Source: Streptomyces sp. ITFR-16 (GTDB lineage Bacteria; Actinomycetota; Actinomycetes; Streptomycetales; Streptomycetaceae). Taken from it: DNA of 64,000 nucleotides. The translations under genes were made by a program, and so were the position numbers. Positions 1 to 64,000 of the stretch are shown here, in pieces; position 1 is the stretch's first letter; each line of letters begins with the position of its first letter. The stretch spans positions 6,262,001-6,326,000 of the forward strand of contig NZ_CP134609.1 of the NCBI RefSeq assembly GCF_031844705.1. Direction: 5' to 3'. The notes beneath the pieces were generated by a model. That model ran no database searches. It had not been told where the DNA came from and worked only from the letters and a program-made list of their open reading frames with translations.

Positions 1-1
1 C

Positions 2-118
2 GTCTGGAGCGCGCAGTACGCCGGGGTGACCCCCCAGCAGGTGATGCTGCGGACCCTGCCGTATGTCTGGGCCGTCGCCCTGGGCGGATTCTGCGTGACC
101 GCCGCCAGTTATCTGTGA
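2..118 (+). CDS. C-terminal fragment of a membrane protein, probably a transporter
   Basis: Only the last 38 residues are inside the window, ending at the TGA at 116-118. The segment is hydrophobic near its end (LPYVWAVALGGFCVTAASYL), which looks like the last transmembrane helix of a multi-pass permease. The family cannot be named from so little. The next gene begins 63 bp downstream on the same strand, so the transporter and the exported beta-propeller protein may be co-transcribed. Confidence 0.55.
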   Translation, partial: VWSAQYAGVTPQQVMLRTLPYVWAVALGGFCVTAASYL

Positions 119-181
119 CCTCTCACGCCGGTCACCCCCACCCCAGTCATCTGTGATCGCTCACTCGGGACGGAGCACGAC

Positions 182-1225
182 ATGACACAGCACGACGACG
201 CGTACGGGACACACCACAGCGGCCCCCGGCAGCCGAGCCGCAGGATCTTCCTGCGGGGCGCGGTCGCCGGGGCCGCCGCCACCGCCGGGATCGTCGCCAC
301 CGGCGCCGCCGCGAGCAGCGCCGCGGCGGCCCCCGGCGGATTCCCCGACTACCGCTACACCAAGACGCTGCTGACGCCCTCGCGGCTGAAGTACAACCCG
401 ACCGGCGAGATCATCTTCCCGTGCATCCGGGGCGTCTACGACAAGCTGGCCGCTCCGCTGGGCCGTTACTACCTCTACTACGGCCCGCACGATGCCCCCG
501 GGGGGATCTGCCTGGCCTACGGCGACTCCCTGGAGGGGCCGTTCACCGAGTACCCGGCCAACCCCCTCGTCTCCAACAACTGGCAGCCGCACTACAAGGT
601 CAGCCATGTCGCCTCCCCGCACGTCCTGTGGAACGAGGACGTCAAGGAGCTCTGGCTCTACTTCCACGGCGAGAACGGCACGACCCGCCTGGCCCGTTCC
701 AAGGACGGCATCACCTTCACGTACGACAAGGTGGTGCTCACCACCGCGATGATGCCGGCGGGCAGCACCGAGACCTCGTACGCCCGCGTCTTCCGGCACG
801 ACCTGCCCGCGCGCGGCGCGCGCTACGTGATGCTGTTCATGCTCAACAACAGCTCCAACCACCGTGACATCGCCTGGGGATGGTCGAAGGACGGCCGCGA
901 CTGGACCTTCGCCCAGCAGCCGCTCGTACGCCACACCGACGTCGGTGCGGACAACATAGGCGGCCCGCACCTGCTGAGCCGGAACGGAAGCACGTACGTC
1001 GTCTACAACACCAACAAGGAGAGCGGCGGCAATCTGCTGATCACCGAGGTGGGCAACGACTTCTCCCGCCGCGACCACCTCGGCGTCTTCTACGACTCGG
1101 GCAGCGCCGCACCCGAGAACGGCCGCAGCGCCTCCCCGAGCTTCGGGACGGACCACGGGGTGCCGTACATGGTCTACGAGGCGGGCGAGCGGCTCCAGGG
1201 CTCGATCGCCGTCGCCCGCGGCTGA
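182..1225 (+). CDS. Tat-exported glycosyl hydrolase-like five-bladed beta-propeller protein
   Basis: The 347-residue product starts with a twin-arginine signal: SRRIFLRG at residues 19-26, then an Ala-rich hydrophobic stretch and a likely cleavage site near residue 50. The mature part has the repeated blade pattern of GH43/GH32-type propellers, with motifs such as GRYYLYYGPHD, SPHVLWNEDVKELWLYFHG, SKDGITF, WGWSKDGRDW and STYVVYNTNKESGG. It probably acts outside the cell on a glycan or glycoside, but the catalytic acid triad cannot be assigned by eye. The start fits a GGGACGGAGC ribosome-binding region. It lies just after a transporter end, which would suit a substrate-uptake pair. Confidence 0.7.
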   Translation: MTQHDDAYGTHHSGPRQPSRRIFLRGAVAGAAATAGIVATGAAASSAAAAPGGFPDYRYTKTLLTPSRLKYNPTGEIIFPCIRGVYDKLAAPLGRYYLYYGPHDAPGGICLAYGDSLEGPFTEYPANPLVSNNWQPHYKVSHVASPHVLWNEDVKELWLYFHGENGTTRLARSKDGITFTYDKVVLTTAMMPAGSTETSYARVFRHDLPARGARYVMLFMLNNSSNHRDIAWGWSKDGRDWTFAQQPLVRHTDVGADNIGGPHLLSRNGSTYVVYNTNKESGGNLLITEVGNDFSRRDHLGVFYDSGSAAPENGRSASPSFGTDHGVPYMVYEAGERLQGSIAVARG

Positions 1226-1233
1226 CAGAGAGA

Positions 1234-1279
1234 GGGCGGGGTGCGCCGGACCGGCGACGGACGGCGCACCCCACCGCCC
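1234..1279. terminator. Bidirectional hairpin terminator between convergent genes
   Basis: GGGGTGCGCC at 1238-1247 pairs perfectly with GGCGCACCCC at 1263-1272. The flanking GGGC/GCCC extends the stem across one bulged A. It sits between the stops of two convergent genes. Confidence 0.7.
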
Positions 1280-1290
1280 CCCCCGGGGAC

Positions 1291-2415
1291 TCAGACCATG
1301 TACTGCGGCGGCACGGCGGCCGCCTCGGCGAGGACCGGGCCCAGGTTCTCGGTGCGGATGCGGCGGTCCACGTAGAGCAGGCCCGTCACCAGGGGCGGGA
1401 AGATGGCCACGACCAGCTGGCCCACGAGCTGGCCGATCATCAGGGCCAGCACATAGCCGCTCATCGCGACCAGGATCGACGCCGGGTTCGGGTCGTCGCC
1501 CAGATTGGCCGAGCCGAGCATGCCGGAGAACATCCCGAGCAGCGAGAACGGCAGCTGGATCAGATAGCTCGCGACCCCGGCGATCATGCTGGCCAGCAGG
1601 GTGATCCCGAAGATCCGCCACCAGTCCCCGCGCACCAGCTGGGCGGAGCGGCGCATCGAGGCGATCGGCCCCTGGTTCTCGAAGACGGCCACCGAGGGGG
1701 CCAGGGCGAACTTCACCCAGAGCCAGATCCCGAGCGGTGCCGTGGCCAGCGCACCCAGCACGCCCACCACGGCCAGCACCGCGGAGCCCCCGCCGTCCAT
1801 CGCGAACAGGCCGATGATCAGGGCGACGAACCCGGCCCAGGCGAGCACGATCGGGATCATGGCGATCAGACAGGTCAGGAAGACCGCGCCGAACACCGCG
1901 GGCATCCGGCTCCAGGCCCGACGCCAGATGTCGGAGAAGGTGGTCGGCCGGCCGAGCACCGCCTCCTGGAGGACGGCGGGCACCGCCGCGTAGATGATGG
2001 CCGTCGCCACCACCATCGCGACCAGGCCGAGCAGCGCGACCAGGCCGAGGGCCACGAGCACCGCGGTCAGATCCTGCGACCTGGGGTCCTCGTCCGCGCG
2101 GAGCGCGAACAGCCGGTCCAGCGGGTCGGCGACGGCCGAGTACGCGATGGCCGCCGCCACGACCACCACGGCCAGCGCGCCGCCGTAGACGGCCGCCCCG
2201 ATGGCGAACAACTGCTTGCCGTAACGGCCGATGGTGGCGAACGAGCCGCCGAATATGTCCCCGAGCCTCAACGGCCCCAGGGGTATCACCCCGGGCTTCG
2301 GCGGCATCCAGCCACCGCCCCAGCCACCCCACCCGGGAGGCCCAGGCGGTCCTGGAGGTCCCCCGTACGGCGTGCCCCCCTGGGCACCGCCGCCCCACCC
2401 TGCGTCCTGCGCCAC
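1291..2415 (-). CDS. Multi-pass membrane protein with Gly/Pro-rich N-terminus
   Basis: 374 residues. The start is the GTG at 2413-2415 (VAQDAGWGGG), preceded by GGAG at a good distance; the longer reading frame upstream is unlikely to be translated. After a Pro/Gly/Trp-rich cytoplasmic tail of about 55 residues, the conserved part begins at GPLRLGDIFGGSFATIGRYGKQ and contains about six hydrophobic helices. This layout matches actinobacterial proteins annotated as glycerophosphoryl diester phosphodiesterase membrane-domain-like. No catalytic phosphodiesterase domain is present. The function is unknown, and a role in the membrane or envelope is only inferred. Confidence 0.7.
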   Translation of the reverse strand: MAQDAGWGGGAQGGTPYGGPPGPPGPPGWGGWGGGWMPPKPGVIPLGPLRLGDIFGGSFATIGRYGKQLFAIGAAVYGGALAVVVVAAAIAYSAVADPLDRLFALRADEDPRSQDLTAVLVALGLVALLGLVAMVVATAIIYAAVPAVLQEAVLGRPTTFSDIWRRAWSRMPAVFGAVFLTCLIAMIPIVLAWAGFVALIIGLFAMDGGGSAVLAVVGVLGALATAPLGIWLWVKFALAPSVAVFENQGPIASMRRSAQLVRGDWWRIFGITLLASMIAGVASYLIQLPFSLLGMFSGMLGSANLGDDPNPASILVAMSGYVLALMIGQLVGQLVVAIFPPLVTGLLYVDRRIRTENLGPVLAEAAAVPPQYMV

Positions 2416-2524
2416 TGCTGCTCCGTCGGTCAGTCGATCATGTGTCCGGACGGACCACGGTAGCGTCCCGCCGGTCCCGCCATTCCGGGGCGGACGGCAA
2501 CCGCCGTTGCGTACACTCGTACAC

Positions 2525-2845
2525 ATGGGATACGGACTGCTCGCCGCGGCCATAGCGGCGGAGGTGGCCGGGACGACGGCCATGAAGTACAGCGAGGGGT
2601 TCACCCGCCTCTGGCCCTCGCTGATCACCGTCGTCGGCTATCTGCTGGCCTTCTCGCTGCTCGCCCAGACGCTCAAGACCCTGTCCATGGGCACGGCCTA
2701 CGCGATCTGGGCGGGGACCGGAACCGCAGCCGTCGCCTTCATCGGCATGCTGTTCATGGGGGAGTCCGGCAGCCTGCTCAAGCTGGCCGGAATCGTCCTG
2801 GTCATCGCCGGTGTGGTGGTGCTGAACCTGGGCGGTGCGCACTGA
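2525..2845 (+). CDS. Small multidrug resistance (SMR) family efflux protein
   Basis: A 106-residue protein of normal SMR length with four predicted helices. The conserved glutamate lies in the first helix (AAAIAAEVAGTTAMKYSEGF), and the typical GTAYAIWAGTGTA motif marks helix 3. SMR proteins (EmrE/QacE/SugE type) form dimers that export cationic compounds or guanidinium by proton exchange. Whether this is a drug pump or a guanidinium exporter is not clear from sequence. Its TGA overlaps by one base with the ATG of the following TetR gene, so the pump and regulator are translationally coupled. Confidence 0.9.
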   Translation: MGYGLLAAAIAAEVAGTTAMKYSEGFTRLWPSLITVVGYLLAFSLLAQTLKTLSMGTAYAIWAGTGTAAVAFIGMLFMGESGSLLKLAGIVLVIAGVVVLNLGGAH

Positions 2846-3381
2846 TGGCCCGGCGGTACGACCCCGAGCGGCGCGCCCGGATCATCGACGCGGCGATCCG
2901 GGTGGTCGGCGCCCGGGGGATCGCCGGGCTCAGCCACCGCTCCGTCGCCGCCGAGGCCGATGTGCCGCTCGGCTCGACGACCTACCACTTCGCCTCGCTG
3001 GACGAGCTGCTGACCGCCGCCCTGCGCCGCTCCAACGAGAACTTCGCCGGGCTCATGCGCGAGAGCCGGGCCCTTGCCGACCCGGCCGCCGACCTCGCCG
3101 CCGAACTCGCCCGGCTGCTCGGGGAGTTCTTCGGCGGCGGCCGGGGCCGGGCGGAGCTGGAGTACGAGCTCTACCTCGCCGCGCTGCGCCGGCCCGCGCT
3201 GCGCCCGGTCGCCGCCGAGTGGACCGACGCCACGGCCGCCCTGCTGGAACCCCGCACCGATCCGGCCACCGCCCGCGCCCTGGTGGCGCTGATGGACGGC
3301 ATCTGCCTCCAAGCGCTGCTCACCGGCGGGGAGTACGACGAGGCCTACGCCCGCGAGATGCTGGGGCGCATCACCGGCTGA
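2845..3381 (+). CDS. TetR family transcriptional regulator
   Basis: 178 residues. The N-terminal helix-turn-helix is clear: ERRARIIDAAIRVVGARGIAGLSHRSVAAEADVPLGSTTYHF in sense, with the recognition helix around residues 35-47. The C-terminal half is a helical ligand-binding domain. It directly follows and overlaps the SMR pump gene, so it probably represses the pump operon in response to a substrate. Its 3' end overlaps by 11 bp with the convergent HxlR-peroxiredoxin gene. Confidence 0.9.
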   Translation: MARRYDPERRARIIDAAIRVVGARGIAGLSHRSVAAEADVPLGSTTYHFASLDELLTAALRRSNENFAGLMRESRALADPAADLAAELARLLGEFFGGGRGRAELEYELYLAALRRPALRPVAAEWTDATAALLEPRTDPATARALVALMDGICLQALLTGGEYDEAYAREMLGRITG

Positions 3382-4249
3382 CGCCCCGGACCGCTGCCAG
3401 GGCCGTCCGTACGCTCTCCTCGATGTCGGTGACCGGGTACAGCGCCTCGCGGACCACCCGGTCCCGGTCCACCACCAGGGTCAGCCGCTTCAGCCGGCTG
3501 ACGCCCGCCGCGCGGAACGTGGGCAGGCGCAGGGCGGCGGTCAGTTCGAGGCCGGCGTCCGACAGGAGCGGGAAGCGCAGCCGCTCCGCCTCCGCGAACG
3601 CCAGCTGCTCGTCGGGGCGCTGGGTGGAGATGCCGTGCACGGTGGCCCCGGCCGCGGTGAACTCGGCCAACTGGTCGCGGTAGGTGCACGATTCGAGGGT
3701 GCATCCCCGGGCGCCGGGGATGCCGGACCAGCCCGGCGGATAGGACTCCTGGCGGGCGTAGGCGCCCGGGAAGAAGTACAGGACGGTGTACGGCGTGGCC
3801 GCCACCGGGTCCTGCCGCCCGCCGGTGTGCCCCGGCAGGCTCAGCTCCGGCACCTCGGTGCCCACCAGCGCGTGCACCCGCGCGGCCTCCCGAGAGGACT
3901 CCTCCGTGGTCGCCATGGTCGCTCCGTCTCCCGTCACCCAGGCATCGCCCCAGTCCTGGAGCGCGATCAGTACCGGCAGCAGGGCGCGGCCGCGCGGCGT
4001 CAGCCGGTACTCGTACCGGGCGGGCCGGTCCTGGTAGGGCTCGCGGGAGAGCACTCCCGCGTCGACCAGCAGCCGCAGCCGCTCGGTGAGCACCTTGCGG
4101 GACACGCCCAGTTCGTGCTGGAGCGCGTCGAACCGGTGCACCCCGCGTGCCGTGTCCCGCACGATCAGCAGCGTCCACCAGTCGCCGACCACGTCGAGCG
4201 CCTGGGCGATCGCGCAGTCCGCGTCCGCCAGGCTGCCGCGCTGGGCCAT
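3371..4249 (-). CDS. HxlR-type winged-helix regulator fused to a PrxQ/BCP-like peroxiredoxin
   Basis: 292 residues; ATG at 4247-4249 with GGAGGAGG upstream. Residues 8-105 are an HxlR domain (DCAIAQALDVVGDWWTLLIV, then LGVSRKVLTERLRLL) with the conserved N-terminal Cys12 that senses oxidants in some HxlR proteins. Residues 127-290 are a thioredoxin-fold peroxiredoxin with Cys183 and Cys188 in GCTLESC. This spacing is that of PrxQ/BCP, where peroxidatic and resolving cysteines share a helix. One polypeptide thus seems to combine DNA binding and peroxide chemistry. It is divergent from an MFS transporter whose promoter carries a palindrome. Confidence 0.82.
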   Translation of the reverse strand: MAQRGSLADADCAIAQALDVVGDWWTLLIVRDTARGVHRFDALQHELGVSRKVLTERLRLLVDAGVLSREPYQDRPARYEYRLTPRGRALLPVLIALQDWGDAWVTGDGATMATTEESSREAARVHALVGTEVPELSLPGHTGGRQDPVAATPYTVLYFFPGAYARQESYPPGWSGIPGARGCTLESCTYRDQLAEFTAAGATVHGISTQRPDEQLAFAEAERLRFPLLSDAGLELTAALRLPTFRAAGVSRLKRLTLVVDRDRVVREALYPVTDIEESVRTALAAVRGVSR

Positions 4250-4313
4250 GGGGCCTCCTCCGTCAGGGTGTGACGGCCATTGAACTGCATCCGGTGAACC
4301 GCGTCCGTCCGCG

Positions 4314-4342
4314 TTGACCTGAGCAGAGCATGCTGCCATAGT
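4314..4342 (+). promoter_or_regulatory. Sigma-70-like promoter of the MFS transporter gene
   Basis: TTGACC at 4314-4319 and CATAGT at 4337-4342 are separated by exactly 17 bp. The predicted transcription start near 4349 falls inside the palindrome at 4344-4360. Confidence 0.6.
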
Positions 4343-4343
4343 C

Positions 4344-4360
4344 AGTTCCCAAAGGGAACT
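4344..4360. promoter_or_regulatory. Perfect 17-bp palindrome, candidate operator of the HxlR-peroxiredoxin protein
   Basis: AGTTCCC-AAA-GGGAACT is a perfect inverted repeat placed on the predicted transcription start of the MFS gene. It lies in the intergenic region divergent from the HxlR-type gene. That position suits repression of the transporter and possibly autoregulation. The link to this regulator is inferred from position only. Confidence 0.6.
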
Positions 4361-4378
4361 CACGGGGGGGATGTTCGG

Positions 4379-5641
4379 GTGGAGATGCTGCGGGGTGTCC
4401 CGCGCACGGTGCGGCTGCTGGCGTTCGGAGCCTTCTTCAACGGCGTGGTGAGCTTCACCTTCGTCTATCTCTTCGTCTGTCTGACGGGCCCGCGCGGGCT
4501 CTCCGTCGCCCAGGCCGGGGTGCTCACGGGCATCGGCGGCATCGGGCTGGTCGCGGGCAACTTCACCGGCGGCTGGTTCGGCGACCGCTACGGGCACCGC
4601 CGGATGCTGCTGCTCGGCGCCTGTGTGAGCGGGGCCGTGCTCATCGCCCTGCCCCTGCTGCCGCTCGCCGTGCTGTACGGCGTGCTGCCGCTCGCCGAGT
4701 ACGCGACCGGGGTCGTGCGCGCCGCCAACTCCGCGCTGGTCGCCGTCTCCGTGCCCGAGGGCTCCAGGCGCCAGAGCTTCGCCCTCACCCGCTTCGCCGG
4801 CAACGGCGGCTTCACCGTCGGGCCGCCCGTCGGCGCGCTGATCGCGGCGCACTACTCCTACGACTGGCTGTTCCTGATCGACGGGATGGGCACCCTGCTG
4901 TTCGCCGGGTACGCGGCCCGGATCCTGCCGGCCCGCGGCACCGCGCACTCCCGCCCCGCGCAGCGCCCGGGCGGGCCGGGGCTGTGGAGCGAACTGCGGG
5001 CCAGGCCCGCCGTACCGGTGCTGCTCTCGGCCATCGTCTGCGCCGACACCGTCTACCGCCAGCAGTACTCCACCCTCCCCGTCTTCCTCGCCGACCACGG
5101 ACACGGCACCTCGTTCTACGGCTGGCTGATCGGGCTCAACGGAGCGGTCATCCTGTGCCTCGAACTGCCCGCAGCCCACGCGCTGCGCAAGCGGGCGCCG
5201 CTGAGCATCGTCGGCACGGGGCTGCTGCTGGTCGGGGCCGGGTACGCGCTGCTGGGCGCGGGCGCCGGCACGGTGCTCGCCGTCTCGATGATGTGCTCGC
5301 TCAGCCTGGGCGAGATCCTGTACAAGACCCCGGCCACGGCCTATGTCGCCGACCAGGCGCCCGTCCACGCCCAGGGCCGGTTCCAGAGCCTGTACGCGGG
5401 CGCCTCGATCAGCGGACAGGTGCTCGCGCCCCCGCTGGGCGGCGCGCTCTACAGCGCCGCGCCCGCCCTGCTCTGGCCCGCCTGCGCGGTCCTGGCCTGC
5501 GGTGCGGGCGGGGCGGTCCTGGCCGCCCGGCGCCTCGGCCCGTCCCCGTCCGGCTCCCGCTCCCGGCCGGTCCTGCGGCACCCGGTGCCGCGACGCCCGG
5601 ACGCTGAGACCGGTTCGCCGGGGCGGCCCCCGGCCGGTTAG
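4379..5641 (+). CDS. MFS transporter
   Basis: 420 residues with about twelve hydrophobic segments. The loop 2-3 signature of major facilitator proteins is present as [17 protein letters not shown]. The GTG at 4379 is eight bases after a run of seven G and is preferred; the ATG at 4385 is an alternative. The substrate is unknown. The divergent redox-type regulator and the operator-like palindrome over its promoter suggest induction by an oxidant or an electrophilic compound. The last 40 residues are Pro/Arg-rich and cytoplasmic. dapD starts ten bases after the stop. Confidence 0.85.
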
Positions 5642-5651
5642 GTTTCTGTCC

Positions 5652-6641
5652 ATGACCGACACGACTTCCACCCGCACCACCGGCGCCGTCGCCGCCGGCC
5701 TCGCCACCATCGCCGGCGACGGATCCGTTCTCGACACCTGGTTCCCCGCGCCCGAGCTCACCGCCGAGCCCGGACCGGCCGGAACCGAGCGGCTCACCCC
5801 CGACCGGGCCGTCAACCTGCTCGGCGAGGGCGCCGCCAAGGCCATCGGCGTGGACGCACGCCGCGGGGTCGAGGTCGTCGCCGTGCGTACGGTCATCGCC
5901 TCGCTCGACGACAAGCCGCTCGACGCCCACGACGCGTACCTGCGGCTGCACCTGCTCTCGCACCGTCTCGTCCGGCCGCACGGGCAGAACCTGGACGGGC
6001 TCTTCGGCCTCCTCACCAACGTGGCCTGGACCTCGCTCGGCCCGGTCGCCGTCGACGACCTGGAGAAGGTGCGGCTCAACGCTCGCGCCGAGGGCCTGCA
6101 CCTCCAGGTGACCTCGGTCGACAAGTTCCCGCGCATGACGGACTACGTCGCCCCGAAGGGCGTCCGGATCGCCGACGCCGACCGGGTGCGGCTCGGTGCG
6201 CATCTCGCCTCCGGCACCACCGTCATGCACGAGGGCTTCGTCAACTTCAACGCCGGCACGCTCGGCACGTCGATGGTCGAGGGCCGGATCTCCGCCGGTG
6301 TCGTCGTCGGCGACGGCTCCGACATCGGCGGCGGCGCCTCCACCATGGGCACGCTGTCCGGCGGCGGCAAGGAGCGCATCGTGATCGGTGAGCGCTGCCT
6401 CGTCGGCGCGGAGGCCGGGGTCGGGATCGCGCTCGGCGACGAATGCGTCGTCGAGGCCGGTCTGTACGTCACCGCGGGCACCCGTGTCACCCTGCCCGAC
6501 GGCCAGGTCGTCAAGGCGCGCGAGCTCTCCGGCGCCTCGAACATCCTCTTCCGCCGCAACTCGGTGACCGGAACCGTCGAGGCCCGCCCGAACAACGCGG
6601 TCTGGGACGGCCTCAACGACGTCCTGCACAGCAACGACTAA
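5652..6641 (+). CDS. dapD: 2,3,4,5-tetrahydropyridine-2,6-dicarboxylate N-succinyltransferase
   Basis: 329 residues, full length for the actinobacterial DapD type. It succinylates tetrahydrodipicolinate in the succinylase branch of lysine and meso/LL-diaminopimelate synthesis in the cytoplasm. The C-terminal half shows left-handed beta-helix hexapeptide repeats ([58 protein letters not shown]). The start ATG is ten bases after the MFS stop. It is convergent with the dapA-like gene, and the two stop codons overlap by a few bases. Confidence 0.93.
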
Positions 6642-7558
6642 GCGGCGGCGAGCAGTCGCCCGTACGCCTCGCGCAGCCCGTCGGTCGCCCCGCGTCCGGC
6701 GGGCCGCAGCGGTTCCCGGACCGGGCCCGCGGCCAGCAGCGCCTTCGCCGTCACCGTGCCGGGCAGCCCGGACGCCATCATCAGCTCGACCAGCGCGGCG
6801 AGCAGCCCGTTCAGCCGCTGCGCCTCCCCGGTGTCCCCGGCGTCGAACGCGTCCAGCACGGACCGCAGCTGACGGGGCGCCACATTGGCGACCGTGCTGA
6901 CATAGCCGGCCCCGCCCACCGCGTACAGCGGCAGATTCAGCTCCTCGCAGCCCGAGTAGTACGCCAGCGCGGTCGCCGCGATCACCTTGGTCGCGCCCAG
7001 CAGATCCTGCGAGCAGTCCTTCACCGCCACGACGCGCGGGTGCTCCGCCAGCCGCAGCAGGGTCTCCGGCTCGATACGGGTGCCGGTGCGCCCCGGGATG
7101 TCGTACAGCATCAGCGGGAGGCCCGACGCGTCGGCCACCCGGCGGAAGTGCGCCTCCACGGCGTCCTGCGGCGGCCGGCTGTAGTACGGGGTCACTACCA
7201 GGAGGCCGTCGGCGCCGGCCCGCTCGGCCTGCCGGGCCAGTTCCACCGTGTGCCGGGTGTCCGAGGTGCCGATGCCCGCCACCACCGGCACGTCCGCGCC
7301 GACCGCCTCCCGCACCGCGCGCAGCAGCGCCGCCTTCTCCGCGTCCGAGGTCGTCGGGGACTCGCCGGTGGTGCCGCTGAGCACCAGACCGTCGCAGCCG
7401 TCAGCGACCAGGGCCGCGGCGTGCCGGGCCGCCGCGTCCGGATCGAGGGCTCCGCCGGCGGTGAACGGGGTGATCATCGCGCAGAGGGCGCGGCCGAAGG
7501 GGCGCGGGCGCGAGGGTGCGGGAGGCGTCATGTCCGCAGTGTCGGCCCGCCGGACCAT
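6638..7558 (-). CDS. dapA: 4-hydroxy-tetrahydrodipicolinate synthase
   Basis: 306 residues from the ATG at 7556-7558; an internal ATG at 7531 is a possible shorter start. DapA condenses pyruvate with aspartate semialdehyde. Family marks are [26 protein letters not shown] and the Schiff-base lysine in VVAVKDCS (about residue 180). It lies next to dapD but on the opposite strand, so the pair is not one operon. It is one of three proteins of the DapA/N-acetylneuraminate lyase superfamily in this window. A different aldolase in this superfamily cannot be excluded, but the active-site pattern fits DapA best. Confidence 0.85.
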
Positions 7559-7618
7559 GAAGGTCCACTTAGTTCTTCTCCGGGTGAAGGTGAAGAAACG
7601 CTCAAGGGTCCGCTGCGC

Positions 7619-8062
7619 TCAGAGGGTGAGCTTGAACCCTTCGTGGCTGGCGGCGAACCCCAGTGAGGCGTAGAAGCGGTGTGCGTCCTTCCGGCTCCGG
7701 TTGCTGGTCAGCTGCACCAGCGAGCAGCCCCGCAGCCGAGCCCGCTCGACGGCCCGCTCCATCAGCTGCCGCCCGAGCCCGCCGCCGCGCCGGTCCGCCC
7801 TGACCCGCACGGCCTCGATCAGGGCGCGCTCGGCCCCGTGCCTGCCGAGTCCGGGGATGTAGGTCGCCTGGAGGCAGCCCACCACCGTCCCGCCGTCCTC
7901 CAGCACCAGGATCTCGTTGCGGGCATCGGCCGTGATGTCGGCGAACGCCTTCTCGTAGGCCTCGTCCACGACGACCGACGCGGGGTCCACCACCGCGTCC
8001 TCGTCGGCGAGCAGGGCGAGCACGGCGGACAGGTCGGGGCGGGTCGCGGTACGCAGCTGCAC
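7619..8062 (-). CDS. GNAT family N-acetyltransferase
   Basis: 147 residues from a GTG at 8060-8062 (VQLRTATRPDLSAVL). The acetyl-CoA binding motif A is clear: VRVRADRRGGGLGRQLMERAVERARLRGC, followed by DAHRFYASLGF of motif B. The substrate is unknown. Thirty-two bases separate it from the femX-like gene upstream on the same strand, so the two are probably co-transcribed. The ribosome-binding site is weak, and start choice rests on the domain boundary. Confidence 0.8.
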   Translation of the reverse strand: MQLRTATRPDLSAVLALLADEDAVVDPASVVVDEAYEKAFADITADARNEILVLEDGGTVVGCLQATYIPGLGRHGAERALIEAVRVRADRRGGGLGRQLMERAVERARLRGCSLVQLTSNRSRKDAHRFYASLGFAASHEGFKLTL

Positions 8063-8094
8063 GCCCGGGATTCTGGCACGGCCGCCCCGGGGCG

Positions 8095-9213
8095 TCAGCG
8101 GCGGGCCATGTACAGGCTGAACGCCTTGTGCAGCAGCTTGCTGACCGGGAAGTCCCACTCGCCGACGTACTCGGCGGCACGGCCGCCCGTACCGGCCTTG
8201 AAGCGCAGCAGGCCCACCAGATGGCTGCTCTCGTCGAGGGTGTCGGTGATGCCGCGCAGGTCGTAGACGTCGGCGCCCCGTTCGTGCGCGTCGCTCATCA
8301 TCCGCCACTGGACCGCGTTGCTCGGCTGCACCTCGCGCCGGCGGCTCGTGGAGGCGCCGTACGAGTACCAGACGTGGGTGCCGACCGTCAGCATCGTCGC
8401 CGCGGACAGGACCTCCCCGTCGTGGTGCGCCAGATACAGCCGCATCCGCTCCGGGTCCTCGGCGCGCAGCGCGGTCCACATCCGCTGGAAGTAGTCGAGC
8501 GGGCGGGCGATGAAGCGGTCGCGCTCGGCCGTCTCGCGGTACAGCCCGTAGAAGACCGGAAGGTCGTCGAGGCCGCCCTCGACGACCTTGACGCCCGCCT
8601 TCTCGGCCTTCTTGATGTTGCGCCGCCACTGCTGGTTCAGCCCGCCCCGGATCTCCTCCAGCGACCGCCCGGCGAACGGCACCTGGAAGACGTACCGGGG
8701 CTGGCCCGCGGCGAATCCGTCCGCGCCGCCGTCAGCGCTCCGCCGCCAGCCCAGCCGGTGCAGCTGCGCCACCAGCTCGGCGGCGCCCGGCTCGACCACG
8801 TCGGGCTCGACGTCACCCAGCCGGCGCGCGGCCGGATCGGGCACGGCGTCCTTGACCGTCTGCGCCTCCCACCGGCGCGCGATCACGGGCGGCCCCATCC
8901 GTACCGTGAACGCGCCCCGCTCCTTCACATGGAGCAGCAGCGGATCCAGCCAGGGCCGCAGATCGCCCTCGTGCCACGGGATGACCGGCCCCTCCGGCAG
9001 ATACGCCAGATACCGCTTGGCCCGGGGGATCGGGCGGTACAGCACCAGCGCGGCACCGACGATCCGCTCCCCGTCCAGCCAGCCGATGCTCTCCGCGCGC
9101 CAGTCGGGCTTCACCCCGCCCCACGACGGGACCTGCATATGGCTCACGGAACTCCGGCCGGCGACGAACGCCAGATGCTGTTCGCGTGTGATGCCCTCGA
9201 CCCGCAGCGACAT
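8095..9213 (-). CDS. FemX/FemAB-type peptidoglycan bridge-forming aminoacyltransferase
   Basis: 372 residues with two GNAT-like lobes separated by a predicted helical arm. Recognisable family segments are WRRNIKKAEKAGV, RFIARPLDYFQRMW, WYSYGAS and DVYDLRGI. FemX-type enzymes use aminoacyl-tRNA to add the first residue of the interpeptide bridge to lipid II; in Streptomyces the bridge is a single glycine. ATG at 9211-9213 has GGAG nine bases upstream. The gene is divergent from the monooxygenase-domain gene at 9350. Confidence 0.85.
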   Translation of the reverse strand: MSLRVEGITREQHLAFVAGRSSVSHMQVPSWGGVKPDWRAESIGWLDGERIVGAALVLYRPIPRAKRYLAYLPEGPVIPWHEGDLRPWLDPLLLHVKERGAFTVRMGPPVIARRWEAQTVKDAVPDPAARRLGDVEPDVVEPGAAELVAQLHRLGWRRSADGGADGFAAGQPRYVFQVPFAGRSLEEIRGGLNQQWRRNIKKAEKAGVKVVEGGLDDLPVFYGLYRETAERDRFIARPLDYFQRMWTALRAEDPERMRLYLAHHDGEVLSAATMLTVGTHVWYSYGASTSRRREVQPSNAVQWRMMSDAHERGADVYDLRGITDTLDESSHLVGLLRFKAGTGGRAAEYVGEWDFPVSKLLHKAFSLYMARR

Positions 9214-9349
9214 GCGGTACTCCGTTCCTTGTCCGTTTCGTCAGCCTAACGACGCAGGGCCGGGACGCAGTTGACCTCAAGCGCACTTGACGTATCAGGG
9301 TGGCCGTCATGGGGCGCACCGCACGGGAGCGCCCATGAGGGGAGCGGTC

Positions 9350-10066
9350 ATGAGCGTGGAACTGGTGTCCCGGCCCGATGTCACCCGCACGGACGCGGGT
9401 GTCGTCAAGGCCAGTACCTGGGACGTCGGCACACCGGAACGGCAGCGGCAGGCCGTCGAGGCCATCCGCAAGGCATGGGAGAGCCGGGAGTGGCCGCAGC
9501 CCGGGCCGCTCTCCTGCACCGTCCATACGGGGGAGGACGGCCGGACGCTCTTCCACTACTCGCAGTGGGCGGACGAGGAGACCTTCCAGGCCTACGTCCG
9601 CTCCGCCCGGGACGAGCGGAACGCCGAGATCGACGCGGCCGTGCCGGGCATCGAACGGATCGCCCTGCACACCTACGAGCTGTACCGCTTCGGCACCCCC
9701 GGCGGGCCGGACGCGGTCGCGCCGGGGTGCGTCGTCATCGTCGACGTGGAGTTCGAGGGGCCGGACCCGGCCCGGCAACGCGACTGGGTGGACACGGTGT
9801 TCGAGGCGCTCGGCACGGACCCGGCCCCCGCGCCCGGCGGGCTCGCCGGGTACTTCCACGTGAGCACCGACGGAACCCGTGTGCTCAATTACGCGGAATG
9901 GGTGAGCGCACAGGCGCACATCGACGCACTCGCCGCTCCCGGCAACGGCGTCGGCTCGCGGACACCGCAGTGGGAGCGGGTGCAGACCTACCCCGGCGTG
10001 ACCGGCGGCGGAGTGCACCGCTACACCCCCGCGCTGAGCCTGCGGCCGGGGGCGCCGCGACCGTGA
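9350..10066 (+). CDS. Tandem antibiotic biosynthesis monooxygenase (ABM) domain protein
   Basis: 238 residues. Two ferredoxin-like ABM domains are visible: the first around residues 15-105 (FHYSQWADEETFQAYVRS), the second around 125-215 (LNYAEWVSAQAHIDALAA). These small domains catalyse cofactor-free oxygenation or act as oligomerisation modules, and the substrate is unknown. The ATG at 9350 is preferred over upstream starts because GAGGGGAG sits six to eight bases before it. The 136-bp gap to the divergent femX-like gene should hold both promoters; no clear operator was seen. Confidence 0.75.
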   Translation: MSVELVSRPDVTRTDAGVVKASTWDVGTPERQRQAVEAIRKAWESREWPQPGPLSCTVHTGEDGRTLFHYSQWADEETFQAYVRSARDERNAEIDAAVPGIERIALHTYELYRFGTPGGPDAVAPGCVVIVDVEFEGPDPARQRDWVDTVFEALGTDPAPAPGGLAGYFHVSTDGTRVLNYAEWVSAQAHIDALAAPGNGVGSRTPQWERVQTYPGVTGGGVHRYTPALSLRPGAPRP

Positions 10067-10244
10067 CCGGGGGGACGGACCGGCCGGCCGCCGGGGCCCC
10101 TGGGGCGTGCTCCGGCGGCCTTGCCCGGGTTCCGGGCGGCACGCGGCGAAATGCGTCTACGCTTGAGCCGCCTGACCCCGTACCCGCCCGGTGTCACCGC
10201 CCCGGCGAGCCGTACGCCCCGCACGTCCCGAGGAGACCCCCCTG

Positions 10245-11747
10245 ATGTCCGCAGAGCGCCCCACCCTGCCGCCGGTCCGGCTGCACACCGAGGCCGAGCT
10301 GGCACGGGACGCGCTTGCCGCGCCGCTGCTCGCCCGCGCCGTACGGCTCGCCCGCTGGGCCGGGCCGGACACCCGGGTCGGCGCCGGCGGCGAGCTCGTC
10401 GACGCCCAGCTGCCAGCAGCCGCCGAGCACCTCGGCCTCACCCCGGACGAGGACGGCGCGGCGGAGGCCAGCGAGGCCTGGCGGCTCGCCGTCGACACCG
10501 GGCTCGTCGAGGTCGAGGACCCGGCCGCGGAGGCCCTGTCCCCGGAGGAGGACGGCTTCGGCGAGGACGACGAGGAGTTCGGCGCGGACGCGGAGGGCAC
10601 CGTCACCGCGGGCGAGAACCTCGCGCTGCTGACCGGCGGTTCGCCCAGCGACGTCCTGGCGATCTGGCTGGACGGCCTGGAGGCCGCCCACGCCGACGCC
10701 ACCGCCCCCGTCTTCGACGACTTCGCCGACCTCGTCGGCGAGGACGGCTCGGTCGACTTCGACGCCCTGGACTGGGACCCGGAGACCGAGGCCGAATTCC
10801 TCGACGGCGTGCTCGGCAACCTCTATCTGCTGACCGTCGGCGACGGCGCGGACGGTGCGCCCGTCCCGCTGCCCGCGCTCGCCGCGTCGATGATCGTGCC
10901 CGACGACATGGGCGAGCCCACCGACGACATCCTGGAGCAGGTCTCGGACGCGATGATGCGCCTCGACGACCAGTTCCGGGTCCTCGAACCCATCGGCATC
11001 GTCGAATACCGGCCGGTGGACGAGGCGTTGCTCGTCGAGGAGGGCGAGGAGACCGCCCCGCCCGCCGACGACGAGGACGTCACCCGGTACGGCATGGTGA
11101 AGCTGACGCCCCTCGGCCTCTACGGCATCCGGGCCCGGATGCTGGAGGCCGGCGTGGACGCCCCGGCCATCGGCGACCTCGCGGACAAGGGCGCCGACGC
11201 GCTCCTCGGCGGCATCGCCTACTACCCCGAGGCCGCGGCCCGCAGCGAGATCGGGCTGTGGCTCACCAAGCGCGGCGGCGACGGGGCCGCCGCCGAACTC
11301 CTGGACGCCGCACGCGGTGCGGACCCCCAGGCACCGCTGCGCCGGCTGCACTGCCAGCAGGCGCTCGCCCTGGTCGGCGCGGAGGCCGAACCCGCCGTGC
11401 GCGCGGTGCTCGGCGATCCCGAACTCGGCGGCCTGGCCCGGGTCTGGCTCGCCGAACGCGGCGCGGCCGACGTGCCCCCGCCCTCCGAAGCGATGATCTT
11501 CTGGCTCGCCGTCGACACCATCTCGGCCCAGCTGGAGGCGGACGGCGACCTGGACGAGCTCCAGGAGCTGGTCGAGGGGCTGTCCGGTCAGCACAGCGGC
11601 TTCTTCGAGGAGGCCTGGCGGGTGGACCACCCGGCGACGGCGGACGTCCTGGAGGCCATGGGGCGGCTGCACAGCGACAAGAAGCAGGCGAAGGAGGCCC
11701 GCAAGGCCGCCTTCAAGGCCCGCTCGCGCGGCGGTTCGGACAGCTAG
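10245..11747 (+). CDS. Conserved acidic protein of unknown function
   Basis: 500 residues, strongly acidic (runs such as EDGFGEDDEEFGADAEG), without signal peptide or membrane helix, so probably cytoplasmic. The C-terminal part (about 330-430) reads like short helical HEAT-like repeats (ARSEIGLWLTKRGGDGAAAELLDAA, QALALVGAEAEPAVRAVLGD). The extreme C-terminus is basic (KKQAKEARKAAFKARSRGG). The start has GAGGAG ten bases upstream. Similar large acidic proteins occur across Streptomyces without a known role. No function is proposed. Confidence 0.75.
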   Translation: MSAERPTLPPVRLHTEAELARDALAAPLLARAVRLARWAGPDTRVGAGGELVDAQLPAAAEHLGLTPDEDGAAEASEAWRLAVDTGLVEVEDPAAEALSPEEDGFGEDDEEFGADAEGTVTAGENLALLTGGSPSDVLAIWLDGLEAAHADATAPVFDDFADLVGEDGSVDFDALDWDPETEAEFLDGVLGNLYLLTVGDGADGAPVPLPALAASMIVPDDMGEPTDDILEQVSDAMMRLDDQFRVLEPIGIVEYRPVDEALLVEEGEETAPPADDEDVTRYGMVKLTPLGLYGIRARMLEAGVDAPAIGDLADKGADALLGGIAYYPEAAARSEIGLWLTKRGGDGAAAELLDAARGADPQAPLRRLHCQQALALVGAEAEPAVRAVLGDPELGGLARVWLAERGAADVPPPSEAMIFWLAVDTISAQLEADGDLDELQELVEGLSGQHSGFFEEAWRVDHPATADVLEAMGRLHSDKKQAKEARKAAFKARSRGGSDS

Positions 11748-11763
11748 CGCCGCAGGGGCGGCG
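11748..11763 (+). terminator. Short hairpin after the acidic protein gene
   Basis: CGCCGC-AGGG-GCGGCG immediately after the stop codon forms a six-pair GC stem. It is short, and termination is only possible. Confidence 0.35.
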
Positions 11764-11909
11764 CGGGACGGCGGCGCGGAGGGAAGGCGCGGGGCGGGGG
11801 ATCTTCACAGAAGGCTCCGCCCCGAAGTCGCCTCGGGTTCAACTGCTGTTGGGGCAGGAACGGGACGGTGGGCCGGTCAACAGCCGCCCCGCTGCACCAG
11901 GAGTACCCG

Positions 11910-13382
11910 ATGGCCTTCACGCGCAGGGAATTCAGCAGACAGTCCGCCCTCACCGGTGCCGGCATCGCCCTCACCGGAACCGTCGCCGCGCTGGCCACCG
12001 CGCCCGGCGCCCTCGCCGCCGGAGACCACGGCCACGACGACCACGGCCACGACGGACACGGGCACGGACACGGACACGGACACAGCCACGAGCCCGGCTA
12101 CGGGCCGCTGCGTCCCGACCCGAAGGGCATTCTCGCGCTGCCCGCCGGATTCTCGTACAAGGTCATCACCCACAGCGGTGTCACCAGGCTGGAGTCCGGC
12201 GAGTACACCCCCTCCAACCACGACGGCACGGCCGCCTTCGAGGGCGCGCGCGGCGTGACGCTGCTGGTCAACAACCACGAGCTGAGCGGCACCCGCGCCG
12301 ACTGGGAGCACCCGGTCCCGCTCACCGACGGCCTCGTCTACGACCCGGTCGCGGCCGGCGGCTGCACCGTCGTGGAGACCCGCCGCGACGGCCGCACCGC
12401 CGAGTGGGTCGGCATCGCGGGCACCTCCACCAACTGCGCCGGCGGCGCCACCCCCTGGGGCACCTGGATCACCTGCGAGGAGACCGAGGACAGGGCCGGC
12501 AAGAACGGGCTGCTCAAGGACCACGGCTACGCCTTCGAGGTCGACCCGTACGACCGGCGCGCCAACCGTGCCCCGCGCCCCGTCAAGGCGTTCGGCCGGT
12601 ACGCGCACGAGGCGGTCGTCATCGACCCCCAGCAGGGGCACGCCTACCTCACCGAGGACGCGGCCGGTCCCAACGGGCTGCTCTACCGCTGGGTGCCGCC
12701 GCGCGGCTTCCGGCACGGCCGGGGCAAGCTGCGCACGCTCGCCGACGACGCCGGGGTCCTCCAGGCCACCAAGTGCTTCGACAAGAGCGGAAAGTTCGTC
12801 GACGACCTCTCCCGCGCCACGAAGATCGGCACGGTGTACGGCGTGGACTGGGTCGACGTGCCCGACCGCGACGCGAGGACCGTCTCGGTGCGCAAGCAGT
12901 TCGGCGACAAGGAGGTCACCCGCGCCCGCAAGCTGGAGGGCATGTGGTGGGGCGACGGCGGCGCCTACATCGTCTCCTCGTACGCCCGTGACGAGAGCCC
13001 CGTGCAACACGACGGCCAGGTGTGGTTCTACGACCCGAAGCGCCGCACGCTGACGCTGAAGGTGCTCCTCGGGGTCAACGCCGACCCCTCGAAGGACGGC
13101 GCGTTCGACGGCCCGGACAACATCACCGTCTCGCCGTACGGCGGTCTGGTGATCGCCGAGGACGGCGAGGGCGTCCAGCACCTCTTCGGGGCGACCGAGA
13201 GCGGCCGTACGTACCCGATCGCGCGCAACGACCTGAACGCGGGCACCGAGGAGGAGCCGGAGTACAGCGAGTTCACCGGCGTCACGTTCTCGCCCGACGG
13301 GAAGACCCTGTACGCCAACATCCAGACGCCGGGGATCATGGTGGCCATCACCGGCCCGTGGAAGCGCCAGCCGCGCGGGTGA
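11910..13382 (+). CDS. PhoX-like alkaline phosphatase (DUF839), Tat-exported, with His-rich segment
   Basis: 490 residues. A twin-arginine motif (TRREFSRQ, residues 4-11) and hydrophobic stretch to about residue 37 predict Tat export. Residues 40-60 hold ten histidines alternating with Gly/Asp, a probable metal-binding segment. The rest matches PhoX/DUF839 proteins: VNNHELSG, GTSTNCAGGATPWGTWITCEE, YGRYAHE-like FGRYAHEAVV, EGMWWGDGG and PDNITVSPYGGLVIAEDG. PhoX enzymes use calcium and iron to release phosphate from esters outside the cell. ATG has AGGAG upstream; a strong hairpin follows the stop. No convincing PHO box was found in the 162-bp gap upstream. Confidence 0.85.
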   Translation: MAFTRREFSRQSALTGAGIALTGTVAALATAPGALAAGDHGHDDHGHDGHGHGHGHGHSHEPGYGPLRPDPKGILALPAGFSYKVITHSGVTRLESGEYTPSNHDGTAAFEGARGVTLLVNNHELSGTRADWEHPVPLTDGLVYDPVAAGGCTVVETRRDGRTAEWVGIAGTSTNCAGGATPWGTWITCEETEDRAGKNGLLKDHGYAFEVDPYDRRANRAPRPVKAFGRYAHEAVVIDPQQGHAYLTEDAAGPNGLLYRWVPPRGFRHGRGKLRTLADDAGVLQATKCFDKSGKFVDDLSRATKIGTVYGVDWVDVPDRDARTVSVRKQFGDKEVTRARKLEGMWWGDGGAYIVSSYARDESPVQHDGQVWFYDPKRRTLTLKVLLGVNADPSKDGAFDGPDNITVSPYGGLVIAEDGEGVQHLFGATESGRTYPIARNDLNAGTEEEPEYSEFTGVTFSPDGKTLYANIQTPGIMVAITGPWKRQPRG

Positions 13383-13396
13383 CAGTAAGGCCTTTC

Positions 13397-13423
13397 GGCC
13401 CGGAGCGCCAAGGGCTCCGGGCC
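13397..13423 (+). terminator. Rho-independent-type hairpin after the PhoX-like gene
   Basis: GGCCCGGAGC at 13397-13406 pairs perfectly with GCTCCGGGCC at 13414-13423 around a seven-base loop, 14 bases after the stop. Confidence 0.8.
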
Positions 13424-13522
13424 GTGTGGTGCCGGAATCGCTGATTACGAATCCGGCATCAGTGGGGCCCCAGGAGTGGTCGGGCATGGCGTCGGGCGTT
13501 TCCAGGGCGCATACTCAAGGTA

Positions 13523-13753
13523 ATGAAACAGTCAGCCGGATCCCGGCGTCACCTGCCTTCCAGTCCCTTCAACCGCCCGGCCCAGGCGGCCCCACCGGTC
13601 GAATTGTTCGATGTGGGCGACAGGGTGTCGCACGACCAGTTCGGACTCGGCCGAGTCCTCGCTGTCGAGGGCGACAACGACGCAGTGCTCATCGACTTCT
13701 CGGGGCGACAGGGGAGGATCCTGAGCCCGTACTCCAAGCTGACCAAGCTCTGA
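13523..13753 (+). CDS. Small protein with stand-alone Tudor-like domain resembling the PcrA/UvrD C-terminus
   Basis: 76 residues. Residues 28-76 (ELFDVGDRVSHDQFGLGRVL, then VEGDNDAVLIDFSGRQGRIL and LSPYSKLTKL) follow the pattern of the C-terminal Tudor-like domain of PcrA/UvrD helicases. That domain contacts RNA polymerase; CarD and Mfd RNAP-interaction modules have a similar fold. There is no helicase here, only a basic N-terminal tail of 27 residues. The start has AAGG before the ATG, and a strong hairpin follows the gene at 13801. An RNA polymerase-binding role is an inference from motif similarity. Confidence 0.75.
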   Translation: MKQSAGSRRHLPSSPFNRPAQAAPPVELFDVGDRVSHDQFGLGRVLAVEGDNDAVLIDFSGRQGRILSPYSKLTKL

Positions 13754-13800
13754 GAGAAGCGACGAGCACGCGCCGCGTCCGCCGTTTCTCCGCCTACGGC

Positions 13801-13838
13801 CTTCAGGGGCACCCGCTACCAGCCGGGTGCCCCTGAAG
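13801..13838. terminator. Perfect 15-bp stem hairpin between convergent genes
   Basis: The arms 13801-13815 and 13824-13838 are exactly complementary around an eight-base loop. The hairpin lies between the stops of the Tudor-like gene (+) and the TerD gene (-), so it can end both transcripts. Confidence 0.85.
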
Positions 13839-13860
13839 CCGTTGTACGGCGGGGCGGGCG

Positions 13861-15069
13861 CTACAGCGACTGGGCGGCGGGCTTGACCATGCCCCGGACG
13901 GTGCGGGACTTCACGAACTCGCCCATCGCGGTCATCTCCCACTCGCCGGAGAACTGCTTGATCAGCTTGGCCATCATCACGCCGGTCTGCGGTTCGGCGC
14001 CGGTGAGGTCGAAGCGGACCAGCTCCTCGTCGGTGGTCGCGTCGATCAGCCGGCAGTAGGCCTTGGAGACCTCGGTGAACTTCTGTCCGGTGAACGAGTT
14101 GACCGTGAACACCAGGCCGGTCGCCTCCGGGGGGATGCGGCCCAGATCGACGACGATCACCTCGTCGTCGCCGGCGCCCTCGCCCGTGAGGTTGTCGCCG
14201 GAGTGCTTGATCGCGCCGTTCAGGATGGAGAGCTTGCCGAAGTAGCAGCTGTCCAGGTGGTTGCGGCCGGCCCCGTAGGCGATCACCGAGGCGTCGAGGT
14301 CGATGTCCTTGCCGCGGAACGCGGGCTCCCAGCCGAGGCCCATCTTGACCTGGGAGAGCAGCGGCCGGCCGCCCTTGACCAGCGACACCGTCTGGTTCTT
14401 CTGCAGGCTCACCCGGCCCTTGTCGAGGTTGATCCGGCCCGAGGCGGCAGCGGCCGGGGGCGCTGCGGGCGGTGCAGGCGGCGCGGCGGGGGCCGGGGGC
14501 GCGGAGACCCGGGGGTCCGGAGCGGCGGCGGGCGCCGGGGGAGCGGCCGCGATGGGCGCGGCGGCGGGCTCCTCGACCGAGACGCCGAAGTCCGTGGCGA
14601 TGCCCGCCAGCCCGTTGGCATAGCCCTGGCCGACCGCGCGGACCTTCCACGCGCCGCCCCGCAGATAGACCTCCATGACGACGAGCGCGGTCTCCGCGCC
14701 CAGCCGGGGCGGGGTGAAGGTGGCTAGCACGCTGCCGTCGTCCGCGTTGCGCACGGTGGCGGTGGGCTCGACGCCCTGGAAGGTCTGACCGGCTCCGTCC
14801 GGGCTCGCCGTGACGACGATCTTCTCGATGCCGGCCGGCACCGCCGAGGTGTCCACGACGATGGCGTCCGGTGCGGTCCCGCCGCCCGAGCGGTAGGTCA
14901 CACCGGGGCCGGTGGGCTGGTTGTAGAAGATGAAGTCGTCGTCCGAGCGCACCTTGCCGTCGGCGGCGAGCAGCAGGCCCGAGACGTCGAGCCGCACGGG
15001 GGCGGCGACGTCCACCGCCACGCGGGCGGCGGAGAGAGGGATGTTCGAGCCGGGTGTCATAGCGGTCAT
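13861..15069 (-). CDS. Two-domain TerD family protein
   Basis: 402 residues with two TerD/TerZ-like domains joined by an Ala/Pro-rich linker (about residues 172-215). Each domain shows the acidic calcium-binding pattern. In the first it appears in DVSGLLLAADGKVRSDDDFIFYNQ; in the second in KGKDIDLDASVIAYG-like DIDLDASVIAYG and TGEGAGDDEVIVVDL. TerD proteins belong to the stress-linked ter systems (tellurite, phage and colicin resistance) and bind calcium, but no tellurite reductase or other ter gene is adjacent. ATG at 15067-15069 or 15058-15060 are both possible. Confidence 0.85.
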   Translation of the reverse strand: MTAMTPGSNIPLSAARVAVDVAAPVRLDVSGLLLAADGKVRSDDDFIFYNQPTGPGVTYRSGGGTAPDAIVVDTSAVPAGIEKIVVTASPDGAGQTFQGVEPTATVRNADDGSVLATFTPPRLGAETALVVMEVYLRGGAWKVRAVGQGYANGLAGIATDFGVSVEEPAAAPIAAAPPAPAAAPDPRVSAPPAPAAPPAPPAAPPAAAASGRINLDKGRVSLQKNQTVSLVKGGRPLLSQVKMGLGWEPAFRGKDIDLDASVIAYGAGRNHLDSCYFGKLSILNGAIKHSGDNLTGEGAGDDEVIVVDLGRIPPEATGLVFTVNSFTGQKFTEVSKAYCRLIDATTDEELVRFDLTGAEPQTGVMMAKLIKQFSGEWEMTAMGEFVKSRTVRGMVKPAAQSL

Positions 15070-15170
15070 GCTCGGGGTAACGAACGACCCGGCTTTGCCG
15101 TTCCCTTACCTTTGCGCGGCTTCCCCCGACCGGCGGACGGCATCGTTCCGTCCGGCCATGTCCCCTGATG

Positions 15171-15401
15171 TCATCGGTTTCTGGGGTGGTTGCGCGCGGC
15201 CCGCTCGTTGCCGTGCTTGTACGCCCCGGTCCAGCGGGCCATCACCAGCTGGGCGTCCCCCGACTCCACCTCGGCCAGGAACTTCTCCGCCCGGCCGCCG
15301 CGCAGGGTGCCGGCGGGGCGGCCGTGGTGGGTGATGCCGACGCTCGCGTCGCCGTGCCGCTCGTACCGGAATCCGGAAGGTCTCGCCATACCGGGCATCA
15401 T
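15171..15401 (-). CDS. Small conserved protein of unknown function
   Basis: 76 residues, with MARPSGF as an alternative start at 15389. It is polar and basic at the end (WTGAYKHGNERAARNHPRNR) with a predicted amphipathic helix at EKFLAEVESGDAQLVMARW. No domain is recognised. It lies 42 bp after udh on the same strand and may be read through from it. Coding evidence is the third-position GC pattern and lack of competing frames. Confidence 0.5.
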   Translation of the reverse strand: MMPGMARPSGFRYERHGDASVGITHHGRPAGTLRGGRAEKFLAEVESGDAQLVMARWTGAYKHGNERAARNHPRNR

Positions 15402-15443
15402 GCCGGACCCGGCCCGGCGCGGGCGCGGGGTTTTCGCCTCGCG

Positions 15444-16253
15444 TCAGTGCGGCCAGATCGGGGGGTCGGTGCAGAAGTGGCCGCCGAGGTGGGCGTGGTC
15501 CGGGTTGTCCGGATCGAGCTCGCCCTGCTCGGCGACGAGCTTCGCCGCGTACGGCTCCGAGTCGTCCTGCGGCGCGTAGCCGAGCGCGCGGGCGGACGTC
15601 AGGTCCCACCACAGCCGGGTGTTGTCGGAGGAGCCGTGGACGACGGTGTGCCCCACGTTCTCGGCGGTCAGCGCCGCGTCGAAGAGACGGGCGCCGTCGG
15701 CGGGGCTCATCCAGACGGAGAGCATCCGTACGGAGGTCGGCTCCGGGAAGCAGGAGCCGATGCGCACCGAGACGGTCTCCAGGCCGTGCCGGTCCCAGTA
15801 CAGCTGGGCGAGGTCCTCGCCGAAGGACTTGGAGAGGCCGTAGAAGGTGTCCGGGCGGCGCGGGGTGTCGATGGGGATCAGCGGGTCGCCGGGCAGGGGG
15901 CGGGGGGTGAAGCCGACGGCGTGGTTGGAGGAGGCGAAGACGATCCGGCGCACGCCTTCCGCGAGCGCGGCCTCGTAGAGGTTGTAGGTGCCTTCGATGT
16001 TGGCCCGGAGGATCTTGTCGAAGGAGGCTTCCAGCGAGATGCCCGCGAGGTGGATGATCGCGTCGACGCCCCGTACGGCCTCGCGCAGGGCCTCCTTGTC
16101 GCCGAGGTCGGCGGTGATCGCGTCCGGCTCGCCCTCGACGGGGACCATGTCGAACAGGCGGAGCGTGTAGCCGTGGGCGGGCAGCAGTCCGCGCATCAGG
16201 GTGCCGAGGCCGCCGGCGGCGCCGGTGAGCAGGACGGTGCGGGGGGCGGGCAT
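15444..16253 (-). CDS. udh: Uronate dehydrogenase (NAD-dependent, SDR/epimerase fold)
   Basis: 269 residues. The Rossmann motif TGAAGGLG is at residues 10-17, and the catalytic YGLSK (Tyr-x3-Lys) follows RRPDTF. The segments IVFASSNHAVGF, RIGSCFPEP and RMLSVWMS are the specific marks of uronate dehydrogenases such as the Agrobacterium enzyme. It oxidises D-galacturonate/D-glucuronate to the aldarolactone. ATG at 16251-16253 has GAGGAGA upstream. It is divergent from kdgD across a 650-bp region holding two operator-like sites and a large palindrome, so the two genes likely serve one uronate pathway. Confidence 0.87.
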   Translation of the reverse strand: MPAPRTVLLTGAAGGLGTLMRGLLPAHGYTLRLFDMVPVEGEPDAITADLGDKEALREAVRGVDAIIHLAGISLEASFDKILRANIEGTYNLYEAALAEGVRRIVFASSNHAVGFTPRPLPGDPLIPIDTPRRPDTFYGLSKSFGEDLAQLYWDRHGLETVSVRIGSCFPEPTSVRMLSVWMSPADGARLFDAALTAENVGHTVVHGSSDNTRLWWDLTSARALGYAPQDDSEPYAAKLVAEQGELDPDNPDHAHLGGHFCTDPPIWPH

Positions 16254-16287
16254 ACGGGGGTCTCCTCGTGCCGGGTCCTTGGCTGGG

Positions 16288-16303
16288 GTTCACATGCGTG
16301 GAC
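16288..16303. promoter_or_regulatory. Operator-like motif upstream of udh
   Basis: GTTCACATGCGTGGAC, 35 bp before the udh start. It shares the GTTCA-N6-TGGAC frame with the site before kdgD (16845-16860) and is close to the palindrome before the semialdehyde dehydrogenase gene (31371-31386). Confidence 0.5.
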
Positions 16304-16360
16304 AAGTTATGGAGCGGGGTGGGGGTGCGTCAAGGGTTCCCCGGTCCGGGGCGGAGGGTG

Positions 16361-16777
16361 CCGTCCTCAATCGCCGGACGGGCTTGGTGGTGCGGGTTGC
16401 CCGTGGGGGCGCTCTGTCCGGTGGGTGGGGGTGGGGTCCCTCCGGGGAGACTCCTCGGAAATGGCGTGTTCACCCGGGTCCGCGAGGGACCCGGGTCGTA
16501 CGCCATTTCCTGCGGGGACTCCCCTGCGCGCCCCCACCCGGCATCATTCGCGCCCGAACGCCGGTTGTCCGACTGCCGCAGACGCACGACGGCCGGTCCG
16601 GGGCCGTGCAGGGGAGTCCCCGCAGGACGACGAACATGTTCCCGAGTGCCAGTGCGTCGTCGCCGCACGTTCGTCGTCCGAGGAGTCTCCCCGGAGGGGC
16701 ACCGGACCCCCACCCGGACAGAGTGCGCACCCTGCGGGACACCCGCACCACCAAGCCCGTCCGGCGATTGAGGACGG
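16361..16777. repeat. 417-bp nested inverted repeat with cloverleaf geometry
   Basis: The outer arms 16361-16396 and 16742-16777 are a perfect 36-bp inverted repeat. They continue inward imperfectly to a perfect 19-bp pair, 16441-16459 with 16677-16695. Inside are three side hairpins lying end to end: 16458-16467/16500-16509 with an inner GC stem 16473-16481/16487-16495; 16510-16527/16608-16625 (18 bp, perfect); and 16625-16635/16669-16679 (11 bp, perfect). The result is a four-way junction with almost no unpaired bases. Reading frames on both strands here are by-products of the palindrome. The outer arm carries the CCTCAATCGCCGGA-type sequence dispersed in Streptomyces genomes, seen again near 63000. 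Confidence 0.85.
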
Positions 16778-16844
16778 AACCGCCCGCCCGGAGCACCCGC
16801 ACCCGCCTTGACCCGTGCCAAGCCACTGGCTTAGCGTGAGTCTT

Positions 16845-16860
16845 GTTCATAAATATGGAC
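16845..16860. promoter_or_regulatory. Operator-like motif upstream of kdgD
   Basis: GTTCATAAATATGGAC is an imperfect palindrome 44 bp before the kdgD start, in a local AT-rich patch. It has the same half-sites as the udh-side motif at 16288-16303. Confidence 0.5.
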
Positions 16861-16904
16861 GCCGATCAGAATTGTGCACGCCTGAACCTGCTCAGGGAGC
16901 GCCC

Positions 16905-17870
16905 GTGACCTCAGCCCCTCTTGCCGCCCGACTCACCGCTGTCGCCGGGCCGCTCTTCTTTCCCGTCACCGCCTACGGACCGGACGGCTCCGTGGACCTC
17001 GACGCCTTCCGCACGCACGTGCGACGGGGCATCGACGCCGGAGCGGCGGCCGTCTTCGCCTGCTGCGGCACGGGGGAGTTCCACGCCCTGACGCCCGAGG
17101 AGTTCCGGCTCGTCGTCGCGGCGGCCGTCGAGGAGACCGCGGGGCAGGTGCCCGTCGTGGCGGGCGCCGGATACGGCACCGCGCTGGCGGTCCGGTTCGC
17201 GAAGCTGGCGGAGGAGGCCGGCGCCGACGGGCTGCTCGCCATGCCGCCGTACCTGGTCGTCGCCGACCAGGAGGGGCTGCTCGCCCACTACGCCGCGCTG
17301 GCCGCCGCCACCGCCCTGGAGACGATCGTCTACCAGCGCGACAACGCCGTCTTCACCCCCGAGACCGTGGTCGCGCTGGCGCGGACGCCCGGGATCATCG
17401 GCCTCAAGGACGGGTACGGCGACCTCGACCTGATGCAGCGCATCGTCAGCGCCGTGCGCACCGAACGGCCCGGCGGGGACTTCCTGTACTTCAACGGGCT
17501 GCCCACCGCCGAGCTCACCGGCCTCGCCTACCGGGGCATCGGCGTCACGCTCTACTCCTCCGCCGTCTTCGCCTTCGCCCCCGACATCGCGCTGGCCTTC
17601 TACCGGGCCCTGGACTCCGGCGACGACGACCTTGTCAACGCGCTGCTCGACACGTTCTACCGGCCGCTCGTCGAACTGCGCGCCAAGGGCCGGGGGTACG
17701 CGGTGTCGCTGGTCAAGGCGGCCGTCCGGCTCCAGGGTCTGGACGTCGGCGAGGTGCGCAGCCCGCTCACCGAGCCGCCCGCCGCGCACATCGAGGAGCT
17801 GACCGCGATCATCGCGAACGGACGCGCCCTGCTGGAGCGGGCCGGCGCCGGGGCGGGGGAGCGCGGGTGA
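16905..17870 (+). CDS. kdgD: 5-dehydro-4-deoxyglucarate dehydratase
   Basis: 321 residues from a GTG at 16905 with GGGAG upstream. It is a DapA-superfamily TIM barrel with CCGTGEFHALTPEE, the Schiff-base Lys168 in GLKDGYGD and the substrate-loop pattern YQRDNAVF. KdgD removes water and CO2 from 5-dehydro-4-deoxy-D-glucarate to give 2,5-dioxopentanoate (alpha-ketoglutarate semialdehyde). The product is the substrate of the dehydrogenase encoded at 31425. The stop overlaps the next start (GTGA), so the following gene is in the same operon. Confidence 0.87.
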   Translation: MTSAPLAARLTAVAGPLFFPVTAYGPDGSVDLDAFRTHVRRGIDAGAAAVFACCGTGEFHALTPEEFRLVVAAAVEETAGQVPVVAGAGYGTALAVRFAKLAEEAGADGLLAMPPYLVVADQEGLLAHYAALAAATALETIVYQRDNAVFTPETVVALARTPGIIGLKDGYGDLDLMQRIVSAVRTERPGGDFLYFNGLPTAELTGLAYRGIGVTLYSSAVFAFAPDIALAFYRALDSGDDDLVNALLDTFYRPLVELRAKGRGYAVSLVKAAVRLQGLDVGEVRSPLTEPPAAHIEELTAIIANGRALLERAGAGAGERG

Positions 17871-19045
17871 GGGCCTCCGCCTTCCTCTACCCGTGGGACG
17901 TCGTCGGGGACCCGGACGCGGCTGCCCGGGTCGCGGACCTCGGCGTCCAGCAGGTGACACTGGCCGCCGCCTACCACTCGACGCGGGCGCTGACCCCGCG
18001 CCACCCCGCCCGCCGCATTGTCACGGCCGAGCACGCGGCGGTGCTCTATCCGCCGGACGACGCCCGGTGGGAGGGCCGCGCGCTGCGTCCCTACCCGCAG
18101 TCCTGGGTGGCCTCGGACGATCCCTTCGCCGAGGCGGCCGAGGCGCTGGCCGGGGCCGGTCTGGAGGTGCACAGCTGGGTCGTCCTCGCGCACAACTCCC
18201 GGCTGGGAGCGGAGCATCCGGAGACCTCCGTGGTCAATGCGTACGGCGACCGCTACCCCTGGGCGCCCTGCATCGCGCGGCCCGCCGTCCGTGCGTACCT
18301 GGTCGATCTGGCGGCCGAGGCGGCGGTACGCGGCGGCGCGCACGGCACCGAGCTGGAGTCCTGCGGCTGGTACGGCTTCGCCCATCTGCACGCCCACGAC
18401 AAGATCGCGGGCGTCGCGCTCGGTGACGCGGCGCAGTATCTGATGTCGCTCTGCTTCTGCCCCGACTGCCGGGCCGGGTACGAGGGGCACGGCCTGGACG
18501 CGGCGGAAGCGGGCCGGGCCGTGCGCCGCGCGCTGGAGCCCGTCTGGGCCGGCGTCGGTGCCCCGGAAGCCGGCTGGGGCGAGGTCGAGAGGCTGCTCGG
18601 CGCGGACCTCGCGGCGGCCACGCTGCGATGGCGTACCGAAGTGGCGCGCGGGCTCCAGAAGTCGGTGGTCGCCGCCGTGCGCGCGGCGGCGGCCCCCGGT
18701 TTCCAGGTCCTGCTGCACGCCGACCCCGCCCCCTACCGCACCGGGGCGAACGTGGGGGTCGACGTGGAGCACATCCTGTCCGTGGCGGACGGAGTGGTGC
18801 TGCCCTGCACCGGCTCGGACGCGGCCCGGGAGGCCGTGCTCGGTCCGTTCGCCGGCCGGGCGGGCGTCCTCGCGGCCAATCTCACCGCGGTACGCGGGAT
18901 GGGCGGCAGCCCGGACACACTGGAACGCGACGCCGCCCACGCGGTCGCGCTCGGCGCGAACCAACTGCGCCTGTACCACGCGGGGCTGGCCTCGGACCCG
19001 GATCTCGCGGCCGTCGCCCCGGCGCTCTCACGCCTCGGCGGATGA
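17867..19045 (+). CDS. Uncharacterised Ala-rich protein, possibly a TIM-barrel glycoside hydrolase-like enzyme
   Basis: 392 residues, GTG start overlapping the kdgD stop with GGGGGAG upstream. The chain has a barrel-like alternation of strands and helices (VTLAAAYHSTRALTPRHP near the start, LRLYHAGLASDPDL at the end). A cysteine motif CFCPDCRAGYEG is at about residues 202-213 and CGWYGFAHLHAHDK just before it. Similar Cys motifs occur in hypothetical glycosyl hydrolase families, but the match is weak. Being coupled to kdgD suggests a role in releasing or handling uronate-containing sugars. It has no signal peptide, so it should be cytoplasmic. No function is assigned. Confidence 0.7.
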   Translation: MRASAFLYPWDVVGDPDAAARVADLGVQQVTLAAAYHSTRALTPRHPARRIVTAEHAAVLYPPDDARWEGRALRPYPQSWVASDDPFAEAAEALAGAGLEVHSWVVLAHNSRLGAEHPETSVVNAYGDRYPWAPCIARPAVRAYLVDLAAEAAVRGGAHGTELESCGWYGFAHLHAHDKIAGVALGDAAQYLMSLCFCPDCRAGYEGHGLDAAEAGRAVRRALEPVWAGVGAPEAGWGEVERLLGADLAAATLRWRTEVARGLQKSVVAAVRAAAAPGFQVLLHADPAPYRTGANVGVDVEHILSVADGVVLPCTGSDAAREAVLGPFAGRAGVLAANLTAVRGMGGSPDTLERDAAHAVALGANQLRLYHAGLASDPDLAAVAPALSRLGG

Positions 19046-20261
19046 CGGCGCCCGTGGTCCGGCGGGGACGGGCGGCCGTCCCCGTCGGCCCATGAGCAGC
19101 AGCCCCGCCGTCAGCAGTGCCACCGCGCCCACCAGCGGCAGCAGCACGGTCACGTCCACCACGGCGACCAGTCCCGCGCCGAGCGCCAGGGCCACCGCGT
19201 TGGGCGCCATCATCAGGGAGCCGGCGGTCGCGGCCGTCCGGCCCAGGACCGCGTCCGGTGTCTCCCGCTGCACCGCCGTCAGCGCGGCGATCAGCACGCA
19301 GGGCAGCCCGGCCCCGATCAGCCCGCACGCCGTCAGCGCCACCGCGTCGTACGGCAGCGCCCGCAGACCCACCCCCACCGCGAACACGGCGATGCCCGCC
19401 GCGGTGAACACCCGCTCCGGCAGCCGCCGCAGTAAGGGCCCGGCCAGCAGCCCGCTCGCGACCGACCCGGCGCCCTGGGCCAGGGAGAGCACACCGGCGA
19501 ACGCGGGGGAGGCCGAGCGTCCCGTCCACGACGGCGTACAGCGTCGCCCCGTTGAGCCCGGCGCACAGCATCGTCGCGGAGCCGGCCAGCACCAGTGGAC
19601 GCAGCACCGGTGAGCGGCGGAGCTGCCGGAGCCCGGCCGGCCATCCGCCGGGCGCGTCATCCGCCGGGGCCGCCCCGCGTACGCGCAGCAGCCCGTAGAG
19701 GCCGGCGGCCAGTGCGAAGGAGGCCGCGTCGAGCAGGGCCACCGCGCCGCCCCCGAAGCGGGCGTAGAGGCCCGCGCCGGTGAGCGGGGCCACCAGCTTC
19801 ATGCCCTCGTTCGCCATCATCCGCAGGCCGTTGAAGTCGCCCAGCAGCCGGGCGTCCACGGCCTGCGCGACCAGGGCCGATTCGGCGGCGTCCATCAGTA
19901 CGGATGCGCAGCCGTACACCACGAGCACCGCGAACAGGAGCCAGATCCCCCTTGCCGAGTCCACCGCCGTCAGGGTGGTCAGCAGCAGGGCCATGACCAC
20001 GTTCGCCCCGACCAGCAGCGGCTTCCTGGGCCATCGGTCGGCCGGTGCCGCGATGACCGGTCCGAAGAGCACCGGCAGCCAGACGGCGAAGAGCGCCAGC
20101 GCCGCCAGACTGTCCGAGCCCGTCAGGGACTTGACCCAGATGCCCGCCGCCAGCGACATCGCGGAGCTGCCGAACCCCGAGACCACGACCGCCGCCAGGA
20201 ACAGCCCGGCCGTTCGGTCCCGCAGCACCCTGCCTGTCGCCGACCGTGTCTGTGTACCCAC
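19028..20261 (-). pseudogene. MFS transporter, frameshifted (with a TTA codon)
   Basis: The gene starts at a GTG at 20261 with GGGGAGG upstream and encodes about 250 residues of a drug-type MFS transporter (DRWPRKPLLVGANVVMALLL). Reading then shifts frame at the five-G run 19505-19509: the second half (FAGVLSLAQGAGSVASGLLA to the TGA at 19028) is intact in another frame. Removing one base would restore a continuous protein of about 410 residues. This may be a true inactivating indel, a phase-variable homopolymer or a sequencing error. A TTA leucine codon at 19433-19435 in the second half would also make translation depend on bldA tRNA. The 3' end overlaps the convergent gene. Confidence 0.75.
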
Positions 20262-20423
20262 CGGACCTCCCCGGACCCTGTCTGTGCGTCGTGGTCAGGC
20301 TGGCCGGTGAGGCGGGCGCGGGGCATCGGGCGGATGCCGTACCGCCGTTGGGCGGGAGGGCCGGGTGGGGCGATCGGTGTAGGGCACACGCCGTAGCCCG
20401 TTGAAGTTCTTCTGCCGGAAGCG

Positions 20424-20452
20424 TTGACGAACGATTGCGGCGGCTCTAGCTT
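20424..20452 (+). promoter_or_regulatory. Promoter of the GntR-led sugar-acid operon
   Basis: TTGACG at 20424-20429 and TAGCTT at 20447-20452 with a 17-bp spacer, giving a predicted start near 20459. Confidence 0.5.
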
Positions 20453-20470
20453 CATCGCGTCGTACTTCGT

Positions 20471-20488
20471 ACGTCATATATGAGACGT
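20471..20488. promoter_or_regulatory. Candidate GntR operator
   Basis: ACGTCATATATGAGACGT has ACGTC/GACGT ends around the octamer palindrome CATATATG. It lies between the predicted transcription start and the GntR start codon, as expected for autoregulation. Confidence 0.5.
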
Positions 20489-20517
20489 GATACGCGAGAT
20501 GTGGGAGCCCTTCACCC

Positions 20518-21174
20518 ATGACCTTTGCGCCCACCCCGATTCCGTCCCGGACCCAGTACGTGCTGGAGGCGGTCAAGCACGCGATCCTCACGGCGCGGCT
20601 GAGACCAGGTCAGGCGCTCGTCGAGACGGAGCTGGCCGCGCAGTTCGGCGTCTCCAAGACCCCGGTCCGCGAGGCGCTCAAGACCCTCGCCGGCACCGGA
20701 CTCGTCGTCATGAGCCAGTACAAGGGCGCCACCGTGCGGCTCGTCGACGCCACCATGGCCCGGGAGGTGTACGACGTACGGCTGCTGCTGGAACCGGAGG
20801 CGCTGCGCCGCTCCGTCACCCGCAAGGCCTCGCTCGACGCGGCGCGGGAGGCCCTGGACCGGGCCGACGCAGCCGGGGACACGGCCGACAGGTCGCTGGC
20901 CAACCGGGACTTCCACCGGGCGCTCTACCTGCCCTGCGGCAATCCGCTGCTGGCCCGGATGCTCGACGAGGTCCGCGACCAGGCCGCGCTGGTGTCCACG
21001 GTCGCCTGGTCGGCCGTCCCGTCCTGGGAGCGGGAGGCCGCCGAGCACCGGGAGATCCTGCGGCTCGCGCTCGCCGACGACGCGGACGCGGCGGCCGGGG
21101 CCCTGCACGACCACATCGCCTCCTTCGTCCGCCGCGCGTTCCCCGACGACGAAGACGGGGGTGACGCGGCGTGA
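20518..21174 (+). CDS. GntR family (FadR subfamily, FCD domain) regulator
   Basis: 218 residues. The winged helix is at about 14-75 (LRPGQALVETELAAQFGVSKTP, then VREALKTLAGTGLV), and the all-helical FCD effector domain follows (YDVRLLLEPEALRRSV, RDFHRALY, HREILRLALADDADAA) with the Asp/His residues that bind metal and sugar-acid ligands. It heads an operon with a DapA-like aldolase/dehydratase and an IlvD-type dehydratase, so the effector is probably a sugar acid. Its own leader holds a CATATATG-centred palindrome. Confidence 0.9.
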   Translation: MTFAPTPIPSRTQYVLEAVKHAILTARLRPGQALVETELAAQFGVSKTPVREALKTLAGTGLVVMSQYKGATVRLVDATMAREVYDVRLLLEPEALRRSVTRKASLDAAREALDRADAAGDTADRSLANRDFHRALYLPCGNPLLARMLDEVRDQAALVSTVAWSAVPSWEREAAEHREILRLALADDADAAAGALHDHIASFVRRAFPDDEDGGDAA

Positions 21175-21206
21175 GGCGGCAGCACACCGGCGAAAGGCCT
21201 GTCCGT

Positions 21207-22109
21207 ATGGACCTCACCCCCCTGAAGGCGGCCCTCGCCGACGTCGTGGCGATCCCGGTGACCCCGTTCGCCGAGGACGGGAGCATCGACACGGCGGCGC
21301 ACCGCACCCTGCTGCGGCGGCTGCTCGACGGCGGCGTGCGCATCCTCACCCCGAACGGCAACACCGGTGAGTTCTACGCCCTCACCCCCGAGGAGCGGCG
21401 CACCGTCACCGAGCTGACCGTCGAGGAGGCGGGCGGCCGTGCCGCGGTCCTGGTCGGGGTCGGGCACGACGTGCCGACCGCCGTCGCCGCCGCCGGGCAC
21501 GCCCGGGACGCCGGAGCCGAGATGGTGATGGTCCACCAGCCGGTCCATCCGTACGTCTCGCAGGACGGCTGGATCGACTACCACCGGGCCATCGCACAGG
21601 CCGTCCCCGGCCTCGGCGTCGTCCCCTACATCCGCAACCCGCACCTGGACGGGGCGGCCCTTGCCGCGCTCGCGGACGCCTGCCCCAACGTCATCGGCGT
21701 CAAGTACGCCGTCCCGGACGCCGCGCGCTTCGCCGGGTTCGCCCGGGACGCGGGCCTGGAGCGCTTCGTCTGGGTCGCCGGCCTCGCGGAGCTGTACGCC
21801 CCCTCCTACTTCTCCGCCGGGGCCACCGGCTTCACCTCCGGGCTCGTCAACGTCGCGCCCGGCGTCTCGCTGGCCATGCTGGAGGCACTGCGGGCCGGGG
21901 ACCACCCGGCCGCCATGAAGGTCTGGGAGCGGATCCGCCGCTTCGAGGAACTGCGCGCCGACGGGCAGTCCGCCGACAACGTGACCGTCGTCAAGGAGGC
22001 GCTGGCCTCGCTCGGGCTGTGCGGCCGTGACGTGCGCCCGCCCAGCCGGGTGCTGCCCGAGGACCGGCGTGCCGAGGTCGCCGACCGGATCGCGGGGTGG
22101 TCCGTATGA
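21207..22109 (+). CDS. DapA/NAL superfamily lyase or dehydratase acting on a 2-keto-3-deoxy sugar acid
   Basis: 300 residues from ATG 21207 (MDLTPLKAALADVV). A GTG at 21171, overlapping the GntR stop, gives 12 more residues. Marks are NGNTGEFYALTPEE, HQPVHPYVSQ and the Schiff-base Lys166 in GVKYAVPD. The GEFYALTPEE loop is closer to KdgD-type and 2-keto-3-deoxy-L-arabinonate dehydratases than to DapA. Coupling (ATGA) to an IlvD-type pentonate dehydratase supports action on the 2-keto-3-deoxy acid made by that enzyme. Aldolase or dehydratase activity cannot be told apart here. Confidence 0.8.
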   Translation: MDLTPLKAALADVVAIPVTPFAEDGSIDTAAHRTLLRRLLDGGVRILTPNGNTGEFYALTPEERRTVTELTVEEAGGRAAVLVGVGHDVPTAVAAAGHARDAGAEMVMVHQPVHPYVSQDGWIDYHRAIAQAVPGLGVVPYIRNPHLDGAALAALADACPNVIGVKYAVPDAARFAGFARDAGLERFVWVAGLAELYAPSYFSAGATGFTSGLVNVAPGVSLAMLEALRAGDHPAAMKVWERIRRFEELRADGQSADNVTVVKEALASLGLCGRDVRPPSRVLPEDRRAEVADRIAGWSV

Positions 22110-23833
22110 CCGGCCGCATCGCCCCCGAGGAGCTGCGCAGCCATCAGTGGTACGGCACCGACGGGCTGCGCTCCTTCAGCCACCGCGCCCGCACCCGGCA
22201 GCTCGGCTATCTGCCCGAGGAGCACCTGGGCAAGCCGGTCGTCGCGATCCTCAACACCTGGTCCGACATCAATCCGTGCCACGCCCATCTGCGGGACCGT
22301 GCGCAGGCGGTCAAACGCGGGGTCTGGCAGGCCGGCGGCTTCCCGCTCGAATTCCCGGTCTCCACCCTCTCGGAGACGTTCCAGAAGCCCACCCCGATGC
22401 TCTACCGCAACCTGCTGGCGATGGAGACGGAGGAGCTGCTGCGCTCCTACCCCGTGGACGGCGCGGTGCTGCTGGGCGGCTGCGACAAGTCGACGCCCGC
22501 GCTGCTGATGGGCGCGGCCTCCGTGGACCTGCCGGCCGTCTTCGTGCCGGCCGGGCCGATGCTGCCGGGGCACTGGCGGGGCGAGGTCCTGGGCTCCGGC
22601 ACCGACATGTGGAGGTACTGGGACGACAAGCGGGCCGGACTCATCGGCGACTGCGAGATGGGCGAGCTGGAGAACGGCCTCGCCCGCTCGCCCGGCCACT
22701 GCATGACCATGGGCACCGCCTCCACCCTCACCGCCGCCGCCGAGGCGCTGGGTGTCACCGTCCCGGGCGCCTCCTCCATCCCGGCCGTCGACTCCGGCCA
22801 CGACCGGATGGCCGCGCAGTCCGGGCTGCGGATCGTCGAACTGGTATGGCAGCAGCGGACGTTGTCGCAGCTGCTGACGGCGGAGGCGTACGAGGACGCC
22901 GTCGTCACCGTCCTCGCGCTCGGCGGCTCCACCAACGCCGTCATCCATCTGATCGCCATGGCGGGCCGCTCCGGCGTCACGCTCACCCTCGACGCCTTCG
23001 ACCGCATCGCCCGTACCGTGCCCGTGCTGGCCGATCTGCGGCCCGGCGGCAAGTACCTCATGGAGGACTTCCACTTCGCCGGCGGGCTGCCCGGCTTCCT
23101 GTCCCGGCTCACCGACGTCCTGCACCTGGACCGGCCCACCGTCGCCCACGACACCCTGCGCGAACAGCTCGACGGGGCGCTCGTGCACAACGACGACGTC
23201 ATACGGGAGCGCGACCACGCCCTGGCCGATGAGGGCGGGGTGGCGGTGCTGCGCGGCAACCTCTGCCCGGACGGCGCGGTCATCAAGCACATCGCCGCCG
23301 AGCCCCATCTGCTGCGCCACACCGGCCCCGCGGTCGTCTTCGACGACTACAGGGAGATGCAGCGCACCATCAACGACCCGGCGCTCGCCCTCACCCCGGA
23401 CCACGTCCTCGTCCTGCGCAACGCGGGCCCCAAGGGCGGCCCGGGGATGCCCGAGTACGGGATGCTGCCGATCCCCGACTATCTGCTGAAGCAGGGTGTA
23501 CGGGACATGGTGCGGCTCTCCGACGCCCGGATGAGCGGCACCAGCTACGGGGCGTGCGTGCTGCACATCGCGCCCGAATCCTATGTCGGCGGGCCCCTCG
23601 CCCTCGTCCGGACCGGCGACCCGATCACCCTGGACGTCGAGGCGCGCCTGCTCCATCTGGGCGTGAGCGAAGAGGAGTTGGAGCGGCGCAGGGCCGGGTG
23701 GGCACCGCCGCCCACCCGGTACGAGCGCGGCTACGGCGCGCTCTACCACGACCAGATCACCCAGGCCGACACCGGCTGCGACTTCGCCTTCCTGGCCCGG
23801 CCGGGAGCGGTCCCCGACCCGTACGCGGGCTGA
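22106..23833 (+). CDS. IlvD/Edd family dehydratase, L-arabinonate dehydratase-like
   Basis: 575 residues, ATG overlapping the previous stop (ATGA). The three cluster cysteines Cys58 (NPCHAHL), Cys126 (GGCDKST) and Cys199 (PGHCMTMGTAS) match the positions of the [2Fe-2S] ligands of the Rhizobium L-arabinonate dehydratase. The catalytic serine region is MSGTSYG (around residue 480). FPVSTLSETFQKPTP is typical of pentonate dehydratases rather than of dihydroxy-acid dehydratase. It should convert an aldonate to a 2-keto-3-deoxy acid, feeding the upstream lyase. The exact sugar acid is not known. Confidence 0.87.
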   Translation: MTGRIAPEELRSHQWYGTDGLRSFSHRARTRQLGYLPEEHLGKPVVAILNTWSDINPCHAHLRDRAQAVKRGVWQAGGFPLEFPVSTLSETFQKPTPMLYRNLLAMETEELLRSYPVDGAVLLGGCDKSTPALLMGAASVDLPAVFVPAGPMLPGHWRGEVLGSGTDMWRYWDDKRAGLIGDCEMGELENGLARSPGHCMTMGTASTLTAAAEALGVTVPGASSIPAVDSGHDRMAAQSGLRIVELVWQQRTLSQLLTAEAYEDAVVTVLALGGSTNAVIHLIAMAGRSGVTLTLDAFDRIARTVPVLADLRPGGKYLMEDFHFAGGLPGFLSRLTDVLHLDRPTVAHDTLREQLDGALVHNDDVIRERDHALADEGGVAVLRGNLCPDGAVIKHIAAEPHLLRHTGPAVVFDDYREMQRTINDPALALTPDHVLVLRNAGPKGGPGMPEYGMLPIPDYLLKQGVRDMVRLSDARMSGTSYGACVLHIAPESYVGGPLALVRTGDPITLDVEARLLHLGVSEEELERRRAGWAPPPTRYERGYGALYHDQITQADTGCDFAFLARPGAVPDPYAG

Positions 23834-23890
23834 GCGGGCCCCGCCGCAATTCCGGCTCCCCGCCTCGTTCGGGACAACGAACGCCATGCG

Positions 23891-23902
23891 GCAAGCGCTT
23901 GC
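23891..23902. promoter_or_regulatory. Perfect palindrome GCAAGCGCTTGC
   Basis: A 12-bp palindrome between the dehydratase stop and the convergent membrane-protein gene. Its GCAAGCGCTT core recurs at 25371-25380 upstream of the sigma factor gene. It resembles LacI-family operators of Streptomyces, but no LacI gene is in the window. Confidence 0.35.
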
Positions 23903-23961
23903 GCCCTCCCTGCACCGTCCCCGCACCCGCCGGCTTGTTCGTCCGGACGCGCAGACGCCGC

Positions 23962-24696
23962 TCAGTGGTCCGGGCCGAACCAGTCGCCCACCGAGGCCCG
24001 TTGGCCCGAGACGCGGACCGCGTGCGCCGTCACGTAGTCACCGGCGGCGTCCCGTGCGCCCTCGGCGTGGTTGTACTGCCCGGCGAATGTGTGGGTGCCG
24101 GCCGGGACCGTACGCCCCGCCCGCAGCGACCACCGGTAGACGAGGTAGCCGCCGTCCTCGCTCGCCGACACCGTGAAGTCCTTCTCCGGCAACGACCGCC
24201 AGGAACCGGTGCTGTTCACCCCGCCCGTGAGCGCGATCCGCAGCTCCACGGTGAGCGAGGACAGCGGCGCGGCCGTCCGCAGCGTCACATCGCTCTGCGC
24301 CCAGTAGGCGTTGCTGTGCGGGTCGACCGCGCCGTCCGTCCACAGCGGCCCGTCCTCGGGCCGCAGCGCCCCCAGTGCCGGGGGCGGCGTCACGGTCGCG
24401 GCGGGCGAGGACGGCGGGGCCGGGGAGTGCGGTGGCGCCGCCACCCGCGTCCCGCGCGGCGAACCGTCGCCCGCCGAGGCGACGGCGAACGCCCCGGCCG
24501 CCAGCACCCCGCAGACCGCCGCCGTCGCCCCCGCGACGCGCAGCCACGGCATCGCGGTGCGCGGCGGGCGCACGGCACGCGCCGCCGGCCGCCCCTCGGC
24601 CATCCCGCGCCCGACCCGGCCCAGCATCCGCTCCCGGTCGGGGCGGTGCGCCCCGGCGGCGTCCCGCAACCGCCGGGCCAGCTCCTCGTCCTTCAC
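23962..24696 (-). CDS. Single-pass membrane protein, candidate anti-sigma or sigma-associated factor
   Basis: 244 residues, GTG start at 24696 overlapping the sigma factor stop (GTGA) with GGAGGAA upstream. Residues 1-50 are cytoplasmic and charged (KDEELARRLRDAAGAHRPDRER), one transmembrane helix follows (LRVAGATAAVCGVLAAGAFA), then a Pro/Ala linker. The extracytoplasmic domain is beta-rich (SDVTLRTAAPLSSLTVELRIA, YLVYRWSLRAGRTVPAGTHTF). There is no zinc-binding HxxxCxxC anti-sigma motif. The coupling to an ECF sigma gene suggests it regulates or reports to that sigma, which is inference. Confidence 0.75.
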   Translation of the reverse strand: MKDEELARRLRDAAGAHRPDRERMLGRVGRGMAEGRPAARAVRPPRTAMPWLRVAGATAAVCGVLAAGAFAVASAGDGSPRGTRVAAPPHSPAPPSSPAATVTPPPALGALRPEDGPLWTDGAVDPHSNAYWAQSDVTLRTAAPLSSLTVELRIALTGGVNSTGSWRSLPEKDFTVSASEDGGYLVYRWSLRAGRTVPAGTHTFAGQYNHAEGARDAAGDYVTAHAVRVSGQRASVGDWFGPDH

Positions 24697-25268
24697 CGGA
24701 TTCCTCCGCTGCGCTGCGCCGCGACGGCCACCCGGACCTGCGCGGCGGGCGTGTCCGGACCCAGCAGCCGCTGGAGCTCCGCGACGGCCCGCGAGGTCTG
24801 GCTCTTCACCGTACCCACCGAGATCCCGAGCACCAGCGACGTGTCCCGCTCCGAGAGGTCGAAGGCGTGCCGCAGCACCACGCACGCCCGCCTGCGAAAC
24901 GGCAGCCGCCGCAGCGCCCCCTGGACGTCGACCACCGCCGGCACGTCGGGACCGTCCGCGCCGTGACCTTCCCCGGCACCGCGCGGCCCCCAGAACAGGG
25001 CGATCCGGCGGCGCTCGCGCACCGCGCTGCGGATCCGGGTCCTGGCCAGGTTGGCGACCACCCCGCGCGCGTACGCCACCGGATGGTCGGCGGCGCGGAC
25101 CCGGTCCCAGCGGTGCCAGAGTGCCAGCAGGGCGTCGGCCGCCAGATCGTCGGCGGCGTCGGCCTCGCCGGTCAGCAGATGGGCGAGCCGGGCGAGTTCG
25201 GCGTAATGGGCCTCGAAGAAGGTGTGGAACTCGGCGGCGGCACCGGCATCGTCGACGGATGTGCCCAC
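24693..25268 (-). CDS. ECF RNA polymerase sigma factor, SigE family
   Basis: 191 residues from a GTG at 25266-25268 (VGTSVDDAGAAAEF). Region 2 is FHTFFEAHYAELARLAHLLT to VAYARGVVANLARTRIRSA, and region 4 ends in DTSLVLGISVGTVKSQTSRAVAELQ. This pattern is that of the actinobacterial SigE-type ECF family. A downstream overlapping gene encodes a single-pass membrane protein. A GCAAGCGCTT element and a CGCACCC/GGGTGCG repeat (25363-25393) lie about 100 bp upstream. Confidence 0.88.
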   Translation of the reverse strand: MGTSVDDAGAAAEFHTFFEAHYAELARLAHLLTGEADAADDLAADALLALWHRWDRVRAADHPVAYARGVVANLARTRIRSAVRERRRIALFWGPRGAGEGHGADGPDVPAVVDVQGALRRLPFRRRACVVLRHAFDLSERDTSLVLGISVGTVKSQTSRAVAELQRLLGPDTPAAQVRVAVAAQRSGGIR

Positions 25269-25370
25269 AGCTGCCTCGTCTCTGTGCTCGGGATCCCTGG
25301 TGCACGTGCGGCGGTCCGGCTGTGTACGGTCCCGGCCGGCGGGCGGGGCGCGAGCGTACCAGCGCACCCC

Positions 25371-25380
25371 GCAAGCGCTT
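25371..25380. promoter_or_regulatory. GCAAGCGCTT element upstream of the sigma gene
   Basis: Second copy of the core seen at 23891. It is flanked by the inverted heptamers CGCACCC (25363-25369) and GGGTGCG (25387-25393). A regulatory role is possible but unproven. Confidence 0.3.
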
Positions 25381-25415
25381 CGACACGGGTGCGTCCCCGT
25401 CCCCGGACGCGACGA

Positions 25416-25451
25416 ACGCCCCGGCGCCCCCGGCAAGGGGTACCGGGGCGT
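25416..25451 (-). terminator. Hairpin after the PBP gene
   Basis: ACGCCCCGG (25416-25424) pairs with CCGGGGCGT (25443-25451), with CCCC/GGGG inside. It lies just past the stop of the minus-strand PBP gene. Confidence 0.65.
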
Positions 25452-25463
25452 CCCGTCTTCCCG

Positions 25464-26915
25464 CTACCGCTGGAGCGCGGCCTTCATCATCTTCTGCGCG
25501 ATCGGGGCCGCGAGGCCGTTGCCGCTGACCTCCGAGGCGGCCGAGCCCGAGTCCTCCACGATCACGGCGACCGCGACCTCCCGGCCGCTGGACCTGTCCT
25601 TCGCGTACGAGGTGAACCAGGCGTACGGGGTGTTGCTGTTGCCCACGCCGTTCTCGGCGGTACCCGTCTTGCCGCCGACCTCGGCCCCGCCGATCCGGGC
25701 GTTGGTGCCGGTGCCCTGCTCCACGACGGTCACCATCGCGCTGCGCAGCTGCTCGGCCGTCCTCTTCGAGACGACGCGCTTCATGTCGCCGTCCGCGAAG
25801 TCCTCCAGCGTGCCGCCGTCCGCGTCGGTCACCTCGGACACCATGTGCGGCGCGGCCAGCTCACCGCCGTTGGCGAGGGCCGCGGAGACCATCGCCATCT
25901 GGAGCGGGGTCGCGGTGACCTCGAACTGGCCGATGCCCGACAGCGCCGTCTGCGCGTCGTCCATCCCCGTCGGGTACAGGCTCTTCGAGGCCCGGACCGG
26001 CACATCCAGCTTCTCCGTGTTGAAGCCGAACTTCTCCGCCGTCGCCCGCACCTTGTCCTGGCCGAGGTCGGCGGCGAGCTTGCCGAAGACGTTGTTGCAC
26101 GAGTACTTCAGTGCCACCCGCAGCGTCGCGTTCTCACAGGGCGCGGCGGGGTTCTCGTTCCTCAGCGGGGTGGTGGTGCCGGGCAGTGTGTACGGGCTGG
26201 GGCTCCTGGTGGGTTCGTCGACCGAGCCGTAGAGGCCGTCCTCCAGCGCGGCGGCCGCCACCACCAGCTTGAACGTCGAACCCGGCGCGAGCGGCTGCCG
26301 CATCGCGCGGTTGACCAGGGGCTTGTCCGGGTCGGCCAGCAGCTTCTTCCAGGTGTCGCCGTCGGTCGTTCCGCTGATGCCGGACGGGTCGTAGGACGGC
26401 GAGGACACCATGCCCAGGATCTGCCCGCTCTTCGGGTCGATCGCCACGGCCGCGCCCTTGTCGTCGCCGAGCGCGTTCTTCGCCGCCTTCTGGACGTCCG
26501 GATCGATCGTCGTCAGCACATTGCCGGGCGCGGTCTGCTTGCCGGTCAGCGCGTCCAGCGGGTTCTTCAGCCGGTCGTCCGTGCCGTCCAGCACATGGCT
26601 GTAGATCCCTTCGAGCTGGGTGGAGCCGTACGCCTGCGAGCTGTAGCCGGTCACGGCCGCGTAGAGGTCGCCCTGCCCATAGGTCCGCTTGTACGCGAGA
26701 TCGCTGCCCTCCGTCCTCTTCGATCCGGTGACCGGGGAGCCGGCCACGATGATGTCGCCGAGCGGCTGCGCGTACTGCGCGATGATCTTCCGCCGGTTGT
26801 GGTCGTCGTCTGCGAGCGCCCGGGCCTGGTACGCCTGCACCCAGGTCGCCCGCCCCAGCAGGGCGAGGACCAGCAGCAGGGAGAAGACCGAGGCGCGCCT
26901 GATCGTCTTGTTCAT
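25464..26915 (-). CDS. Class B penicillin-binding protein (PbpA/FtsI-like transpeptidase)
   Basis: 483 residues starting at MNKTIRRAS, the usual start of Streptomyces PbpA proteins; the frame extends 19 codons further up but lacks support. An N-terminal membrane anchor (VFSLLLVLALLGRATWV) is followed by a dimerisation domain and the transpeptidase domain. The latter has STFK (nucleophile Ser213), SCN (SxN) and KTGTA (Lys416). It cross-links peptidoglycan outside the membrane. The usual neighbours ftsW/rodA and pknB are absent, so this is a solitary paralogue. A hairpin at 25416-25451 closes the unit. Confidence 0.9.
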   Translation of the reverse strand: MNKTIRRASVFSLLLVLALLGRATWVQAYQARALADDDHNRRKIIAQYAQPLGDIIVAGSPVTGSKRTEGSDLAYKRTYGQGDLYAAVTGYSSQAYGSTQLEGIYSHVLDGTDDRLKNPLDALTGKQTAPGNVLTTIDPDVQKAAKNALGDDKGAAVAIDPKSGQILGMVSSPSYDPSGISGTTDGDTWKKLLADPDKPLVNRAMRQPLAPGSTFKLVVAAAALEDGLYGSVDEPTRSPSPYTLPGTTTPLRNENPAAPCENATLRVALKYSCNNVFGKLAADLGQDKVRATAEKFGFNTEKLDVPVRASKSLYPTGMDDAQTALSGIGQFEVTATPLQMAMVSAALANGGELAAPHMVSEVTDADGGTLEDFADGDMKRVVSKRTAEQLRSAMVTVVEQGTGTNARIGGAEVGGKTGTAENGVGNSNTPYAWFTSYAKDRSSGREVAVAVIVEDSGSAASEVSGNGLAAPIAQKMMKAALQR

Positions 26916-27025
26916 CCCGCTGGAGGGACGAGCGGGAGGCGGCACCGCGTTCCCGGCTGTGCCACTTCTCACGCCTTCCTCATGAAGAGCCCCGGTTCCT
27001 CATGAAAGCTCCCGGGGGCTGTGGC

Positions 27026-27688
27026 TCAGCCCGGGGTGATGAACCCCGACTCGTACGCGGCGATCACCGCCTGGGTGCGGTCCCGGGCACCGGTCTTCGC
27101 CAGGACGCCCGCCACATGGCTCTTCGCCGTCGCGGGCCCCACCCGCAGCCGGGCCGCGATCTCCGCGTTGGTCAGCCCGCTCGCCATCAGCCGCAGCACA
27201 TCCGCCTCCCGGTCGGTGAGCCGTGCCACCCACGGCGGTGCGGCGGACGGCCGGGGCGGTCCGTACGCGGCGGCCAGCCCCCGGACCGACGCGGGGAAGA
27301 GCAGCGAGTCGCTGCGGGCGACCAGCCGCACCGCCCGCACCAGGTCCTCGGCGGCGGCCCGCTTGAGCAGGAAGGCCGCCGCCCCGGCGCGCAGCGCCTC
27401 GTACACATAGGCGTCGTTCTCGAAGGTGGTGACGACGACGATGCGCGGCGCCGGGTCGAGCGTGGCCAGGATCTGTCCGGTGGCCCGGATTCCGTCGGTC
27501 TCCGGCATCCGCACGTCCATCAGCACCACATCGGGCCGCAGCGCCCGCACCACGGAGACGGCCTCGGCACCGGTCGCCGCCTCACCGACGACCTCCAGTC
27601 CCTCCTCCGCGTCCAGGATCACCCGCAGCGCGGTGCGGACCATGCGTTCGTCGTCGGCGAGGACGATCCGGACCGTGGGTGCGCTCAT
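27026..27688 (-). CDS. NarL/FixJ family response regulator
   Basis: 220 residues. The receiver domain has the acidic pair in LADDERM, the phospho-acceptor Asp in VVLMDVRMPETDG, and TTFEND and LLKRAA at the switch sites. The C-terminal LuxR-type helix-turn-helix is LTDREADVLRLMASGLTN, then NAEIAARLRVGPATAKSHVAGV. Its start overlaps the stop of the kinase gene by four bases. The kinase, regulator and upstream membrane protein form one operon. Confidence 0.92.
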   Translation of the reverse strand: MSAPTVRIVLADDERMVRTALRVILDAEEGLEVVGEAATGAEAVSVVRALRPDVVLMDVRMPETDGIRATGQILATLDPAPRIVVVTTFENDAYVYEALRAGAAAFLLKRAAAEDLVRAVRLVARSDSLLFPASVRGLAAAYGPPRPSAAPPWVARLTDREADVLRLMASGLTNAEIAARLRVGPATAKSHVAGVLAKTGARDRTQAVIAAYESGFITPG

Positions 27689-28935
27689 CGCCGCTCCTGT
27701 TCGGGGGTGTGCAGGGGAAGGGCGGCGGTCAGCCGCCACCTTCCGTCGTGTGCGCCCGCCTCGGTACGGCCGCCGAGCAGCACGGCCCGCTCCGCGATGC
27801 CGCGCAGCCCCCGCCCGCCGCCGGGGCGCACCACCGGCGGCCGGTCGGGCAGCGGGCTGTCCAGCACGATCTCCAGCCGCGCGCCCACCGCGATCCGCAG
27901 CCGGACCGGCTCGTCCCGCCCGCCGTGCCGCAGGGCGTTGCTCAGCCCTTCCTGCACGATCCGGTACGCCTGCCGAGAGACCGCAGCCGGGACGGCGCCC
28001 GGATCGCCCTCGGCGGTGTACGCGACGCTCAGCCCGCAGTGCGCCAGCAACTCGTCCACCGCGTCGAGCCCGGGCCCGGGCACCTCGTCCTGCCCGCCGT
28101 CGTCGTCCTTGCGCAACAGCCCCAGCACGGCGTCGAGTTCGTCGACCGTGCGCCGCGTCGTCTCCTCGATCGCGGTCAGGGCGTCGCGGACGAACTCCGG
28201 GTCGGTGTCCAGGACCCTGCGGGCGGCGCCCGCCTGGAGGGTGACGGCGCTGAGCGCGTGGCCGACGGAGTCGTGCAGTTCGCGGGCCAGCCGGTTGCGG
28301 ACGGCCAGTTCGGCCGCCCGGCGCTCGGCGGCGGCCAGCCGGTCGTCCGGGGTCGGGCCCAGCAGCACCGGCGCCCGGTCCGCCAGCAGCGCCCCGGCCG
28401 CCGCCGCGCAGCCGGCCAGCGCGGCGAGCATGGCGACCCCGGCCACCGGCGCCAGGGCCAGTGCCCACGGCCGGTCCAGCGCCTCGGGCAGGCCCGTCAC
28501 CGCAGAGTCGCGTACGGCCGTGAGGAACGGCAGGGCGACGACTCCGACGGCGAAGGGGACCAGCGCCAGTGTCATCCCGCTGATGATCCCGCCGAGCCCC
28601 ACATGCAGGGTGAACCAGGCGGCCGAGCGGATCCGCGCCTGCCGGGTCCTGGCGGGCCCGTCCGCGAGCGGCCGGTCCGCAGGCAGCCCGCACAGGGCGC
28701 GGGCGGCGGCCGCCGAGAGCGGGCGGGCGAGGGGGAGGAGCGCGGTGACCGCGGCCATCGGCAGCGCGTAGGCGAACGCGGACAGCTGGTGCGCCGGCGA
28801 GGAGAAGACATCGGCACCCGGGCTGTACAGACCGACGATCACGGTACCGACCAGGAAGTACGGCATCAGCAGGGCGCCGCCGATGATCAGATGCAGCCAG
28901 CGCAGCCGGGCCCGCCGGCCGAGCAGCGGCCTCAC
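27685..28935 (-). CDS. NarL-type sensor histidine kinase
   Basis: 416 residues from a GTG overlapping the previous stop. The N-terminal half holds about five or six membrane helices without a large extracytoplasmic loop. The dimerisation box is LARELHDSVGHALSAVTLQA, with the phospho-acceptor His in ELHD. The ATPase domain has QEGLSNALRHG (N box) and GGGRGLRGIAERA (G box). It should phosphorylate the NarL-type regulator encoded immediately downstream. The signal is unknown, and a membrane-embedded cue is likely. Confidence 0.9.
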   Translation of the reverse strand: MRPLLGRRARLRWLHLIIGGALLMPYFLVGTVIVGLYSPGADVFSSPAHQLSAFAYALPMAAVTALLPLARPLSAAAARALCGLPADRPLADGPARTRQARIRSAAWFTLHVGLGGIISGMTLALVPFAVGVVALPFLTAVRDSAVTGLPEALDRPWALALAPVAGVAMLAALAGCAAAAGALLADRAPVLLGPTPDDRLAAAERRAAELAVRNRLARELHDSVGHALSAVTLQAGAARRVLDTDPEFVRDALTAIEETTRRTVDELDAVLGLLRKDDDGGQDEVPGPGLDAVDELLAHCGLSVAYTAEGDPGAVPAAVSRQAYRIVQEGLSNALRHGGRDEPVRLRIAVGARLEIVLDSPLPDRPPVVRPGGGRGLRGIAERAVLLGGRTEAGAHDGRWRLTAALPLHTPEQERR

Positions 28936-29930
28936 GCCGGGCGGCCCGGCGGCCGGGTCCCGGCCGAGCGCTCCGCGAGGAAGTACGCGCCGAGCGTCAC
29001 CACGAGCGTTCCGACGAGCATCTGCACAGCGTAGGTCAGCACCATGGCGGGGGTGGGCTGTTCGGCGGCGTCCCTGGCGGGCAGCAGCGAGGCGAGGCTC
29101 ATCCAGCCGCCCCAGCAGGCCGTGGCCCCGGAGCCGCCCCAGGCCAGGGCGAGCGGTACCCGCAGCGGCAGCGCGGACCGGCGGAAGGCGAGCAGCAGGA
29201 CACCGGCGACGGCCGCGGCGACGAACAGGACGTAGACCGCTTCGAGGGCGTAGTAACCGCTGTCGCGCTGTGCCGCGCGGGCGTCGCTGAGCCCGGCTGC
29301 CGAGCCGGTGGCCCAGAGCAGGTGCACGGTGCCGGGCGCGAGCGCGACCAGGGAGGCGGCGACGGCGGCGGCCCGCAGCGCGGGTGCGGTGGGACTGCCG
29401 GGCAGTTCACGCAGTGCGCCCCGCCAGAGGTGGCCCCAGCGGTCGCGGGCGTACAGCACGAACAGGGCGCCCAGGGCCAGGCCCTGGAGGATGAAGCCGC
29501 CGTAGACGACTGAGAAGACCCACTCCCGGAGGAAGGGCCGGCCCGACTCGTCCTGGACGACCTGCCCGCCCAGGGCGCCGACGAGCAGTTGCAGCGGATA
29601 GCCGGTCATGACCGGCAGCAGCAGGCCGGTCGCCACCCACATCGGCAGGGCGAGCAGCCAGGCGGGAACCCGCAGGCCCCACGGCTGGGTGAGGAGCAGT
29701 GCGATGACCACGACCAGGCTGTCCAACAGCACCGAAGCGCCGTTGCCGACGGCGAGCGCGGTGCTGTGGTCGAGCAGTTCGCTGCCCTCGGGGATGCCGA
29801 GGCGGCTGCCCGAGAGCCATGCGGCCTTGAGACCGACGTACGGCGCACAGGAGACGATCGCGACGATACGGAGCACGGTCCGCGCCGGGGTGGTGCCCCG
29901 TGCGGCCGCAGCGGGAGAGGTCTGTGTCAT
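28932..29930 (-). CDS. Multi-pass membrane protein coupled to the two-component system
   Basis: 332 residues from the ATG at 29930 (MTQTSPAAAA); a GTG at 29939 is possible. It has eight or nine predicted membrane helices and no recognisable transporter or enzyme motif. Its stop overlaps the kinase start (GTGA), so it is first in a three-gene operon with the kinase and regulator. It may supply the signal sensed by the kinase or be an accessory membrane component. Confidence 0.75.
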   Translation of the reverse strand: MTQTSPAAAARGTTPARTVLRIVAIVSCAPYVGLKAAWLSGSRLGIPEGSELLDHSTALAVGNGASVLLDSLVVVIALLLTQPWGLRVPAWLLALPMWVATGLLLPVMTGYPLQLLVGALGGQVVQDESGRPFLREWVFSVVYGGFILQGLALGALFVLYARDRWGHLWRGALRELPGSPTAPALRAAAVAASLVALAPGTVHLLWATGSAAGLSDARAAQRDSGYYALEAVYVLFVAAAVAGVLLLAFRRSALPLRVPLALAWGGSGATACWGGWMSLASLLPARDAAEQPTPAMVLTYAVQMLVGTLVVTLGAYFLAERSAGTRPPGRPA

Positions 29931-29971
29931 GGGATCCACGCTTGCGCGCGGCCCGTCCGGGCACCTCCTGC

Positions 29972-30019
29972 CCGGTGACGATCCGTCTCCGCCGCGTGGC
30001 GGAGACGGATCGTCACCGG
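29972..30019. terminator. Perfect 22-bp stem, 4-base loop hairpin
   Basis: Arms 29972-29993 and 29998-30019 are exactly complementary around GCGT. It begins two bases beyond the stop of the minus-strand acetyltransferase gene, so it ends the IclR-acetyltransferase transcript before the membrane-protein operon. Confidence 0.85.
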
Positions 30020-30021
30020 CG

Positions 30022-30495
30022 TCATCCGGAGAGGGTGAACACCAGCTCGTCCGTCTCCTCGCCGCGCGCGTGGGCGTAGCCGTGGTCCTTGCCCGTCACG
30101 GTGAACCCGCACTTCTCCAGCACCCGTCGCGAGCCCGTGTTGTCGGCCGCGGCGCGCGCGAACAGCGGCCGCTCCGGTACGGCGTCGAGCAGCGCGGCCA
30201 GGGCGGCGGTGGCCACCCCGCGCCCCCAGAGGGACCGGTCGATCCAGTACGTGACGTCGCGGTCGCCGGGCGGCCCGTACACCCCGGCGTTGCCGGCCAC
30301 CACGCCGTCGGCGAGCACCGTGCGCATCACGACGGACGGGTCCGCCAGGATGCGCGCCCAGTGGGCGTCGAACGCGTGCCGGTCGGTGGGGTCCTCACTG
30401 GTGAAGGCGGCGACGCGGACCGACTCGGGGTCGCACATCCAGGTGAAGAACAGCGGCAGGTCGCCGTCCCGGACCGGGCGGAGGGACACATCCAT
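30022..30495 (-). CDS. GNAT family N-acetyltransferase (RimJ/RimL type)
   Basis: 157 residues. RimJ/RimL-like features are VTYWIDRSLWGRGVATAALAALL (acetyl-CoA site) and DNTGSRRVLEKCGFTVTGK. The substrate may be a protein N-terminus or a small amine. It starts two bases after the IclR gene stop and is co-transcribed with it, then a strong hairpin follows. No functional link to sugar-acid catabolism is obvious. Confidence 0.85.
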   Translation of the reverse strand: MDVSLRPVRDGDLPLFFTWMCDPESVRVAAFTSEDPTDRHAFDAHWARILADPSVVMRTVLADGVVAGNAGVYGPPGDRDVTYWIDRSLWGRGVATAALAALLDAVPERPLFARAAADNTGSRRVLEKCGFTVTGKDHGYAHARGEETDELVFTLSG

Positions 30496-30497
30496 GG

Positions 30498-31268
30498 TCA
30501 GAGCCTCCGGGTGGCGAGGGTCAGCCGGTCGCGCGCGTCGAACAGTGCGTCCTTGACCGTCTGCTCGTGAGCGGGCGTGAGCCGGGCGACCGGCACCGAG
30601 CAGCTGATCGCGTCCCGGGCCGGGGTGCGGTAGGGGATCGCGACACCGAAGCAGCGCAGCCCCAGGGTGTTCTCCTCACGGTCCACCGCGTATCCCTGCT
30701 CGCGGATCAGGTGCAGCTCCTCGATGAGCTTCTCCCGGTCGGTCAGGGTGTGCTCGGTCAGCGCGGGCAGCGTCTCGGGCAGCATCTTGCGGACCTGCTC
30801 GTCGCTGTGGGTGGCCAGCAGCGCCTTGCCGAGCGAGGTGGAGTGGGCGGGCAGCCGGCGGCCGACGCGGGTGAAGGGGCGCAGATAGTGCTGGGACTGG
30901 CGGGTGGCGAGGTAGACCACGTTCGTCCCGTCGAGACGGGCGAGGTGGATGGTCTCCGTGGTGTCGTCGGAGAGCCGGTCGAGGGTGGGGCGGGCCGCCG
31001 CGACGACCTCGTCGCCGTCGATGTACGAGGTGCCGACCAGCAGCGCCCGTACGCCGATCCCGTACCGCGTCCCCGTCGCGTCCGTCTCCACCCAGCCCAG
31101 CTCGACCAGGGTGCGCAGCAGCATGTAGAGGCTGGACTTGGGGTATCCGACGGCTTCCTGGACGGCGGCGAGCGAGTGCATACCGGGCCGTCCGGCGAAG
31201 TACTCCAGCAGCTCCACCGTCCGTACCGCGGACTTGACCTGTGCCCCACCAGACTCGGCACCCGACAT
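30498..31268 (-). CDS. IclR family transcriptional regulator
   Basis: 256 residues. The N-terminal winged helix is at about 10-70 (SAVRTVELLEYFAGRPGMHS, then AAVQEAVGYPKSSLYMLLRTL), and the IclR effector domain follows (SYIDGDEVVAAARPTL, GRRLPAHSTSLGKALLA, GYAVDREENTLGLRCFGVAI). It is divergent from the alpha-ketoglutarate-semialdehyde dehydrogenase gene, with an 18-bp palindrome between them. The effector is probably a sugar acid or keto acid. Similar half-sites before udh and kdgD make a wider regulon plausible. Confidence 0.9.
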   Translation of the reverse strand: MSGAESGGAQVKSAVRTVELLEYFAGRPGMHSLAAVQEAVGYPKSSLYMLLRTLVELGWVETDATGTRYGIGVRALLVGTSYIDGDEVVAAARPTLDRLSDDTTETIHLARLDGTNVVYLATRQSQHYLRPFTRVGRRLPAHSTSLGKALLATHSDEQVRKMLPETLPALTEHTLTDREKLIEELHLIREQGYAVDREENTLGLRCFGVAIPYRTPARDAISCSVPVARLTPAHEQTVKDALFDARDRLTLATRRL

Positions 31269-31370
31269 CGCCCCACGCCCCTTTCCAGCCCACTTACGAA
31301 ACCCTGCGACTTCTTGCCAACACCGAACGCCCGGAAATAGAGTCGCTTCATATTCACGATCAGGAACTCT

Positions 31371-31386
31371 GTTCAGAATACCGAAC
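31371..31386. promoter_or_regulatory. Palindromic operator upstream of the semialdehyde dehydrogenase gene
   Basis: GTTCAGAATACCGAAC, extended by T and A to TGTTC-N8-GAACA at 31370-31387. It lies 38 bp before the dehydrogenase start and 102 bp before the divergent IclR start. It shares the GTTCA half-site with 16288-16303 and 16845-16860. Confidence 0.6.
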
Positions 31387-31424
31387 AACTTCTGATGTGT
31401 GGCAGTGGAGCGGAAGGGAACACG

Positions 31425-32945
31425 GTGGCAGCAGCACCAGTCTGGAGCGTCGACCCCCGCACCGGGAACCCGCGCGAGCAGGTTGCGGTGGAGGCTACAG
31501 CGGAGGAGGTCGACCGGGCGGTCCGGGCCGCCCACGCCGTGCGCGACGCGCTCGCCGACCGCACCGTGCGCGCCGCTTTCCTGCGCGGCGCGGCCGATCT
31601 GCTCACCGAGACCGGCGAATACGTCATCGAGGCCGCCGACGCCGAGACGGCCCTCGGCCCGGCCCGGCTCACCGGCGAACTCGCCCGCACCGCAGCCCAG
31701 TTGCGCGCCTTCGCGGAGGTCGTCGACGAGGGCGCCTACCTCGATATCCACATCGACCACGCGGACGCCACCCGCACCCCGCCCTGGCCCGACCTGCGCC
31801 GCTACAAGATCCCGCTCGGCGTCGTCGCCGTCTACGCGGCCAGCAACTTCCCGCTCGCCTTCTCCGTCCCCGGCGGCGACACCGCCAGCGCCCTCGCGGC
31901 CGGCTGCCCCGTCGTCGTCAAGGCCCACCCCGACCACCCGGCCACCTCCGAGCTGTGCGCCTCCGTGCTGCGCCGCGCCGCCGCACAGCACGGGCTTCCC
32001 GAGGACGTCGTCACCGTGGTGCACGGCTTCGACGCCGGCATCGAGCTGATCAGGCACCCGCTCGTCGCCGCCGCCGGCTTCACCGGCTCCGTACGCGGCG
32101 GCCGCGCCCTGTTCGACGCGGCCGCGGCCCGTCCCGCGCCGATCCCCTTCCACGGCGAACTCGGCTCCCTCAACCCCGTCGTCGTCACCGAGGCGGCCGC
32201 CGCCGAGCGGGGCGAGCAGATCGGCACCGGCCTGGCCGGCTCGATGACCATGGGCGCGGGCCAGTTCTGCACCAAGCCCGGCTTCGTCCTCGCCCCGGCC
32301 GGCGAGACCGGCGACCGGCTCCTGAAGTCCCTCACCGAAGCGGTCAGCGACACCGAGGCGGGCGTCCTGCTCGACCACCGGATGCGCGACGCCTTCCTCG
32401 CCGGAGTGCGCGAGCGGGCGGCACTCCCCGGCGTGGCGGCCCCGGTCACCCCCGGCGCGGGCGGCGAGCACACCGTCGCGGCCGGCTTCCTGACCGTGCC
32501 GGCGCGGCTGCTCACCGAGGAGGGCCCGCACGACGCGCTCCTGGAGGAGTGCTTCGGCCCCGTCACCGTCGTCGCCCGCTACACCTCCGAGGACGAGATC
32601 ACCGCCGTCCTGTCCCGGCTCCCGGGCAACCTCACCGCCACCCTCCAGATCGCCGCCGAGGAGGCCGAGGGCAGCGCGGCCGGGCTCCTCGCCGCGCTCA
32701 CCCCGCTGGCCGGGCGCGTCCTGGTCAACGGCTGGCCGACCGGCGTCGCCGTCGCCCCCGCCCAGCACCACGGCGGCCCCTACCCGGCCACCACCTCCAC
32801 CTCCACCTCGGTCGGCGCCACCGCCGTCGAGCGCTGGCTGCGCCCGGTCAGCTACCAGACCACCCCCGAGGCCCTGCTCCCGCCGGAGCTGCGCGAGGAC
32901 AACCCGCTGGGCCTGCCCCGCCGCGTGGACGGACAGCGCGCATGA
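31425..32945 (+). CDS. Aldehyde dehydrogenase, alpha-ketoglutarate-semialdehyde type
   Basis: 506 residues from a GTG at 31425 with GGAAGGG seven bases upstream; the longer frame would run into the operator. General-base Glu245 (HGELGSLNP) and nucleophile Cys282 (GQFCTKPG) are present. The architecture without a strict N-terminal NAD motif and the PFHGELGSLNPV segment fit NADP-type 2,5-dioxopentanoate dehydrogenases. It would oxidise the KdgD product to 2-oxoglutarate. It overlaps the following DUF1349 gene by ATGA. Confidence 0.87.
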   Translation: MAAAPVWSVDPRTGNPREQVAVEATAEEVDRAVRAAHAVRDALADRTVRAAFLRGAADLLTETGEYVIEAADAETALGPARLTGELARTAAQLRAFAEVVDEGAYLDIHIDHADATRTPPWPDLRRYKIPLGVVAVYAASNFPLAFSVPGGDTASALAAGCPVVVKAHPDHPATSELCASVLRRAAAQHGLPEDVVTVVHGFDAGIELIRHPLVAAAGFTGSVRGGRALFDAAAARPAPIPFHGELGSLNPVVVTEAAAAERGEQIGTGLAGSMTMGAGQFCTKPGFVLAPAGETGDRLLKSLTEAVSDTEAGVLLDHRMRDAFLAGVRERAALPGVAAPVTPGAGGEHTVAAGFLTVPARLLTEEGPHDALLEECFGPVTVVARYTSEDEITAVLSRLPGNLTATLQIAAEEAEGSAAGLLAALTPLAGRVLVNGWPTGVAVAPAQHHGGPYPATTSTSTSVGATAVERWLRPVSYQTTPEALLPPELREDNPLGLPRRVDGQRA

Positions 32946-33553
32946 CCCTGCGACTTCCCGAACTCCCCTTCGGCCTGGAGCCGTTCGGCCCCGCCACCGG
33001 CTGGAGCTACGAGGACGGCGTGCTCACCGGCCGCGCGGGCGCCCGCCAGGACCGCTTCGTCCCGCCGGGCGGCGAGTCCCTGGACCCCGCGAGCGACGCG
33101 CCCCGCCTGCTGGGCCCCGCCCCGGCGGGCGACTTCCAGCTGATCGCCCGGGTGCGGGTCGGCTTCGCCGCCGCCTTCGACGCGGGCGTCCTCTACCTCC
33201 ACGTCGGCGAGCGCGCGTGGGCCAAGATCTGCCTGGAGCTCTCCCCGGACCGCCCCACCATCTGCACGGTCGTCACCCGGGGCCACTCCGACGACGTCAA
33301 CTCCTTCGTCGTGGACGGCGACAGCTACTGGCTCCGCCTGAGCCGCACCGGCAGGGCCTTCGCCTGCCACGCCTCCGCCGACGGCGAGAAGTGGACCTTC
33401 GTCCGCGTCTTCGCCCTCGGCACCCCGGAGGACACCGCCGCCGCGTCCATCGGCTTCCTGGCCCAGTCCCCGACGGGCGACGGCTGCGAGGTCGCCTTCG
33501 ACCGGATCACGTTCCGGCCGACGGGTCTCGCGGACCTCCGGGACGGCAGCTGA
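32942..33553 (+). CDS. DUF1349 concanavalin A-like protein
   Basis: 203 residues, ATG overlapping the dehydrogenase stop. It is a beta-sandwich of the DUF1349 type: FQLIARVRVGFAAAFDAGVLYLH, WAKICLELSPDRP and FACHASADGEKWTFVRVF. It has no signal peptide and should be cytoplasmic. Members are often near sugar-metabolism genes and may bind carbohydrate. Coupling to the semialdehyde dehydrogenase suggests a role in the same pathway, but none is demonstrated. Confidence 0.8.
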   Translation: MTLRLPELPFGLEPFGPATGWSYEDGVLTGRAGARQDRFVPPGGESLDPASDAPRLLGPAPAGDFQLIARVRVGFAAAFDAGVLYLHVGERAWAKICLELSPDRPTICTVVTRGHSDDVNSFVVDGDSYWLRLSRTGRAFACHASADGEKWTFVRVFALGTPEDTAAASIGFLAQSPTGDGCEVAFDRITFRPTGLADLRDGS

Positions 33554-33662
33554 CGCAGGACGCAGCCGCGGTCTCGGGTCCGTTCCGTACACCGTCGAGG
33601 CGCATGCCGTTCAGTGGGAGACGCTCCCCGGCCTGGGCTCCGGCCCGGGGGCGTGCCCGGGC

Positions 33663-34682
33663 TCAGTGCCGGACCGTCACCACGATCTTGCCGGTGTGCG
33701 TGTTGGACTCCATGAGGCGGTGCGCGTCCGCCATCCGCTCCAGTCCGTCGAACGTGGCCCCGACCACGGGGGCCAGCGCGCCGCTGCGCAGGCCGGAGGC
33801 GATGAAGTGGGCGGCGCGGCGGCGGCCGGCCGGGTCGGCCGACAGGGCGAGGTTGTTGTAACCGATCACGGTCAGCGGCCAGTTCAGCGGCATGACCGTC
33901 GGTCGGCCGTCCAGCCAGCCGTACTGGACCAGCGTCCCGTCCGGTGCGGCCGCCTCGCCCAGCGTGGCGAAGCCGGGGCCGCCGATCGCGTCGAGGATCA
34001 GCCGGACGCCCGCGCCGCCCGTGATCCGCCCGACCTCCTTCACCAGGTCCTCGTCGTCCGTCGTGACGACATGGGCGGCCCCCGCGTCGAGCAGCGCCCG
34101 CTTCTTGGCCCGGGTACGGGTGGTGGCGACGGGGACGGCGCCGATCCGGTTGGCCACCTGGAGGGCCGCCGTGCCGACCCCACTCGACGCCCCGGTGATC
34201 AGTACGTGGTCTCCCGGGCGCAGCCCGCCCTTCTCGATCAGCGCGCCGTAGGCGGTGGAGTACGTCAGCCAGACGGCCGCCCCGTGCGCCGCGTCCACGC
34301 CCTCGGGCCGGTGGAACACGTACCCGGCCGGCGCCACCACGCGCTCGGCGTAGAGGCCGTGCCCGCTCAGCTCCTGCGCGTGAGTGGCCGTCACGGGGTC
34401 GCCGGGGGCGAATTCCTCCACTCCGGGACCGACGGCCTCGACGGTGCCGGCCGCCTCGTAGCCGTTGCGGGAGGCGGGCAGCGTCGGCTGGTAGAAGTAG
34501 GTGCCGGCGCGGAAGAGAGCCTCGGCCCGGTTCAGGCCGAGGGCCTCCACCCGGACGAGGACCTCGCCGGGGCCGGGCGCGGGAAGCGGCACCTCCTCGA
34601 CGGTGAGGACATCGGGGTCCCCGACGGTGTGGAAGAGAACGGCACGTGTGGTGGCGGGTGCCGACGTGTGTGTATCGGTCAT
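33663..34682 (-). CDS. Zinc-independent quinone oxidoreductase-like MDR family dehydrogenase
   Basis: 339 residues, ATG at 34682 in front of MTDTHTSAP; upstream in-frame sequence is not supported. The medium-chain fold shows GDHVLITGASSGVGTAALQVA (cofactor motif) and RAKKRALLDAGAAHVV (NADPH preference). The catalytic zinc ligands are missing, as in NADPH:quinone reductases. The gene is divergent from an AraC regulator with direct-repeat sites between, so it is probably that regulator's target. Confidence 0.87.
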   Translation of the reverse strand: MTDTHTSAPATTRAVLFHTVGDPDVLTVEEVPLPAPGPGEVLVRVEALGLNRAEALFRAGTYFYQPTLPASRNGYEAAGTVEAVGPGVEEFAPGDPVTATHAQELSGHGLYAERVVAPAGYVFHRPEGVDAAHGAAVWLTYSTAYGALIEKGGLRPGDHVLITGASSGVGTAALQVANRIGAVPVATTRTRAKKRALLDAGAAHVVTTDDEDLVKEVGRITGGAGVRLILDAIGGPGFATLGEAAAPDGTLVQYGWLDGRPTVMPLNWPLTVIGYNNLALSADPAGRRRAAHFIASGLRSGALAPVVGATFDGLERMADAHRLMESNTHTGKIVVTVRH

Positions 34683-34713
34683 GGGCACCACCGTAGGAAC
34701 CCGCGGCGAGACG

Positions 34714-34744
34714 CTCCATGTCCCAGGAGCGCCTCTCCATGTCC
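34714..34744. promoter_or_regulatory. Two direct repeats, candidate AraC-type binding sites
   Basis: CTCCATGTCC occurs at 34714-34723 and 34735-34744. The 21-bp period puts both copies on one helix face, in the divergent region between the oxidoreductase and AraC genes. Confidence 0.5.
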
Positions 34745-34784
34745 GATCGTCTCGCCTCCCCGGAAGGGCGGATACGCTGCCGCC

Positions 34785-35720
34785 ATGGATGTCCTGAGCG
34801 ACGTGATCACCTCCATGCGGGCGGGCCGTCCGCACTCCTCACGCCGCCGCGAGTACGCCCCCTGGGGCATGCGCTTCCCCGCCTCCGAGGGCGCCGGATT
34901 CCATGTGGTGCTCCAGGGCTCGGCCTGGCTGATCCCGCCCGGGGGCGCGGCGCCGCAGCGGCTCGGCGTCGGCGACGTGGTGTTCCTGGCCCACGGACGC
35001 GGACACGCGCTCGCCGACGACCCCGGCACGCCGCTCGCCGATGTTCTCCCCGGCCCGGACGGCAGCTGGCCGGCCCCCGCCGACGAGCCGCCCCCCGACC
35101 CGGAGGCCCCGGTCACCCAACTCCTGTGCGGCGCCTACAAGCTGAACCGGGCCCGCGCCCACCCCCTGCTCTCCCACCTGCCCGACGCGGTCCACCTCCC
35201 CGCCCGGGTCGGAGCCCACCCCGCGCTGCGCGCCGCCATCGACCTGCTCGGCACCGAACTGCGCGACCCGCTGCCCGGATCCGACGCGGTCGTGCCCGCG
35301 CTGCTCGACACCCTGTTGCTCTACATCCTGCGCACCTGGTGGCTGGAGCAGCCGTCCGGCGGGCCGGACGGGCACCCGGCGGGCTGGGCGGCGGCGCTGG
35401 CCGACCCGGCGGTCTCGGCGGCCCTGACCGCCGTCCACGACGACCCGGCCCGCGCCTGGACCGTCGAGGAGCTGGGCGCCCTCGGTGGCCTCTCCCGCGC
35501 CGCCTTCGCCCGCCGGTTCACCGCGCTGGTCGGCGAACCGCCACTGACCTATCTGACCTGGTGGCGGATGACCGCGGCCGGCCGCCTGCTGCGGGCCGAC
35601 GACGCGCCGCTGCGCTCGGTCGCGCAGCGGATCGGCTACGCCTCGGAGTTCGCCTTCGCCAAGGCGTTCAAGCGGGAGTACGGGGTGGCCCCCGGGCAGT
35701 ACCGCCGCCAGGCGGGCTGA
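34785..35720 (+). CDS. AraC family regulator with cupin domain
   Basis: 311 residues. An N-terminal cupin-type sensor (FHVVLQGSAWLIPPGGAAPQ, LGVGDVVFLAHGRGHAL, then QLLCGAYKL) is followed by the two-helix-turn-helix AraC domain at about 200-305. That domain reads WTVEELGALGGLSRAAFARR and SVAQRIGYASEFAFAKAFKR, ending GVAPGQYRRQAG. It is divergent from the quinone oxidoreductase gene. The pairing resembles AraC regulators that sense reactive electrophiles and control detoxifying oxidoreductases. Confidence 0.9.
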   Translation: MDVLSDVITSMRAGRPHSSRRREYAPWGMRFPASEGAGFHVVLQGSAWLIPPGGAAPQRLGVGDVVFLAHGRGHALADDPGTPLADVLPGPDGSWPAPADEPPPDPEAPVTQLLCGAYKLNRARAHPLLSHLPDAVHLPARVGAHPALRAAIDLLGTELRDPLPGSDAVVPALLDTLLLYILRTWWLEQPSGGPDGHPAGWAAALADPAVSAALTAVHDDPARAWTVEELGALGGLSRAAFARRFTALVGEPPLTYLTWWRMTAAGRLLRADDAPLRSVAQRIGYASEFAFAKAFKREYGVAPGQYRRQAG

Positions 35721-35835
35721 CTCAGCGTCATGGGGCCCGGAGTTGGGTCCTGGGGCCCATGACGCCGGCGCCCGTTCTCCGTAGCCTGAGAGGCCGTCAT
35801 TCCGGTGCCGGGCAGTGCGGTTGGGGGAGCGAAGC

Positions 35836-38391
35836 ATGTCTGCGACTGGTGGCATACCCGCGTACGGAGGCGTCGGACCGGCGTCCGGGGCGGGGCGGCG
35901 CGAACTCCCGCGCGCCATGGGCGCGGTCCGGATGCTGGTGCATGTCCTGTTCGGCGCGACGCTGCTGGGCGGCGCCGGGCTCCTGGGCTCCGCGCTCGCC
36001 GCCGACGCGCTGGACGCCACCCTGCTCGGAATCCTGCTCTACGGCGCGCTGCCCGGGGTTGCCGCCTGGCTGCTCTCGCGGCGGGTCTGGAGCGGCGGCC
36101 GGGGTGTGTGGGCCGGACTGGTCGCCGTACAGATCTGGCTGATCGTCGGCGGCGCCTCCAACGCCTCCGACGGCTCGCTGCACGGGTTCACGCAGGTGTT
36201 CCTGCCGGTCCTGATCCTGGTGTTCCTGTGCCGGTCCCGGAGCCGTGCGTGGTTCCGGCTGCCGGAGGGGGAGCGCGAGGAGAAGCCGGAGTTCTCGTTA
36301 CCCCACATGATCACCTGGCGCCGCGACCGGGGGCAGTCTGCCCTGGAGTACGTGGGTCTGGTCATGGTCGTCGCGGCCATCGTGGTGTCCCTGCTCCTGA
36401 GCGGGATGGGCCCCCGGATCGCGGACCGCTTCCAGGCGGCCGTCTGCTCGGTCACCGGCACCTCCTGCCCGGCGCCGGGCAGCGGCACGGTCAACGCCGG
36501 TGACAGCGCGGGCGGTACGGACGCGGGCGGCGCGGACAGCGGGGGCGCCGACGGCGGCGCCACGGTCGCCGGCGGCGCGGACACGGGCGGCGGTACGGAG
36601 GGGAGCGGTGGGTCCGCCGGGAGCGGAGAGACCACCGGCACAGGCGGCACAGGCGGGACCGACGGGACCGACGGGGCCAGCGGGGGCGCGGACGGCGCGG
36701 CCGGGTCCACCGGCTCCGCCACCGGAGGCACCGGCTCCACCGGCGGCGCGGGCGGCTCCGACACCGCCGGCGGCTCGGACTCCGGCGGCTCGGACACCAC
36801 CGGCGGTTCGGACACCACCGGCGGTTCGGACACCACCGGCGGTTCCGACTCCGCCGGCGGGGCCACCGGTGGCACGGCGGGTCCCGACGGGCCCGGTACC
36901 GACACCTATCCCGAGACCGCCGCCGAGCCCGAGGCCGAGTACGACGACATCCCGGCCTCCGGCGAGGACGACTCGGAGGACGGCGGGGACGGCGGGGAGA
37001 AGAAGGAGGACTGCGGCGGCTGGGGCTTCTTCGGCTGTGCCTGGGACCGCACCACCCAGGTGGCCAAGGGGCTCGCAGTGGACGGGGTCTGGGGCGATGT
37101 GACCGGCTTCGTCGACCTGTTCAAGCCCTCCACCTGGTCCGGGATCGCCGACTACGGCAAGCAGCTCGGCGGCCAGTGGATGGACGACTCCAAGAACGCC
37201 GGGGACAAGTGGAGCAAGGGCGACTACCTCGGCGCGTTCGGCGACTGGGGCAAGGCGTCGCTCAACACCGTGGTGAAGGTCGGCGACGACATGTTCGTCG
37301 GCGACGACGTCCGCGAGCGGTGGAACAACGGGCAGAAGACCCGGGCCGTGACCGACGTCGCGTGGAACGTCGGCTCCCTCTTCATCCCCGGGTACGACGT
37401 CGCGAAGGTGATCGGCAAGACCAGCAGGCTCGGCAAGATCGGGAAGATCGCCTCCGACGTGGCGGAGGCCGCCGACGACGCCGGGCGCGCCTCGCGCAAG
37501 GCCCGCAAGGCGGCCGAGGCCGGGGACGTCAACGGCGCCCGCAAGGCCGCCAAGGAGGCCGACGAGGCGGCGGACGAGGCGGAGGACGCGGCCCGCAAGA
37601 CCGGCTGCACGATCGCCTTCGGGCCCCGCACGCGCTACGGAGGCGTCGGTGTCGCCGGTTCCGGGACCGGGGTGCTGGCCGCCGGTCCGCCCGGCCGGGT
37701 CGTCCTCGCCGACGGCGGGTGCGACAAGAAGGCCGAGGCCGAGGCCAAGCGGGCCCGCGACGAGGAACGCGCCGCCTGGACGGAGAAGAAGCGCGCCGAG
37801 GAGAAGGACCGCGCGGCCAAGGCGCTGGAGAAGAAGAAGCCGTGGCCGGACCCCAAGCGCAACGACACCTCCGACCCCCGCAACTACAACTCGCCGGACT
37901 GGGCCAAGGACCTGAAGGACCCCGAACTCGGCTCCGCCGACGCGGGCGACGGCTTCTGGGGGAGCCGCGACCGCAACCCCAAGCCCAACTGGAAGAACGA
38001 GTCCTGGCTCCGCTACCAGGAGCAGATCACGGGCACCAAGCGCGGCAAGGAGTACATCGTCGCCAACCCCAAGGAGGGCAAGCCCCCGGTGGAGTACGAC
38101 GGCTGGGACTCCGGCCGCCAGACCTTCCTGGAGGCCAAGAACGGCTACCGGAGCTATCTGTCGAAGGGGGACGCGGGCACGCTCACCAAGTCGGGCCGCG
38201 ACAAGTTCGTCAAGGAGGCGACCGAGCAGGTCAGTGCCTCCGGCGGCCGTCCGGTCGAATGGCACTTCTCCGACCCGGACGTGGCCAAGGCGGCCCGCAA
38301 GGCCTTCCGTGAGGAGGGCCTGCCGATCAAGGTCGTCCACAGCAAGCAGAACCCGGCCAAGAGCACGAGGAAGCCGGGGGCGTTCGACTAG
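35836..38391 (+). CDS. Pilin-like polymorphic toxin candidate with Tox-REase-5-like C-terminus
   Basis: 851 residues; ATG with GGGGGAG upstream. Residues 25-140 form four membrane helices. A type IVb pilin-like processing motif follows: RRDRG-QSALEYVGLVMVVAA, cleavage predicted after Gly166 with Glu171 at +5. Next is a low-complexity Gly/Ser/Thr/Asp linker (about 216-355), an acidic stretch, a helical region (440-620) and a Lys/Glu coiled coil (630-675). The C-terminus (about 720-851) has YQEQITGTKRGKEY, Asp755 and Glu766-Ala-Lys768 in FLEAKNGY, fitting a restriction-endonuclease-fold toxin of the Tox-REase-5 type. An in-frame TTA codon is at 36298-36300. The next gene is a probable immunity gene. 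Confidence 0.75.
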   Translation: MSATGGIPAYGGVGPASGAGRRELPRAMGAVRMLVHVLFGATLLGGAGLLGSALAADALDATLLGILLYGALPGVAAWLLSRRVWSGGRGVWAGLVAVQIWLIVGGASNASDGSLHGFTQVFLPVLILVFLCRSRSRAWFRLPEGEREEKPEFSLPHMITWRRDRGQSALEYVGLVMVVAAIVVSLLLSGMGPRIADRFQAAVCSVTGTSCPAPGSGTVNAGDSAGGTDAGGADSGGADGGATVAGGADTGGGTEGSGGSAGSGETTGTGGTGGTDGTDGASGGADGAAGSTGSATGGTGSTGGAGGSDTAGGSDSGGSDTTGGSDTTGGSDTTGGSDSAGGATGGTAGPDGPGTDTYPETAAEPEAEYDDIPASGEDDSEDGGDGGEKKEDCGGWGFFGCAWDRTTQVAKGLAVDGVWGDVTGFVDLFKPSTWSGIADYGKQLGGQWMDDSKNAGDKWSKGDYLGAFGDWGKASLNTVVKVGDDMFVGDDVRERWNNGQKTRAVTDVAWNVGSLFIPGYDVAKVIGKTSRLGKIGKIASDVAEAADDAGRASRKARKAAEAGDVNGARKAAKEADEAADEAEDAARKTGCTIAFGPRTRYGGVGVAGSGTGVLAAGPPGRVVLADGGCDKKAEAEAKRARDEERAAWTEKKRAEEKDRAAKALEKKKPWPDPKRNDTSDPRNYNSPDWAKDLKDPELGSADAGDGFWGSRDRNPKPNWKNESWLRYQEQITGTKRGKEYIVANPKEGKPPVEYDGWDSGRQTFLEAKNGYRSYLSKGDAGTLTKSGRDKFVKEATEQVSASGGRPVEWHFSDPDVAKAARKAFREEGLPIKVVHSKQNPAKSTRKPGAFD
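36784..36855 (+). repeat. Tandem 18-bp coding repeat
   Basis: Three near-identical units GGCGG(C/T)TCGGACACCACC (36784-36837) and a diverged fourth encode GGSDTT repeats in the linker of the toxin candidate. Copy number may vary between strains. Confidence 0.75.
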
Positions 38392-38434
38392 GGTCTGTCC
38401 GGCGGATGACGGCTCTCGACGGTGGAGGCAGGAC

Positions 38435-39139
38435 ATGCGACGTGTGGTGCGGGGCTTCTGGGGGCCGAGGCGGGAGTCGCCCGCGCAGCTCGCGGGGCGC
38501 TGGAAGGCGATGCTGGACGCCCTGCCCGGACTGCTCCCGGTGGCCGGCCCCGGCCAGGACTGGGCCTGGATCCGCCACCGGGCGTCGGGCCGTCCCGCAC
38601 CCCTGGTCCCCGGGACGGAGGAGCTGCGCGCCGAGCTCCAGGCCGACCACGACTCCCCGCAGACCTCGGACGGGGCGGGACTGCACTTGGCCGCGACACC
38701 CGCACCGGGCTGGGAGGTCGACCTCACCGGGCGCGGGGGCGCCGAGTCGGAGTACCTGATCCAGGCGCTCGTGCTCGCGGTCGTCTCCCCGGACGGTGCC
38801 GAGGTCCCCGAGGCCGCGCTGCTCGCCCTGGTAGCCGACGTCTGGCAGCCGGACATCGGCGACGTCACCGACGACGACCTCCTCGACGCGCTGGAGGACG
38901 ACGCGGGCTACGGCGTGGGCGACCCCTGCGTCGGCCGGCTCGGCTATCTCTCCCCGGGCCGCGCGGCGCAGGCCCCCGACGGGGTCGGCGCCGTCCGCAA
39001 GGAGCTGACCGGCCCCGGCGTGCTCCTCGACCTCGCCCCGCCCGGGGACACCGGGGCGGCCGTCGACGCCTATCTGAAGCTGCGCGAGGCCGGTGCGCTG
39101 GAGCCCCTGCCGCGCCCGATGGACCGCGCCCTCTTCTGA
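38435..39139 (+). CDS. Probable immunity protein (Imm52-like)
   Basis: 234 residues, ATG with GGAGG nine bases upstream, 43 bp after the toxin candidate stop. It is acidic (DVTDDDLLDALEDDAGYGVGD), cytoplasmic and without signal or membrane segments. VEVDLTGRG-like WEVDLTGRGG, VADVWQPD and VGRLGYLSP fit the alpha/beta Imm52 pattern. Imm52 proteins are known neighbours of Tox-REase-5 toxins. Position and size alone already suggest immunity; the family call is from memory of the pattern and is less certain. Confidence 0.6.
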   Translation: MRRVVRGFWGPRRESPAQLAGRWKAMLDALPGLLPVAGPGQDWAWIRHRASGRPAPLVPGTEELRAELQADHDSPQTSDGAGLHLAATPAPGWEVDLTGRGGAESEYLIQALVLAVVSPDGAEVPEAALLALVADVWQPDIGDVTDDDLLDALEDDAGYGVGDPCVGRLGYLSPGRAAQAPDGVGAVRKELTGPGVLLDLAPPGDTGAAVDAYLKLREAGALEPLPRPMDRALF

Positions 39140-39254
39140 GGCGTGCCGCGCCCGGCCGGGGGAATGACCCGGCCCCGGATCGCGTTCCCAACGGAGCGGA
39201 GGGTTCCTCCGCCCTGCGTGAGCAGCCGCCGAGAGTCCGGAGAGAAGAAGAGTC

Positions 39255-39974
39255 ATGCGCGTCGAGATCTGGAGCGACATCGCCTGCCCGTGGTGCTACA
39301 TCGGCAAGGCCCGCTTCGAGAAGGGCCTGGCGGGGTTCGCCCACCGCGACGAGGTCGAGGTGGTCCACCGGTCCTTCGAGCTCGACCCCGGCCGGGCCAA
39401 GGGCGACACGGCCCAGGTCATCGACATGCTGGCGCAGAAGTACGGCCGCACCCGCGAGGAGGCGCGGTCGATGGAGGCGAACGTCGCGGCCAACGCACAG
39501 GCCGAGGGGCTGGGCTACCGCACCGAGGGCCGCGACCACGGCAGCACGTTCGACATCCACCGGCTGCTGCACCTGGCCAAGGCGCGCGGTCGCCAGGACG
39601 AGCTGCTGACCCTCGCCTACCGGGCGAACTTCGCCGAGGACCGTTCCGTCTACGACGACGCCGTGCTGCTGGACCTGGCCGTCGAGGCGGGGCTCGACGC
39701 GGACGAGGCGCGGGCGGTGCTCGCCGACCCGCAGGCGTACGCGGACGAGGTCCGGGCCGATGAGCGCGAGGCGTCCGAGCTGGGCGCCAACGCGGTGCCG
39801 TTCTTCGTGCTCGACCGGCGTTACGGGATCTCCGGCGGCCAGCCCTCCGAGGTCTTCGCGCAGGCGCTGGAGCAGGCGTGGAAGGACCGCCCCCTGACGG
39901 TGGTCGGCGGGGACGCGGCGGCGTGCGACGCCGACGGGGCGTGCGAGGTGCCGCAGCCCGGCGCCCAGGCCTGA
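39255..39974 (+). CDS. DsbA family oxidoreductase, FrnE-like
   Basis: 239 residues. The CPWC active site is at residues 11-14 (SDIACPWCYIGKARFE), with a helical insertion and the cis-proline segment GANAVPFFVLDRRYGISGGQP. It lacks a signal peptide, so it is a cytoplasmic FrnE-type disulfide enzyme rather than a secreted DsbA. The tail has two further cysteines (ACDADGACEVP), as in FrnE homologues that respond to oxidative stress. The ribosome-binding site is GGAGAGAAG. The gene stands alone. Confidence 0.88.
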   Translation: MRVEIWSDIACPWCYIGKARFEKGLAGFAHRDEVEVVHRSFELDPGRAKGDTAQVIDMLAQKYGRTREEARSMEANVAANAQAEGLGYRTEGRDHGSTFDIHRLLHLAKARGRQDELLTLAYRANFAEDRSVYDDAVLLDLAVEAGLDADEARAVLADPQAYADEVRADEREASELGANAVPFFVLDRRYGISGGQPSEVFAQALEQAWKDRPLTVVGGDAAACDADGACEVPQPGAQA

Positions 39975-40065
39975 TCCCGCCGGTCCGCACCCATAAGCGT
40001 CGCTTGGGTATGCCCCTTGACTTTTGGTAATTGACTATGAGTTAAGGGGCATTCAGGCTGGGCGC

Positions 40066-41127
40066 ATGACGATCGATTCGCTCAGCCGTGCGGTGGCCGC
40101 CGAGTTCGCTCCGGAGACCGCCTACCTCAACACCTCCAGCTGCGGGCTGCTGCCCCGCCGTACCGTCGACGCCGTGCGGGCCCTCGCCGAGGCGAACGCC
40201 ACGGGCCGCCGGGCCGGTGCGGGCGACTTCGACGCGGTGGACCGGGCCAGGGCCGGATTCGCGCGGCTCGTCGGCGTCGACGCGGGCCGGGTCGCCGTCG
40301 GCAGCTCGGTCGCCGTCCATGTCGGCCTGATCGCCTGCTCGCTGCCCGCCGGCGCCGAAGTGCTCGCGCCCGAAGGGGAGTTCAGCTCGGTCACCAGCCC
40401 GTTCGCGGTCCGGGGCGACCTGCGGATGCGGTACGTCCCGCTCGCGGAGCTGGCCGGCGCGGTGCGCCCGGACACCGCGCTCGTCGCCTTCTCCTCCGTG
40501 CAGTCCTCCGACGGCCGGCTCGCCGACCTGGCGGCCGTGCGCGCCTCGGCGGCCGCCCACGGCGCCCGTACGCTGCTGGACGCCACCCAGTCCGCCGGCT
40601 GGCTGCCCCTGGACGCGGGGGCGTACGACTACACGGTCACCGGCGGCTTCAAGTTCCTGCTCTCCCCGCGCGGTACGTCCTTCCTCACCGTCACCGAGGA
40701 GGCGCAGGCGTCGCTGCCGCCGGTCTTCGCGGGCTGGGTCGCCGCGAAGGAGTCGTGGAACGCCCTGTACGAGCCGGTCCGGACGCTCGCCCCCGACGCC
40801 CGGCGCTACGACGAGCCGCCCGCGTTCCTCTCGTACCACGGTGCCGAGCACTCCCTCGCGCTGCTGAACGAGATCGGCGTCGACGTCCTGCACGACCACG
40901 CCACCGGCCTCGCGGCCCGGTTCCGGGCAGGGCTGGCCGGGCTGGGGCACAAGCCGGTGCCGGGGGAGACGGCCGTCGTCGGGGTGCCCGGTCTCGGTGA
41001 CCGGGCGACGGCCCTGGAGCGCGCCGGGGTGATGGTCTCCGACCGCGCCGGCAACCTGCGGGCCTCCTTCCACCTGTACAACACCGAGGCGGACGTGGAC
41101 CGCGCGCTGGACGTGATCTCCCGCTGA
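40066..41127 (+). CDS. Class V aminotransferase / cysteine desulfurase-like PLP enzyme
   Basis: 353 residues. Fold-type I marks are YLNTSSCGLLPRR, VAVGSSVAVHVGL, LLDATQSAGWLPLD and the PLP-binding Lys196 in TGGFKFLLSPRG. A conserved catalytic cysteine of cysteine desulfurases is not seen near residue 330, so transamination or lyase chemistry is more likely. The gene is preceded by an AT-richer stretch (39990-40050) that may hold its promoter. It is convergent with the MarR gene. Confidence 0.85.
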   Translation: MTIDSLSRAVAAEFAPETAYLNTSSCGLLPRRTVDAVRALAEANATGRRAGAGDFDAVDRARAGFARLVGVDAGRVAVGSSVAVHVGLIACSLPAGAEVLAPEGEFSSVTSPFAVRGDLRMRYVPLAELAGAVRPDTALVAFSSVQSSDGRLADLAAVRASAAAHGARTLLDATQSAGWLPLDAGAYDYTVTGGFKFLLSPRGTSFLTVTEEAQASLPPVFAGWVAAKESWNALYEPVRTLAPDARRYDEPPAFLSYHGAEHSLALLNEIGVDVLHDHATGLAARFRAGLAGLGHKPVPGETAVVGVPGLGDRATALERAGVMVSDRAGNLRASFHLYNTEADVDRALDVISR

Positions 41128-41149
41128 ACCGGCGCCCGGTGACGGCGGG

Positions 41150-41644
41150 TCAGCTGTTCTCGGGGCAGTCCGCCGTCTCGCGGCAGAGGTTCTCCTCGAC
41201 CTTGGCCAGCAGCCGGGCCAGCTCCCTGCGCTCGCCGGAGTCCAGCCCGGCGAGGGTGTGCTCCTCCAGATCCGTCCAGGCCCGCTCCACGTCGGAGTGC
41301 AGCGCACAGCTGTCGTCGGTGGCCTCGACCAGGACGGCCCGCCGGTCGGCCGGGTCGGGGCTGCGCCGCACATGCCCGGCCTGCTCCAGGCGCTGGAGCA
41401 TCTTGGTCACCGTGGAGGGGTCGAGGTCCACCGCCTTGATGACCTCCGACTGCCGCACCGCGCCCGCGTCCCAGAGGCACATCATCAGGAACTCCTGGCC
41501 GGGGTAGAGCCCCACGCCCTTGAGCAGCTTGCCCGCCGCGATCCGGTGGAGCCGGGCGACCCGCGAGACGGCATGGCTGACCGGGCCGCCCCGGGCGGCG
41601 CTGGGCAGCTCGGTACAGGCGGGATCGGCGGGGTCGGGCGTCAT
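41150..41644 (-). CDS. MarR family transcriptional regulator
   Basis: 164 residues. The winged-helix core is at about 50-115: LYPGQEFLMMCLWDAGAVRQ, then SEVIKAVDLDPSTVTKMLQRLE and RSPDPADRRAVLVEAT (wing with the Asp-x-Arg-Arg motif). It carries cysteines at residues 10, 113, 154 and 160. It is divergent from an Old Yellow Enzyme gene with two palindromes between them. MarR/OYE pairs often respond to reactive electrophiles. Confidence 0.92.
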   Translation of the reverse strand: MTPDPADPACTELPSAARGGPVSHAVSRVARLHRIAAGKLLKGVGLYPGQEFLMMCLWDAGAVRQSEVIKAVDLDPSTVTKMLQRLEQAGHVRRSPDPADRRAVLVEATDDSCALHSDVERAWTDLEEHTLAGLDSGERRELARLLAKVEENLCRETADCPENS

Positions 41645-41708
41645 CGGGACTCCTCGGAGGTGGTGCGGCCGGCTGCGGCAGGGAGGCGGGCCGGGTGCCG
41701 ACTTTACC

Positions 41709-41775
41709 TTGGCCGGCCAATTAAATGCGCTACAGTGACGGACGTCGCAGATGGTTGGCCGACCACATAATTATG
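41709..41775. promoter_or_regulatory. Two palindromes in the MarR-OYE intergenic region
   Basis: TTGGCCGGCCAA (41709-41720) and CATAATTATG (41766-41775) are perfect palindromes in a 166-bp divergent promoter region. The second is in an AT-rich patch about 35 bp before the OYE start. Either could be the MarR operator. Confidence 0.5.
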
Positions 41776-41810
41776 GCGGGCCGGCCACCTCTCTCTCCTG
41801 GGGGCTCTCC

Positions 41811-42881
41811 ATGACCACAGCGTTCGATCCGTTCGACCTGGCCGGCACCCCGCTCGCCAACCGCATCGCCCTGGCGCCCATGACCCGCAACCGGGCGGGC
41901 GAGAGCGGCATACCCACGGACCTGACCGCCGAGTACTACGCCCAGCGCGCCTCGGCCGGCCTCCTGATCACCGAGGGCGTCCAGCCCTCGTCCGTCGGCC
42001 AGGGCTACCCCCGTACCCCGGGACTGCACAGCGACGAGCAGGCCGCCGGCTGGCGCAAGGTCACCGACGCCGTGCACGCCGCGGGCGGCCGGATCTTCGT
42101 CCAGCTCCTGCACACCGGCCGCATCGGCCACCCCAGCCTGCTGCCCGACGGGCTCGTCCCGGTCGGCCCCTCCGCCGTCGCCGCCACCGGACAGGTCTTC
42201 ACCGATGAGGGCGCCAAGGAGTTCGTCACCCCGCACGAGCTGACCGACACCGAGATCCGCGAGACCGTCCTCGACTTCGCCGCCGCCGCCCGCCGTGCCG
42301 TCGACGCCGGCTTCGACGGAGTGGAGCTGCACGGCGCCAACGGCTATCTCATCCACCAGTTCCTGGCGCCCAACTCCAATGTGCGCACCGACGCGTGGGG
42401 CGGCTCGGCCGAGGGCCGCAACCGGTTCGCGCTGGAGACCGTGCGCGCCGTCGTGGCCGAGATCGGCGCCGCGCGCACCGCCATCCGCCTCTCGCCCGGC
42501 AACCCGTACAACGACATCCACGAGCCCGCCCCGGAGGCCGCGTACAGCGCCCTGGTGCAGGCGATCGAACCGCTCGGGCTCGCCTATCTGCACCTCGTCG
42601 AGGGCACGGCCGACGACCGCACCCTGACCGAACGGCTGCGCAAGCTGTTCAACGGCCCGCTCGTCCTCAACCCGGCGACCGACGGCCCGACCGGACCCGA
42701 AGCCCTCGCCCTGGTCGAGGAAGGTGTGACGGACCTCGTCTCCTACGGGGCGCTGTTCCTGGCCAACCCGGACCTGCCGGCCCGGCTGCGCGCGGGCGGC
42801 CCCTACAACACCCCGGACCGCGCGACCTTCTACGGTGGCGACCACCGCGGCTACACGGACTACCCGGCGCTGGAGGTCTGA
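41811..42881 (+). CDS. NADH:flavin oxidoreductase of the Old Yellow Enzyme family
   Basis: 356 residues, an FMN-binding TIM barrel. Marks are NRIALAPMTRNRA (FMN and substrate contacts), QLLHTGRIGHPS, FDGVELHGANGYLIHQFLAPNSNVRTDAWGG in part (His-Asn pair in ELHGANGYL) and FLANPDLPARL. It reduces activated C=C bonds in enones, nitroesters or quinones with NAD(P)H. ATG at 41811 is the start consistent with homologues; the leader holds MarR-type palindromes. Confidence 0.92.
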   Translation: MTTAFDPFDLAGTPLANRIALAPMTRNRAGESGIPTDLTAEYYAQRASAGLLITEGVQPSSVGQGYPRTPGLHSDEQAAGWRKVTDAVHAAGGRIFVQLLHTGRIGHPSLLPDGLVPVGPSAVAATGQVFTDEGAKEFVTPHELTDTEIRETVLDFAAAARRAVDAGFDGVELHGANGYLIHQFLAPNSNVRTDAWGGSAEGRNRFALETVRAVVAEIGAARTAIRLSPGNPYNDIHEPAPEAAYSALVQAIEPLGLAYLHLVEGTADDRTLTERLRKLFNGPLVLNPATDGPTGPEALALVEEGVTDLVSYGALFLANPDLPARLRAGGPYNTPDRATFYGGDHRGYTDYPALEV

Positions 42882-42899
42882 TCCGGCGCAGGCCCCGGG

Positions 42900-43922
42900 C
42901 TACGGCAGCGGGGTCTCCTCCAGCGGGGCCCCGTGCCACCTCCACGAGGTGACGCGCTCGCGGCCCGGCAGATCCGCGCGGCCGGTGGACCAGAGCAGCA
43001 CGGTCCACCGGTCCTCCGCGTCCGGGGCGCCGGGGAAGAGCCGGGCCAGCACCCGGTCGCACAGGTCCTGGGGCGGGGTCCAGGCCACGCCCAGGCCCTC
43101 GGCGACGTCATGGGCGTGCACCAGGGTCTCCACGACCCCCATGGCCGCGAAGCCCTCCGCGTCCGACGCGCCGAACACATGGTGGGAGCGGAGGTCCGGA
43201 GCGGTCGTCCGCACCATCGCCGCGAGCAGTGCCCCCGTGGCCCGAAGGGTGTGCAGCAGCCCCTCCGTCCCGGACGCCGGGTCCGCGAAGACGGAGTTGG
43301 CGGGGCCGCCCTCGCGCCGGGCCGCCCAGTGGAACGGCACCTCGCTGTCCGCCGCCGGCGGTGCGCCCAACTGGACCGCGTACGCGAAGAGATCGTCGCT
43401 CAGATGCTCCACGGTCTCCCAGCAGTCCCAGGTGAGCGTCCCCGCCGGGATGTGCCAGTCCTTCACCGGCGACGCCCCGAGCGCCTCGACCGCCAGCCGT
43501 ACGGCCTCCGTCACATCGTCCGCGGTGACCGGCAGCCGGGTCCCGGTCAGCGCCGCCCGCTCGCGCGCACCGCACTCCACACAGAACTCGTTGCCCTCGG
43601 GATCGGCCAGCGTCACCCAGCCCCGCCCGTTCGGCCTGCGGTGGTCGCCGACCAGGGTGGCGCCGAGCGCGAGGAGCCGTTCGACCTCCTCGTCCCGGGT
43701 GCGGTCGTCCGGCTGGATGTCGAGGTGCACCCGGTTCTTGCCGCTCTTCGGCTCGGGCACGGTGACGAACAGCAGGGCGGCGCCGGGGGTGTTCACCAGC
43801 GCCTCGGGGTCGCCGGGGAAGTCGTCGTCGGCCAGGGAGGAGTCCAGCACCGAGGCCCAGAACGAGCCGAGTGCGTAGGCGTCGGCGCAGTCGACGGTGA
43901 CGTGGTGCACGTGTGAGGTCAT
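42900..43922 (-). CDS. VOC (glyoxalase-fold) domain fused to a DinB/mycothiol maleylpyruvate isomerase-like domain
   Basis: 340 residues from ATG 43922 (MTSHVHHVTVDC). Residues 1-125 are a VOC domain (KNRVHLDIQPDDRTRDEEVE, GWVTLADPEGNEFCVE). Residues 130-340 are a four-helix DinB/MDMPI-type domain (TWDCWETVEHLSDDLFAYAV, VETLVHAHDVAEGLG) with the histidine set typical of a metal site. In actinobacteria the second domain is often mycothiol-dependent. The fusion could be a thiol-conjugating or detoxification enzyme. It is convergent with the OYE gene. Confidence 0.8.
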   Translation of the reverse strand: MTSHVHHVTVDCADAYALGSFWASVLDSSLADDDFPGDPEALVNTPGAALLFVTVPEPKSGKNRVHLDIQPDDRTRDEEVERLLALGATLVGDHRRPNGRGWVTLADPEGNEFCVECGARERAALTGTRLPVTADDVTEAVRLAVEALGASPVKDWHIPAGTLTWDCWETVEHLSDDLFAYAVQLGAPPAADSEVPFHWAARREGGPANSVFADPASGTEGLLHTLRATGALLAAMVRTTAPDLRSHHVFGASDAEGFAAMGVVETLVHAHDVAEGLGVAWTPPQDLCDRVLARLFPGAPDAEDRWTVLLWSTGRADLPGRERVTSWRWHGAPLEETPLP

Positions 43923-43978
43923 GGCCCCACTCTCACCCGGGGCCGGGAGCCGGGTCCAGCAGGTTATGACGGCGGCGG

Positions 43979-44007
43979 GGGGCGGCACGGTGTCCCCGTG
44001 CCGCCCC
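43979..44007 (-). terminator. Terminator of the ectoine operon
   Basis: GGGGCGGCACGG (43979-43990) and CCGTGCCGCCCC (43996-44007) form a perfect 12-bp stem with a five-base loop, 28 bases after the ectD stop. Confidence 0.75.
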
Positions 44008-44034
44008 CGCCGAAACCCTCGTACGCGCCGCGTC

Positions 44035-44928
44035 CTACCGCACCGGCGTGAAGTCCCGCGCCCCGATGAACTCCGGGCGGCGGACCGGCGCCGCGAACGG
44101 CTCCTCGGCCTTGTTCTCCACGCTGTTGAACACGATGAAGACGTTGCTGCGCGGGTACGGGGTGATGTTGTCCCCCGAGCCGTGCATGCAGTTGCAGTCG
44201 AACCAGGTCGCCGAACCGGCCGCGCCCGTGAAGAGCCTGATGCCGTGCCGGTCGGCCATCTTCGTCAGCGCCTCGTCCGACGGAGTGCCCGCGTCCTGCA
44301 TCTGGAGCGACTTCTTGTAGTTGTCCTTCGGCGTCTCGCCCGCGCACCCGAGGAACGACTTGTGCGAGCCGGGCATGATCATCAGCCCGCCGTTGGTGTC
44401 GTAGTTCTCGGTCAGCGCGATCGACACGGACACGGTCCGCATGTTCGGCAGCCCGTCCTCCGCGTGCCAGGTCTCGAAGTCCGAGTGCCAGTAGAACCCC
44501 GAGGCACCGAAACCGGGCTTGACGTTGATCCGGGACTGGTGGACGTAGACGTCCGAGCCGAGGATCTGACGGGCCCGTCCCACCACGCGCTCGTCGCTGA
44601 CGAGCCGGGCGAAGACCTCGCTGAGCCGGTGGACCTCGAAGACCGACCGTACGGAGTCCGACTTCGGCTCGATGATCGAGCGCGGGTCGGCCCGCACCGC
44701 CGGATCGGCGATCAGCCGCTCCAGCTCGGCGTGGTAGCCGGCCACCTCGTCCGGGGTGATCAGCTGGTCGACGGTGAGGAACCCGTCGCGTTCGAAGCCC
44801 TGGAGGTCCTTGGCGGAGACCGGACCCGGTGCGCCCGGCGCGGACCAGATGACCGGGTCCTGGCGGGGAGTGGTCATCTCGGCGGCGCCGCGCGAGGGGT
44901 ACAGGTCGGCTCGTACTTCGGTGGTCAT
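44035..44928 (-). CDS. ectD: Ectoine hydroxylase
   Basis: 297 residues, non-heme Fe(II)/2-oxoglutarate dioxygenase that makes 5-hydroxyectoine from ectoine. The EctD signature FYWHSDFETWHAEDGLPNMR (first 20) contains the iron ligands His and Asp, and the distal His is in CNCMHGSGDN. NSRINVKPG-like QSRINVKPGFGASG and MIMPGSHKSFLGC also fit EctD. It is last in the ectABCD operon, three bases after ectC. Confidence 0.96.
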   Translation of the reverse strand: MTTEVRADLYPSRGAAEMTTPRQDPVIWSAPGAPGPVSAKDLQGFERDGFLTVDQLITPDEVAGYHAELERLIADPAVRADPRSIIEPKSDSVRSVFEVHRLSEVFARLVSDERVVGRARQILGSDVYVHQSRINVKPGFGASGFYWHSDFETWHAEDGLPNMRTVSVSIALTENYDTNGGLMIMPGSHKSFLGCAGETPKDNYKKSLQMQDAGTPSDEALTKMADRHGIRLFTGAAGSATWFDCNCMHGSGDNITPYPRSNVFIVFNSVENKAEEPFAAPVRRPEFIGARDFTPVR

Positions 44929-44931
44929 GGT

Positions 44932-45330
44932 TCAGCCCTCCTCGGTCAGCAGTGGGTAGACACCGTTCTCGTCGTGGTCCTCCCGTCCGGTGACGGGAGG
45001 GTTGAACACGCAGACGCAGCGGAAGTCGGTCTTGGGCCGCAGCGTGTGGTGCTCGTGCCCGTTCAGCAGGTACATCGTGCCGGGGGAGATCCAGTGCTTC
45101 TCGCCGGTCTCGTCGTTGGTGAGTTCGGCCTCGCCCTCGGTGCACAGCACGGCCTCGATGTGGTTGGCGTACCACATGGAGGTCTCGGTGCCCGCGTAGA
45201 GAACGGTCTCGTGGAGCGAGAAGCCCACCTTCTCCTTGGCGAGCACGATGCGCTTGCTCTCCCAGGTTCCGGAGGCGGCCTTCACATGCCGGTCGGTGTT
45301 CTCGATGTCACTGAACGATCGGACGATCAC
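44932..45330 (-). CDS. ectC: L-ectoine synthase
   Basis: 132 residues, GTG start (VIVRSFSDI). A small cupin that cyclises N-gamma-acetyl-diaminobutyrate to ectoine with a bound metal. EctC marks are [18 protein letters not shown] and [16 protein letters not shown]. Its length is normal for the family. It sits between ectB and ectD in an operon with short gaps. Confidence 0.96.
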
Positions 45331-45392
45331 GGTGGGTCGGTGCCTTTCTCTGTGCGGCGGTGGTACGTCGGGGCCGCCGGGGCGGCCCCGGG

Positions 45393-46655
45393 TCAGGCGG
45401 TCTCGTGGACGCAGCGGGCCAGCGTGCGCAGGCCCTCGTCCAGTTCCTCCGGGGTGATGGTCAGCGGCGGCAGCAGCTTGACGACCTCGCTCTGCGGGCC
45501 GGAGGTCTCCAGGAGCAGCCCCAGCTCGAAGGCGCGGGCGCACACGGCCGACGCGCGGGCCGGGTCGGTGAACTCCAGGCCCCAGACCAGTCCCCGGCCG
45601 CGGAACTGCGCGGCCGGCTCCTCGCCGCAGATCGCCAGCAGCGTCTGCGCGATCTGCTCGCCGCGGGCCAGGGTCTGCTTCTCCATCTGGCCGTCGGCCC
45701 AGTAGGCGTCGAGCGCGGCGGCGGCGGTGACGAAGGCGGGGTTGTTGCCCCGGAAGGTGCCGTTGTGCTCGCCGGGCTCCCAGATGTCCAGCTCGCCCTT
45801 GAACAGGCAGAGCGACATCGGCAGTCCGTAGCCGCTGATGGACTTCGACAGCGTCACGATGTCGGGGACGATGCCGGCCTCCTCGAAGGAGAAGAAGCCG
45901 CCGGTCCGGCCGCAGCCCATCTGGATGTCGTCGACGATCAGCAGCATGTCCTGGCGGTGGCACAGGTCCTGGAGCGCGCGCAGCCACTCGGCGCGGGCCA
46001 CGTTGATGCCGCCCTCGCCCTGGACGGTCTCCACGATCACGGCGGCGGGCTTGTTGAGCCCGGAGCCCTGGTCCTCCAGGAGCCGTTCGAACCAGAGGAA
46101 GTCGGGGACCTGGCCGTCGAAGTAGTTGTCGAAGGGCATCGGCGTGCCGTGGACCAGCGGGATGCCGGCGCCGGCGCGCTTGAAGGCGTTGCCGGTCACG
46201 GCCAGCGAGCCGAGCGACATGCCGTGGAAGGCGTTGGTGAACGAGACGACGGACTCGCGGCCCTTGACCTTGCGGGCGAGCTTCAGCGCCGACTCGACGG
46301 CGTTGGTGCCCGTCGGGCCGGGGAACATGACCTTGTACGGCAGGTCGCGCGGCCGAAGGATGACATTCTGGAAGGTCTCCAGGAAGGCGCGTTTGGCCGT
46401 GGTCGCCATGTCGAGGCCGTGGGTGATGCCGTCGCGCTCGATGTAGTCGATCAGCGCGCGCTTGAGCACCGGGTTGTTGTGGCCGTAGTTGAGGGAGCCT
46501 GCGCCGGCGAAGAAGTCGAGGTACGAGTGGCCGTCCTCGTCGGTCAGCCGGGCGCCCTGCGCGCGGTCGAACACGGCGGGCCAGCCGCGGCAGTAGCTCC
46601 GTACCTCGGACTCCAGGGTCTCGAAGACACTGAGGGCGGGCGGGGTGATGGTCAC
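45393..46655 (-). CDS. ectB: L-2,4-diaminobutyrate:2-oxoglutarate aminotransferase
   Basis: 420 residues, class III PLP aminotransferase, which makes diaminobutyrate from aspartate semialdehyde and glutamate. Marks are [20 protein letters not shown], the PLP Asp in [15 protein letters not shown] and the Schiff-base Lys in [14 protein letters not shown]. Full length, second gene of the ect operon. Aspartate semialdehyde links it to the dap pathway elsewhere in the window. Confidence 0.96.
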
Positions 46656-46739
46656 AGCGGGTCTCCTGCGTGAGGGGGCGTGACGGGCGGCGGTGAAGGG
46701 TGACTGCGACGGGCTCGGGCCCGCCGGAGAAGTGCCTGC

Positions 46740-47270
46740 TCAGGCGTGGAACGGGCCGATGCGGTAGAGCACTTCCGGCAGATGGGTGCCTTCGGGGAAC
46801 AGTCCGCCGTCGAAGAGCACCTCGTGTTCCAGCGCCACGTCGTGGCGACGCGCGTAGGAGGTGAACAGGCGGTCCGACGCGGCGTTGTCCGGCGTGATGG
46901 TCGTCTCGACCGAGGCGAGCCCCTGCTCGGCGGCGACGCGTGCGGTCAGCGCGTCCAGCAGCTTCGCCGCCAGGCCCGTACCGCGGTGGCCGTGGTCGAC
47001 GGCCACCTGCCAGACGACGAGCGTCTCCGGGCGGTCGGGCCGGATGTATCCCGTCACGAAGGCGACCGGGACACCGGTCTCGTCGCGGGCGACCACGGAG
47101 GTCGCCGCGAAGTCACGACACCACAGCAGGTAGCTGTACGAGGAGTTGAGGTCCAGGACCTCGGAGTCGCGGGCAATGCGCCAGATCGCGGCTCCGTCCT
47201 CCACTCGCGGGGTGTCGATCGTGATGAATTCGCTTCGGGCACGTGCAAAATCTGCTGGTGCGGCGGTCAT
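46740..47270 (-). CDS. ectA: L-2,4-diaminobutyrate N-acetyltransferase
   Basis: 176 residues from ATG 47270 ([15 protein letters not shown]). A GNAT enzyme that acetylates diaminobutyrate. Marks are [20 protein letters not shown] (acetyl-CoA site) and [20 protein letters not shown]. It is the first gene of ectABCD; the operon promoter should be in the 262-bp region upstream. Confidence 0.95.
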
Positions 47271-47532
47271 GCGAATTGAATTTACCCAGCAAATTCTGAA
47301 ATTGCATCGAGGCAAGGGGTTGGGTGGAGAGGCTCGTTGTGTTATCAGGCGGGTGCGCGCCCCGGCGCGAAACCGTTGCGCTTTCTTCCGATTTGACCCA
47401 CATTTTTCCGGCATAACGCCGTCCGTGTGGAGTCGGTCACAAGGTCGTAACTCTCGTGAGACGCAATCGAATTACCCGCGTCCGACCCTCCGGGAATCGG
47501 GGTGTTTAGCCCTGGGGAAACCGGGCAGAAGA
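47271..47532 (-). promoter_or_regulatory. Upstream region of the ectoine operon
   Basis: This gene-free stretch is unusually AT-rich near ectA (47271-47320, containing the -10-like TAAATT on the minus strand). It must carry the ect promoter. No convincing -35/-10 pair or known operator could be fixed. A hairpin at 47533-47570 insulates it from the aminotransferase gene upstream. Confidence 0.45.
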
Positions 47533-47570
47533 ATACGGGGAGCTGCTCGGAATAAAGCAGCTCCCCGTAT
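47533..47570 (-). terminator. Perfect 15-bp stem hairpin after the class V aminotransferase gene
   Basis: Arms 47533-47547 and 47556-47570 are exactly complementary around CGGAATAA. It lies about 20 bases downstream of the minus-strand stop at 47590. Confidence 0.85.
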
Positions 47571-47589
47571 ATGCGGATGGTGCCGGAAT

Positions 47590-48696
47590 TTATTCGCTCG
47601 GCCAGGTTTCCGATACGGCCCTGCGGGCAGCTTCCAGATCGACCTGCCGGCCCGCAGCGGCCAGCGCCGCCCCCAGAGCCGCGAGCGAGGAGAGCACCGC
47701 GCCCCGCGTCGCATCCACCCCGTAGTGATTGACCCGGATCATCTCCTTGGACAGCGCCCCGCCACCCGCGATCAGCGGCAGCGACGGCTCGTCCGCGAGC
47801 GCCCGCGCGACCAGCTCCGAGGCGTCCACCCCCTCGGGCGTCCGCAGCGTCGTCGCCACCGGCGCCGCGTCCCGCGCCTCGTGCACATACGGGCTCAGGC
47901 CGCCGCCCAGCGCCACCGCACCGGCCCGGGTGGCTGCGGCCGCCGCCGCGTGACGCGCCATCACCGCGTCCGGGCCCTCCGCCTCGATCCGCTCCACGCA
48001 GGCCTCGAGCGCCAGCATCTCCAGCTGGGCCGGGGCGTGCAGCAGGGCCTTGCGGCCGCCGTCGATCCAGCGCTCCTTCCAGTCCAGCAGGGACAGGTAG
48101 GAGCGGCGCGGGGCCTGCGGGTTGGCGGCGATGCGCTCCCAGGCGCGGGCGCTCACCGACACCGCGGAGACCCCGGCCGGACCGCCCATCGCCTTCTGCG
48201 CGCCGATCACGCACAGGTCGACGCCCCAGGCGTCCGGCAGCAGCGGCTCGGCGCCCACCGAGGCGACGGCGTCCAGCATGAACAGCGCGCCGTGCGCCCG
48301 GACCACCTCACCGATCTCCGCGACCGGGTTGGTGTTGCCGGTCGCGGCCTCGGCGTGGACCAGCGACACGAAGTCGATCTCCGGGTGCGCGGCCAGCGCC
48401 TCGGCGACCTGCTCCGCGGTGACCGCCGTGTGGAAGGGCACCGCGAGGTCGACGACCTCGGCGCCGCAGTCGCGCAGCCAGTTGCCGAAGGTCTGCCCGT
48501 ACGGCCCGGTGACGACGTTGAGCGCCGTCGAGCCGGGCCGGGCGCCGCCCCTGATGCAGCCTTCGAGGGGGAGCAGCGCCTCGCCCTGCATGATGACGAC
48601 GTCCTGCTCGGTGGCCAGCAGCGCGGCCACCCGCCGCTCGATCGCCGCGAAGTGCGCGGCGGTGAGCGGGGTCAGGTCGAGGAAGGGGTGCGTCAC
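47590..48696 (-). CDS. Class V aminotransferase (alanine-glyoxylate / pyridoxamine-pyruvate type)
   Basis: 368 residues from a GTG at 48696 (VTHPFLDLTPLTAAHF). PLP marks are GYGQTFGNWL-like GPYGQTFGNW, HAEAATGNTNPVAEI, MLDAVASVGAEPLL and the Schiff-base Lys in VIGAQKAMGGPAG. The pattern is that of alanine-glyoxylate aminotransferases and related enzymes. It is divergent from an amidohydrolase gene; the two may act on one nitrogenous substrate. Confidence 0.87.
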   Translation of the reverse strand: MTHPFLDLTPLTAAHFAAIERRVAALLATEQDVVIMQGEALLPLEGCIRGGARPGSTALNVVTGPYGQTFGNWLRDCGAEVVDLAVPFHTAVTAEQVAEALAAHPEIDFVSLVHAEAATGNTNPVAEIGEVVRAHGALFMLDAVASVGAEPLLPDAWGVDLCVIGAQKAMGGPAGVSAVSVSARAWERIAANPQAPRRSYLSLLDWKERWIDGGRKALLHAPAQLEMLALEACVERIEAEGPDAVMARHAAAAAATRAGAVALGGGLSPYVHEARDAAPVATTLRTPEGVDASELVARALADEPSLPLIAGGGALSKEMIRVNHYGVDATRGAVLSSLAALGAALAAAGRQVDLEAARRAVSETWPSE

Positions 48697-48854
48697 GGTG
48701 GTGCTCTCTTCGGGATCGGATCGGTGTGCGGCCCGGCCTGCGGACCGGGCGTGCTCCGAGGGTACCGAGCGCCCGCCGGGCGGCCCGGACCCGTCCGGCA
48801 CACCGGCCGGGACCCGGCGTGGCACCCGGCCCGGTGCCTCGTACAGTGCTGTCC

Positions 48855-49955
48855 ATGAGCGATCACGAGGCGCCTCGGGTGCTGCGGGTGAAGGGGCGGG
48901 TGCTCGTCGGTCCCGAGGAGGTCAGGGACGAGCTCTGGGCGGTCGGCGGTCGCATCACGTACGAACGGCCGCCCGGCGCCGACGAGGCCGTCACCGTCAC
49001 CGGCTGGGCCCTGCCGGGCCTGGTCGACGCCCACTGCCACGTCGGGCTCGACCGCCACGGCGCCGTCGACACGGCGACCACCGAGAAGCAGGCGCTCGAC
49101 GACAGGGAGGCCGGGGCGCTGCTCCTGCGGGACGCGGGCTCGCCCGCCGACACGCGGTGGATCGACGACCGCGAGGACCTGCCGAAGATCATCAGGGCCG
49201 GCCGTCACATCGCCAGGCCCCGGCGCTACACCCGTAACTACGCCTACGAGATCGAGCCGGACGAACTCGTGGCGTACGTCGCCCAGGAGGCGCGGCGCGG
49301 GGACGGCTGGGTGAAGCTGGTCGGCGACTGGATCGACCGCGAGGCGGGCGATCTGACGGCCTGCTGGCCGCGCGAGGCGGCTGCGGCGGCCATCGCCGAG
49401 GCGCACCGCCTGGGCGCCCGGGTCACCGCGCACTGCTTCGCGGAGGACTCGCTGCGCGACCTCGTCGAGGCCGGCATCGACTGCGTCGAGCACGCGACCG
49501 GGCTGACGCAGGAGACGATCCCGCTCTTCGCCGAGCGCGGCGTCGCGATCGTCCCCACCCTGGTCAACATCGCCACCTTCCCCTCCCTGGCACTGGGCGG
49601 CGAGGCCAAGTACCCGCGCTGGTCGGCCCATATGCGCCGGCTGCACGAGCGCCGTTACGACACCGTGCGCGCCGCGTACGACGCCGGGGTGCCGGTCTTC
49701 GTCGGCACCGACGCGGGCGGGGTGCTGGCACACGGGCTGGTGGCCGACGAGGTGGCGGAGCTCGTCAAGGCGGGCATCCCGCCGCTCCGGGCGCTGTCCG
49801 CGACGACCTGGGGCGCCCGGGAGTGGCTCGGCAGGCCGGGTCTTCAGGAGGGCGCCCCGGCCGACCTGGTGGTGTACGACGAGGACCCGCGGGCGGACGT
49901 CCGGGTGCTCGCGGGCCCCCGCAGGGTCGTCCTGAACGGGCGCGTGATCGGCTGA
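48855..49955 (+). CDS. Metal-dependent amidohydrolase
   Basis: 366 residues of the amidohydrolase (TIM barrel) superfamily. Metal ligands appear in VDAHCHVGLD, VTAHCFAEDS, CVEHATGLT and GTDAGGVLAHG, in the expected order. The bridging lysine could be in WVKLVGDWID. The N-terminal and C-terminal beta-sandwich (LWAVGGRITYERPPG, GAPADLVVYDEDP) is typical of imidazolonepropionase-like members. The substrate is unknown. The same gene lies between ect and SCO1860-like genes in related Streptomyces. Confidence 0.87.
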   Translation: MSDHEAPRVLRVKGRVLVGPEEVRDELWAVGGRITYERPPGADEAVTVTGWALPGLVDAHCHVGLDRHGAVDTATTEKQALDDREAGALLLRDAGSPADTRWIDDREDLPKIIRAGRHIARPRRYTRNYAYEIEPDELVAYVAQEARRGDGWVKLVGDWIDREAGDLTACWPREAAAAAIAEAHRLGARVTAHCFAEDSLRDLVEAGIDCVEHATGLTQETIPLFAERGVAIVPTLVNIATFPSLALGGEAKYPRWSAHMRRLHERRYDTVRAAYDAGVPVFVGTDAGGVLAHGLVADEVAELVKAGIPPLRALSATTWGAREWLGRPGLQEGAPADLVVYDEDPRADVRVLAGPRRVVLNGRVIG

Positions 49956-50301
49956 TCCGGGTGTCCCGGGAGGTGCCCCGGGCCGGCCGTCGGCCCTGGA
50001 GGCACCGTGTTGACCGGCAGTTACCGGGGCCCGGTCCGCTCGTTGAACCTCTTCCGCACACTCCGGCGCAGTGGCCCGGTGAGCCCCATGCGCTCAGTTG
50101 AACGGGTGAACTCAAGGAACGCACGTGCCGGGATATTCGAATACAGGCACGGAAACTCCCCTTTGGAGTGAACTGACCTCAGGTGTCCGCCAGTTCACCC
50201 TCTGTGCGTAAAGATTCACGGAGTCGAGGCCACCGGTGCCCGCGATGTCCCCCATTGGACGGCGCCGGCGGCTCCATGTCTCTTGTGGGGGTTCCACCAT
50301 C
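49956..50301 (+). promoter_or_regulatory. Gene-free leader of the LAETG-anchored protein gene
   Basis: 346 bp without a credible gene. It holds TATTCGAATA (50134-50143), a perfect palindrome framed by CGTGCC and GGCACG, and GTGAACTG (50168-50175) with CAGTTCAC (50191-50198), an 8-bp inverted repeat. Several TGAAC motifs cluster at 50040-50200. The promoter for the surface-protein gene is expected here. Confidence 0.45.
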
Positions 50302-51378
50302 TTGAACAGCAACACCTTCCGCCTCGCCGCCCTGGCGGTCGCCGCCGCACCCGTCGCCCTGCTGGTCGCCGTCCCCGCGCAGGCCACCACCGCGACCACC
50401 ACCACGACCGCCGGCGACGGGAAGGCGAGCGCGGTCGTGCTCCGTACCGCACTCGACGTCTCGCTCCTGAACAAGACGATCGATGTGCCGCTGAAGACCA
50501 CGCTCAACGAGGTGCAGGCGCCGAGGAGCGCCGAGCAGACCGCGCTCACCGTGAAGCTCGACGGGGTGGAGGGCGGAAAGCCGGTCGACGTCCTGCGGGC
50601 CGATGTCGCCACGGCGAAGGCGACCGTCGACAAGCACCGCGCCGAGGGCTACAGCAACGTGGCGAAGGCGCGGGTGCATGTGCCCGGACTGCCGGCGCTC
50701 TCCCTGGTCGAGGTCGAGAAGGTCACCTCCAAGGCGGTCTGCGAGGTGGGCCGCAAGCCGGTCGCCGAGTCCAATGTGCTGGGCCATGTGTCGGTGCTCG
50801 GCAAGCGCGTCACCCTCACCGCGGGCGGCACCACCCAGGTCGCCGTGACGGGGGTGGGCAAGGTGACGCTCGACCTGTCGAAGACCGAGACCACCTCACG
50901 CACGGCGGCCGCGGTCGCGCTCCGGCTGAAGGTCTCCGTCAACCCGCTCAACCTGAACGTCGCGGACGTACAGGGTGAGGTCACGCTCGCCGAGGCCACC
51001 TGTGAGACCCCGAAGGGATCCGGCACGGGCGGCGGCCACAACGGCGGTTCGGACAACGGGGGCTCGACCGACGGCGGCTCCGGCGACGGCGGTTCGGACA
51101 GCGGCGGCTCGACCGACGGCGGCTCCGGCGACGGCGGTTCCACGAGCGGCGACACGTCCAACGGCTCGTCCAACGGCGCATCGGGCGACACGTCCAGCGA
51201 CAAGGGCGGCGACGTGAAGACCCAGACCGGCACGGGCCACGCACCTGCGGCCGTCGACGCCGACCTCGCCGAGACCGGCAGCAGCTCCACGACCCCGTAC
51301 ATCGCGGGCGGTGCGGCCCTCCTGCTCGCCGTCGGCGCCGGCGCGATGGTCGTGGCCCGGCGGCGCGGACAGAACTGA
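50302..51378 (+). CDS. SCO1860-family LAETG-anchored surface protein
   Basis: 358 residues. The best start is TTG at 50302 (LNSNTFRLAALAVAAAPVAL), eight bases after GGGGG; no ATG or GTG is in frame nearby except far upstream. A signal peptide of about 28 residues precedes a beta-rich domain to residue 250 with two or three cysteines. Then come Gly/Ser-rich repeats and a sorting signal: LAETG, a hydrophobic helix (YIAGGAALLLAVGAGAMVVA) and RRRGQN. Sortase E type enzymes would attach it to the wall. The function is unknown. Confidence 0.85.
   Translation: MNSNTFRLAALAVAAAPVALLVAVPAQATTATTTTTAGDGKASAVVLRTALDVSLLNKTIDVPLKTTLNEVQAPRSAEQTALTVKLDGVEGGKPVDVLRADVATAKATVDKHRAEGYSNVAKARVHVPGLPALSLVEVEKVTSKAVCEVGRKPVAESNVLGHVSVLGKRVTLTAGGTTQVAVTGVGKVTLDLSKTETTSRTAAAVALRLKVSVNPLNLNVADVQGEVTLAEATCETPKGSGTGGGHNGGSDNGGSTDGGSGDGGSDSGGSTDGGSGDGGSTSGDTSNGSSNGASGDTSSDKGGDVKTQTGTGHAPAAVDADLAETGSSSTTPYIAGGAALLLAVGAGAMVVARRRGQN
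51061..51140 (+). repeat. 35-bp direct repeat in the wall-spanning linker
   Basis: 51061-51095 and 51106-51140 are identical and encode GGSTDGGSGDGGS units. The linker is likely to span the cell wall. Confidence 0.75.
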
Positions 51379-51382
51379 CGCC

Positions 51383-51533
51383 GGGGGAACAAGAGCCGGG
51401 GGGCTGAAGCGGGGGAAGCGGGACCGGGCCCGAGGGGGGCCGGGGGGAGCGGGAAAGCCCGAGGGGGCGGCCGGGGGGCCGCAGGGGGGAACGGGGGAAC
51501 AGGGGAGAGCGGGGGACAAGGAGGGGCGGGGGA
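51383..51533 (+). other. G-run-rich intergenic segment
   Basis: Between two convergent genes the plus strand has thirteen runs of four to six G, separated by short purine-rich or GC spacers. This can form several G-quadruplexes in DNA or in read-through RNA. No gene is seen. Confidence 0.65.
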
Positions 51534-51576
51534 GCGGTGTTCCGTACGCGGAGCACCGCTCCCTCCGTGCAGTCGG

Positions 51577-52671
51577 CTACCGCCCGACCACGCTCAGCGC
51601 CTGGAGCGCCAGATCGAGCGCCTGCAGAAAGCGGTTGGTCGTCGGACGGTCGCGCACGGCCAGCCGCAGCCACCCGGGACCGAGCCCCGGAAACGTGTCG
51701 CCGCGCCGGACCGCGAAGCCCAGCCGCCGCAGCCGCTCCCGGACCTCCGCAGCCCCGTCGAGCCGGACCAGCACAAACGGTCCCTCGGCCGGCTCCACCA
51801 CCCGTATCTCGGTGAACTCCCGCAGCCCCGCGACCAGATGGGCCCGGTCCACCGCGATCCGGTCCGCCGCCGCCGACGCCTCGGCCAGCGCCTTCGGCTC
51901 CATGCACGCCTCGGCCGCCGCCAGCGCCGGGGACGACACAGGCCACAGCGGCTGCGCCTCCTCCAGCGTGCGGACGGTCTCCGGGGCTGCCGCCAGGTAA
52001 CCGATCCGCAGCCCGGCGAGCCCCCAGGTCTTGGTGAGGCTGCGCAGGACGACGAGCCCCGGCACATCCGTACGCCCGCACAGCGCCTGGCACTCGCCGG
52101 GCACCGCGTCCATGAACGCCTCGTCGACGACCAGCGTCCGTCCCGGGCGCGCCAGTTGCTCCAGGACGGCCGCCGGATGCAGCACGGACGTCGGGTTGGT
52201 CGGATTGCCGACCACCACCAGATCCGCGTCCTCCGGCACGGCCGCCGGGTCCAGCCGGAAGCCCTCCTCGGCCCGCAGCAGCACCCGCCCGACCTCGTGC
52301 CCGGCCGCGCGCAGCGCCGCCTCCGGCTCGGTGAACTGGGGGTGGACCACGACCGGCCGCCGGGCCGGCAGCGCGCGTGCGATCAGCACGAACGCCTCCG
52401 CCGCTCCCGCGGTCAACAGGACCCGCTCCGGCGGCAGTCCGTGCCGTGCGGCGACGACCGCACGCGCCCGCCGGCCGTCCGGATACGCGGCGAGCGCGCC
52501 CAGGGACGCGGCTATCCGCTCCTTCAGCCAGGCCGGTGGGGTCCCGGCCCGTACGTTGACGGCGAGATCGGTCAGATCCCGGTCCCGTCCCCGTACCTCC
52601 GCGTCACCGTGATGACGCAGGTCGAACGCGCCCGCGCCGGTGGCGTCGGGGCTCTCAGTGGGAGTGTGCAT
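51577..52671 (-). CDS. cobC: Rv2231c-like PLP-dependent CobC/CobD family protein
   Basis: 364 residues from ATG 52671; ATG 52680 is three codons longer. Histidinol-phosphate aminotransferase fold: GAAEAFVLIARALPARRP, GNPTNPTSVLHP, LVVDEAFMD and the Schiff-base Lys in RSLTKTWGLAGLRIGYL. Proteins of this type next to cobalamin genes are assigned to the aminopropanol arm (threonine-phosphate decarboxylase). It overlaps the cbiX 3' end by 17 bases in the cob cluster. Confidence 0.82.
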   Translation of the reverse strand: MHTPTESPDATGAGAFDLRHHGDAEVRGRDRDLTDLAVNVRAGTPPAWLKERIAASLGALAAYPDGRRARAVVAARHGLPPERVLLTAGAAEAFVLIARALPARRPVVVHPQFTEPEAALRAAGHEVGRVLLRAEEGFRLDPAAVPEDADLVVVGNPTNPTSVLHPAAVLEQLARPGRTLVVDEAFMDAVPGECQALCGRTDVPGLVVLRSLTKTWGLAGLRIGYLAAAPETVRTLEEAQPLWPVSSPALAAAEACMEPKALAEASAAADRIAVDRAHLVAGLREFTEIRVVEPAEGPFVLVRLDGAAEVRERLRRLGFAVRRGDTFPGLGPGWLRLAVRDRPTTNRFLQALDLALQALSVVGR

Positions 52672-53572
52672 GACCGCCATGGTGGGGGTGTGTGTGGGGG
52701 TGATGGCCGTCGTCGTCAGGGTGGAAGTGCGGCTGCTGCGGCAGTCCCACCTTGTCCTCGAAGCCCGGCAGCGCGATCCGGTACACGCAGGAGTCACAGT
52801 TCATCCGCAGATCGCCCTTGACGGCCTCCCGGTAGCGCTCCATGACCAGATCGAGCAGTTCCTCCGCGGCACCGATCACCTCGGCCGACCGGACGTCCAG
52901 CTCCGGGTGGGCGGCGGCCCACTCGTCGGTCTGGTGACGCACCCGGTCCGGGAGGATGCCGGTGAAGAGGAAGTACGGCAGGACGACTATGCGCCTCGCA
53001 CCCAGTTTCACGCAACGGTCCAGACCGGACGGCACATCGGGGGCGGCCAGCGAGACGAACGCCGTCTCCACCCCCGCGTAGCCCCGGCCCTCCCAGAACA
53101 GCCGCGCCGCCTTGTACACCTCGGCGTTGGCGTCCGGGTCGGTGGAACCGCGCCCCACCAGCAGGATCGTCACCTCGGAGCGCTCGGCGCCGTCCAGCAC
53201 CTCGTCGACCCGGCGCTCCAGCACCCGCAGCAGCGCCGGGTGCGGACCGAGCGGACGCCCGTAGGTGTACGAGATCCCGGGGTGGCGCTCCTTCTCCCGG
53301 GTCAGCGCCGCCGGGATGTCGCCCTTGGCGTGCCCGGCCGACACCAGCATCAGCGGGACGGCGGCGAAGTGGCTGACGCCCTGCTCGACCAGCTCGGTCA
53401 CTGCGTCGCCGAGCGGCGGCGGCGACAGCTCGATGAAGCCGCCAGCGACCGGCAGCTGAGGGTTGCGGGCGCCCAGTTCGGCGACGAACTCCCGGAAGGC
53501 GGCGGCCCCGCCCTCGTCCCGGGTGCCGTGGCCGGCGATGAGCAGTGCGGGCTGGGCGGACGGGGTGTTCAC
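52655..53572 (-). CDS. cbiX: Sirohydrochlorin chelatase (CbiX type) with His-rich tail
   Basis: 305 residues from GTG 53572, preceded by GAGGAGAA. CbiX inserts cobalt (or Fe/Ni in relatives) into sirohydrochlorin. The two half-domains show IAGHGTRDEGG and VPLMLVSAGHAKGD, then LLVGRGSTDPDAN and VLPYFLFTGIL. The C-terminus has CDSCVYR and a tail with eight histidines in HFHPDDDGHHPHTHPHHGG, a likely cobalt store. It is third-from-last in the cob run on this strand. Confidence 0.92.
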   Translation of the reverse strand: MNTPSAQPALLIAGHGTRDEGGAAAFREFVAELGARNPQLPVAGGFIELSPPPLGDAVTELVEQGVSHFAAVPLMLVSAGHAKGDIPAALTREKERHPGISYTYGRPLGPHPALLRVLERRVDEVLDGAERSEVTILLVGRGSTDPDANAEVYKAARLFWEGRGYAGVETAFVSLAAPDVPSGLDRCVKLGARRIVVLPYFLFTGILPDRVRHQTDEWAAAHPELDVRSAEVIGAAEELLDLVMERYREAVKGDLRMNCDSCVYRIALPGFEDKVGLPQQPHFHPDDDGHHPHTHPHHGGHAHSH

Positions 53573-53622
53573 GGGTTCTCCTCGGTGTTCACGGGGGGTG
53601 GGGGAGGGGGCGACGGGCCGGG

Positions 53623-55347
53623 TCACGGGGCCGTCCCCCGGGCGGGCGCGGCCGTGGCCGACTGCCAGCGGTAGCCGCGCGGGGTGACCATGCGGCCGGC
53701 GATCTCACGGGTTGCGGTGTTGCCGACGGTGACGACGGTCATCATGTCGACGGTCGCGGGGTCCAGCGCGGCCAGCGAGGTCAGCCGGCTGGACTCGTCA
53801 GGCCGCGAGGCATTGCGGACGACCCCGACCGGGGTCGCCGGGTCACGGTGCGCGGCCAGGATCGACAGCGCCTTCGGGAGCTGCCAGTCACGGCCCCGGC
53901 TGCGCGGGTTGTAGAAGGTCACGATGATGTCCGCCTCGGCCGCCGCCCGCACCCGGCGCTCGATGACCTCCCACGGCGTGTGCAGGTCCGAGAGGCTGAT
54001 CGACACATGGTCGTGGCCCAGCGGCGCGCCCAGGATCGCGGCCGCCGCCAGCGCGGCCGTCACCCCCGGCACACCCACCACGTCGATGTCGGCGCCCGCC
54101 TCGGCCAGCGCGGGCGACGCCATCGCGTACACCCCCGCGTCCCCGCTGCCGATCAGCGCCACCGCGTGCCCCTTGCGCGCCTCGGCGACCGCGGTACGGG
54201 CCCGCTCCTCCTCGGCGCCGAGCCCGGACTCCAGCACCGTGGTGCCGGGCCGCAGCAGGTCCCTGATCTGGTCCACGTACTGATCGAGCCCGACCAGCAC
54301 CGACGCCCGGCGCAGCTCCTCGCGGGCGCGCGGCGTCAGCAGGTCCCGGGCGCCCGGCCCGAGCCCGACGACGGCGAGCCGCCCGCGCGGGGCCCGGCGC
54401 ACCACCGCGCAGGTGGCCATCGCCGCCCGCCCCTCGGGCCGCGACTTCCGCTTCGGCACGAGGAGTTCACCGCCGCCGGCGAGCGCGGCGGCCTCCGCCA
54501 CCGAGGGCGTGCCGACAGCGGCGAGCGGCGCGTCGGAGGGGTGCGGCACCTCGATCCGGGCCAGCTCATCGGCCGGATACGTCCGCAGCGGCACCCCCAG
54601 CCGGGCGGCCGCCGCCACGATCCCGGGCTCCCCGGCCTTCGCGTCGACGGTCACCAGCTCCGCGACGCTCGACGGCGAGAGCCCCGCCTCCGCCAGCGTC
54701 TCCCGGACCAGCCCCAGCACCTCGTCCTCGGGCGCGCCCTTCGACGCGCCGACCCCGACGGCCAGCGAGGCGGGCCGCAGTACGGCTTCCCGCGCCCCGG
54801 TCTCCACCAGCCGGTCGGTGAGATGCAGGACGGCGGTCCCGGCGGTCCCGGCGGCCACGTTCGCCGGCAGCGCCGGCAGCGGCCACACCGCGTCCGCCCG
54901 CAGCGCCACCGGCGCCCCGTCGAGCATCGCCCGCGACACCCCGGCGACATCGCCCTCCACGGGCAGCCCCAGCATGTCGAGCCCCGCGGCGCCCACCGCG
55001 TCCGTCGCCGTCGTCACGACAGGCGAGGCGCCCAGCACCTCACCGACCTCCACCGCGAGGGCGTTGGCCCCGCCCGCGTGGCCGCCGAGCAGCGCGACCG
55101 CGTGGCGGCCCGCCTCGTCGACACAGACCACACCCGGGTCCGTCGCCTTGTCCGCCAGCAGCGGGGCGACCAGCCGCACCACGGCCCCCGTCGCCAGGAA
55201 GCACACCAGCTGCTCGCACTCGGCGAACGCCCGCCGCACCGCCTCGCCCACCGGTCCTTCGTAGACCGCGGCACGGCCGGGCCAGGCCGCGGCCAGCCGG
55301 TCGCGGGCGGCGGCGCCCGCCGCCGTGGCGGAGATGAGGCCGATCAC
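53623..55347 (-). CDS. cbiG-cobJ: Fused cobalt-precorrin-5A hydrolase and precorrin-3B C17-methyltransferase
   Basis: 574 residues in two parts. The CbiG part (about 1-330) shows CFLATGAVVRLVAPLLADK, VGVGASKGAPEDEV and LLVPKRKSRPEGR. The methyltransferase part (about 342-565) shows VVGLGPGARDLLTPRAREEL, SGDAGVYAMASP and VTFYNPRSRGRDWQL. CobJ/CbiH contracts the ring and methylates C17; CbiG opens the lactone. This fusion is known in actinobacteria. ATG overlaps the cobL stop. Confidence 0.92.
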   Translation of the reverse strand: MIGLISATAAGAAARDRLAAAWPGRAAVYEGPVGEAVRRAFAECEQLVCFLATGAVVRLVAPLLADKATDPGVVCVDEAGRHAVALLGGHAGGANALAVEVGEVLGASPVVTTATDAVGAAGLDMLGLPVEGDVAGVSRAMLDGAPVALRADAVWPLPALPANVAAGTAGTAVLHLTDRLVETGAREAVLRPASLAVGVGASKGAPEDEVLGLVRETLAEAGLSPSSVAELVTVDAKAGEPGIVAAAARLGVPLRTYPADELARIEVPHPSDAPLAAVGTPSVAEAAALAGGGELLVPKRKSRPEGRAAMATCAVVRRAPRGRLAVVGLGPGARDLLTPRAREELRRASVLVGLDQYVDQIRDLLRPGTTVLESGLGAEEERARTAVAEARKGHAVALIGSGDAGVYAMASPALAEAGADIDVVGVPGVTAALAAAAILGAPLGHDHVSISLSDLHTPWEVIERRVRAAAEADIIVTFYNPRSRGRDWQLPKALSILAAHRDPATPVGVVRNASRPDESSRLTSLAALDPATVDMMTVVTVGNTATREIAGRMVTPRGYRWQSATAAPARGTAP

Positions 55348-56606
55348 TGGACTGCTCCTTCACTTGCACCAGCCGGGGAGCGGACGCCCCACAGCAGAAA
55401 GACCGGATTGGCCGCGGCGAGCCGGGTCACCTCACCGGGCAGCGGCGCCAGCCGCGAGGACTGCAGCAGCACACCCTCGGGCGCGAACCCGGCCGCCGCC
55501 AGCGCCGCACGCACCTGCGGCACCCGGTCCAGGGCGGCCACCGCGACCACCACGGCACGCCGCGCCCGCCGGGCGCACGCGGTCACTATGGCGGGCAGCT
55601 CACGCCCGCCGCCCCCGATGAACACCGCGTCGGGGTCGGCCAGATCGGAGAGCACCGTCGGCGCGGCGCCGTGCACCGCCCGCACATGCACCCCGTGGGC
55701 CGCGGCGTTCGCCCGGATCCGCTCGACGCCGTCCGCCGTCTTCTCGACGGCGACGGCAGCCGCGCCGAGCCGCGCGCACTCCACCGCCACCGACCCCGAA
55801 CCGGCACCGATGTCCCACACCAGGTCGCCCGTGCGCGGGCCCAGCCTGGCCAGCGCCAGCGCCCGCACCTCGAACTTGGTGATCATCGAGTCGCGGTGCG
55901 CGAACTCCGCCTCGTCCAGCGCCCAGCCGGCCGGACCGGCGGCCGGACCCGCCACCGTCCGCACCGGCGAGAGCGCCCGCGACTCGTCCAGGCACAGCAC
56001 CACGCTCACCGGATCCGGCCACTCCCGGTCCGCCGCCTCCCGCAGCGTCAGCCGCTCGACGCGCTCGTGCTCCGGATCCCCGAGCGCCGTCGCGACGACC
56101 AGGGTCCGCTCCCCGCTCCGGTAGAGCAGCCCGGCCGCCAGCTCGGCGGGCCCCGCGCCCGGCCCCGTCAGCACCGCGACCTTGGGGTGCGCGAAGCACA
56201 CGTTCACCGCGGTCCTCGGGTCACGCCCGTGCGCGCTGACGACGACCGCGTCGTCCCACGGCAGTCCCAGCCGGGCGAACGCCACCGCCACCGACGGCGC
56301 CCCCGGCCGCACATCGAGCGCCGCGGGACCGAACCGCTCGGCCAGCGCCCGTACGATCCCGAAGAACCCCGGATCGCCCGACGCCAGCACCACCACCCGC
56401 GCCCCGTCCCCGGCCTCGGCCCGGTGCTTCGCGATCCGGTCCAGCGCCGGGGCCAGCGGACCCAGCACGATCCGCGCGGCGCCCGGGGGCGGCGCGGCAC
56501 CGTCCAGATGGCGCCGCGCACCGACCACCAGCGTGGCCCCGGCCAGAGAGTGGACGGCCTCGGGGGAGAGCGGCGCCCCCGTCCCCGTACCGAAGACCCG
56601 GATCAC
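55344..56606 (-). CDS. cobL: Precorrin-6Y C5,15-methyltransferase (CbiE-CbiT fusion)
   Basis: 420 residues from GTG 56606, overlapping cobM by GTGA. The N-terminal CbiE part has VIRVFGTGTGAPL and LASGDPGFFGIVRALA. The C-terminal CbiT part has HRDSMITKFEVRALALARLG, the SAM motif VWDIGAGSGSVAVECARLG and FIGGGG. It methylates C5 and C15 and removes the acetate carboxyl. It is in a tight cobM-cobL-cbiG/cobJ run. Confidence 0.93.
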   Translation of the reverse strand: MIRVFGTGTGAPLSPEAVHSLAGATLVVGARRHLDGAAPPPGAARIVLGPLAPALDRIAKHRAEAGDGARVVVLASGDPGFFGIVRALAERFGPAALDVRPGAPSVAVAFARLGLPWDDAVVVSAHGRDPRTAVNVCFAHPKVAVLTGPGAGPAELAAGLLYRSGERTLVVATALGDPEHERVERLTLREAADREWPDPVSVVLCLDESRALSPVRTVAGPAAGPAGWALDEAEFAHRDSMITKFEVRALALARLGPRTGDLVWDIGAGSGSVAVECARLGAAAVAVEKTADGVERIRANAAAHGVHVRAVHGAAPTVLSDLADPDAVFIGGGGRELPAIVTACARRARRAVVVAVAALDRVPQVRAALAAAGFAPEGVLLQSSRLAPLPGEVTRLAAANPVFLLWGVRSPAGASEGAVQ

Positions 56607-57433
56607 GAGCCGGACCGCTGGGCGCGCAACGCGGCCCGGGCCGCCTTGTCGGCCTTGCGGTACCCGTGGAAGTGCCCCGGGTGGTACAGGTGCGAACGCG
56701 TCCCCGACGCCGACAGGGCCGGGCCGACCAGGAAGAGCGTGTGCTTCCAGAGCCTGTGCTCCTTGACCGTCTCCTCCAGCGTCCCGATCGTGCAGTGCAG
56801 GATCAGCTCCTCCGGCCAGGTCGCCTGATAGGCGATCACCACCGGCGTCGAGGTCGGGTAGCCGCCCTCCAGCAGCTCCTGCGTCAGCTGACCCGACCGG
56901 GCCGCCGACAGGAACAGCGCCATCGTCGTGCCGTGCCGGGCGAACTCCCGCACCTCCTCGCCCGGCGGCATCGGCGTCTTGCCGCCGCCGAGCCGGGTCA
57001 GGATCACCGACTGCGCCACCTCCGGGATCGTCAGCTCCCGCTGCGCGATGGCCGCGACCGCCGAGAACGACGACACCCCCGGCACGATCTCGACGGCGAC
57101 CCCCAGCTCGGCACACCGGTCCACCTGCTCCTGCGTGCCGCCCCACAGGGCCGGATCGCCGGAGTGGATACGGGCCACCCGCAGCCCCTCGTCCGCCGCG
57201 CGCCGGTAGACCGCGACCACCTCTTCGAGGGACATCTGCGCCGAGTCGAGGATCTCGGCACCCTCCCGGGCGTGGTCGAGGACCTCCGCCTGCACCAGGC
57301 TGGCCGCCCAGATGACGACATCGGCGTCCGCGATGGCCCGCGCCGCCCGGAAGGTCAGCAGATCGGCGGCACCGGGGCCGGCACCGACGAACGTCACGGC
57401 GCCACGGGTGGGCTCGGCGACTGCTTCGGACAT
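56603..57433 (-). CDS. cobM: Precorrin-4 C11-methyltransferase
   Basis: 276 residues; start at ATG 57433 with GAAAGGA upstream. Tetrapyrrole methylase marks are VTFVGAGPGAADLLTFRAAR, ARIHSGDPALWGGTQEQ and VIAYQATWPEEL. It methylates C11. The last residues are basic (YRKADKAARAALRAQRSG), as in other Streptomyces copies. It starts the cobM-cobL-cbiG/cobJ-cbiX-cobC transcript, divergent from the ZIP gene. Confidence 0.94.
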   Translation of the reverse strand: MSEAVAEPTRGAVTFVGAGPGAADLLTFRAARAIADADVVIWAASLVQAEVLDHAREGAEILDSAQMSLEEVVAVYRRAADEGLRVARIHSGDPALWGGTQEQVDRCAELGVAVEIVPGVSSFSAVAAIAQRELTIPEVAQSVILTRLGGGKTPMPPGEEVREFARHGTTMALFLSAARSGQLTQELLEGGYPTSTPVVIAYQATWPEELILHCTIGTLEETVKEHRLWKHTLFLVGPALSASGTRSHLYHPGHFHGYRKADKAARAALRAQRSGS

Positions 57434-57517
57434 GGGACGGGTCCTTTCGACAACATGAGAGGTGAAACGTGACATACGGGGATGCGCACCCCGGGGTCAA
57501 TCGGCTAGCAAGAGCCC

Positions 57518-58240
57518 ATGGCGGTGTTCGTCGCGCTCGGCGCGTTCCTGATGACCCTGGCCGGCGGCTGGGTCGCCCAGCGCGTCAGCGACCGCCGCCA
57601 CCTGGTGCTGGGGTTCGCCGGCGGACTGATGCTCGGCGTGGTCGGCCTGGACCTGTTGCCGGAGGCGGTCGAAGCCGCGGGCGGCCTCGTCTTCGGCGTA
57701 CCGGCGGCCCTGCTGCTCTTCGTGGGCGGCTTCCTCGTCGCCCACCTCGTCGAGCGGATGCTCGCGGTACGCCAGGCGGCACACGGCGCGGGTGAGGAAC
57801 GCGTCCCCCAGGTCGGACTGACGGCGGCCGCCGCGATGGTCGGCCACAGCCTGATGGACGGCGTGGCGCTCGGTGCCGCCTTCCAGGTCGGCGGCGGCAT
57901 GGGAGCGGCCGTCGCCCTCGCCGTCATCACCCACGACTTCGCCGACGGCTTCAACACGTACACGATCACCAGCCTGTACGGGAACGCCCGCCGCAAGGCC
58001 CTGACGATGCTGTACGCGGACGCGGCGGCGCCCGTCGTCGGCGCGGCGACGACGCTGCTGTTCACCCTTCCGGAGGAACTTCTCGGCTGCTATCTCGGCT
58101 TCTTCGGCGGCGCGCTGCTCTACCTCGCCGCTGCCGAGATCCTGCCCGAGGCACACCACGACCACCCGGCCCGCTCCACCCTGCTGTGCACGGTCGCCGG
58201 AGTGGGCTTCATCTGGCTGGTGGTGGGCCTCGCGCAGTGA
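57518..58240 (+). CDS. ZIP family metal transporter
   Basis: 240 residues with eight predicted helices. The metal-site helices have HSLMDGVALG and ITHDFADGFNTYTI, the ZIP signature. It lies on the opposite strand inside the cobalamin cluster, divergent from cobM and convergent with cobI (six bases between stops). ZIP proteins import divalent metals such as zinc, iron or cobalt. Placement suggests cobalt supply for cobalamin, which is an inference. Confidence 0.87.
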   Translation: MAVFVALGAFLMTLAGGWVAQRVSDRRHLVLGFAGGLMLGVVGLDLLPEAVEAAGGLVFGVPAALLLFVGGFLVAHLVERMLAVRQAAHGAGEERVPQVGLTAAAAMVGHSLMDGVALGAAFQVGGGMGAAVALAVITHDFADGFNTYTITSLYGNARRKALTMLYADAAAPVVGAATTLLFTLPEELLGCYLGFFGGALLYLAAAEILPEAHHDHPARSTLLCTVAGVGFIWLVVGLAQ

Positions 58241-58245
58241 CCGCC

Positions 58246-58974
58246 TCACAGCTTGCCGCCCCGCCCGCCGTCGCGCGGCGCGGGTGCGATGAGCGTGGAG
58301 AGATACGGCAACGGGCCATCCGCCAGCTCCGCCGCCGGCCGGATCGACTCCTCGGGCAGCCCGAGTGCCGAACCCCACACCGCGTCCTCGGTCCGCCCCG
58401 TCTCGCGCAACGCCACGGCGACCTCCTCGGCCAGCCGCCCGAACTTGTACGCGACGACCGTCCCGGGACCCTCCAGCGCCTCCTTCAGCACGGCCGCCCC
58501 GGCGGTCACCGGCACCAGCGTCAGCGGCTCGGTTCCCTCGGTCAGCACCGCACCGCTGCGCGCGGCGAGATCCTGCATGGCCGTGATCCCCGGCACGGTC
58601 GCCACCCCGGTGCCGGGCAGCAGTTCCCCGATGGTGTGCGCGAGATAGGTGAACGTCGAGTACACATTGGGGTCGCCGATCGTCGCGAACGCCACCGAAC
58701 CATGCGTACGCAGCAACTCGGCGACCCGCGCCCCCGCCGCGTCCCACGCCGCCTCCCGACGCGCCCGGTCCGTCCGCTCGTTGAGCGCGAACACCACCCG
58801 GACCACCTTCTCGGCCCCCACGTAGTGCAGCACGGTCGCCTCGGCGCGTCCCCGCTCACCGGTGTCCATCACGGGCACCACGACGACGGCGGCCTCGCGC
58901 AGCGCGTTGACGCCCTTGACCGTCACCAGCTCCGGGTCACCGGGCCCGACCCCTACTCCGACCAGCGTGTTCAT
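58246..58974 (-). CDS. cobI: Precorrin-2 C20-methyltransferase
   Basis: 242 residues. VGVGVGPGDPELVTVKGVNAL, IGDPNVYSTFTYLAHTI and TVPGITAMQDLAA are the CobI/CbiL pattern. It methylates precorrin-2 at C20, the first ring-specific step. ATG overlaps the cobB stop (ATGA). The end is Gly/Lys-rich. Confidence 0.94.
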   Translation of the reverse strand: MNTLVGVGVGPGDPELVTVKGVNALREAAVVVVPVMDTGERGRAEATVLHYVGAEKVVRVVFALNERTDRARREAAWDAAGARVAELLRTHGSVAFATIGDPNVYSTFTYLAHTIGELLPGTGVATVPGITAMQDLAARSGAVLTEGTEPLTLVPVTAGAAVLKEALEGPGTVVAYKFGRLAEEVAVALRETGRTEDAVWGSALGLPEESIRPAAELADGPLPYLSTLIAPAPRDGGRGGKL

Positions 58975-60344
58975 CCCTCGCACCTCTCCACGAATCGGCG
59001 GGCCGTACCGGGCGCCGAAGCCCACTGCGTATGCAGATAACTCGCGTGCACACCCCGCTGCACGAACCCCTCGAGCCGCCGCTCGGGCTGGTGCAGGCCC
59101 CAGGCCGGCGCCTCGCCCGCCCCCGGCTCCAGCACGGTGCGGTGGAATTCGTGCCCCCGCATCCGCGTCCCGGCCACCGCCAGCACGCTGTCGGACACCG
59201 CGACGGCGTCCCGGTAACCGAGCGTCAGCCGCTGCGACATCCGCGCCTCGGCGTCCAGCACCCCGCACATCGGCAGCCCGTCCAGCGACCGCGCCAGATA
59301 CAGCAGCCCCGCACACTCGGCGGCCACCGGCGCCCCCGCCGCGACCAGCTCCGCGACGGCCTTGCGCAACGGCTCGTTGGCCGACAGCTCGGGCGCGTAC
59401 ACCTCGGGAAACCCACCCCCGACGACCAGCCCCAGCGTCCCCTCGGGCAGATCCTCGTCCCGCAACGGATCGAACGGCACGACGGTGGCCCCGGCGGCGG
59501 CGAGCAGCTCACTGTGCTCGGCGTAGGAGAAGGTGAACGCGGCCCCGGCGGCAACGGCAACGACCGGCCCCCCGCGCTCCGGCCCCTGCGGCGTCCGAGG
59601 AACCACGTCCCCCACCGCCTCCGCCGGATCCCACACCTCACCCGGCACCGGCGGCGCCGACCGAGCCAGCGCCGTCAGCGCCTCCAGATCGCACCCCGCC
59701 CGCACCCGCGCCCCCATCGCCGCGACAGCGGCCACCGCGTCCTCCCGCCGCTCGGCCACCGGTACCAGCCCCAGATGCCGCGACGGCACCGCCACCTGCT
59801 CGGCCCGCCGCAACACCCCCAGCACCGGCACCCCGGACTCCTCCAGGGCCTCCCGCAGCAGCGCCTCGTGCCGGTCGGAGCCGACCTTGTTCAGGATCAC
59901 CCCGCCGATCCGCACCTGCGTGTCCCACGACGCGAAACCGTGCACCAGCGCCGCCACCGACCGCGACTGCGAGGACGCGTCGACCACCAGCACCACCGGC
60001 GCCCGCAGCAACTTCGCGACCTGCGCAGTGGAGGCCAGCTCCCCCTGCCCCGCCGCCCCGTCGTACAGCCCCATCACACCCTCGACGACCGCCAGGTCGC
60101 ATCCCCGCGCGCCGTGCGCGAACAGCGGGGCCATCAGCTCCGGCCCGCACATGTACGCGTCGAGATTGCGCCCCGGACGGCCCGTGGCCAGGGCGTGGTA
60201 GCCCGGATCGATGTAGTCGGGCCCGACCTTGTGCCCGGACACGGCGAGCCCCCGCCCGGCGAAGGCGGCCATCAGGCCCGTCGCGACGGTGGTCTTGCCG
60301 CTGCCGGAGGACGGCGCGGCGACGACCAGGCGGGGAACGTTCAC
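58971..60344 (-). CDS. cobB: Cobyrinic acid a,c-diamide synthase
   Basis: 457 residues from GTG 60344, overlapping cobO (GTGA); GTG 60347 is also possible. The N-terminal ATP-binding part has APSSGSGKTTVATGLM and KVGPDYIDPGYHALATGRP. The C-terminal class I glutaminase-like part has VVGGGFPEVYAPEL and the nucleophile in AAECAGLLYLARS. It amidates the a and c side chains using glutamine and ATP. Confidence 0.94.
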   Translation of the reverse strand: MNVPRLVVAAPSSGSGKTTVATGLMAAFAGRGLAVSGHKVGPDYIDPGYHALATGRPGRNLDAYMCGPELMAPLFAHGARGCDLAVVEGVMGLYDGAAGQGELASTAQVAKLLRAPVVLVVDASSQSRSVAALVHGFASWDTQVRIGGVILNKVGSDRHEALLREALEESGVPVLGVLRRAEQVAVPSRHLGLVPVAERREDAVAAVAAMGARVRAGCDLEALTALARSAPPVPGEVWDPAEAVGDVVPRTPQGPERGGPVVAVAAGAAFTFSYAEHSELLAAAGATVVPFDPLRDEDLPEGTLGLVVGGGFPEVYAPELSANEPLRKAVAELVAAGAPVAAECAGLLYLARSLDGLPMCGVLDAEARMSQRLTLGYRDAVAVSDSVLAVAGTRMRGHEFHRTVLEPGAGEAPAWGLHQPERRLEGFVQRGVHASYLHTQWASAPGTARRFVERCEG

Positions 60345-60940
60345 CACTCGATGCCCCTCTGCCCCTTCTGCCCGGCGTCCATCGGGTGCTTGACCTTCGA
60401 CATGTCCGTCACCAGGTCCGCCGCCTCCACCAGCGCGGCGGGAGCGTTGCGCCCGGTGATCACCACATGCTGGCTGCCGGGCCGCCCGCGCAGCACCTCG
60501 ACGACCTCATCGGTGTCGACCCACCCCCAGTGCATCGGGTAGGCGAACTCGTCCAGCACGTACAGCCGGTACGTCTGCGCCGCCAGATCGCGCTTGACCT
60601 GCTCCCAGCCCTCGCGGGCCGCCGCCTCGTTGTCCAGCTGCTGATCGCGCTGGACCCAGGACCAGCCCTCGCCCATCTTGTGCCAGGCGACGGACCCGCC
60701 CTCGCCGCTGGCGCCGAGCACCTTGAGCGCGTTCTCCTCGCCGACCTTCCACTTCGCGGACTTCACGAACTGGAAGACCCCGATCGGCCAGCCCTGATTC
60801 CAGGCGCGCAGCGCGAGCCCGAAGGCGGCCGTCGACTTCCCCTTGCCGATGCCGGTGTGCACCACCAGCAGCGGCCGGTTGCGCCGCTGCCGGGTGGTGA
60901 GCCCGTCGTCCGGCACACTGACCGGCTGTCCCTGCGGCAT
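60341..60940 (-). CDS. cobO: Cob(I)yrinic acid a,c-diamide adenosyltransferase
   Basis: 199 residues. The P-loop is HTGIGKGKSTAAFGLALRAW; GVFQFVKSAKWKVGEENAL and LDEFAYPMHWGWVD are CobA/CobO marks. It adds the 5'-deoxyadenosyl group to cobalt. ATG shares one base with the stop of the chelatase-subunit gene (TAATG). Confidence 0.95.
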   Translation of the reverse strand: MPQGQPVSVPDDGLTTRQRRNRPLLVVHTGIGKGKSTAAFGLALRAWNQGWPIGVFQFVKSAKWKVGEENALKVLGASGEGGSVAWHKMGEGWSWVQRDQQLDNEAAAREGWEQVKRDLAAQTYRLYVLDEFAYPMHWGWVDTDEVVEVLRGRPGSQHVVITGRNAPAALVEAADLVTDMSKVKHPMDAGQKGQRGIEW

Positions 60941-62967
60941 TACGCGGCCCTCCTGCTGCCCTGAACGTCCTTGACCAGCCCGGCGATCGAGTCGGCCCGC
61001 AGCTCGTCGAGCGTGACGGCGGTGCCGCCCAGCTCGCCCGCGAGACTCGCCGCGAGCCCGAGCCGCACCGGCCCCGACTCGCAGTCCACGACCACGGACG
61101 CGGTGCCCTCGGCCTCGTGCAGCCGGGCCGCCCGCGCGGCCAGCGCCACGGGCTCGGGCCCACCGGTCGCCCGCCCGTCCGTCACCACGACCAGCAACGG
61201 CCGCCGCGAGGGGTCACGCATCCGCTCCACCCGCAGCACGTCATGCGCCTTCAGCAGTCCGGCGGCCACCGGGGTACGCCCCCCGGTCGGCAGCATCTCC
61301 AGCCGCCCGGCCGCCGCGTCCACGGACGACGTCGGCGGCAGCACCACCTCGGCGTCCTTGCCCCGGAAGGTGATCAGCCCGACCTTGTCCCGCCGCTGAT
61401 AGGCGTCCAGCAGCAGGGACAGCACCGCACCCTTCACGGCGGTCATCCGCTGCCGGGCGGCCATCGAACCGGACGCGTCCACGACGAACAGCACGAGATT
61501 GGATTCGTGACCTTCTCGTACCGCTTGCCGCAGATCGTCCCGCCGCACCACCAGGCCCCGCCCGGACCGCCCCCGCGCCCGCTGATGCGGGGCGGCGGCC
61601 TGCACGGTCGCGGCCAGATGCAGCTTGGTCAGCGCGCCCTGCGGCCGCCGGGCCCCGGTCGTCCGCCCGTGCTCGGTACGCGCCCGGGAGCGCCGCCCCG
61701 CCGCGCCCTCGCCCAGACCCGGCACGCTGAGCATCTTCGTACGGAACGGCTCACCGGCCCGTACGGGCTGCTGCTCGCCACCGCGCGAGGACTGCCCCTG
61801 CACGGGCTCCTGCTCCTTCTCCGTGCCCTGCTCGGGGACGGACTGCGCGGGCGTGTCGTCGTCCCCGCCCTCGCCCTGCGGCGGCGTGTCGGGCCCGTCG
61901 CCCTCCGGCGGCCGGCCACCGCCACCGGGCCCGTCCGGGTCCGGATCGTCGTCCTCGCCGCTGTTCTGCTCCAGCGTGTCGTCGAGCTTGTCCTCGTCGA
62001 GCCCCGGCGCGTCGAAGGGATTGCGCCGGCGCCGATGGGGGAGCGCGAGCAGGGCCGCCTGCCGGACATCCTCCGCCAGGACATCGGTACGCCCCGCCCA
62101 GGCGGCCAGCGCGGTGGCGGTCCGGGCCATCACGATGTCGGCCCGCATCCCGTCGACCTCGAAGGCCGCACAGGTGGCCGCGATCTGCCGCAACGCACCA
62201 TCGCCGAGCCGTACGTGAGGCAGCAGCGCCCGCGCGGCCACGATCCGCGCCCGCAACGCGTTCTCCTCGTCGGCCCACTGCGCGGCGAACCCGGCCGGAT
62301 CGTCGTCGTACGCGAGCCGCCGCCGCACCACCTCGACCCGCAGATCGGTCTCCCGCGAGGCGGCGACCTCGACGGTCAGCCCGAACCGGTCGAGCAGCTG
62401 AGGCCGCAGCTCGCCCTCCTCGGGATTCATGGTCCCGACGAGCAGGAAGCGGGCGGCATGCCGTACGGAGACGCCCTCGCGCTCCACGTACGAGGCACCC
62501 ATGGCGGCGGCATCCAGCAGCAGGTCGACCAGATGGTCGTGGAGAAGGTTGACCTCGTCCACGTACAGGATCCCGCGATGCGCGTCAGCGAGCAGCCCCG
62601 GCTCGAAGGCCTTCACGCCCTCGGCGAGCGCCCGCTCGATGTCGAGTGCCCCGACGAGCCGGTCCTCGGACGCCCCGACGGGAAGCTCCACGGTCCGCGC
62701 GGCCCGCGACACGCCGGATCCGGCCTCGTGGGGCCCATCGGGACACGCCGGATCGGGCGTGTCCGGGGCGCAGGAGAACCGGCACCCCGGGACGACGGAC
62801 ACCTCCGGCATCAGCGCGGCGAGCGCGCGCACGGCGGTGGACTTGGCGGTCCCCTTCTCGCCGCGCACGAGGACGCCGCCGACGGCGGGACTCACCGCGT
62901 TGAGCAGCAGCCCGAGCCGGAGGTCGTCCTGACCGACGATGGCGGTGAAGGGATAAGGCGTACTCAC
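60940..62967 (-). CDS. Putative cobaltochelatase subunit, ChlI-ChlD type fusion
   Basis: 675 residues from GTG 62967 with AAGGAGGTC upstream. Residues 1-340 are an AAA+ module (Walker A GEKGTAKST at 36-44, Walker B GILYVDEVNLLHD) with a Cys-rich insert (GCRFSCAPDTPDPAC). An acidic Pro-rich linker follows (about 350-430). The C-terminal VWA domain has the MIDAS VDASGSM (Asp497) and VVVTDGRATGG. It resembles fused BchI/BchD chelatase ATPases and probably powers CobN. Acting with cobN in place of cobS/cobT is an inference from gene order. Confidence 0.9.
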   Translation of the reverse strand: MSTPYPFTAIVGQDDLRLGLLLNAVSPAVGGVLVRGEKGTAKSTAVRALAALMPEVSVVPGCRFSCAPDTPDPACPDGPHEAGSGVSRAARTVELPVGASEDRLVGALDIERALAEGVKAFEPGLLADAHRGILYVDEVNLLHDHLVDLLLDAAAMGASYVEREGVSVRHAARFLLVGTMNPEEGELRPQLLDRFGLTVEVAASRETDLRVEVVRRRLAYDDDPAGFAAQWADEENALRARIVAARALLPHVRLGDGALRQIAATCAAFEVDGMRADIVMARTATALAAWAGRTDVLAEDVRQAALLALPHRRRRNPFDAPGLDEDKLDDTLEQNSGEDDDPDPDGPGGGGRPPEGDGPDTPPQGEGGDDDTPAQSVPEQGTEKEQEPVQGQSSRGGEQQPVRAGEPFRTKMLSVPGLGEGAAGRRSRARTEHGRTTGARRPQGALTKLHLAATVQAAAPHQRARGRSGRGLVVRRDDLRQAVREGHESNLVLFVVDASGSMAARQRMTAVKGAVLSLLLDAYQRRDKVGLITFRGKDAEVVLPPTSSVDAAAGRLEMLPTGGRTPVAAGLLKAHDVLRVERMRDPSRRPLLVVVTDGRATGGPEPVALAARAARLHEAEGTASVVVDCESGPVRLGLAASLAGELGGTAVTLDELRADSIAGLVKDVQGSRRAA

Positions 62968-62997
62968 AAGACCTCCTTGACGAGGGCACATTCCAGC

Positions 62998-63039
62998 CCC
63001 TCCGGCGATTGAGGAGCGGGGTCCGGGGCGGAGCCCCGG
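62998..63039. repeat. Dispersed Streptomyces intergenic repeat with hairpin
   Basis: CCTCCGGCGATTGAGGAGCG is followed by CCGGGGC-GGA-GCCCCGG (63023-63039), a perfect seven-pair hairpin. The CCGGCGATTGAGGA part is also the outer arm of the palindrome at 16361-16777. Confidence 0.7.
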
Positions 63040-63103
63040 TTCGGGAAGGGGCGGCCAGGGGACAGGCCCGCAGCAGGCGCCCCGCACACCGCGCGCACCG
63101 GCC

Positions 63104-64000
63104 TCACTCCTCCCCCTCCAATTCCCCTTCGAGCTCCAGATACGTGGCCCGCAGCCGCTCCAGCGTCTCCGCATCCGGCTCCGCCCAGAGCCCCCGTTCG
63201 GCCGCCTCCAGCAACCGTTCCGAAATCCCGCGCAGCGCCCAGGGATTGGACTTCTTCATGAAGTCCCGGTTGGTCTCGTCGAACACGTACTCCGCCGACA
63301 ACTTCTCGTACATCCAGTCATCGACCACCCCCGCCGTCGCGTCGTACCCGAACAGGTAGTCCACGGTCGCCGCCATCTCGAAGGCGCCCTTGTACCCGTG
63401 CCGCCGCATGGCCGCCATCCACCGGGGATTGACGACCCGCGCCCGGAACACCCGGTGCGTCTCCTCGCCCAGCGTCCGCGTCTTCACCTGGTCCGGCGTC
63501 GCCGAATCCCCCACGTACGCCTCGGGCGACTCGCCCGTCAGATGGCGCACCATGGCCACCATGCCACCGTGGTACTGGAAGTAGTCGTCGGCATCGACCA
63601 AGTCGTGCTCCCGCGTATCGACGTTCTTCGCCGCCACCGCGATCCGCCGGAACGCCGTCTCCATGTCCCCGCGCGCCGCCCGCCCCTCGAGCCCGCGCCC
63701 GTACGCGTAACCGCCCCAGACCGCGTACACCTCGGCCAGATCCGCGTCCGAGCGCCAGTTGCGCGCGTCGATCAGGGGCAGCAGCCCCGCCCCGTACGCC
63801 CCCGGCTTCGAGCCGAAGATACGGGCCGTGGCGCGGCGGCGGTCGCCGTGCTCGGCGGTGTCCTCGTCGGCGTGCGCCCGTACGTAGTTGGCGTCGGCCG
63901 GCTCGTCCAGCTCCGCCACCGCCCGCACCGCGTCGTCGATCAGCCCCACCACGTGGGGGAACGCGTCCCGGAAGAAGCCGGAGATGCGGACCGTCACATC
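63104..64000 (-). CDS. cobN: Cobaltochelatase subunit CobN, C-terminal part
   Basis: The stop is at 63104 and the gene runs off the window's end, so only about 298 C-terminal residues are seen. They match the CobN C-terminus: RISGFFRDAFPHVVGLIDDA, ARIFGSKPGAYGAGLLPLID, YAYGRGLEGRAARGDMETAF, VNPRWMAAMRRHGYKGAFEM and KKSNPWALRGISERLLEA. CobN is the large subunit that inserts cobalt into hydrogenobyrinate diamide in the aerobic route. A 136-bp gap with a dispersed repeat separates it from the ChlI/ChlD-type gene. Confidence 0.95.
   Translation of the reverse strand, partial: DVTVRISGFFRDAFPHVVGLIDDAVRAVAELDEPADANYVRAHADEDTAEHGDRRRATARIFGSKPGAYGAGLLPLIDARNWRSDADLAEVYAVWGGYAYGRGLEGRAARGDMETAFRRIAVAAKNVDTREHDLVDADDYFQYHGGMVAMVRHLTGESPEAYVGDSATPDQVKTRTLGEETHRVFRARVVNPRWMAAMRRHGYKGAFEMAATVDYLFGYDATAGVVDDWMYEKLSAEYVFDETNRDFMKKSNPWALRGISERLLEAAERGLWAEPDAETLERLRATYLELEGELEGEE

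Follow-up and report, generated by a model that had tools for sequence, protein, structure and literature searches.

A candidate redox repressor with a built-in peroxiredoxin, and its operator, in Streptomyces

When a transcriptional regulator and a peroxide-reducing enzyme occupy a single polypeptide, does the enzyme inform the regulator, or do the two merely travel together? This question is raised by a gene in the window, that is, the whole 64,000-nucleotide stretch of Streptomyces sp. ITFR-16 DNA analyzed here. An earlier note made from the letters alone had described the product as an HxlR domain fused to a PrxQ-like peroxiredoxin and had suggested a self-contained peroxide sensor. The gene and its domains are as follows.

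3371..4249, minus strand: HxlR-peroxiredoxin fusion gene, 292 aa (open frame; Pfam HxlR and AhpC-TSA; full length kept in relatives)
3935..4192, minus strand: HxlR winged-helix domain, residues 20-105 (Pfam PF01638, E 5.6e-24; winged helix in the model)
3380..3862, minus strand: peroxiredoxin (PrxQ/BCP-like) domain, approximately residues 130-290 (Pfam AhpC-TSA; Foldseek)

On translation the frame runs unbroken from 4249 to 3371. The Pfam HxlR match exceeds the family cut-off, placing the domain in the HxlR (DUF24/MarR-like) family, and the second half matches AhpC-TSA (E 7.1e-15, residues 181-268) and Redoxin (E 1.3e-8). An AlphaFold2 prediction (a single monomer model built from 35 sequences; mean pLDDT 74.9, pTM 0.62) places a winged helix before a thioredoxin fold, with pLDDT below 50 at residues 1-22, 98-114, and 180-182. 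Foldseek ranks M. tuberculosis BcpB first among solved structures (5epf, E 1.6e-12) and PrxQ and AhpE entries next; Pfam and Foldseek thus agree on the AhpC-TSA/thioredoxin fold of PrxQ/BCP proteins. By sequence, the HxlR half lies nearest to 2f2e (PA1607) and 4gcv, solved relatives whose chains of 146 and 168 residues, unlike the fusion, have no peroxiredoxin match. Public plasmid records label two fusion proteins merely “winged helix-turn-helix transcriptional regulator.”

The fusion is genuine, as the note had claimed: one 292-residue frame carries both Pfam domains, and a false fusion created by sequencing error is ruled out by a paralogue in the same genome, by 80 loci from a tblastn contig scan, and by occurrence in 58 of the 199 genomes sampled from the genus. 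Those loci, the best 80 of 161, are each covered across both domains by a single tblastn match at 75-92% identity; 79 of them are named Streptomyces and one just Actinobacteria. Every match in the 58 congeneric genomes crosses both domains (E ≤ 1e-45), and two of the 199 genomes hold two copies. The search for the same fusion also reached beyond the genus: in a class sample, 28 of 394 genomes match at E ≤ 1e-35, 19 of them at full length, and five of these 19 fall in four families outside the window's genus; the other matches are seven with the HTH only, one without it (G727), and one partial with a stop (G558). A phylum sample (whole-genome sampling covered one phylum) gave matches in 72 of 296 genomes at E ≤ 1e-20, with full-length fusions in two, both of the window's genus, and the remaining matches confined to a single half. 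The plasmid records listed include fusions from Streptomyces and Nonomuraea. No split into two genes, the outcome that would have undone the fusion, was seen in close relatives; the nearest cases are L179, where the HTH is absent, and L178, where its N-terminal portion is out of frame.

The paralogue (L172, at G000:C1:1804243-1813064) is 56% identical and has Arg in place of the resolving Cys. It is divergent to an enolase gene, an arrangement shared by approximately ten relatives, with operator-like sites near the start codon. In a quick tree of the peroxiredoxin part, built without bootstrap from 66 fused, 27 stand-alone, and two HTH-less rows, every fused row lies on one side of a single branch (SH-aLRT 95); the tree thus needs no more than one fusion event and fits a single origin. 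Both HTH-less rows nest within the fused clade. One such derivative (L179:3968-4774) keeps both peroxiredoxin cysteines and an adjoining MFS gene; its operator is gone.

A regulator should have a site of action, and the note had pointed to a palindrome at 4344-4360. It is present, and comparison makes it a well-supported specific operator, with its core at no more than one mismatch before 117 of 125 fusion genes.

4340..4364, no strand assigned: 25-bp operator AGTCAGTTCCCAAAGGGAACTCACG (core 4345-4359; comparative evidence)
4338..4343, minus strand: -10-like GACTAT beside the operator, on the fusion-gene side (flank kept in 84 window-clade loci)

The core in the window is GTTCCCAAAGGGAAC (4345-4359); its general form is the 15-bp GTTCC-N5-GGAAC, which flanks lengthen to the palindrome AGTnAGTTCC-N5-GGAACTnACT. 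Counts here and below refer to 125 distinct fusion proteins drawn from 128 collected loci and the window, leaving out L031, L178 and L179 (HTH incomplete), and identical proteins. The upstream search took in the 250 bp before the fusion start, and 89 of the 125 genes have an exact core there. At up to one mismatch it occurs in 36 of 2500 dinucleotide shuffles (one exact), 0 of 124 downstream stretches, and one of 125 coding-sequence starts; the same threshold finds it before none of the 27 stand-alone peroxiredoxin genes and neither of the two HTH-less derivatives. Within its own genome the 25-bp pattern, allowing three mismatches, occurs in two places, the window site and a site before the paralogue; the reversed pattern occurs in one. 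A chance palindrome is rejected by the shuffle controls, flank conservation, and the own-genome scan, together with the blind genome scan described below. The gene thus has the palindromic operator near its own start that is typical of HxlR regulators.

GACTAT probably works as the promoter of the fusion gene; the enolase-linked clade has TACTAT at its position. An operator abutting a -10-like element has a geometry suited to repression. Past this element, a CATG (4329-4332, minus strand; 92-96% conserved in 84 loci) lies approximately 80 bp before the fusion start and could signal either the start of the transcript or a short leaderless frame.

Three of 25 solo HxlR genes inspected (L095, L142, and L297) have the exact GTTCC-N5-GGAAC core before their own start. 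Because their recognition helix is similar, the operator is best regarded as a property of the HTH rather than of the fusion, and the core seems older than the fusion.

Which genes does the operator serve? On the other side of it lies an exporter gene.

4379..5641, plus strand: divergent MFS exporter (Pfam MFS_1, 4.4e-39; start GTG 4379 or ATG 4385)

Neighbors were named by Pfam or tblastn because the gene caller erred on some starts and frames. An MFS_1 exporter adjoins the fusion gene in 72 of the 88 DapD-linked loci that form the window clade, and representatives of other clades have an MFS_3 or ABC-2 exporter; a neighbor search with the window genes found nothing common in most of the distant clades. 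The possibility that the operator is the exporter's rather than the fusion gene's was rejected, as 13 of the 16 DapD-linked loci lacking an MFS hit retain the core at no more than one mismatch, which makes the fusion gene itself the constant target. Separately, positions 2231-3381 hold genes for an SMR exporter and a TetR protein that converge on the fusion gene, and the TetR gene shares 11 bp with its end. Most DapD-linked relatives retain both genes beside the fusion gene.

Scanned blind for the operator with two mismatches allowed, the 199 congeneric genomes returned 61 sites in 48 genomes (three for a reversed control pattern), and these fall in 46 of 58 carrier versus 2 of 141 non-carrier genomes, as raw counts that ignore kinship. 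Carrier status means a match at E ≤ 1e-45, a threshold that, like the limited scoring, some copies may escape; in six non-carriers rechecked, no full-length fusion was found. A fusion gene begins 18-142 bp downstream of fifty of the 61 sites, which are spread over 43 genomes. That leaves nine remote sites in carriers, and each of them stands in front of a member of one O-methyltransferase family (Pfam Methyltransf_3), a further target that the earlier note had missed; neither of the two non-carrier sites does so.

The link to this enzyme was followed at 60 of 129 places (the first 50 in order and ten later carriers). With a methyltransferase at 68% identity or above, the core (up to one mismatch) is present in 16 of 16 carriers and one of three non-carriers; at 60-67% identity, it is present in 2 of 18 carriers and 1 of 23 non-carriers. 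The non-carrier that breaks the pattern, G467, encodes a stand-alone HxlR (58% identical) whose gene has an exact core of its own. The methyltransferase adjoins the fusion gene in five loci (L158, L159, L161, L171, and L180), and four of these belong to the 16 carriers with a close methyltransferase. Its nearest solved relatives are putative O-methyltransferases, with catechol O-methyltransferases lower in the match list. No member of this operator-linked family was found in the window's own genome at E ≤ 1e-60, so the visible targets there are the fusion gene, the exporter, and probably the paralogue. Around the methyltransferase in relatives, a MOSC-domain gene is often adjacent (L227:2106-2966; L159:2296-3123 in minus-strand view), and in two relatives (L229:2320-2991 and L230:3061-3771) the operator is common to a divergent acetyltransferase gene; the L229 product resembles streptogramin A acetyltransferases (Vat, E 2.4e-74, below the curated cut-off), and the L230 product was assigned by 81% identity to it.

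Whether the enzyme half speaks to the DNA-binding half turns on the cysteines.

4214..4216, minus strand: Cys12 codon (Cys in 125/125 distinct fusions)
3701..3703, minus strand: peroxidatic Cys183 codon (Cys in 125/125 distinct fusions)
3686..3688, minus strand: Cys188 codon, resolving-type Cys (Cys in 88/125 distinct fusions)

The earlier note had these three positions right and had placed C183 and C188 in the same helix; the shared helix lacks support in the model, since C183 sits in a low-confidence stretch just before the predicted helix 187-192 that holds C188. Comparison rejects C183-C188 as the conserved sensing pair. C188 lies five residues past C183 in the window protein and is missing from 37 of 125 fusions (34 Arg, one Leu, one Thr, one Ser), with at least four changes at this position needed on the peroxiredoxin tree, whereas C12 and C183 alone are invariant; by sequence, these two form the conserved cysteine pair of the fusions. 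Twenty-six of 27 stand-alone peroxiredoxin relatives retain both peroxiredoxin positions. A further cysteine, C159, occurs in 83 of 125 fusions and is absent from the window protein. The N-terminal Cys is also found in all 24 stand-alone HxlR relatives examined, which makes C12 a family trait whose invariance is no proof of partnership with C183.

P161, R252, and R255 are invariant (125/125), so that the peroxidatic Cys and conserved Arg of PrxQ/BCP enzymes are in place, the catalytic arginine being R252 or R255, a choice that is presumptive. The PrxQ/BCP active-site motif is PxxxTxxC. The fusions depart from it: 100 of 125 have Ala rather than the usual Thr or Ser at position 180, three residues ahead of C183, and an insert of approximately 14 residues separates P161 from C183. 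Stand-alone relatives have the same insert and the same Ala.

Taken together, we judge it somewhat probable that the fusion is a one-component redox repressor of its own gene, the exporter, and, in relatives, the O-methyltransferase, operating through a C183-C12 switch. The HxlR part, presumably as a dimer, would bind the 25-bp palindrome at 4340-4364 and, as the geometry suggests, repress its own gene and the divergent exporter; comparison indicates the same operator before the O-methyltransferase gene in many relatives. Cys183 would react with peroxide, as its invariance and that of P161 and R255 suggest, and its oxidized form would make a disulfide with Cys12, probably of the partner subunit. 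That C12-C183' bond would shift the recognition helices and release the DNA, and derepression would yield more sensor, more exporter and, where present, more O-methyltransferase. The operator and its target genes are the well-supported part of this picture as far as comparison reaches; redox control and the C12-C183 switch we infer. Transfer to C12 is suggested because C12 and C183 are the only invariant cysteines and Cys188 is expendable: a fixed C183 beside an expendable C188 would be expected if another group resolves C183, and C12 is the candidate, as the sole other invariant Cys in the chain. By analogy, the signal might perhaps be redox-cycling catechol or quinone metabolites or phenolics, and the response to methylate and export them, a guess prompted by the target genes and the precedent of YodB and CatR. 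The picture in its full form, a self-contained thiol-peroxidase relay in Streptomyces from C183 to C12 of the partner, with the resolving Cys expendable and repeatedly lost and with export and O-methylation as its output against redox-cycling phenolics, is a tentative one, possible rather than probable.

A little below it in probability, and still unlikely in itself, stands a bifunctional protein with no signal from C183 to the HTH, in which Cys12 or a pocket in the dimer lets the HxlR part detect an electrophile or ligand by itself and the peroxiredoxin comes along as an enzyme that clears peroxide from the same stress. Stand-alone HxlR relatives have C12 and the operator core and work without a peroxiredoxin, the constancy of P161, C183, and R255 is what an enzyme would require, and L179 retains its peroxiredoxin after losing the HTH. 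Yet the resolving C188 is repeatedly lost when fused and almost never in stand-alone relatives, and the two domains remain joined in nearly every copy. A sensor without an interchain disulfide, in which C183 would pair with mycothiol or another small thiol in a mixed disulfide, or go on to sulfinic acid, and so shift the HTH with C12 as a bystander, is improbable: the C188-less forms are 1-Cys peroxiredoxins, and the Foldseek matches include mycobacterial AhpE (1xxu, 5id2), a 1-Cys enzyme that has a mycothiol-exposed structure, but C12 is constant in 125 fusions, albeit as a family trait. That the peroxiredoxin is catalytically dead and helps an ordinary exporter repressor to dimerize or to bind a ligand is very hard to credit, as the insert between P161 and C183 and the Ala at 180 that might suggest it are common to stand-alone relatives and P161, C183, and R255 are invariant.

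The preferred reading, a redox repressor switched through C183 and C12, has a functional parallel in yeast, where oxidant is taken up by the peroxidase Orp1 and its signal reaches the transcription factor Yap1 as a disulfide. The relay proposed for the fusion would work alike, in one chain rather than two proteins; the systems are unrelated. Compared with PrxQ/BCP enzymes such as M. tuberculosis BcpB (5epf), the fusion shares the fold and the C183/C188 spacing of five, and differs in its attached DNA-binding domain, the frequent loss of C188, and the insert before C183.

Among HxlR/MarR-DUF24 regulators, the closest precedents are YodB and CatR of B. subtilis, which likewise have an HxlR domain with an N-terminal Cys. 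According to the available text, YodB prefers the 15-bp palindrome TACT-N7-AGTA, and its Cys6-Cys101' interchain disulfides move the recognition helices (PMC8063818), while CatR and YodB repress catechol and quinone detoxification genes (PMC6212828). The fusion operator core is also a 15-bp palindrome, differing in its letters from the YodB site as given there, and is likewise tied to detoxification-type genes. Unlike in YodB and CatR, the HxlR domain precedes a peroxiredoxin and has no second Cys at its end: no conserved Cys was found at residues 13-158 in the 125 fusions. C183 could act as Cys101' does, because the HxlR end lacks a conserved Cys and the peroxiredoxin starts just there. Formaldehyde sensing of the kind described for B. 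subtilis HxlR, an activator with an N-terminal Cys11 (PMC7835342, available text), is unlikely; by that account the crosslink needs a Lys two residues past the Cys, and the fusions have Ile14 instead (80/80, the best 80 of 161). In the available text of PMC8533066, HxlR and redoxin are separate genes.

Both halves of the protein belong to known families; the combination is an HxlR-type repressor with a built-in peroxiredoxin, and the open-access papers searched gave no account of such a single chain together with its operator and targets. Oxidation relays from peroxiredoxin to transcription factor are usually studied with two proteins, and a bacterial chain that unites sensor enzyme and DNA-binding part with a dedicated operator and defined outputs would be a compact test of the principle. 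Nature supplies variants with and without the resolving Cys, one each in the window's genome, so that the question is open to direct test. The regulon can be read from the operator, whose exporter and O-methyltransferase outputs suggest that antibiotic-producing bacteria have an as yet unstudied protective response, in which the fusion gene, the exporter and, in relatives, the methyltransferase are most likely switched on by oxidizing or redox-cycling compounds.

Follow-up and report, generated by a model that had tools for sequence, protein, structure and literature searches.

A composite palindromic repeat with a three-hairpin core in Streptomyces, whose copies apparently evolve in concert within genomes

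The window, a stretch of 64,000 nucleotides from the genome of Streptomyces sp. ITFR-16 (G000), carries between two sugar-acid genes a 417-bp palindrome (16361-16777), a DNA repeat that apparently recombines and does not serve the neighbouring genes as a leader. With a probability of about 0.5, we interpret it as a composite, REP/BIME-like palindromic repeat that would be homogenised by arm-seeded recombination. In this non-coding repeat, a REP-like palindrome common in Streptomyces is present twice, the copies facing each other, and encloses a three-hairpin core that is rare among genomes.

The outer arms, the left one (16361-16397, plus strand) a REP-like repeat starting with CCGTCCTCAATCGCCGGACGGGCTTG and the right one (16741-16777, minus strand) a facing copy of the same repeat, pair perfectly over 37 bp, and the outer inverted repeat continues imperfectly (88%) over 16349-16408/16730-16789. 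Further inwards, a variable part of the outer stem (16398-16422, pairing with about 16716-16740) is followed by the inner stem P2 (16423-16456 with 16680-16715), which contains a perfect 19-bp pair. In this copy (L016), the base pair 16456-16680 closes three contiguous hairpins with no unpaired base at the junction: hairpin 1 (16457-16510, 54 nt, AAATGGCGT...ACGCCATTT), hairpin 2 (16511-16624, 114 nt, with a nearly invariant CTGCGGGGACTCCCCTGC stem and a variable top) and hairpin 3 (16625-16679, 55 nt, GGACGACGAAC...GTTCGTCGTCC). Apart from the two arms, the parts and the element as a whole carry no strand assignment. A first, sequence-only reading had described a nested palindrome folding as a cloverleaf, and both its coordinates and this architecture proved right. 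The RNA minimum free energy is -348.6 kcal/mol, against -213.5 +/- 6.5 for shuffled sequences (z -20.9; 0/100 shuffles as low), and with DNA parameters the fold reaches -199.8 against -107 for shuffled sequence (z -19.0). The predicted structure would allow a cruciform. The segment 16339-16360 (CCCCGGTCCGGGGCGGAGGGTG) is also found, identical, beside the second genomic copy, making the repeated unit slightly longer than first described. A further outer inverted sequence (GGGCCCTTGGGCGGGCGGCA ... TGCCGCCCGCCCAAGGGC) surrounds many copies (left flanks of L084, L167 and L057; right flanks at locus A, see below), and the original unit may therefore exceed the palindrome.

The element recurs at other loci, as had been anticipated. 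The ITFR-16 genome contains two full copies, one that is nearly full and one half copy, all unlinked and with unrelated flanks; the second full copy matches at 97%, and the nearly full one, which is without most of the left arm, at 95%. Matches (E 1e-15 or better) were obtained in 10 of 393 sampled Streptomyces genomes, a lower bound because only two candidates were scored per genome. G203 has 14 full copies, strain A0642 has about 17, and G094, G179 and G228 each have several, full or partial. When named genomes were scanned for exact matches to 21 bases of hairpin 2, 52 stretches came up, exclusively in Streptomyces (strains A0642, RKAG290, A0958, JH14, or43, ATexAB-D23, AW19M42, ADI95-17 and NBC_01669). 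By comparison of the udh gene, the main carriers rank among the closest relatives of ITFR-16; G190, also a close relative by this gene, has no detected core, its locus A holding arms only and the other two loci examined being empty. The element had no match in plasmid and phage collections, and a search of Rfam returned no known structured RNA family at E 1. According to rough ORF calls, 25 copies lie between convergent genes, 24 between co-directional genes and 3 between divergent genes (n=52, with 4 more unresolved), two of these three being the udh/kdgD copies of G000 and G203. The element is thus dispersed, intergenic and mostly located near gene ends.

The kinship of the outer arm with a dispersed Streptomyces repeat was borne out: the arm motif, by inspection CCGTCC-TCAATCGCC-GGACGG with a 6-bp stem and a 9-nt loop, is present in 71 of 101 Streptomyces genomes in up to 319 copies, and the backwards control gave none. 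It occurs 159-319 times per genome in some Streptomyces (G002, G075, G103 and G109) and is absent from others, and its expansion is independent of the core. An arm distributed genus-wide and a three-hairpin core confined to few genomes together indicate a composite of a REP-like arm and a rare core. The suspicion that only the outer arms might recur fell away, since the core recurs as well. Diverged core relatives (L023, L024, L025, L033, L034 and L044, in G089, G081 and G182) are partly without the usual outer arms, indicating that the history of the core is older than the composite.

Copies from one genome resemble each other far more than they resemble the copies at the same site in other genomes. 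Orthology was assigned within this sample of genomes by matching flanks, which gave 10 loci with 47 orthologous pairs. Between orthologues the core is 85.6% identical, a value that differs by only -0.001 from that for non-orthologous copies in the same pair of genomes. Within a genome, the mean core identity is 93.7%, and a tree of 57 cores groups them by genome with the minimum possible 8 changes. Orthologues that are no more alike than unrelated copies, combined with such likeness within genomes, point to concerted evolution. In 17 of the 47 pairs, at 3 of the 10 shared loci, the core is in opposite orientation relative to the flanks; the other 7 loci are without a flip. Within-genome diversity is about 0-0.3 inside the element and 0.3-0.66 outside, a rise near the edges which means that homogenisation is confined to the element; it is also raised in the variable part of the outer stem (16400-16419 and 16720-16739). 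The copies thus evolve in concert, apparently overwriting each other and sometimes flipping, and the simplest reading of these comparisons would be gene conversion among copies, together with inversion of the core via its facing arms. The main rival is recurrent insertion into the same sites, which could mimic conversion.

The three-branch junction is retained in 46 of 57 near-full copies folded independently, mostly with 0-4 unpaired bases. In the alignment of these 57 copies, standard base pairs make up 84.8%, compared with 37-47% after sliding one side, a contrast that is partly self-favouring because the structure was derived from one of the aligned sequences. The compensating base changes that had been looked for in the side hairpins were found in hairpins 1 and 3, becoming clear only once diverged relatives were added to the alignment: hairpin 1 has 16 distinct arm pairs and 24 cells with two-sided compensation, spread over 6 pairs, and hairpin 3 has 14 arm pairs and 10 such cells, over 3 pairs. 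In 1000 column shuffles, neither the number of compensating cells nor the percentage paired was ever matched; shuffles did reach the coarser tallies of pairs and of types. As kinship alone can beat column shuffles without selection, we take the compensation as support and not as proof of a maintained structure. Across genomes, pairing in the inner stem is better when both sides come from one copy than when they come from different copies (10 of 2000 permutations were as strong), and this advantage is less clear for the other stems; within genomes, cis and trans pairing did not differ, because the copies there are nearly identical. In L019, L029 and other G203 copies, and also in L031, the loop of hairpin 1 contains a piece of hairpin 3 (ACGACGAACAGG), as if the two hairpins had exchanged sequence.

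Occupied and empty sites, another expectation of the first reading, were both seen at the same loci, along with sites carrying arms only. At the udh/kdgD site, G000 and G203 have the element, which in G179 runs into a contig end; the two facing arms stand alone in G094, and most relatives examined, the carrier G228 included, are empty. Locus B (L106) is an empty site of 8-11 bp in many relatives, a short scar in G094, and occupied by partial elements in G179 and G099; at this one precisely resolved site, no target duplication was seen. Locus A (L107) is occupied in 8 genomes, reduced to arms in G190, and empty in G099, G272 and G147. Its flank CCGCCCGCCCAAGGG is common to most of the occupied genomes and missing where the site is empty, a pattern that suggests descent of the present occupancy from a single ancestral insertion.

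How would such copies remain alike? On our preferred reading, ectopic homologous recombination (gene conversion) that starts in the long arms would let one copy overwrite another, and the core would flip through recombination between inverted arms. In E. coli, long palindromes are cut by SbcCD, and recombination then repairs the break. By analogy, and more tentatively, the palindrome might extrude from DNA at replication and be cut by SbcCD, with another copy serving as template for repair; the fold itself would then drive the copying and homogenisation of the element. An SbcD gene is present in 8/8 genomes checked, and we infer SbcCD breakage as a candidate trigger of the exchange. The Y1/RAYT transposase (PF01797) was found in G179 and G203 and is absent from the carriers G000, G094 and G228, where a resident Y1 transposase is thereby rejected as the mobiliser. 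It is conceivable, if rather doubtful, that the element is transposase-free selfish DNA, a palindrome with a fully paired four-way junction that provokes its own recombinational repair and so spreads, flips and homogenises, the homology of its REP arms letting the core overwrite other copies.

The window copy itself invited a local explanation, namely that it regulates udh and kdgD as a leader RNA or an insulator, and it does lie between operator-like sites of the two genes. The right gene fits a 5-dehydro-4-deoxyglucarate dehydratase (kdgD); the left one is of the NAD-dependent epimerase/dehydrogenase type, its top match, Azf, being well below the cut-off, so that the name udh rests on context. 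A strict scan for consensus promoters and terminators gave no hits and no U-tract terminator, and we accordingly infer both promoters from conservation: TTGACG (16333-16328), 18 nt and TAACTT (16309-16304) for the left gene (16304-16333, minus strand), and TTGACC, 18 nt and TAGCGT for kdgD (16808-16837, plus strand). Their hexamers deviate too much from consensus for the strict scan, but are conserved among relatives whether or not these carry the element. The operator-like motifs (TTCACATGCGTGGACAAG, TTCATAAATATGGACG and TGATCAGAATTGTGCACG), at 16290-16310 and 16845-16880, are likewise conserved in relatives, and a GntR-family regulator is encoded at 20518-21174. The divergent -35 hexamers (16328-16333 on the minus and 16808-16813 on the plus strand) bracket the element, which places it upstream of both inferred promoters and in neither leader; this position rules out a leader RNA for udh or kdgD. 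Furthermore, the orthologous site is without the element in most relatives, which retain both promoters and the operator-like motifs, and the element also occurs at unrelated loci. We therefore consider a local regulatory role very improbable; in the udh/kdgD region, it would be no more than a spacer separating divergent promoters. The sequence-only reading, then, holds for a structured, recurrent element with occupied and empty sites and a dispersed arm, and gives way, by position, on the structured leader RNA.

Two broader alternatives concern the whole family. A structured RNA at gene ends, acting in termination, processing or stability and selected in transcripts, would account for the gene-end bias, for the junction retained in most copies and for the compensating substitutions, which could also come from selection at the RNA level; likeness within genomes would then reflect incidental gene conversion. 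A strand-specific RNA should not tolerate both core orientations at the same locus, however, the window copy is upstream of the two inferred promoters, sites with no element, a partial one or just the arms are common, and neither an Rfam match nor a U-tract terminator was found, which makes this explanation improbable. A non-autonomous transposable element, either a MITE or REPIN-like, might instead be moved in trans, with recent bursts and reinsertion at preferred sites producing the likeness. New sites must indeed have been gained somehow, and inverted-repeat ends, a non-coding sequence, occupied and empty sites and several copies per genome are what such an element would show. Nevertheless, individual loci are shared as occupied sites by as many as 8 genomes, most with a flank that empty sites lack, as a single ancestral insertion would leave; the resolved site is without target duplication, three carriers have no Y1 transposase, and insertion by itself cannot flip the core within an existing site. 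We regard mobilisation in trans as somewhat unlikely.

Recombination between composite palindromes, our preferred reading, would make this family a clean natural case for an old question, namely how palindromic repeats can spread and remain alike when no transposase is evident. Because several species have sites in common, while homogenisation acts per genome and cores are inverted in place, the family offers a way to measure gene conversion between dispersed palindromes. The udh/kdgD copy is also a caution against taking a conspicuous fold next to promoters for their regulator.

Streptomyces telomeres are rich in dense palindromes that can form several hairpins, a likeness with the present element, which differs in being multicopy and internal rather than at a replicon end (G000:C1:6278361 of 7902135 bases). 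MITEs are likewise short, non-coding and dispersed with inverted-repeat ends; here the inverted repeats are present, but no target duplication was seen at the one resolved site and no related transposase was found with the Y1 profile in G000, G094 and G228. A search of open-access papers found nothing on the arm sequence, nor on REPINs or RAYTs in connection with Streptomyces, an absence that is no proof of novelty. Enterobacterial BIMEs and REPs, and the GTAG- and CGTC-tagged REPs (PMC3733652), share short palindromic arms, dimers and a location mostly downstream of genes, and in the loose sense of a dispersed, intergenic, palindromic repeat mostly 3' of genes our element belongs with them, the three-hairpin core being extra here. 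The CGTC REPs, likewise without a dedicated transposase, have CGTC at one end, an 8-9 bp stem and a 4-5 nt loop, with none reported in Actinobacteria (PMC3733652); the arm described here, with its 6-bp stem and 9-nt loop, is not of this type. Evolution of REPs through gene conversion is an old proposal (Higgins 1988, as cited in later work). Another close comparison is with REPINs, REP doublets that form hairpins (PMC3116915) and for which compensating changes have also been described. Our element has the same plan, two inverted REP-like units and a spacer giving a long hairpin, and is intergenic and dispersed. It differs in the enclosed part, which is about 280-300 bp with three conserved hairpins where the REPIN spacer is short, in its within-genome homogenisation and core flipping, and in the lack of a RAYT-type transposase in G000, G094 and G228, to which the REPIN mechanism thus does not apply. 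In anatomy, it is like a REPIN with an oversized core.
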